This document shows, one piece after another, positions 1 through 24,123 of a stretch of 24,123 nt of DNA. Location of the stretch: positions 1 through 24,123 of IMG/VR virus record IMGVR_UViG_3300025120_000537. One strand, 5' to 3'. The notes beneath the pieces are model-generated. The model ran no database searches, was not told the DNA's origin, and worked only from the letters and a program-made list of their open reading frames with translations. Within the stretch, counting starts at the first letter, position 1; every line of letters starts with the position of its first letter. The stretch is from a virus. The position numbers were made by a program, and so were the translations under genes.

Positions 1-1365
1 TTTAACTCCGTTTAAATATACATCTATAAACCCTGCGTCATACGCCAAAGTTTTTGAATTTGTATCTGAACCAGTAAATGTTGTCTGATTTGCTGTTGCA
101 GTATATTCAAATCTATTTGATGTACCGTTAACAGTTGAACCTGCCGCAGCCCATCCACTTGATTTGTAAACTTTTAATTCGTTTGCACTTGTGTCAAAAT
201 ATAAATCACCAACATCGTTACTGCTTGTTGGGGCTGAACTTAAAATTCTATATCTTTCTGCAAAACTGTTTACTCCAGAAATATTAGAAGCAACTGTAGA
301 AACATTTGCGTTTGCGCCTGCTACTGTTGACACTGCACTAGAAATTCCTGCTACAGTATTTATGTTTGCACTGTTAGAATTTACAGCATTAATATTTGAT
401 GAATTATTATTTACAGACGTAAGCGTACTTGAAAGTCCTGCTACGGTGTTAATGTTTGAAGCGTTAGAAACTGCTGAGTTGATGTTTGTAGCGTTACTAA
501 CTGCTGAATTAATGTTACTTGAATTATTTGCTACAGCCGTAACGTTGCTAGAAATTCCTGCTACTGTTGATACGTTTGCAGAAATACCTGCCACCGTTGT
601 AACGTTAGCACTTATCCCACCAACAATATTTACGTTAGCTATGTTAGTTGCAACTGTATCTATTTCAGATGTAGTTTCATTTAAATCATCAGCTACAGTC
701 TCAACTTCTGATACGGCTTCTGCTAAATCATTTGCTACTGCAATTACTTTTGCAATGTCTGTTGCTACTGTGTTAACTGAAGTTATGTTTGTTGCTACCG
801 TGTTGATATTTGTAGCGTTAGAATTAGTTGTAGTTATTGCAGATATATTACTGTTAACTGTGTTAATTGCTGTAATGTTACTGTTAACATTATTTAAAGT
901 TGTTTTGTCTGAAGCACTTAGCCAAGTGTTTTCGATGTAGTTTTTCGTAGCCACATCTTGTGCAGACGTTGGGTCAGCAATAGTAGTTAATCTTTTACTT
1001 TGTCCATCCCATTGAAAATTTGTATTTGATAGTTTGATTACATCGTTAGCGTCATCAATAGCTTCTTGTCCCATAAAGAAAGCTTGGTTAGAATCAGTAT
1101 CTAAATCATTTTCTGTTAGGACTGAACCTGCCGCATAATCAACTAATCTTGAAGTTTGACTTGTAGTTCTTCGTATTTCAATAGCACTTGCCGAAGCCGG
1201 TGCTGTGTTAAAAGTAATTTGAGTTCCTGCTGAGTTATAAGTGAAAGCAGTTGTAGCTACACCATTAATTGTTACAGTAATGTCAGCCTGGTCACGATAT
1301 GTAAAATTTACTGCATATTGTGTGGTTGAACCATTTCCTGTGTATCTTACAAATGAATTAGCCAT
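1..1365 (-). CDS. Tail fiber protein, T7 gp17-like, N-terminal 455 residues (cut by the left edge)
   Basis: The frame is open from an ATG at 1365 to position 1 without a stop, and AAGGAG lies 8 nt upstream of the ATG. Residues 1-150 resemble the virion-anchoring N-terminal domain of T7 gp17: an opening MANSFVRYTGNGSTTQY, a TINGV strand, a LTENDLDTDSNQAFF segment and a PTSAQDVATKNYIE segment. Residues 161-360 are twenty decapeptide repeats rich in Asn, Ser, Ile and Val, probably a trimeric shaft. Residues 371-405 hold a DVGDLYFDTSANELKVYK motif seen in many phage fibers. Residues 417 onward start a module (FEYTATANQTTF, DVYLNGVK) that also recurs in marine phage fibers. The receptor-binding tip lies outside the window. 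The gene follows the gp16 genes, as in T7. Family assignment is firm for the N-terminus; the shaft structure is inferred. Confidence 0.9.
   Translation of the reverse strand, partial: MANSFVRYTGNGSTTQYAVNFTYRDQADITVTINGVATTAFTYNSAGTQITFNTAPASASAIEIRRTTSQTSRLVDYAAGSVLTENDLDTDSNQAFFMGQEAIDDANDVIKLSNTNFQWDGQSKRLTTIADPTSAQDVATKNYIENTWLSASDKTTLNNVNSNITAINTVNSNISAITTTNSNATNINTVATNITSVNTVATDIAKVIAVANDLAEAVSEVETVADDLNETTSEIDTVATNIANVNIVGGISANVTTVAGISANVSTVAGISSNVTAVANNSSNINSAVSNATNINSAVSNASNINTVAGLSSTLTSVNNNSSNINAVNSNSANINTVAGISSAVSTVAGANANVSTVASNISGVNSFAERYRILSSAPTSSNDVGDLYFDTSANELKVYKSSGWAAAGSTVNGTSNRFEYTATANQTTFTGSDTNSKTLAYDAGFIDVYLNGVK
286..885 (-). repeat. Decapeptide repeat region of the tail fiber shaft (30-bp period)
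   Basis: Twenty consecutive ten-residue blocks span fiber residues 161-360. Typical blocks are NSNITAINTV, ISANVTTVAG, NASNINTVAG and ISSAVSTVAG. Hydrophobic Ile or Val recurs at fixed positions, with Asn, Ser or Thr between. Blocks at about residues 211-250 are acidic and more diverged (ANDLAEAVSE, VETVADDLNE) and look closer to a heptad coiled coil. The same periodicity keeps the complementary strand open, giving a spurious 249-codon plus-strand frame rich in ATV. Confidence 0.85.
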
Positions 1366-1383
1366 TTATACACTCCTTTTCTT

Positions 1384-1400
1384 CTTCTAATATGGGTACT
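1384..1400 (-). promoter_or_regulatory. Candidate phage RNA polymerase promoter, copy 1
   Basis: On the minus strand the sequence AGTACCCATATTAGAAG lies in the 40-bp spacer between the second gp16 gene and the tail fiber start. The identical 17 bp occurs at 16925-16941, again in a spacer ahead of a late gene. Its TATTAGAAG end resembles the start region of the SP6 promoter (TATAGAAG), which is known from the literature. A promoter role is inferred. Only the last few bases could be explained by ribosome binding. Confidence 0.45.
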
Positions 1401-1405
1401 TATTG

Positions 1406-4024
1406 TTATTGTTGACGGTCTTTAGGAAGTTCACTAGTTATTGCTCTCAAAAATTGTTGCAATCCTACTAAGTTATAGAACGGTAATAGTCCTATAGCTT
1501 TATTTCCGTCTGATTGAGAGAATGTTCTTTCTGGATTAAACGTAGATTGTGATACAGCTTTCATAGTTGGTATCAACTTTTGAAATATTAAAGAGTAAGT
1601 TGGGTTACCAGTTATAATGTTTGTATCAAGTCCACTAGTTCTATATCCAAAGATAGGGTTATCAGTATAAGCAGAGCCTATAATGTTAGCACCTATTGGT
1701 AACAAGGAAGCAAACGCAGCTCTTTGAAAACCTGCTTTAGCTATTGTTGCCGGATTTAATCTATTTTCATAAAATTCTTTTTGGTTTGGATGTACTAAAC
1801 CTGCTAGAGAAGTTTGTGCTGAAAACATTAAAGAACCCCATAACATTGAGTTCATAAATTGGTCAAACACAATAGCGTCTCTCATCTTCAAACCATACAA
1901 AAATTGTTTAGCCCAAGATGTAAACATAAAACTTCTAAACTGATATGCTATTTGACCTAAGTGTCCATCTGCATTCATTCCATATTCTTTTAAATATCCA
2001 AAGTATGCTTTTTCACCTACGTCAGCTTGTTGTACTGTTCTATGTGCAAGTCTTCGCATAGCCATAATGTAAGTAGCCCTAGTTTCATTAGACCATTTAT
2101 CAAAATTTGTTTTAGTTATTTTAGTTCCAAGTTCACCTTTAGTCCAACTTGTATGTGCTTTAAATTCGTTTTGTATTTTTTTCATCATAGATGGACTTAT
2201 GCCTAAATCATCTAATCTGTTTTGCATTTGTGCGTCAGTCATTCTATTTTTACCAAATCTTAATTTAGCAAAAGGATGTTTACCTTTACCTACAGCCCAT
2301 CTTCCAAAAATTTGTGTAAATTCAGAAACAGTTACTATCTGCATAGCAGAGGTACTCATAAACTGTCCAGAGTATGTGTTAGTAAATCTGTTCATTTGGT
2401 CTAATTTATTTTCTACTGTAGTAATAGCGTCATCCGACATATTACTTCCAAAGTCATCTAATCTGTTTGTAACTTGTTGAATAATAGAATGGTTACCAAC
2501 TCCACCCATTGTGTAATCTATTTCTCTAATAAAATCATCTACACGTTCACCGTTTTCTAAACGTTTCATCATACGTCTTAATTCAGGAACATTTTGTAAT
2601 GTAGCATTCCAACCAATTAAACCAGTGACGTTACCCATCTCTGACATATTGGCAAAACCTACTTGGTTCATCACCCTTGAATAATTTAATTTACGAATAA
2701 ATCTTCCTATTGTAGGTGCTAGTCCAGTTGGGTTTTCTGCAAGTGGTCTTCCTTTAATAAAACTATAAGCCATATCCATAGCTTGAATTTCATTATCCAT
2801 TTGCCATTTTGCTCTTTTAGTAGCGTTAATTTTTACTGGGTCATAACTGTCAACAATTTCTTGTCTAATTCTTTGAAAGTCACCTCTAGATTTTATTCCT
2901 TTATAAGCTAAAGCCATATCACCCATAGCACTATGTGTGTAATTCATAAAAATTGCTTCAGCATTATTTTCTAATAAATCAGAAAAGTTTGTTCTGCCGT
3001 CTGTATGTCCTTCATTAAATCTAATTCTTCTTTGTAAATAAGATGAACCAGAAACACCTTCTCCTGGTTTAACTTTAAACATTCTATTAATTAAAGCATC
3101 AATTTCTTCATCAACCATATTAGTATGCTCTTGCATCATTCTTCTAAATGTTTCACGTTTTTGCATACTAGTAACAATAAAATCTAAATTAACTCCACCT
3201 TTAGAAAAGTTTGACCTTTGAACTACAGTTATTAAATTTTCTGCAATAGTCATTTTTTGAGCTGCTGTTAAAGGTCTTTGTTTTACACCTTTAAGCATAG
3301 TATCTTCCATAGCATTAACTAAAAATACTTTTAAATATTGTGAACCTTTAGTAGGGTCATTTAATATTTTTTGATATTTTTGTGGATTGTGAACTCTTGT
3401 TAAATAATTAAAATTATCTACAATATTTTCAGCACCTTCCACTCCAGTAATTTTAAGCATTTGTAATTGCTCATTTAACAATTGACTTTGTGTCTTTGCC
3501 ATTTGTTGTATTATTTTTTGACTTTCAGCCGAAGTATATCCTAATTCACTTAATGCAATTTTTTCACCACGTATGGCTCTACCTACTAAATCATTAAATT
3601 CTTTTCTTACTTTATTATTATTAGGACTATTCCATTTATGTCTTCCTAAATTTTTTTGTTCTATTAACCATTTTTTTAAAAAGTTTGTGTGAGGTACATG
3701 ATATAAAACCATCATTCTATCTACGTTCATATCTTTAACTTCAGATACAGTTATAGGTCTTGTATAATTTGTATTTCCTTTTTTTGGCGTAGAGTCTCTA
3801 ACTAAAAGACTTCCAAATTTTCTCATTTTGTCACTCATTGTTGAACCCATTGCAGCAGAAAAATCAAATCTAAATGCTCTAGCCCAAGTTTCTGGTGTCA
3901 AATCAGCGTCACGCAAAATGTTAAATTCTGCCATTCTACCTCTGACATATTCATTGGCTGTTGCTCTACTGTCAAAAGTACCTTCTGGTTTTGCTTCATC
4001 CCAATTACATATTTTTTTTGCCAT
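1406..4024 (-). CDS. Internal virion protein, C-terminal part of a T7 gp16-like protein
   Basis: This 872-residue protein corresponds by position and by features to the large C-terminal portion of T7 gp16, the internal core protein ejected into the host envelope to help carry DNA across. It opens with a charged region (WARAFRFDFSAAMG at about 47-60) typical of gp16-like proteins. It is mostly helical and polar, with hydrophobic stretches near the end (about 727-744, 770-786 and 845-859) that could enter a membrane. Its ATG shares one base with the stop of the upstream gene (TAATG), and a GAGGA sits 11 nt upstream, so translation is probably coupled. It has no peptidoglycan-hydrolase domain; that lies on the upstream gene. 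In T7 both parts form one 1318-residue chain. The gp16 assignment is strong from synteny and moderate from sequence. Confidence 0.8.
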   Translation of the reverse strand: MAKKICNWDEAKPEGTFDSRATANEYVRGRMAEFNILRDADLTPETWARAFRFDFSAAMGSTMSDKMRKFGSLLVRDSTPKKGNTNYTRPITVSEVKDMNVDRMMVLYHVPHTNFLKKWLIEQKNLGRHKWNSPNNNKVRKEFNDLVGRAIRGEKIALSELGYTSAESQKIIQQMAKTQSQLLNEQLQMLKITGVEGAENIVDNFNYLTRVHNPQKYQKILNDPTKGSQYLKVFLVNAMEDTMLKGVKQRPLTAAQKMTIAENLITVVQRSNFSKGGVNLDFIVTSMQKRETFRRMMQEHTNMVDEEIDALINRMFKVKPGEGVSGSSYLQRRIRFNEGHTDGRTNFSDLLENNAEAIFMNYTHSAMGDMALAYKGIKSRGDFQRIRQEIVDSYDPVKINATKRAKWQMDNEIQAMDMAYSFIKGRPLAENPTGLAPTIGRFIRKLNYSRVMNQVGFANMSEMGNVTGLIGWNATLQNVPELRRMMKRLENGERVDDFIREIDYTMGGVGNHSIIQQVTNRLDDFGSNMSDDAITTVENKLDQMNRFTNTYSGQFMSTSAMQIVTVSEFTQIFGRWAVGKGKHPFAKLRFGKNRMTDAQMQNRLDDLGISPSMMKKIQNEFKAHTSWTKGELGTKITKTNFDKWSNETRATYIMAMRRLAHRTVQQADVGEKAYFGYLKEYGMNADGHLGQIAYQFRSFMFTSWAKQFLYGLKMRDAIVFDQFMNSMLWGSLMFSAQTSLAGLVHPNQKEFYENRLNPATIAKAGFQRAAFASLLPIGANIIGSAYTDNPIFGYRTSGLDTNIITGNPTYSLIFQKLIPTMKAVSQSTFNPERTFSQSDGNKAIGLLPFYNLVGLQQFLRAITSELPKDRQQ

Positions 4025-5952
4025 TATTTACATTTCCTCACTTCAATTGTTCCGTCTTTATTTACTTGCATAATTAATTCATCTGGTTTTCCAGATTGAT
4101 TTTCTATCATTCTAACTTCAAATCTACCGTCTGCTCTTTTAGTTGTGTGTAGCGCTAAATCGTAATTAGGGTCATACCAATCAAAAGTTCTTTCACCATT
4201 TGGTTTTAAAGGGTTAGGATTATTAGGACCAGGAATAAGATTACTATTATTAGAAGGTGGTGGTTCAAACCCTCCATCATCTCTAATTAATTTAGTATCA
4301 CTTTCATCCATTGTGTCTTTAAATTGTTTTGTAAAATTTGTGTTTGTAACTCTAGGTCTACGTATTCCAAATAATCCACCAAGAAATGCACCTGTCATTA
4401 CACCGTGCATAACATTATCAATATCTAAATCTGGTCTTTGTGAAGCAAGATAAGTTTCTATTGCACCAATAGATACTGCACCTGCACCTGCTTTTCTTAA
4501 AATTCTATATGCTCTTGCACTTTTTTGCAAAGCAACTACTGGCGCTAACAATCCGTCTGTAGCAATAATTGCTGTCCACGCCGCAGGGTCAGTAAACGCA
4601 GCCAACAATCTTAACATAGTTCCTTTACCAACACCTTGAGAATTAATTTTATCTTCTAATTCTAAATGTTTTAATAACTGTTCTCTTATTTGTTGAGCGT
4701 GTGCTAAACTGTGTGCGTGTGCAAATTCTTCTCTATAATCATCTGGTAAATCTGTACTAAGTTCATCTAATAATTCTTGTGATAAAACAAAATTTACATC
4801 TGGTGCTAAATCTTCTCTACTAAATTGTTTGTATAAATTAGTAGCAATCATTTCATCTTCGTATGCGCCTTTTGTTGCGTCACCTAAAGTGAATTTCTTT
4901 TTTAAATCTTGTTGTCTTTTGTAAGTTACATTTGCTATTTGGTCTAAATCTTCTTGGTCATAAGGCGTAGCATAATCTAAATTCCATAATTGTGGTGGCT
5001 CTATATTATTTATAAAATCTTTAGCTGAATCAGTTTCAAACTTCTGTCCCATAGCTTCAGTTTCTTTATCAATTTCTTGATAGCCTTCAATTAATTCTGG
5101 AATAATTTTAGCATTTTCTTCAGCTTGTGTATTGTATTCTCTTATACCGTCAATAGCATTTCCTACTGTATTTGTAATATTATCTACTGAAAAAACATTT
5201 TCTGTTTCTGTTTTAAGAATTTCTGTTTTAGCTTCGTCATCTATATAAGGGTTCATCATAACTTCTGGCAATGAACCATCCATACGTAAAGCGTCTGCTT
5301 TTAACTGATTATCAATTAAACTTGTGTCACTTTTTTTTAGCGATTGACTGTGCATACTCCCACTTGTGTTTACAACAAAAGGGTCACCATTATCATAAGA
5401 ATATGTAACAGCAGTTTTCTTTCCTTCAACTAAAGAATCTCCTACTGTATAATTTGTAATTTGACTAAAGCCTAAATCGTTTGCAGCTCTATTGTAATTT
5501 CTAATTCTTCTATTAACTAAACCATTCATTACAGCATTTGTTCCTGTTGCAGGGTCATTAGCTGAAATAATATCTAACGTATTTTTTAATGCAGACTCAT
5601 AGTTTCCACTTATTAAATCATTTTTAAAACCATTAAATAATTTTCCAGAATTATAATATTGGTCTGAAGCAACAATTTTCATTGAGTTTGGTAAATTATT
5701 CCAAGTGTCTTCACCAACATCTTTTTTCATTTGTTCTATATTATAAATAACAATTTGTTTTGCTAAATCTTTGTCAGACATTTCTTCAGCATTAAGTTTA
5801 TTAAAACTTAAAAAGTTTTTAAGACCATCAGCTATGTGTGTTATACCATAACCTCTAGTTCCTACACCACCTTCTAAAGCAACTTTTCTTCCTTCTGTTC
5901 CTTCATCTTCAGCAAGTATTTCTAAAAATTGGTTTACCCATTCTTCGTTCAT
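4024..5952 (-). CDS. Internal virion protein with N-terminal lysozyme-like domain (gp16 N-terminal part)
   Basis: This is a 642-residue protein. Residues 1-165 look like a T4/P22-type phage lysozyme. LAEDEG has Glu17 in the place of the catalytic Glu. GTRGYGITHI at 31-40 matches the lysozyme TIGYG turn. A buried helix, VASDQYYNSGKL, follows, and MNGLVNRRIRNYNRA at 142-156 matches the conserved arginine helix. T7 gp16 instead begins with a lytic transglycosylase (SLT) domain, so the role (local peptidoglycan cutting during DNA entry) would be kept with a different fold. Residues about 449-529 hold hydrophobic segments. A Pro/Asn-rich linker (about 561-587) leads to a probable beta-rich tail. 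The start overlaps the gp15-like stop as ATGA. It could conceivably act as the lysis enzyme, but length and neighbours favour a virion protein. Confidence 0.75.
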   Translation of the reverse strand: MNEEWVNQFLEILAEDEGTEGRKVALEGGVGTRGYGITHIADGLKNFLSFNKLNAEEMSDKDLAKQIVIYNIEQMKKDVGEDTWNNLPNSMKIVASDQYYNSGKLFNGFKNDLISGNYESALKNTLDIISANDPATGTNAVMNGLVNRRIRNYNRAANDLGFSQITNYTVGDSLVEGKKTAVTYSYDNGDPFVVNTSGSMHSQSLKKSDTSLIDNQLKADALRMDGSLPEVMMNPYIDDEAKTEILKTETENVFSVDNITNTVGNAIDGIREYNTQAEENAKIIPELIEGYQEIDKETEAMGQKFETDSAKDFINNIEPPQLWNLDYATPYDQEDLDQIANVTYKRQQDLKKKFTLGDATKGAYEDEMIATNLYKQFSREDLAPDVNFVLSQELLDELSTDLPDDYREEFAHAHSLAHAQQIREQLLKHLELEDKINSQGVGKGTMLRLLAAFTDPAAWTAIIATDGLLAPVVALQKSARAYRILRKAGAGAVSIGAIETYLASQRPDLDIDNVMHGVMTGAFLGGLFGIRRPRVTNTNFTKQFKDTMDESDTKLIRDDGGFEPPPSNNSNLIPGPNNPNPLKPNGERTFDWYDPNYDLALHTTKRADGRFEVRMIENQSGKPDELIMQVNKDGTIEVRKCK

Positions 5953-8225
5953 TTATTAACCTTTATCTGTTCATTTAATAATAATTTCTTTTGATTAGCT
6001 GCATTTTCTAATATGATTTTCATATCTTTATCTGCTTTCATCATATCTTCAATTGAGCCATCCATAAAATCTCCAGTCGATACAATTACAAAATCTCCGT
6101 TTGGTGTCATAACTGGTAATTGAGAATTTTTATCTGTTAAAACTAATAGTCCACTTTTAAAAGGACGTACTACTAAATCTTCTGCGTAATATTTTAAATC
6201 ACCTTTTCTATCTTCTACTAAAGGTATGTCACCTTCGTTAAAGAAACCATCAAGTTTGCCTGCTTCTTTATATTTTTCCATCCAAACAATTTCAAATTTC
6301 TTAGCTATTGCTCTGCTTTTTTCTGTAAGTTTTGTTGGGTCTGCGGCAGGGAAAGATGAATTATTAACAAGAACACCATCTACTAAAGTGTGTCTAGTAG
6401 ACACTTCTTCAATAGCAAATTTAATTGCGTCTTCTTTATTCATTCCTGCTTTCATCATTGTCATAGCAGTCATAGTTGCTCTTTGTGAAACCAAAGACAT
6501 ATCAACATCATCCCAATCAAATGTAGGGTAATCTCTTGTAATAGATTTAACCCAGTCTGGTAAATCTTCTTTATTAACTCCAACAACTCCACCTATCCAA
6601 GGTATACCTTCATCAAACCATTTATCAAATTTACCTTTAACATCATCATAGACATCTTCTTTGTTTAAATTTGTGTTTGCATATTGTGAAGCAGGATTAG
6701 TTACAGCTTCATAAGCTTTCATAATTGCTCTGTCTTGTCCCATGTTTGTATTTCTCATAAGATTATTTACAATTTCATAGAACGTTGCTGCGTTTGTACT
6801 AGCGTATTTAGTAGGAACTTTATCACCGTAAATTGTTCTTAATTGTTGATATCTTTCAAATCCTCTTGTAAAAATATCAATACCATCAGGGTCAATTGTA
6901 CTGTCATTACCTGCAACTTTAATTACATTAATAGAATCAAATCCCATTGTAACTTCATTTTTCCAAGTAGGATGTTGTATTCCATTAGCGTCTAGCATTT
7001 TTTGTGTTAATTGAAATTTTGTAAATTCACCTAAATCTTTTGGTATATCACCATTAGCAATCATGTTGTTAATGTGTGGCATTAATATTGTTTGTTCCCA
7101 AGCTACTATAGAGTCATTTATATCATCATCTGATAAACCAATTTTAGTATTACCACTTGAGTCTGTGTAAGTAGTTTCATCTTTTTTATAAGCATGACCT
7201 TTAGAAATTAAATCTACGCCAATTGCTAGTTTACTTGATGTTGCTACTGTACCTTTAATTGCAGCAATAATTTTTGTTGCTTGTTCTTCTGTTTTGGGAG
7301 TTCTTAAATAAGAAGGCAGTTTACCATCTTTACCTCTGTTCATTGTAAGATATGTAACAATATCAGTTAACATTTGAGGGTCAGTAATTAAACCAGTATC
7401 TTGTAAATCAACTACTTGTTCAAAATAATTTAATACTTGTTTATTCCATTCATCTTTATTTATAAATTTTTCATTAACAACTTTGTCAGTTCTTAAAGTT
7501 TCTAAATCTGCTACTCTTGTAGAAGAATTATATATTTTTTCTGTTGTATAGTCTGGTGTTCCTGCGTCTATTTCTTTTTCTGTTATAAAGCCACCACCTT
7601 GTTCCCAAGCTTTAGCAATAATTTGAAAAGAAGCTGCGTTTGTTGCTCTGTTTAATTGTAAACCTTTTGCTATTGATACTTTTTCTTCTAAGTCTAATCT
7701 CATTTGGTTCATAGAGTCTGTGTATGCTCTAGTGTAAGATTTATCTTGTGTACTTAAATCTCTTATAGGATTTCCTGTAGGCTCACCATTTTCATTAACT
7801 GATTGAAATAAGCCATCTATATCTAGATTAGCCATTGCGTCACCTTTATCATCACCACCAGTTATATTTGTAACTTTAGTATTAATATTATTAAAATCTT
7901 CAATAGCGTGTGATAAACCAAAATTAGAATTTACAATTGCTTGAGTGTAATAACCTTTTAAGTTTGCAACTCTAGGGTCACCCTTATCAATTAACTTTTT
8001 AATTTCTGTTGGGTCTGTAATACCTTGTGCTTTTAAATTATCAAAAACATCTTGTGCTTCATTTTGTTGTTCTGTTTTGTAATTGTCAGTAAACTTGGCA
8101 AAAGATTTATTAAAGTTTTTTAGCGAATTTGAAATTTGATTTAGTTCACTATCTTTTGCTTCTCTAGGTCTACCTGTAGAAGTTGATTGATAACGAATAG
8201 GTACGTATTGTGATTTATATGCCAT
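5949..8225 (-). CDS. Internal virion protein, T7 gp15-like
   Basis: At 758 residues the protein nearly equals T7 gp15 (747), and it sits exactly between the gp14-like and gp16-like genes. It is hydrophilic and mainly helical, with no signal peptide or clear membrane segment. Early segments such as GDPRVANLKGYYTQAIVNSN resemble the opening of gp15-type core proteins. In T7, gp15 forms part of the internal core and then a periplasmic DNA-ejection conduit with gp14 and gp16. AAAGGA lies 6 nt before the ATG. The function rests on synteny and length more than on residue-level motifs. Confidence 0.75.
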   Translation of the reverse strand: MAYKSQYVPIRYQSTSTGRPREAKDSELNQISNSLKNFNKSFAKFTDNYKTEQQNEAQDVFDNLKAQGITDPTEIKKLIDKGDPRVANLKGYYTQAIVNSNFGLSHAIEDFNNINTKVTNITGGDDKGDAMANLDIDGLFQSVNENGEPTGNPIRDLSTQDKSYTRAYTDSMNQMRLDLEEKVSIAKGLQLNRATNAASFQIIAKAWEQGGGFITEKEIDAGTPDYTTEKIYNSSTRVADLETLRTDKVVNEKFINKDEWNKQVLNYFEQVVDLQDTGLITDPQMLTDIVTYLTMNRGKDGKLPSYLRTPKTEEQATKIIAAIKGTVATSSKLAIGVDLISKGHAYKKDETTYTDSSGNTKIGLSDDDINDSIVAWEQTILMPHINNMIANGDIPKDLGEFTKFQLTQKMLDANGIQHPTWKNEVTMGFDSINVIKVAGNDSTIDPDGIDIFTRGFERYQQLRTIYGDKVPTKYASTNAATFYEIVNNLMRNTNMGQDRAIMKAYEAVTNPASQYANTNLNKEDVYDDVKGKFDKWFDEGIPWIGGVVGVNKEDLPDWVKSITRDYPTFDWDDVDMSLVSQRATMTAMTMMKAGMNKEDAIKFAIEEVSTRHTLVDGVLVNNSSFPAADPTKLTEKSRAIAKKFEIVWMEKYKEAGKLDGFFNEGDIPLVEDRKGDLKYYAEDLVVRPFKSGLLVLTDKNSQLPVMTPNGDFVIVSTGDFMDGSIEDMMKADKDMKIILENAANQKKLLLNEQIKVNK

Positions 8226-8228
8226 GCT

Positions 8229-8735
8229 TTATCCTTTAAAAAACTTTCTATCTTCATTACCTGCATATTCTGTTGCACCACCAGCTATATTAATTGCTAA
8301 TGCCATGTCACTAGGTTCTACTGGTACTGGAAGATTGTTAATTGTATTTGCGTAAGAAGCATAAGCTTCGTTTTCTTGTCTGTTAAACGACATCATATCT
8401 TTAGTAAACGCCATGTTAACATCCATAAAATCTTTATCTGTATCTGTACCTACGTCTTTATATATTGCTGTAGCGTTACCAACATTAAGTGCTAATTGTT
8501 TTGATAATAATTTAATTTTTTCTTTTTTAATTGCAAACTTCTCTGCTGACTTTTCTTTTGCTGCATTAATTTTATTATTATCTATTTGTCCGTAGTCATC
8601 AAACAGAGATGCACTCGCAGCATTTTTAGCATGAAAGTTTGAAACAGAAGTTCTATAGGCTTGTTCCTTTTTAGCGTTATGGTCGGCTATCGAACTAACC
8701 ACATTTAACGCAAAGCCTGCTTCTGCTGTACACAT
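8229..8735 (-). CDS. Internal virion protein, T7 gp14-like
   Basis: This is a 168-residue protein (T7 gp14 has 196). It opens MCTAEAGFALNVVSSIAD, resembling the MCWAAAIPIAIS start of T7 gp14: a short Cys-containing, Ala-rich hydrophobic N-terminus followed by a long polar helical region rich in Ala, Asn and Lys. gp14 forms the outer-membrane end of the ejection channel in T7. AAGGAG lies about 11 nt upstream of the ATG. Three bases separate it from the gp15-like gene. Sequence similarity is weak overall; gene order makes the assignment. Confidence 0.7.
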   Translation of the reverse strand: MCTAEAGFALNVVSSIADHNAKKEQAYRTSVSNFHAKNAASASLFDDYGQIDNNKINAAKEKSAEKFAIKKEKIKLLSKQLALNVGNATAIYKDVGTDTDKDFMDVNMAFTKDMMSFNRQENEAYASYANTINNLPVPVEPSDMALAINIAGGATEYAGNEDRKFFKG

Positions 8736-8736
8736 A

Positions 8737-9207
8737 TTATTTTAACTCCTTCATTACTAATATAAAATTTAATTTTTCATGTCCGTATGGTAACTTTTTC
8801 TTTGGTTCAAATCCTAAGAACTGTAACCATTTTAAAGTTTCCCAATTTCGTTCATCTACAAAGTTGTAAAGATATTTATAACCTTTACCCATTTCGTTTA
8901 CCCAATGAGGACATTCTTTTAAGAATTGTCTTACATGGTTTCTAAGTTGGTCGCTTGATAACATCCAAGCTACACCATAATCTTTTTCATAGGCACATGG
9001 GGTTGACCCAAACATACCAATAACACCTTCTTCTTTTGTTCCTAAGATTGAATAGTTTTTTGCACCTTCATAAGTGAAGGGAAGAACTAATGCCTTTAAT
9101 GGACTTAGGTTGTCCGAAGCTTTAATTTCACGTCTATCTGCTAAACGCATTTTTGGTGCTAAGTCGATACAATCATTAATGACTGCTTCTCTTACGCATT
9201 TTTCCAT
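8737..9207 (-). CDS. T7 gp13-like protein, GNAT-fold
   Basis: I choose the ATG at 9207 (156 residues, beginning MEKCVREAVINDC) over an in-frame ATG at 9246. The former has AAGGA 6 nt upstream and begins just after the gp12-like stop, while the latter would run 38 bp into that gene. The protein resembles T7 gp13 (138 residues) and phage GNAT-like proteins: an N-terminal REA...APKMRLADRREI segment, a central VAWMLSSDQL strand and a YLYNFVDERNWETLKWLQFLGF segment matching T7 LWNYVWVGNTSHIRFLKTIG. T7 gp13 is needed to assemble infective particles. Whether the GNAT fold has acetyltransferase activity cannot be told from sequence. Confidence 0.75.
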   Translation of the reverse strand: MEKCVREAVINDCIDLAPKMRLADRREIKASDNLSPLKALVLPFTYEGAKNYSILGTKEEGVIGMFGSTPCAYEKDYGVAWMLSSDQLRNHVRQFLKECPHWVNEMGKGYKYLYNFVDERNWETLKWLQFLGFEPKKKLPYGHEKLNFILVMKELK

Positions 9208-9208
9208 A

Positions 9209-11701
9209 TTACATCCTTCTATTTCTTCTATGATAAAATCCTTCAATTTCTGCTGATATAAAGTGACAAGGCAAATGTGAAGTTGAAGTCAATTTACAAA
9301 CATATCCTGTATTTTTACTTTGGATTGGAATAGTAAATGTACCACTTGCAATGTTAGGAACTCCAACTACTGAAGAAGCTGAGTTAATAACATTTCCTGA
9401 CATTTCATAACTAGTTAAACTTCTACCGTCTGGTAAAACTGTTGCTTTAAAAAATCCACTATCTTGAAAATCAACATTTAAAGTTCTAATTTGATATCTT
9501 CCAGAAGTTATTGCTACAGCACCAGTTGAACTTTGTTCTCTTACATATGGTTTTGAAAACTCATATACAGATTCAAAAGATGAACCAAAAATACAAGAAG
9601 TATGATTACCTTTAACTACAACTGTAGTACCACTTTGACTATCAATAGTTAAGTCTGCACCATTTGTAGAGTCCATAGCCATTAAAGTTTGGTTATGTGC
9701 ATATGGTATTGTAAATGTAGTTTTATCAGTTGTGCTGCTATAACTACCACTTAATACTGAAGTTTGCATATCAATACTTACTGGAAAAGATAAAGAACCA
9801 AAATTAGGATTTCTTAAATCTATTCTTAATAATTTTAAATTTCTTTTTTCATTTGCTAATATGTAAATATAACTATCGTAAGCTTCTGCTGAAATTATTT
9901 GCATATTATTAAATGTAAATTTGGACCAGGCTGATTGTACTTTTTTATCAGCGTCCCAAAAATATTTATAAACAAACATTGTGTTTGCATTTGTAGATGT
10001 AATATCTGAACTTGCTGTGTAAGGTGCATTATTACTTCCGTCTAACGTATCGTGACATAACACAACCATTGTATCTTCAATGTTGTTAGAAACAATTTTG
10101 TATGCGTTGTTAGGAATTAATGTGTTAACTCCAATTGTTATATCTAAACCATCGTTAGTTAGTGTATCATCATCTGCAAAATATTCTGTTATTGCAGTTT
10201 TATCATTTCTGTTTTGTGCAAAGTAAACAAATTTACCTGCCGCTTTAGGTTCAACTTTAGTGTCATGTGCAAACGTACTTGTTTTAGAAAGTACGGCTGT
10301 TGTTGGTGTAATACTATCACCAGAAGATTCTAATATGTATTGTGCTTCTGCTGAAAATAATAAAAGTTGTTCGTTAAAATCTATAGTGTTGTAAAGTTTG
10401 TTTACAGTTGTACCACTAGCTGCAATATCAATAGGGTCAGTATCTAATACATCTGTACCAGTTGTTACATAAAAATTATAATACTCACCATTTTCTGTCA
10501 TAATTAAATTCTGTCCAGAAATAACTCCCAATCTATTTTGAAAGAAAGTTAAGTTAGATATTTTTTGTCCAACAAAACTTGGTGCAGGGTTTGTTGTTTC
10601 ATCACCTGCTACTCTGTTAGTGTAAGTTTGTTGTGCAAAAGTAAATGTACCATTATTATTGTTAACTAATGCGTGTGGCATTGTACTGTTGTCTAGTCCA
10701 AGTTTTACACCTGGTCCTACAGTTTCTTTCCAAACACCGTTAGCTACAAAATTTACATAGTAATCTGAAAGTGTGTCACCTTCTTCACCAGTAATTTGAA
10801 TAATCATTCCTGGTTTTGCATAGTAAGGTAAATCTGTAAAATCTTGTATAGCGTCTTTTACTGCATACATAGCTTGGTTACCAAAACCGTCTGTAGTTTC
10901 AACTCCAAAAGTACCACTACTAGCTGAAAGATAAATAGTGTTACCATAATGTATATTAGAAAACGTTCCTGTAATTCCAGAATAGTTTGCTAATCCTTGT
11001 GACGTACTTAATGTTGCGCCAGTATCAGTTCTAATAGTTTTAAATCCTATACCGTCTGCACTACCAGACCAGTGTGAAGACGCAGTTCCATATAATAATA
11101 TATGTGCAATCTTTTCTGTGTCTCTAAATTTACCGTCTGTTGAAGCGTCATTACCAGTAGGCATTTGAAATTTAACTTCTATTGGATATGACCAAGTAGA
11201 ATGATTTAATGTTACACTATATTGTCTACCGTATTGTGAACTTTTAACATAAATTAAACATTCTTGAATTTTTGCTGCTGTTGTACTAGAATTTTCTGTT
11301 ACTGTTTTTTGTCCATTAGAGACAAAAGTGTAGTCTGCAATGTTTGTAAATTTTAAATCTTCTATAGCATTAGTAGTAGTTAAGTAAGAATTACCATTTG
11401 GAAAACTTACTGTCTTTTCATTACCTGCTAAATCAAAAACTTTAACACCTTGGTTATAAAATATAGCAACATATTGATTACTACTATCTCTATTAATCCA
11501 TTGCACTGCACAATTGTTTGGCATTGCTTGTGATGATAATAAATTAGAAACAAACTGTGTTCCTGCTCTTTTAGATAATCCGTCTATAATGTTTGATTGA
11601 AAATTTACTTGGTCTTCAGCTTGAGATACATTTCTTTGAACTGCATTTTGCTGACTAATACCATTAATAAGATTTGGAATTGACTGCGATATAACTGCCA
11701 T
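9209..11701 (-). CDS. Tail tubular protein B (nozzle), T7 gp12-like
   Basis: This 830-residue protein (T7 gp12 has 794) forms the distal tail nozzle through which DNA leaves. The N-terminus MAVISQSIPNLINGISQQNA closely matches T7 MALISQSIKNLKGGISQQPD, followed by the conserved GLSKRAGTQFV. A later FFQNRLGVISGQNLIMTENG segment (about 390-410) is characteristic of the family. The body is beta-rich with many Thr, Ser and Asn residues. AAGGAG in the end of the upstream gene lies 8 nt before the ATG. It lies directly after gp11, as in T7. Confidence 0.93.
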   Translation of the reverse strand: MAVISQSIPNLINGISQQNAVQRNVSQAEDQVNFQSNIIDGLSKRAGTQFVSNLLSSQAMPNNCAVQWINRDSSNQYVAIFYNQGVKVFDLAGNEKTVSFPNGNSYLTTTNAIEDLKFTNIADYTFVSNGQKTVTENSSTTAAKIQECLIYVKSSQYGRQYSVTLNHSTWSYPIEVKFQMPTGNDASTDGKFRDTEKIAHILLYGTASSHWSGSADGIGFKTIRTDTGATLSTSQGLANYSGITGTFSNIHYGNTIYLSASSGTFGVETTDGFGNQAMYAVKDAIQDFTDLPYYAKPGMIIQITGEEGDTLSDYYVNFVANGVWKETVGPGVKLGLDNSTMPHALVNNNNGTFTFAQQTYTNRVAGDETTNPAPSFVGQKISNLTFFQNRLGVISGQNLIMTENGEYYNFYVTTGTDVLDTDPIDIAASGTTVNKLYNTIDFNEQLLLFSAEAQYILESSGDSITPTTAVLSKTSTFAHDTKVEPKAAGKFVYFAQNRNDKTAITEYFADDDTLTNDGLDITIGVNTLIPNNAYKIVSNNIEDTMVVLCHDTLDGSNNAPYTASSDITSTNANTMFVYKYFWDADKKVQSAWSKFTFNNMQIISAEAYDSYIYILANEKRNLKLLRIDLRNPNFGSLSFPVSIDMQTSVLSGSYSSTTDKTTFTIPYAHNQTLMAMDSTNGADLTIDSQSGTTVVVKGNHTSCIFGSSFESVYEFSKPYVREQSSTGAVAITSGRYQIRTLNVDFQDSGFFKATVLPDGRSLTSYEMSGNVINSASSVVGVPNIASGTFTIPIQSKNTGYVCKLTSTSHLPCHFISAEIEGFYHRRNRRM

Positions 11702-11704
11702 GGT

Positions 11705-12316
11705 CTAACTCCTTGATGAACGTTTGTTGCCACGATTAGTAATGTAATTCATGTTATATTCATCTTTAAGAATATTAGCGTCCATTGCTCTTGTGTCAGC
11801 TTGTTCAAACTGTACGTGTGCTTCTTGTTCATCTATGTTTGCTAATTTAACTAATTCACTTGCACCAATATATCGAGCTGCAAAACGTCTTGACGCTTTT
11901 ACTACAATATATCTTCGTGCATATTCTGGAAGATGTTCAAATTGTTGAACTAAAACTTTATCTATTTGTGGGTCCAGGGTGAATACATCTGTATGATTTT
12001 TTAAGTCATATAAAAAACCGTTACGAATAGTGTATTGATATAAATATTGATAAGGTCTAGAAGCTTCTGCTTGAACGCAGTTAGAGTCTAGAGGAACTTT
12101 GTTGTCTGAGTCCCTTGCTTGTGTAACTTCAAATTCTCTGTTAAAAAACCATCCTTGTGACTGAACACTCATAGAAGTTTCATCTAAAATATTCTTAGCG
12201 ACAGCTACGTCTGTTCCTATATTTCCTGTAATAGAACTGACTGGGGCTTCTCCGATAAAACTTAGCATAGTATTAATTGCTATAAGTTCCGTTGTCGCTG
12301 TAATTTGTGTTGTCAT
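11705..12316 (-). CDS. Tail tubular protein A (adaptor), T7 gp11-like
   Basis: This 203-residue protein (T7 gp11 has 196) joins the portal to the tail nozzle. It carries family signatures: INTMLSFIGEAPVSSITG near the N-terminus (T7 VNDILASIGEPPVSTLEG), VQSQGWFFNREFEV, and LPEYARRYIVVKASRRFAARYIGA (about 129-152). A weak AGGA precedes the ATG at 12316. It is the first gene after the hairpin that follows the capsid gene, so in T7-like fashion it would be expressed by read-through. Confidence 0.92.
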   Translation of the reverse strand: MTTQITATTELIAINTMLSFIGEAPVSSITGNIGTDVAVAKNILDETSMSVQSQGWFFNREFEVTQARDSDNKVPLDSNCVQAEASRPYQYLYQYTIRNGFLYDLKNHTDVFTLDPQIDKVLVQQFEHLPEYARRYIVVKASRRFAARYIGASELVKLANIDEQEAHVQFEQADTRAMDANILKDEYNMNYITNRGNKRSSRS

Positions 12317-12337
12317 GATTTTCCTTTTTTAAATTAA

Positions 12338-12369
12338 AGTAGGGGAGTCAGTCTCCCTCATCCCCTACT
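12338..12369 (-). terminator. Probable transcription terminator after the capsid gene
   Basis: A perfect 9-bp inverted repeat (AGTAGGGGA at 12361-12369 in minus-strand reading, TCCCCTACT at 12338-12346) encloses a 14-nt loop. The minus-strand RNA continues TTAATTT, a broken U-rich tail. A competing inner stem GGGAG/CTCCC is also possible. The hairpin lies 31 bp beyond the capsid stop and 22 bp before the gp11-like ATG, matching the place of the T7 T-phi terminator. The interrupted T tract suggests partial termination, so tail genes would still be transcribed. Confidence 0.7.
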
Positions 12370-12399
12370 CCTATATAGTATAAATAAACTTAATAAATA

Positions 12400-13380
12400 T
12401 TAAGCGTCTTTAATTCCTACTGCACTTTCTGGTCTTAATACACCATGTCCCATAGCGTATTTAGCAACCATTAAAGTACCTTGTCTTCTAATGTCGTATT
12501 CCATTTCAGTAGCTAAATCCATTAACTTAACAGTTCCAACTGCTGTAGGGTGACAAACTAAACCTTCGAAGTTAGTCAAGTTAACTGCTTGAGGGTTTGA
12601 ACCACCCTGAGTAGCAGAACCTTGGTCAACACCTGAGTTCACGTTTGAAGCAACAAAATGAGGAACAGCAATTAATCTGATACCTGCAATTTGTAATACC
12701 CTTCCTGAAGCAACACCACCGTTAGCACCACCACTGAAGTCAACATTGACTGCGTTTGTAGCGTTTGCTAATTTGTAGTACATTTCAGGTTTTAAGAAAC
12801 AAACTCTACCGTCAGCCGGTACATATTTATTGTCTAATGTTTTTGCAGCATCAAACAATGAATCTATCATTCCATTTGCAGATGTTGCTGCTGTTGCAGA
12901 AGCGATAGCAGTATTAGTTAATACTGTACCTGTATCTCCACCAGTAACGTTAGCAGTACTTGTTAGAGCTGCTTGACCAACTGTTTGTAGAACGTGTTTG
13001 TCTTTTTGGAAAGCTAATGCTCTTCCAATCTCAGTAGAATATGAACTTCTCACATCCCAATGATTTTTAGCTTCTTCAATATTTGATAAAAATGCTGAAG
13101 ATATTAAAAGGTCATTAATTGTAATAACCTTTTCGTTGTGGTTCACATCAGAACCGAGTATTTCTGCACCAGGTGTATGGTACGCAGCAGTTGTTCTACC
13201 CATTACTGGGAAAGTTGCTGATTTACCATTACTGATACTTCTTACTGAATCAGTGCCTTGTGTTTTACTTGCTCTTTCAAAAGAAGTAATAACTTCTCCG
13301 GAAAAAACTTTTAAAAACAATGCGTCTTCTGAACCAGAAGCGTTTACTCGTCCAATGGAAGCCGGAGTTGCGTTTGACAT
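12400..13380 (-). CDS. Major capsid protein, T7 gp10-like
   Basis: This 326-residue protein (T7 gp10A has 345) forms the icosahedral shell. Its position between scaffold and gp11 is diagnostic. It opens with an Ala/Ser-rich arm and DALFLKVFSGEVITSFERAS (about 19-38), the conserved start of T7-type HK97-fold capsids. Later segments include SYSTEIGRALAFQKDKHVL, VPADGRVCFLKPEMYYKL and the C-terminal EMEYDIRRQGTLMVAKYAMG. AAGGAG stands 7 nt before the ATG. I see no sign of a gp10B-type frameshift extension: after the stop only the terminator hairpin follows. Confidence 0.95.
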   Translation of the reverse strand: MSNATPASIGRVNASGSEDALFLKVFSGEVITSFERASKTQGTDSVRSISNGKSATFPVMGRTTAAYHTPGAEILGSDVNHNEKVITINDLLISSAFLSNIEEAKNHWDVRSSYSTEIGRALAFQKDKHVLQTVGQAALTSTANVTGGDTGTVLTNTAIASATAATSANGMIDSLFDAAKTLDNKYVPADGRVCFLKPEMYYKLANATNAVNVDFSGGANGGVASGRVLQIAGIRLIAVPHFVASNVNSGVDQGSATQGGSNPQAVNLTNFEGLVCHPTAVGTVKLMDLATEMEYDIRRQGTLMVAKYAMGHGVLRPESAVGIKDA

Positions 13381-13523
13381 ATTTGTCTCCTTTTTCTATT
13401 GTTATTGTTTAAAAAGCTTTCACAAGTTTCTAGTTTGTTTCACAAGATTGTCGTTCCTCGGAACGGTCAAGTTAATGGACTTTAACTTTGTGTTAGCAGT
13501 TGCTACCTAAATAGGTAACACAA
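13381..13523 (-). promoter_or_regulatory. Structured 143-bp leader before the capsid gene
   Basis: This is the longest gene-free stretch of the window, and it holds no reading frame of note. In minus-strand order it has three short hairpins: TACCT/AGGTA (13504-13517), AAGTTAA/TTAACTT with a 6-nt loop (13469-13488) and CGTTC/GAACG with a CGAG loop (13452-13465). Two copies of CTTGTGAAA follow, 20 bp apart (13438-13446 and 13418-13426). Last comes the capsid ribosome-binding site. A promoter, RNA-processing site or stabilising leader for the most abundant late transcript is likely, but no recognised consensus was found. Confidence 0.5.
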
Positions 13524-13670
13524 CTATGATTTAGCAGTTTTCGCAGCTCGTTTAAATTGTGCTGCTGTAGGTCTGCCTTTTGTACCTGCTGTTCGCATTT
13601 TTTCACCACTACCTGCTTTAATTCTAGCACGTTTTTTGTGAATGTTTGCGTAGAGTCCTGTCTTTGCCAT
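13524..13670 (-). CDS. Small basic conserved phage protein (48 aa) next to capsid
   Basis: The start is the ATG at 13670, with AGAGG 8 nt upstream. A longer in-frame extension to 13781 overlaps the upstream gene and reads low-complexity Asn/Arg, so I reject it. The product begins MAKTGLYANIHKKRARI and continues KAGSGEKMRTAGTKGRPTA, a pattern found in small proteins of many tailed phages, often beside head genes. It is strongly basic (many Lys and Arg) with no hydrophobic segment. The function is unknown; nucleic-acid binding or a head-assembly role is only a guess. Confidence 0.8.
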   Translation of the reverse strand: MAKTGLYANIHKKRARIKAGSGEKMRTAGTKGRPTAAQFKRAAKTAKS

Positions 13671-13681
13671 GTTAATACCTC

Positions 13682-13924
13682 TTATTTTTTGGTTTCGGTT
13701 TTGGTCTTGGTTTCGGTTTCGGTTTTGGTTTGTACGGCATTTAGTATTTTCTCCAATTCTTCTAGTGAGTGTTTTGCACAAGTTAATTTTTCAAAACGTT
13801 CATCTATTACTTTTAATAAATTATCATGGTCACCAATCCCTACTGGTTTCTGTAAATAAATATCTATAATAGATGTGTGTTCAGCTATACGTGCTTCGTA
13901 TAGTTTTTTTAAAGCTAGTAACAT
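13682..13924 (-). CDS. Conserved small phage protein with TKTE-repeat tail (80 aa)
   Basis: The ATG at 13924 shares one base with the scaffold stop (TAATG), indicating coupling. Residues 1-64 form two predicted amphipathic helices around the motif YLQKPVGIGDHDNLLKVIDE, of a type seen in small proteins beside the scaffold gene in other marine phages. The last 16 residues are a Thr/Lys/Glu repeat encoded by a hexanucleotide repeat. The function is unknown; its place between scaffold and capsid suggests head morphogenesis. Confidence 0.75.
   Translation of the reverse strand: MLLALKKLYEARIAEHTSIIDIYLQKPVGIGDHDNLLKVIDERFEKLTCAKHSLEELEKILNAVQTKTETETKTKTETKK
13688..13729 (-). repeat. Hexanucleotide repeat encoding the TKTE tail
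   Basis: Seven tandem hexamers of the form TTTGGT or TTCGGT (one CTTGGT) in plus-strand reading encode alternating Thr-Lys and Thr-Glu at the C-terminus of the 80-aa protein. The array is in frame, so changes in copy number would lengthen or shorten the tail without breaking the gene. Confidence 0.8.
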
Positions 13925-14694
13925 TACAGTTCACTATTTTTTAATTTAGCTTGAACGTCAGCTCTATAAGCATTATCGGAAGTATATCTTTCATCAGACA
14001 TTGCTTGTGTAACTTCTGCCCAAGAACGATAACCAGGTGCATTACTTGTACTTGGTCTATTTCCTGTTTGTAAATTAGGTTCAACACCTTCAGCATTTTT
14101 AAATCTAGCATTCAATCCTGCGATTGCTAATTTTGTTGCTTCAATGTCTTTACCATTTACTGTTGAGTTATAAGCATTTACTTCTGCTTCACTTAAATTG
14201 TCTGAAGCCCAAGACATCATATTGTTATAAGCGTCTGTGCCACCTACTTCTTGTTTAAGTGTGTTAGAAGTTTGTTGGGCAATAGCTTCTTGACCTTTAA
14301 TAAAAGCGTCTACGTAATCTTTAGGTATTCCTGCTTTTTCTAAAGCGTCATAAGATTTGTCAGCTAACTGTCCACCTTCGTTGTATTCTTGTTGAAGAGA
14401 AGACATATCTAACCCTGCATTTTCTACAGCTTTTTCTGCTTTATCAATTGATAAGTCAGCGTCATCTTTTTTGCCTTCTTCTTTGTTAGGTTCTGAGTCT
14501 TTATTATTATTATTTTCAGACTGTCCTAATTTGTTTTCAAGTTCACCATAGGCTTTAGCCATGTCTTCAGCGTTCTTAAATTTTTCTGGTAACCATTCAG
14601 GTCTACTTTCATTCTCAAAAGTTTTATCTTGAGCCGAGTCTGTTGGTTGTTCAGAAGTTGTTTCAGCTTCTTTTATTTCTACTTTTTCTACCAT
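13924..14694 (-). CDS. Capsid assembly scaffold, T7 gp9-like
   Basis: This 256-residue, very acidic protein lies between portal and capsid, as gp9 does in T7 (307 residues). It begins with a disordered acidic region, then RPEWLPEKFKNAEDMAKAY and ELENKLG (about 31-57), the typical N-terminal signature of podovirus scaffolds. Asn/Lys/Glu-rich linkers and helical segments follow. The C-terminus is more basic (ADVQAKLKNSEL), fitting capsid binding. It directs procapsid assembly and leaves before maturation in T7. AGAGGA lies about 9 nt before the ATG. Confidence 0.9.
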   Translation of the reverse strand: MVEKVEIKEAETTSEQPTDSAQDKTFENESRPEWLPEKFKNAEDMAKAYGELENKLGQSENNNNKDSEPNKEEGKKDDADLSIDKAEKAVENAGLDMSSLQQEYNEGGQLADKSYDALEKAGIPKDYVDAFIKGQEAIAQQTSNTLKQEVGGTDAYNNMMSWASDNLSEAEVNAYNSTVNGKDIEATKLAIAGLNARFKNAEGVEPNLQTGNRPSTSNAPGYRSWAEVTQAMSDERYTSDNAYRADVQAKLKNSEL

Positions 14695-14700
14695 TTGTTA

Positions 14701-16260
14701 TTATCCTCTTGGTTTTGTAACGTTGTCAGCAACTTTAGGTGCAACAGCTTGTGCTGTTTCCATCATTTGTTGTTGTTGCTGCATTTGCATTTGTTGTTCT
14801 TGTTCTGCTTGTAATTGTTCAGGAGACTTAATTAAGTTCTCAGTTTCAATTCCATGTCCTGTTGCAAGTCTTTCAATTAAATCACCTATGTTTAATAATT
14901 GAACTGCTTGAGGATTCATTTGTGCTAACTGTCCTATCTCTCCTACAAACTCTCTTAATTTCTGTAAGTCATTTCCTCTACCTAGTGCTTCAACACCAGT
15001 AATAATAGTTGGTCTTACAGAACCTTTTGGAAGTTTTGGTATTTCGTTTTTACTTCCCATTCTTGTCATAAGAAGAGCGACTAAAGGTAATTGTAATTCT
15101 TGTGATAATAAAGAATAAATTCCACCCATAGCAGTCTCAAGTTCATTAGCCATATATCTAATTTCTTGAGCCGTAACTCTTTCTGCTTGACGTTGAATTG
15201 CTGTGTTAAGTAGGAATGCGTATGCTAATCTTTCTTCAAGTCTGCTAATTGCTTTCTCTACTGTTTGTAAATCATAAAATTTCTCTGCTTGTAATACTGA
15301 TACATCGTCTTTATTTCCAGAAATAATGTCACCATTTCTAGATTTTGCAATGTCCATTTTCTTTGTAGTAGAATTAGGTTTTACTAAGAAAACCATTTTA
15401 GCTGACGCAGCGGCACTTTCTACAAGCGCTTGTGATAATCCTTCTAAAGATTTTAAGTCACCAATTACTTCGTCTACAAAACTTCTTCCATAACTTTCTG
15501 AGTCAACTCTAATCATTCTTAAAGCTAACCATGGAAGTTGGTCTGCGTTATGTTCACCAACAGATGAAGGTATTTTAATTCCTTTTACTTCTTGGCATAC
15601 ATAATATTTTTTATTATTTAGTTTATAAATATGTGTATATAAATCACAATGAGTTTCAGACTGAGCGTTTTCTTTACTCATCATTTGTAAAACTTGTTCT
15701 CTAATTTCTAAGTCTAATCCTAAAACAGATACACTTTCTTTTACAACTATTTCTAATAAGTTTCCCTCACCGTCTCTTTTACATACATACTGATTAAGAG
15801 GAAAAACTCTCATACTGCCTTCTTTAGGCATATGACATAAAACATTTCCACCAACAATTAAATGTTTGATTGCTTCAAATATTGGAACTCTAATTGCAAG
15901 TGACTCAATTTTTCCCATAACGTCACGTTCAATTTTTGCTAATGATTTTTCAATTAACGTTTTTAGTTCTGGTTGTTCTTGCACTTGTTCTTTAGCTTTG
16001 CCTTGTATCGCTAGTCTAAAGAATGGTTGATTTGGGGGGAGTAATAACAGTAAGAGTTTACTGGCTAAATTGTTAACACCTCTACTTCCAACTGATTGGA
16101 AAGGACTATAAAAATCTTGTGAAGGGGCGTGAGAATCTTCTGGAATTAAAGTTGGTATCGTCAATTCTGAACACTGTCTTCCACGGTTTAAAAAGTGTTC
16201 TCTATGTTCCGACAGAGAATTGTATCGGCTTTCTGCCGTGTTGTGTAAATTATCTGCCAT
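14701..16260 (-). CDS. Portal (head-tail connector), T7 gp8-like
   Basis: This 519-residue protein (T7 gp8 has 536) has strong colinear similarity. Shared features are CSELTIPTLIPEDS (about 30-43), FQSVGSRGVNNLASKLLLLL (about 54-73), IFEAIKHLIVGGNVL, RMIRVDSESYGRSFVDEVIG, and ERVTAQEIRYMANELETAMG followed by SLLSQELQLPLV. It forms the dodecameric ring at one vertex for DNA packaging and tail joining. The C-terminus is a Gln/Met-rich low-complexity tail (AEQEQQMQMQQQQQMM). A modest AAGG site precedes the ATG. The scaffold gene starts 6 nt after its stop. Confidence 0.95.
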   Translation of the reverse strand: MADNLHNTAESRYNSLSEHREHFLNRGRQCSELTIPTLIPEDSHAPSQDFYSPFQSVGSRGVNNLASKLLLLLLPPNQPFFRLAIQGKAKEQVQEQPELKTLIEKSLAKIERDVMGKIESLAIRVPIFEAIKHLIVGGNVLCHMPKEGSMRVFPLNQYVCKRDGEGNLLEIVVKESVSVLGLDLEIREQVLQMMSKENAQSETHCDLYTHIYKLNNKKYYVCQEVKGIKIPSSVGEHNADQLPWLALRMIRVDSESYGRSFVDEVIGDLKSLEGLSQALVESAAASAKMVFLVKPNSTTKKMDIAKSRNGDIISGNKDDVSVLQAEKFYDLQTVEKAISRLEERLAYAFLLNTAIQRQAERVTAQEIRYMANELETAMGGIYSLLSQELQLPLVALLMTRMGSKNEIPKLPKGSVRPTIITGVEALGRGNDLQKLREFVGEIGQLAQMNPQAVQLLNIGDLIERLATGHGIETENLIKSPEQLQAEQEQQMQMQQQQQMMETAQAVAPKVADNVTKPRG

Positions 16261-16271
16261 TGTAAATTACC

Positions 16272-16481
16272 TTATATAATTGTTCCAGAACTACCAGGGA
16301 TGTTTAAATCCGTTTGCATACCTATTGTTCCTTTTTTCGATTTCTTCTTCTTTGCTATTTCCATAGCGTCTTCAGAAGCTAGTTCGATAGTAGGCGCTAA
16401 TTCATCTCCTGATGAAACGGCTTGTCTTACTGGCTGTATTGCTTCCTGCACTGGAGGTGCAGAAGGTCTTCCCATACACAT
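16272..16481 (-). CDS. Small virion-associated protein, possibly T7 gp7.3-like
   Basis: This is a 69-residue protein. It has a Pro/Ala-rich start (MCMGRPSAPPVQEA), an acidic middle, a Lys cluster (AKKKKSKKG) and a terminus ending NIPGSSGTII. T7 gene 7.3 lies at the same place just before the portal gene, and its product ends in a Lys-rich stretch followed by a Ser/Gly-rich tail with terminal Ile. T7 gp7.3 is a tail-assembly and adsorption protein. AAGGA precedes the ATG. Similarity is short, so synteny carries most of the weight. Confidence 0.55.
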   Translation of the reverse strand: MCMGRPSAPPVQEAIQPVRQAVSSGDELAPTIELASEDAMEIAKKKKSKKGTIGMQTDLNIPGSSGTII

Positions 16482-16496
16482 AATTGTTTCCTTCCT

Positions 16497-16709
16497 TTAA
16501 TAAGTTGGTATTGTTAAATCACTAGATTGTGATGTAGTCACATCCGATGATTGAGATACACTACTTTTTTTCTTTTTATCGCTGACCACCGGAGTTGTAT
16601 CTAAATCTGGTGGACTGGCTTTTGGGTCGAATGTATTACCGTCTACGTATTTAATATTAGGGTCAGGTCTTGTAACTACAGGTGGGGTTTTCGTTGATGA
16701 AAAGCACAT
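16497..16709 (-). CDS. Small virion-associated protein, possibly T7 gp6.7-like
   Basis: This 70-residue protein begins MCFSSTKTPPVVTRPDPN, close to the T7 gp6.7 start (MCFSPKIKTP), and lies in the matching place upstream of the gp7.3-like and portal genes. It is Pro-, Ser- and Thr-rich, probably disordered, with a KKKK cluster at about 46-49 and an end reading SSDLTIPTY. T7 gp6.7 is a minor virion protein needed for infectivity. AGGAG precedes the ATG. It may also be a diverged paralogue of its downstream neighbour: both share an MC start, a Lys cluster and a DLxIP motif near the end. Confidence 0.6.
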   Translation of the reverse strand: MCFSSTKTPPVVTRPDPNIKYVDGNTFDPKASPPDLDTTPVVSDKKKKSSVSQSSDVTTSQSSDLTIPTY

Positions 16710-16720
16710 GGTTATTTCTC

Positions 16721-16915
16721 CTATCCTAATAAGTTATCTTCGTTACGTTTTTTTAATTCGACTAACCAATTAACCACACTTCTTTGTCCTGCTTTGAACC
16801 AAACTGTACGTTCATCATCTTTCAAATCAGCACTTTTTTCTGGAAAAACTTTGTCTAAAGTTTTAACAAGTTCTTCCACTGTGTATGGTAATTGTATATC
16901 ATCTAAAGGGTTCAT
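16721..16915 (-). CDS. Conserved small podovirus protein (64 aa), function unknown
   Basis: This acidic helical protein contains LPYTVEELVKTLDKVFPE and WFKAGQRSVVNWLVEL. The AGQRSVV.WL pattern is one I associate with small proteins ahead of the portal region in podoviruses. AAGGA lies 7 nt upstream of the ATG. It is the first gene after nrdB and follows the second copy of the 17-bp promoter-like element, so it may head the late head-gene transcript. I have no function to assign. Confidence 0.75.
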   Translation of the reverse strand: MNPLDDIQLPYTVEELVKTLDKVFPEKSADLKDDERTVWFKAGQRSVVNWLVELKKRNEDNLLG

Positions 16916-16924
16916 ATCTTTTTC

Positions 16925-16941
16925 CTTCTAATATGGGTACT
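16925..16941 (-). promoter_or_regulatory. Candidate phage RNA polymerase promoter, copy 2
   Basis: The minus-strand AGTACCCATATTAGAAG is identical over 17 bp to the element at 1384-1400. It fills most of the 27-bp spacer between nrdB and the head-gene cluster. The final AGAAG merges with the ribosome-binding site of the next gene (AGAAGGA), but the AGTACCCATATT part is not explained by translation. If it is a promoter, it would separate nucleotide-metabolism genes from virion genes. Confidence 0.5.
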
Positions 16942-16942
16942 A

Positions 16943-17893
16943 TTAGCCCCACAAATTTCCAGTCATACTACCTTTTGCATATTCAGTAGCACGGTTTTCA
17001 AAGAAATTTGTATGTTCTACGCCATTTAAAACCCAATCAAGCCAAGGCAATGGGTTATCTTTGACAGCAAAATTAGGTTTTAATCCTAATTGTAATAGTC
17101 TTCTGTCGGCTATGTGACGTATATATTGTTTAATTTGATTTGGCTCGATACCTTCTACTCCACCTTGTTCAAAAGCTAGGTCAATAAATTTATCTTCTAA
17201 TGATACCATATCTCTTGCAACATCGTATAAAGTTTTTTTGAAATCATCATTCCAAATATGTTTGTTCTCATCTATTAAAGCATGAAATAATTTTATCATG
17301 TTATCTACGTGATGACTTTCATCTCTTATGGACCAGGTAACTATCTGACACATACCTTTCATTTTTCCAAATCTTTGAAAGTTAAGTAACATTACAAAAG
17401 AAGCAAAAAGCTGCAATCCTTCTCCGAATGCTGAGAACGTTGCAAGTTCTCTAGCCATACCTTCTATACCTTCACCTTTACTTCTAAAAAGATAATCATG
17501 TTTATCAGCCATAGCTTTATATTCTTGGAATGCTTTGTATTCACTATCTGGTAATCCAATAGTATCATTAAGTAGTGAATAAGAATGAGCATGATTAGCT
17601 TCACTTGTTGCTATAGAAGACAACATCATTCTTATTTCTGGTGGTTTAAATTTTGGAATATAATTATCAAGGTACGCTTGAGCAATATCTACATCGCCTT
17701 GCGTAAAGAACTTTAATATTTGGGTAATTAAATTCTTTTCCTTTTCATTTAATCTTTCATTCCAGTCTCTTACATCTTCGGCTAAAGGCACTTCGCTTGG
17801 TAGCCAGTGCATTTTTTGTTGTTGGTCGTAAGCTTCAAAAGCCCATGGGTATTGAAACGGCTTGTAGTGATTTCTTTCTTTTAATAAACTCAT
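16943..17893 (-). CDS. nrdB: Ribonucleotide reductase small (beta, R2) subunit, class I
   Basis: This 316-residue diiron protein makes and holds the tyrosyl radical that NrdA needs to reduce ribonucleotides. All expected ligands are visible: Asp67 (TQGDVD), Glu98 and His101 (SEANHAHSY), Glu158 (FGEGLQ), and Glu192 and His195 (RDESHH). The radical Tyr105 is retained, so this is not a tyrosine-lacking variant. The residue numbers coincide with those of NrdF-type class Ib proteins, but no nrdI or nrdH is seen nearby, so the subclass stays open. The start codon overlaps the stop of the 56-aa gene (ATGA). It would work with NrdA encoded just upstream to supply dNTPs for phage replication. Confidence 0.93.
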   Translation of the reverse strand: MSLLKERNHYKPFQYPWAFEAYDQQQKMHWLPSEVPLAEDVRDWNERLNEKEKNLITQILKFFTQGDVDIAQAYLDNYIPKFKPPEIRMMLSSIATSEANHAHSYSLLNDTIGLPDSEYKAFQEYKAMADKHDYLFRSKGEGIEGMARELATFSAFGEGLQLFASFVMLLNFQRFGKMKGMCQIVTWSIRDESHHVDNMIKLFHALIDENKHIWNDDFKKTLYDVARDMVSLEDKFIDLAFEQGGVEGIEPNQIKQYIRHIADRRLLQLGLKPNFAVKDNPLPWLDWVLNGVEHTNFFENRATEYAKGSMTGNLWG

Positions 17894-18060
17894 CCTAATA
17901 GTTCTACTCCCTCTATAATAATTAATATAAATAACTCAATTACTAAAACACTGTGATACACAGTCCATAATATTGTTTGTTTTTCTTTTTTCTTTTTACT
18001 GCAAGTGCAATATTTTTTTCTTGGTTTGTCCATGTCGTCAAATATACTACTGTCTGTCAT
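17890..18060 (-). CDS. Small single-pass membrane protein (56 aa), unknown
   Basis: This short frame exactly fills the space between the 55-aa gene and nrdB, overlapping each as ATGA (start at 18060, stop at 17890). The product starts MTDSSIFDDMDKPRKKYC. It has a CTC pair (Cys18, Cys20), a KKKKEK cluster (22-27) and then one long hydrophobic segment (about 29-55, TILWTVYHSVLVIELF and ILIIIEG) with Glu42 and Glu50 inside it. The basic N-terminus predicts an N-in membrane anchor. The function is unknown; a small membrane-acting or lysis-related role is possible but unsupported. The two perfect stop/start overlaps argue that it is real. Confidence 0.72.
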   Translation of the reverse strand: MTDSSIFDDMDKPRKKYCTCSKKKKEKQTILWTVYHSVLVIELFILIIIEGVELLG

Positions 18061-18224
18061 TTTCCTTGTCCTCGATTTTTTAATTGTTTTCTGTTTCTTC
18101 CTTGTCGTTTCTTTTTATTCATCATGCTTGTGCTTGGTCTTCCACCAATGCTAGTCTTTTTATATCTAGACCTAGTTTCATGTGCTGAGTCATTTGATAA
18201 TAAATTGTTTTTCTTTTTTGCCAT
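18057..18224 (-). CDS. Small highly basic protein (55 aa) after nrdA, unknown
   Basis: The ATG at 18224 shares a base with the nrdA stop (TAATG); a longer in-frame start at 18245 would overlap nrdA and is less likely. The product begins MAKKKNNLLSNDSAHET and has SIGGRPSTSMMNKKKRQG and a terminus ending KNRGQGK. About a third of residues are Lys or Arg, with no hydrophobic segment, so nucleic-acid binding is plausible. The GRPSTS.MNK.KR pattern seems familiar from small marine phage proteins, but I know no function. It is coupled on both sides within the nrd operon. Confidence 0.7.
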   Translation of the reverse strand: MAKKKNNLLSNDSAHETRSRYKKTSIGGRPSTSMMNKKKRQGRNRKQLKNRGQGK

Positions 18225-19984
18225 TATGCGTGACAAGCTAGACACTCGTCTTCTTCTGCGTCTGGTCTAACTTTCCTTTCTATCTTGGTTGAAATTATTT
18301 CTGCTCTTTTAATTGCTTCTGAACGACAATAGTAAAGAGTCTTTAATCCTTTTTTCCAAGCTGACAAATGTAGTAAATGTAAATCTTTAATATTAACATC
18401 TGCTGTTACAAAAATATTTAAACTTTGTGACTGACAAATAAATTTCTGTCGGTCAGCAGCTAAGTCAATAACCCAACGTTGGTCTATTTCAATAGCAGTA
18501 GCAAACACATCTTTTTCCCAATCAGATAATTCTTTTAAATGACGTACTGAACCACGTTTAGCTAAAATACTTTTCCATGTAGTTTCATTATCTATTTCTT
18601 TTTCTTTTAATAATTTTTCTAAATATTTATTTTTCATTAAAAAAGTACCACTCATAGTTTTTTGACTATAAACATTTGCTCTAAGTGGTTCGATTGATGG
18701 ACTAGTGCTACCACAAATAATACTGCTAGTAGCGTTAGGTGCTACAGCTAATAAATGTGCGTTACGTAATCCAGTTCCTACCATGTCTGGTGCTTCACCT
18801 TTTTCTTCTGCTAGTTTTCTAGAAGTTTCTTCGGCTTGTAATTTTATATGTCTAAACATAGATAAGTTTTGACCTTTAGCTAAAGCACTTCCAAAAGGAA
18901 TTTTTTTACTTTGTAGATACGAATGGAAACCCATTGTCCCCAGTCCAATACTACGTTCACGCATAGCAGAATACTTAGCACGGTGTAAAACATCAGGAGC
19001 GTTATTAATAAAATACTCCAATACATTGTCGAGGAAGCGAACCACGTCAGGTATAAAGTTATTGTTTTCTTTCCATTCATCATATGTTTCTAAGTTAAGA
19101 GAAGACAAACAACATACTGCTGTTCGTTCTTCATTTGTTGGTAATGTAATTTCACTACATAAATTTGATTGATGTACTTTTAATCCAATTTTCTTCTGAG
19201 ACTCCGGCAAAGACTTTTGGATTGTGTCAATGAAACTGATATAAGGTTCACCAGTTGCCACTCTAGTCTCAAGAATTTTTTGCCATAGTTTTTTAGCAGA
19301 GACTTTTCTAACCACTCGTCCTGTATGTGGGTCAATAAGTTCCCAACTGTCATCGGCACTAGGGTCAACAGTGCATTTATCAATAACAGACATAAACTTA
19401 TCAGAGATATTAATACCATGGTGCAGATTAAGACACTTACGATGAATGTCCCCACCACTAGGTTTACGCATTTCAATAAACTCTTCAATTTCTGGATGTG
19501 ATATATCTTGGTATGCAGCATAACTTCCTCTCCTTGTTTTACCTTGGCTGAACGCTAACATTTCTGAGTCAACTACGTGCATGAAAGGAATTGAACCAGA
19601 CGATTGTGAGCCACCACTAGTTGACGTACCGTCACTTCTTATGTGTCCCCAATATCCACCAATTCCTCCACCCACTGAAGCTAACCAAGCATTCTCTGTG
19701 TAGTGTTCTGTTAATCCGACTCGACTATCTGGTACATAATTAAGAAAGCACGAAATAGGCATTCCTCTTTTAGTTCCACCATTAGTTAAGATAGGTGTAG
19801 AAAACATAAACCATAGATTAGAAGCATAAGAATATATTCTGTCAGCCATAGCAGAATCATCTGAAAATATTTTTGATACTCTATAGAATGCTTCTTGAGG
19901 ACTTTGCTCTTCCTCTGTTAAGTATCTATCTTTTAATATTCTCAGCCCTGCGTCTGACAATAATGCGTCTTTACTATAGTCCAT
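18224..19984 (-). CDS. nrdA: Ribonucleotide reductase large (alpha, R1) subunit, class I
   Basis: This 586-residue catalytic subunit reduces ribonucleoside diphosphates. I take the ATG at 19984 (MDYSKDALLS), which has GAGG 9 nt upstream and follows the upstream stop; an ATG five codons earlier overlaps that stop. Visible catalytic residues are Cys79 (ISCF) and Cys291 (AVCC) as the redox pair, Asn274-Cys276-Glu278 (NLCSEI) as radical site, Tyr551-Tyr552 (LYYCRS) in the radical path, and the C-terminal shuttle pair CLAC (581-584). At 586 residues against about 760 in E. coli, the N-terminal ATP-cone is absent, so dATP shut-off through that domain is not expected. It lies between gp6-type exonuclease and head genes, a usual place for inserted metabolic genes in marine podoviruses. 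Confidence 0.94.
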   Translation of the reverse strand: MDYSKDALLSDAGLRILKDRYLTEEEQSPQEAFYRVSKIFSDDSAMADRIYSYASNLWFMFSTPILTNGGTKRGMPISCFLNYVPDSRVGLTEHYTENAWLASVGGGIGGYWGHIRSDGTSTSGGSQSSGSIPFMHVVDSEMLAFSQGKTRRGSYAAYQDISHPEIEEFIEMRKPSGGDIHRKCLNLHHGINISDKFMSVIDKCTVDPSADDSWELIDPHTGRVVRKVSAKKLWQKILETRVATGEPYISFIDTIQKSLPESQKKIGLKVHQSNLCSEITLPTNEERTAVCCLSSLNLETYDEWKENNNFIPDVVRFLDNVLEYFINNAPDVLHRAKYSAMRERSIGLGTMGFHSYLQSKKIPFGSALAKGQNLSMFRHIKLQAEETSRKLAEEKGEAPDMVGTGLRNAHLLAVAPNATSSIICGSTSPSIEPLRANVYSQKTMSGTFLMKNKYLEKLLKEKEIDNETTWKSILAKRGSVRHLKELSDWEKDVFATAIEIDQRWVIDLAADRQKFICQSQSLNIFVTADVNIKDLHLLHLSAWKKGLKTLYYCRSEAIKRAEIISTKIERKVRPDAEEDECLACHA

Positions 19985-19988
19985 ATTT

Positions 19989-20246
19989 CTATTCCTCATC
20001 TTTCGGATAATTTATTTTGTGTGTTAAATGTAAATTTAATTGGTCAGTGTCAGTGTCTTTATCAATTAAAAAGTCAATGTATTGTCGAGCCTTTTTTAAA
20101 TCTTCAACTCCCCCTTTTAGTTTGTAACGACAAATGTATTTCACTACATTGCCTTGGCAAAAATTAAGTTTGTTTTTAATTATAAAATCAATAGGCTCGA
20201 TTGCGTGTTGTGTATAATGAGGTGGTTCTTTAATTATATCTGCCAT
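19989..20246 (-). CDS. DUF3310 family protein (related to T7 gp1.7 C-terminal region)
   Basis: This 85-residue protein carries the DUF3310 pattern: PPHYTQHAIEPIDFI, then FCQGNVVKYICRYKLKGG, then EDLKKARQYIDFLI. T7 gp1.7, a dTMP/dGMP kinase, has a similar segment at its C-terminal end (SHYM...GYCFGNILKYRLRAGKK). Here the domain stands alone. Its place directly before nrdA suggests a link to nucleotide metabolism, but activity is not proven for such short forms and no P-loop is present. The ATG overlaps the exonuclease gene end by 13 bp. Confidence 0.8.
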   Translation of the reverse strand: MADIIKEPPHYTQHAIEPIDFIIKNKLNFCQGNVVKYICRYKLKGGVEDLKKARQYIDFLIDKDTDTDQLNLHLTHKINYPKDEE

Positions 20247-20980
20247 CTAGTTACCTCACCAGTTTTCTTATTGTATTCACCGTGTCTTAAAATTCTAGCA
20301 ACTTGCGCTTGTTGAAAAGCGTCATGTTCTAGTAAACCTTCTTTAGCATACGCTTTGACAACTAGTTCCCATTGTTCTTTAACGGATAACTTTTTATCAT
20401 TAAGTATTTTTTGTGCTGTAACTTTTCCTATTTTTGGACAGCCAGAAAATCCATCAACTGAGTCACCAGTTAATGTTTGTATCATGTGCCAGTGGTCACA
20501 ATCTCTTTTAGAAAGTTTTTGTATTGTTCTACCGTCTTGACAAAGTTTACCTGGAATTTGTCTAAGGTCTTTATCAAGTGAACATATAATACGTTCTTCT
20601 TTTTTCTGTGGCTGTGTAGCTAGAATACCTAGAACATCATCTGCTTCTAAGTTTGGATAAATGATTGCGTCATACTCATCAATTAACCATTTTCTAATTG
20701 CCCCTAATATTAAAGGTTTACGTTTTGCTTTACGATTATCCTTATAGCTAGGTAAGATGTCTTTTCTAAAGTTGACACCGTCTGTTAGTGCAATTGTTAT
20801 GCTATCACCTTTTAGATTTTCTTTTAAATCTTCTATCTCTGATAGTGCAAGATATTTTCCGTGGTTCTCATCAGCGTGTAATGTCCAAACTGTTGAGTCT
20901 TCCCACTTAATACTATGCTCTGCCATAGTCGAAGCTTTATAAGCTATGATGTCCCCATCAATTAAAAGTCTTCTCTTCAT
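20234..20980 (-). CDS. 5'-3' exonuclease, T7 gp6-like (FEN/PIN-type)
   Basis: This 248-residue nuclease (T7 gp6 has 300) would remove RNA primers and degrade host DNA. Acidic metal ligands occur in family order: Asp8/Asp10 (IDGD), Asp67, Glu112-Asp114-Asp115 (LEADDVLG), Asp136/Asp138 (SLDKDLRQIPG) and Asp173/Asp176 (LTGDSVDGFSG). A helix-hairpin-helix-like CPKIGKVTAQ (181-190) follows. The arch motif NFRKDILPSYKDNRK (70-84) is present. AGGAGG, the clearest ribosome-binding site in the window, lies 9 nt before the ATG in a 23-bp spacer. Confidence 0.92.
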   Translation of the reverse strand: MKRRLLIDGDIIAYKASTMAEHSIKWEDSTVWTLHADENHGKYLALSEIEDLKENLKGDSITIALTDGVNFRKDILPSYKDNRKAKRKPLILGAIRKWLIDEYDAIIYPNLEADDVLGILATQPQKKEERIICSLDKDLRQIPGKLCQDGRTIQKLSKRDCDHWHMIQTLTGDSVDGFSGCPKIGKVTAQKILNDKKLSVKEQWELVVKAYAKEGLLEHDAFQQAQVARILRHGEYNKKTGEVTRWQI

Positions 20981-21003
20981 GGATTAATCCTCCTGTGGAT
21001 TGG

Positions 21004-21381
21004 TTAAGTTAAATTTTTTGATTGGAATAATTCTTTTAAAGGAATTAAAATGCACTTACTTGCATGGTGGTCACCAATCATTTTGTAGTTATCTTTAAAT
21101 TTGTCAGCTATCTTTTTTAATTTAGGTACTTCAAATATTATTTTACAATAATCTTCTTTGCCTATTGCTAATATGTGTACCCAATAGTCTGCTTCTGTTT
21201 TAGATAAGCCACTAGGTTTGCCCCAACATTCAACTTCAATTGCGATGTTGCCTGTCTTAGCCCACCAGTCTCTTTCTGTTTTTACTTCTAGTTTGTTTTT
21301 GTCCTGGTCCAGTAACGATACTATTTTCTTTTCTCGTTCTTGACCGTACTTTAAGTCTATATCAAATTTACTGTTCTTCAT
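21004..21381 (-). CDS. Putative PD-(D/E)XK nuclease-like protein
   Basis: In this 125-residue protein an N-terminal helix with Glu15/Glu17 precedes LEVKTERDWW, where Glu32-x-Lys34 could be the (D/E)XK catalytic pair. A strand (NIAIEVE, 45-51) and WGKPSGLSKTEADYWVHIL (53-71) follow. The PSG.S.T.ADYW pattern recurs in small phage proteins with nuclease-like folds. Its place between polymerase and exonuclease fits a role in replication or host-DNA breakdown, as T7 gp3 endonuclease I has, but it does not obviously align with gp3. The start overlaps the polymerase stop by one base (TAATG). Confidence 0.5.
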   Translation of the reverse strand: MKNSKFDIDLKYGQEREKKIVSLLDQDKNKLEVKTERDWWAKTGNIAIEVECWGKPSGLSKTEADYWVHILAIGKEDYCKIIFEVPKLKKIADKFKDNYKMIGDHHASKCILIPLKELFQSKNLT

Positions 21382-23090
21382 TAATGTGTCTCACTCCAAT
21401 TGTTTCCTATTTTATATTCGCCTGTTAACGGCACTCTTAATTTGAAGTGTTCACCAGTTCGTTTAATACATTCGACAGCCAACAATCCTATCTCTGTTGC
21501 TTCTTCTCTGTCACATTCAACTTGTATTTCATCGTGTACCCACAATACTTGTTGAACTCCAGAAAAGTTTTTAACAGCGTTGTCAAACTCAACTAACCAT
21601 TGTTTACAAACGGCTGCGCCTGCGCCTTGCAACAAAGTGTTTAATGCACTAAAAGTATTTCTTACTTTGATTTGTCTTTTGTCTAGACCTACCAAGTAAC
21701 CACGTTCAGCAGAAAGTTGTACTTGTTTGATTAATTTATTTAAAGCAGGTAACCTATCTAAGAAACGCTTTTTAACTTTTGCTGCTTCCTTGTTAGTCTT
21801 ACCAGTTACCTCTGCAATCTTTCCGACACCTGCGCCATAAAGCCAAGCGTACAAAAATCTTTTACTTTGGTCTCTGGTTTCTAAACCTGCATTGTGTTGA
21901 TTAGTAGTGTGTATATCACCGTTGACTACAATGTCAGCGTATGCACCACCATCAAATTTTGCAATGTAATGACCAAGCAATCGCAGCTCAAGTCCACTTA
22001 CATCTATTCCAATTAACACTTTACCTTTTGGTACTGTAAAGAGTTCTCGAAATTCTTTTCCGTAAGGTACACTTACTGAAGGTACTTGCTGTAGGTTAGG
22101 TTTCATTGCTGTTGCCCTACCAGTTACAGCGTTGTTAGTATTAACAGTGCCGTGTAGTCTTCCGTTACGTTCTAGTTTTAGATAAGCTTGATTACCTTCT
22201 GATAACATTCCAATTCTTTTTTCTAAAAGAAAATATTTTGCTAACAGTTTTGCTTCTGGATAATCTAAACTATTTAAAACTGTATCATCTACTTTTGCTT
22301 TACCGTCTGGTGTAAAGTCTTTTGGTTTCCAATTATACTTAGTCTTTAATCTATCAGCTATGTGTTGTCTGCTAGAAGGATTAAATATAATAACTTTATC
22401 TTTTAATTGTTTACCAGTTTTTTCTGAAACTCTTTTAACTGTTATAGGTTTAAAAGTTTCTTCCATTTCTGTTTTAATCTTGTCTCTTTGTCCAGACAAG
22501 TCAGCATAAAGTTTGATTGCTTTTTCTTTATCAAACAATACTCCATATCTTTCTTGTTTAGATATGAGAGCAGCTACATCGTGTTCGAGTTGCAAAGATT
22601 CTTCCGAATATTTTTTGCCCAAAATTATTTGGTATAAGTTATGTGTAACCTCTACGTCTTGTACACAATACTCTAACATTTCATTTGTAAACTCTTGCCA
22701 GTCTGTCTCAAACTCTTGCTTGTAATTCCCTAGTCTAACACCCCATGCTTTAAGGCTATGTTTGTTGACTAATTTTCTTGGGAAGTCTTTAGTATGTACA
22801 CGCTTCATGTCAGACTCCATTAAGTCAGACCATATTAACCGTGTAGCAACTAACGTATCAAAAACTTTTGCTTTAGTTTTGAAGTTATATAATTTCTCTA
22901 ACACAGGAATATCAAACTTAATAATATTATGTCCGATAATAAGTTCTGCATTCGTAAGTTTGTCTATGGCTTCATCCGTAGATAAAGTTAAGACTTGTTC
23001 CGTGTCTATATCTTTTAAGACTATGCAGTGTATTTTCGTACACTCTTCTAATAAGTTATCTGTTTCTATGTCAAAACAGTATTTGCTCAT
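21381..23090 (-). CDS. DNA polymerase, T7 gp5-like family A
   Basis: This 569-residue replicative polymerase has an intact proofreading domain: Asp7/Glu9 (FDIETD), Asp60 (NIIKFDIP) and Tyr141/Asp145 (YCVQDVEVT). Polymerase motifs are Asp363/Glu368 (IDVSGLELR), Arg406-Lys410-Tyr414 (RDQSKRFLY) and His519-Asp520-Glu521 (WVHDEIQVEC). They correspond to T7 D475, K522, Y526 and D654/E655. The C-terminus KIGNNWSETH matches T7 MGPNWAICH. The protein is about 135 residues shorter than T7 gp5 (704): only 23 residues separate ETF (211-213) from FNPSS (236), where T7 carries its thioredoxin-binding insertion. The start overlaps the previous stop as ATGA. Confidence 0.95.
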   Translation of the reverse strand: MSKYCFDIETDNLLEECTKIHCIVLKDIDTEQVLTLSTDEAIDKLTNAELIIGHNIIKFDIPVLEKLYNFKTKAKVFDTLVATRLIWSDLMESDMKRVHTKDFPRKLVNKHSLKAWGVRLGNYKQEFETDWQEFTNEMLEYCVQDVEVTHNLYQIILGKKYSEESLQLEHDVAALISKQERYGVLFDKEKAIKLYADLSGQRDKIKTEMEETFKPITVKRVSEKTGKQLKDKVIIFNPSSRQHIADRLKTKYNWKPKDFTPDGKAKVDDTVLNSLDYPEAKLLAKYFLLEKRIGMLSEGNQAYLKLERNGRLHGTVNTNNAVTGRATAMKPNLQQVPSVSVPYGKEFRELFTVPKGKVLIGIDVSGLELRLLGHYIAKFDGGAYADIVVNGDIHTTNQHNAGLETRDQSKRFLYAWLYGAGVGKIAEVTGKTNKEAAKVKKRFLDRLPALNKLIKQVQLSAERGYLVGLDKRQIKVRNTFSALNTLLQGAGAAVCKQWLVEFDNAVKNFSGVQQVLWVHDEIQVECDREEATEIGLLAVECIKRTGEHFKLRVPLTGEYKIGNNWSETH

Positions 23091-23368
23091 GTTTTTATTT
23101 TCCTTATTTTAATTACATTGACAGTAGGCATTGTTGTTATGTTACCTACGTCTCCTAACGTGCCGTTATCTTCAAAGTTAACGTCACCTACAATTATATG
23201 TACATCTTTGTCGGCTCTAATAAGCCAACCTGCTGTAATACAAATTGTTACTTTACTATTCTTTGCTTCTTTTAAATTTAACCAGGCACTATTACTGTTA
23301 ATATCTTTCCAGTAACAATGCACAAACGGTGCATCCAATATTTTTTTATGTATAGTTGGTAGTTTCAT
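23087..23368 (-). CDS. Small conserved phage protein (93 aa), unknown
   Basis: I take the ATG at 23368 (MKLPTIHKKILDAPF), which overlaps the previous stop as TAATG; an upstream in-frame frame would run 36 bp into that gene. The pattern WKD...NSAWLNLKEA, then ITAGWLIRADKDVHIIVG, then GNITTMPTVNVIKI resembles a short beta-rich phage family (W-D...S-W, a GWL...D central hairpin, a closing I-P-x-V-I-x-I strand). No catalytic motif is visible. It lies between helicase and polymerase genes and is coupled to both sides, which suggests a replication accessory or host-directed role without showing one. Confidence 0.7.
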   Translation of the reverse strand: MKLPTIHKKILDAPFVHCYWKDINSNSAWLNLKEAKNSKVTICITAGWLIRADKDVHIIVGDVNFEDNGTLGDVGNITTMPTVNVIKIRKIKT

Positions 23369-23580
23369 TAGTGTACTGTTGCCATTTCTACAGTTACTCG
23401 ACACGCAGCTTCCTCAAACATTGAAACTTCATTCAACATTAATTCACAAGCTAGTCTAACTGTTGTGTTGGGGACTTGAATAGTTGCCATCTTATAAGGA
23501 TTCTTTTTACAAAGTTCGATAGCGTCACTTACTTCTTTAGTAACGTTCCAACTTGTTTTAATATTAGAAATCCCTTTCAT
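23368..23580 (-). CDS. Hypothetical protein (70 aa) between helicase and polymerase genes
   Basis: The ATG at 23580 has GGAGG about 5 nt upstream and overlaps the helicase gene end by 17 bp. The product begins MKGISNIKTSWNVTKEV and is predicted mixed helix and strand, with no membrane segment. It ends EEAACRVTVEMATVH. I do not recognise it. A good ribosome-binding site and the coupled stop/start downstream support expression. Confidence 0.65.
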   Translation of the reverse strand: MKGISNIKTSWNVTKEVSDAIELCKKNPYKMATIQVPNTTVRLACELMLNEVSMFEEAACRVTVEMATVH

Positions 23581-24123
23581 GTCCCTCCGTTATTTCTGTT
23601 AAACACGCTGTGTCATTGTCAAAATATAATGTTCCACATTTGCCAGTGTCACCAGTGTGTCTATTTTTAAGTACACGTATTGTTGTGTAGTTTTTGTTCT
23701 CATCATCTTGTTGATTTTTTTCCAACGAAATAACTCCGTCACTTAATTGACTGATTGCAGCCGAGCCACGTAAACTATTTAATGATGTTTGTAATCCGTC
23801 TTCGTAACCTTTGTTACCTTCTGGTCTTCTTAAATGATTAACAACAAATAAACCTATGCCAGTAGACTCAACTAAACTTCTTAGCTTTGTCATTGTGACA
23901 TCAATTAATTTTCGTTCATCAAAACTTTCTAGTCCACTAATTACAATTGATAAGTGGTCAAGTATAATCCATTTTACATTTAAACCTTTTGCAAGGTATT
24001 GAATTTTAGATAATAAATTGTCTGATTGTGTTGAACCAAAATGGTCAAACATATAAAACAAACCACTACCAACTGTAGAGTCAAAACTTTTTTTAAATTC
24101 TTCTTTGTTAACGTTGTCTTTAG
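23564..24123 (-). CDS. DNA helicase (T7 gp4-like), C-terminal part, cut by the right edge
   Basis: The frame is open to the window end, giving the last 185 codons; the true start lies outside. It aligns well with the T7 gp4 helicase domain: Walker B region VKWIILDHLSIVISG, LFVVNHLRRPEG, SLRGSAAISQLSDGVISLEK, and LKNRHTGDTG whose Arg matches the T7 arginine finger. It unwinds DNA ahead of the polymerase as a hexameric ring. The chain ends GHERDF; T7 gp4 also ends in an acidic tail with terminal Phe that contacts gp5. Whether a primase domain is present cannot be seen here. Confidence 0.93.
   Translation of the reverse strand, partial: KDNVNKEEFKKSFDSTVGSGLFYMFDHFGSTQSDNLLSKIQYLAKGLNVKWIILDHLSIVISGLESFDERKLIDVTMTKLRSLVESTGIGLFVVNHLRRPEGNKGYEDGLQTSLNSLRGSAAISQLSDGVISLEKNQQDDENKNYTTIRVLKNRHTGDTGKCGTLYFDNDTACLTEITEGHERDF

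Follow-up and report, generated by a model that had tools for sequence, protein, structure and literature searches.

A repeated intergenic element in a T7-like pelagiphage fragment and its predicted role as a promoter of the phage's own RNA polymerase

The contacts between the single-subunit RNA polymerase (RNAP) of phage T7 and its promoters have been assigned to single residues, with N748 reading positions -10/-11, R756 reading -9 and Q758 reading -8 (PMC5937735), and a T7 RNAP evolved for use of the T3 promoter carries N748D (PMC4633624). The promoter of the cyanophage Syn5 is ATTGGGCACCCGTAA, with G at +1 (PMC3950665). The element described here, from a 24,123-nucleotide stretch of viral DNA (the window), is like the T7 promoter phi2.5 (TAATACGACTCACTATTAGG, annotated +1 = A) in having TAAT at -17 to -14, G at -11, C at -7 and TATTAG at -4 to +2, and one of its copies corresponds in place to phi17, the annotated T7 promoter between genes 16 and 17, in the spacer ahead of the tail fibre gene. 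It differs from the T7 promoters in having CCC instead of TCA at -8 to -6, and in numbering about five copies per genome, of which one lies directly before the RNAP gene in this pelagiphage group. T3 (D748 with CC at -11/-10) and SP6 (R748 with GT at -11/-10) obey the same residue-748 rule as the pelagiphages, but their promoter cores are different and a great distance separates their RNAPs from those of the pelagiphages. Syn5 is likewise a marine T7-like phage with a CCC core, and its loop also aligns with K748/K758; however, its CCC is located at -7 to -5 rather than at -8 to -6, and its promoter is shorter and lacks TATTAG.

The window represents part of the genome of a T7-like pelagiphage, being 95% identical to AP013541 (Sieqvirus S42C7) over 72% of its length and about 79% identical to HTVC120P. 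The 17-mer AGTACCCATATTAGAAG occurs exactly at 1384-1400 and at 16925-16941, on the minus strand in both cases, and has no other exact copy in the window, as the earlier note had claimed. Since all long open reading frames (ORFs) with phage-gene matches are on the minus strand, both copies are oriented along transcription. Both are in spacers: the copy at 1384 lies within 1366-1405, the stretch that separates an internal virion protein ORF from the tail fibre gene, and the copy at 16925 lies within 16916-16942, between NrdB and three small ORFs preceding the portal gene, with its -17 end overlapping the NrdB stop codon. The features concerned are the following.

1..1365, minus strand: tail fibre gene, truncated by the window end and predicted to be read from the promoter at 1384 (ORF list; annotated as tail fiber in AP013541)
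1384..1405, minus strand: promoter predicted for the phage RNAP ahead of the tail fibre gene, CAATAAGTACCCATATTAGAAG from -17 to +5, with the exact 17-mer
14701..16260, minus strand: portal (head-to-tail joining) gene, within the predicted head transcript; counterpart annotated in AP013541
15873..15889, minus strand: three-mismatch look-alike inside the portal gene; same sequence at the same portal position in AP013541
16721..16915, minus strand: small ORF, first gene of the predicted head transcript (ORF list; counterpart annotated in AP013541)
16925..16946, minus strand: promoter predicted for the phage RNAP ahead of the head gene cluster, CTAATAGTACCCATATTAGAAG from -17 to +5, based on the exact 17-mer and RNAP covariation
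16943..17893, minus strand: NrdB (ribonucleotide reductase beta), the upstream neighbour, with 99% identity to the NrdB annotated in AP013541 and with a stop codon that overlaps the promoter

The look-alike, AGTTCCAATATTTGAAG at 15873, is the single extra match in the window when up to three mismatches are allowed; it lies inside the portal gene, was treated as a coding coincidence and was rejected as a member of the set. Dinucleotide shuffles of the window gave a mean of 0.09 matches at this stringency, and three matches were seen in none of 100 shuffles. In front of the head cluster, the predicted +1 is the A at 16929, placed by the T7 register, followed by a predicted leader of 14 nt (AGAAGGAAAAAGAT) with an AAGGA ribosome site ahead of the ATG at 16915. 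In front of the tail fibre gene, the predicted +1 is the A at 1388, with a leader of 23 nt and GGAG ahead of the ATG at 1365.

The complete genomes of relatives show a fuller set than the fragment can. Each of six complete genomes (AP013541, HTVC120P, HTVC134P, HTVC309P, AP013545 and Unn) holds exactly five copies of a wider element with the 22-base consensus TAATWRGNNCCCHTATTAGAAS (-17 to +5), in five shared spacers: before RNAP, after RNAP, before the head genes (behind NrdB), before the tail fibre gene and after terminase. All copies are intergenic and on the transcribed strand, as those of AP013541 illustrate.

568, coding strand: behind RNAP
10031, coding strand: behind NrdB
25225, coding strand: before the tail fibre gene
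33829, coding strand: behind terminase
40382, coding strand: before RNAP

The element was absent from all 300 shuffles of the AP013541 genome, and in HTVC120P the chance of five out of five copies being intergenic and on the plus strand is about 6e-8 under random placement. Letter identity to described promoters is not telling by itself. The earlier note had taken a resemblance to SP6 and Syn5 as evidence; I rejected identity to T7, SP6 or Syn5 as such, as 12-14 matches out of 19 to phi2.5 are common in these AT-rich genomes. Two AP013541 copies reach 13/19, a score equalled at about ten places in that genome; comparable identity to a T7 promoter is found at many unrelated places, and the Syn5 CCC stands in another register.

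Across the 30 copies in the six genomes, A at -15, G at -11, CCC at -8 to -6, TATT at -4 to -1 and AGAA at +1 to +4 are invariant. Two forms can be discerned. At the virion sites, all 12 copies combine A at -5 with G at +5, against 0 of 18 elsewhere, while at the RNAP and terminase sites all 18 copies show C or T at -5 together with C at +5. Both window copies have the virion form, and this explains why only the exact 17-mer was noticed at first. By synteny, the other three sites of the window phage would lie outside the fragment, as does its RNAP gene, which in the relatives adjoins two further copies. The proposal that these are late promoters therefore needs to be restricted: the exact A-5/G+5 form is indeed confined to the two virion sites, but the element family is not purely late, because sister copies flank the RNAP gene and follow terminase. 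As to position, the element does stand at the border between NrdB and the head genes and at the fibre gene, where transcripts may change as suggested before. In AP013541, a GGGGG stretch comes after the copies at 33829 and 40382 and could pair with the CCCC within them (TACCCC..GGGGTA), a pairing partner that the window copies do not have.

In IMG/VR the 16-base core occurs 105 times: the NrdB spacer accounts for 32 occurrences and the fibre spacer for 60, two stand in tandem behind terminase, and 11 fall in ORFs of unrelated contigs and are taken as chance. The tandem pair belongs to one record (L023, 1990-2110), in which 63-bp repeats behind terminase contain two exact element copies alternating with three copies of GTACCCTTATAGAATAG. 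In all 79 metagenomic NrdB relatives examined, an element is located directly behind the NrdB stop codon, but its core differs by lineage (GGCCCC, GTCCCC, GTTCCC, CTTACAC and CCTGCTC, for example). The complete genomes of other lineages show the same sites, each with its own core.

HTVC109P, 142P, 168P and Eistla: core GTACCC/GTTCCC
HTVC019P, 022P, 304P and 131P: core GTTACAC/CTTACAC
HTVC021P: core GTTTCAC

A scan of HTVC041P (Stopavirus, with a split RNAP gene) with the CCC profile yielded no convincing element set, and matches to GTACACATATTAGC in a small nuclease gene were set aside as coding coincidence. A promoter-like element is also found inside the exonuclease coding sequence of HTVC109P (L191:13179), HTVC142P (L194:10104), HTVC168P, Eistla and S35C6 (L195:1242), where it encodes Asn-Val-Pro-Leu-Leu-Asp-Leu-Trp and matches each lineage's own promoter type; in S35C6 a Thr codon replaces Pro, giving a CAC-type element. 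This may be an intragenic promoter or a coding coincidence.

The complete relatives encode a T7-type RNAP, with PF00940 and PF14700 found in the three scanned and the catalytic residues D537/K631/Y639/D812 conserved in the alignment. For the window phage, the loop was taken from AP013541 (95% identical; RNAP gene broken at the record seam) and from HTVC120P. In AP013541 the RNAP gene lacks annotation and is broken across the ends of the linear record (1-540 and 40440-42399), with a stretch repeated near the seam, probably as a result of an assembly fault. An additional 140 IMG/VR RNAP sequences were paired with the element behind them, and every RNAP column was scored against each element position (42 representatives, 736 columns), with K/R/H and D/E grouped; a second scan was made without T7, T3 and SP6 (39 representatives, 608 variable columns). 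Residue 748 ranked first of the 736 columns for -11/-10, with a score of 0.95 and the next column at 0.62, and residue 758 ranked first for -8 (0.68). Both were still first in the second scan (0.94 and 0.81, respectively), and shuffled labels reached a maximum of 0.45 for -11/-10. When residues were left ungrouped, residue 754, a neighbour of 748 in the loop, took the first place for -11/-10 and 748 the second; 758 kept the first place for -8. Residue 758 determines -8 only partly, as Q758 occurs with T or G.

For residue 748, the rule is that an acidic residue goes with CC at -11/-10, a basic one (K/R) with GT, and C or Q with CT. At 748/758/760, HTVC120P has K/K/R with a GTACCC core, HTVC019P has R/A/Q with GTTACAC, and acidic-748 relatives have E/Q/T or D/Q/V with CCTGCNC. 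Records with an acidic 748 contain CCTGCNCTWTTAG in one to five copies and lack both other promoter types, and non-acidic records show the reverse pattern, barring one stray CTTACAC match. Whole genomes switch promoter type together with residue 748. On an RNAP tree built without the specificity-loop columns, the 748 class changes five times, the -11/-10 pair five times and the two jointly five times, so that all five changes coincide. Independent sister pairs agree in four out of four cases, although four pairs are too few to reach 0.05 by themselves.

Because the element cores covary with RNAP residues 748 and 758, which I regard as the decisive evidence, the elements are read as promoters of a single-subunit RNAP. 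The phage group has such an enzyme, the repeats are about 20 bp long, intergenic and in the same direction, and positions -11 to -8 match the loop residues. The 17-bp element is thus almost certainly a promoter of the phage's own T7-type RNAP, with binding and use inferred from these patterns; the earlier suggestion of a phage RNAP promoter is strongly supported by synteny and covariation alike.

Other functions were considered. At 16925, AGAAGGA coincides in part with a Shine-Dalgarno sequence located 7-8 nt ahead of the ATG, as would be the case if the element were a ribosome-binding site common to two highly expressed genes. However, the conserved bases reach to -17, far upstream of any ribosome site, and for the copies before RNAP and behind terminase the spacing to a start codon is not that of a Shine-Dalgarno sequence. 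Moreover, in phages of the HTVC019P type the element in the NrdB spacer abuts the ATG of the next gene without any Shine-Dalgarno sequence (TTTTAGATG; L190, L193, L370 and similar), which also argues against such a role, as do cores that track RNAP residues. A function in translation is therefore very improbable. I consider a sigma-70 promoter of the SAR11 host just as implausible: TATTAG is similar to TATAAT and could be its -10 box, but no sigma-70-like site was found at either window place, and a host promoter would not covary at -11 to -6 with the loop of the phage RNAP.

The location of the copies at module borders could also point to an RNA processing site or to a terminator or attenuator at operon borders, and the GGGGG after the copies before RNAP and behind terminase can pair with their CCCC. 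Yet the window copies show neither this pairing nor a terminator-like hairpin, and a role in processing or termination would not make the element track residues 748 and 758; there is very little to recommend this reading.

As a phage RNAP promoter, the element would be read from -11 to -6 by the specificity loop (G, T, A/C, C, C, C in this lineage), with residue 748 reading -11/-10 and residue 758 reading -8, whereupon TATTAG would melt. RNA would most likely start at the A of TATTAG (5'-AGAAG...), as at T7 phi2.5; this A is taken as +1 because the register places 748 and 758 on their known contact positions, while a start at the G, in the register of the T7 class III promoters, is possible. 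In the HTVC019P-type phages mentioned above, the element running into the ATG predicts a leader of 2 nt, and thus nearly leaderless head-gene mRNAs. The early genes, including RNAP, would presumably be transcribed first by the host, after which the RNAP would fire the promoter ahead of its own gene and then those of the replication, head and fibre genes. A promoter directly before the RNAP gene is present in the Sieqvirus/Foussvirus and HTVC109P/142P groups; in HTVC019P, none was found ahead of that gene. The form with C or T at -5 and C at +5 would drive RNAP's own gene and the replication genes, and the A-5/G+5 form, seen in the window, would drive the genes for the head and the tail fibre; the two forms may differ in strength or timing. 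RNA-seq of HTVC022P, which is of the HTVC019P type (data set PRJNA1253180), showed its genes to fall into three contiguous temporal clusters, RNAP being early (PMC12753301), and these clusters fit the proposed firing order without locating the starts. In the HTVC022P genome (MH598798), the starts predicted from the A of TATTAG/TTTTAG are at 6688, 16504, 31031 and 41906.

Pelagiphage RNAP promoters are named in no paper that I found among open-access full texts, and the word 'promoter' is absent from a 2025 transcriptome paper on an HTVC019P-type pelagiphage. Phages of this type count among the common ones infecting the most abundant bacteria of the ocean. The T7-type promoter as such is already known, and the interesting part is the repeated natural switching of specificity. 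It is possible, though I would put it at somewhat less than an even chance, that pelagiphages have repeatedly exchanged their RNAP-promoter 'code' in nature, with at least five coordinated changes of the whole promoter set and 748/758 together, making mutually incompatible transcription groups among close phages; resident prophages or co-infecting relatives, whose RNAP would fire the wrong promoters, could perhaps have driven this. The element yields exact predicted transcript starts for dozens of genomes, and a distant natural lineage is seen to obey the 748/758 reading rules of T7, T3 and SP6. Natural evolution has also supplied about ten promoter-polymerase pairs, a test set for the joint change of a polymerase and its dispersed promoters.

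Two further features were observed around the capsid gene. Its leader (window 13381-13523, minus strand) is conserved and structured, and had no Rfam match; the window as a whole gave nothing significant in Rfam. In the first hairpin (TTGTG..GCAAC), four of eight pairs show compensatory changes, with 20 cells changed on both sides and a covariation of 0.53 vs. 0.21 in shuffles; the second, in which CTTGACC pairs with GACAATCTTG, also varies in matching pairs. The spacer between capsid and tail tube A (12317-12399, minus strand) contains a long GC-rich hairpin, AGTAGGGGA..TCCCCTACT, with a minimum free energy of -19.4 kcal/mol, followed by TTTAATTT; the main terminator of T7 sits in the same place, right behind the capsid gene.
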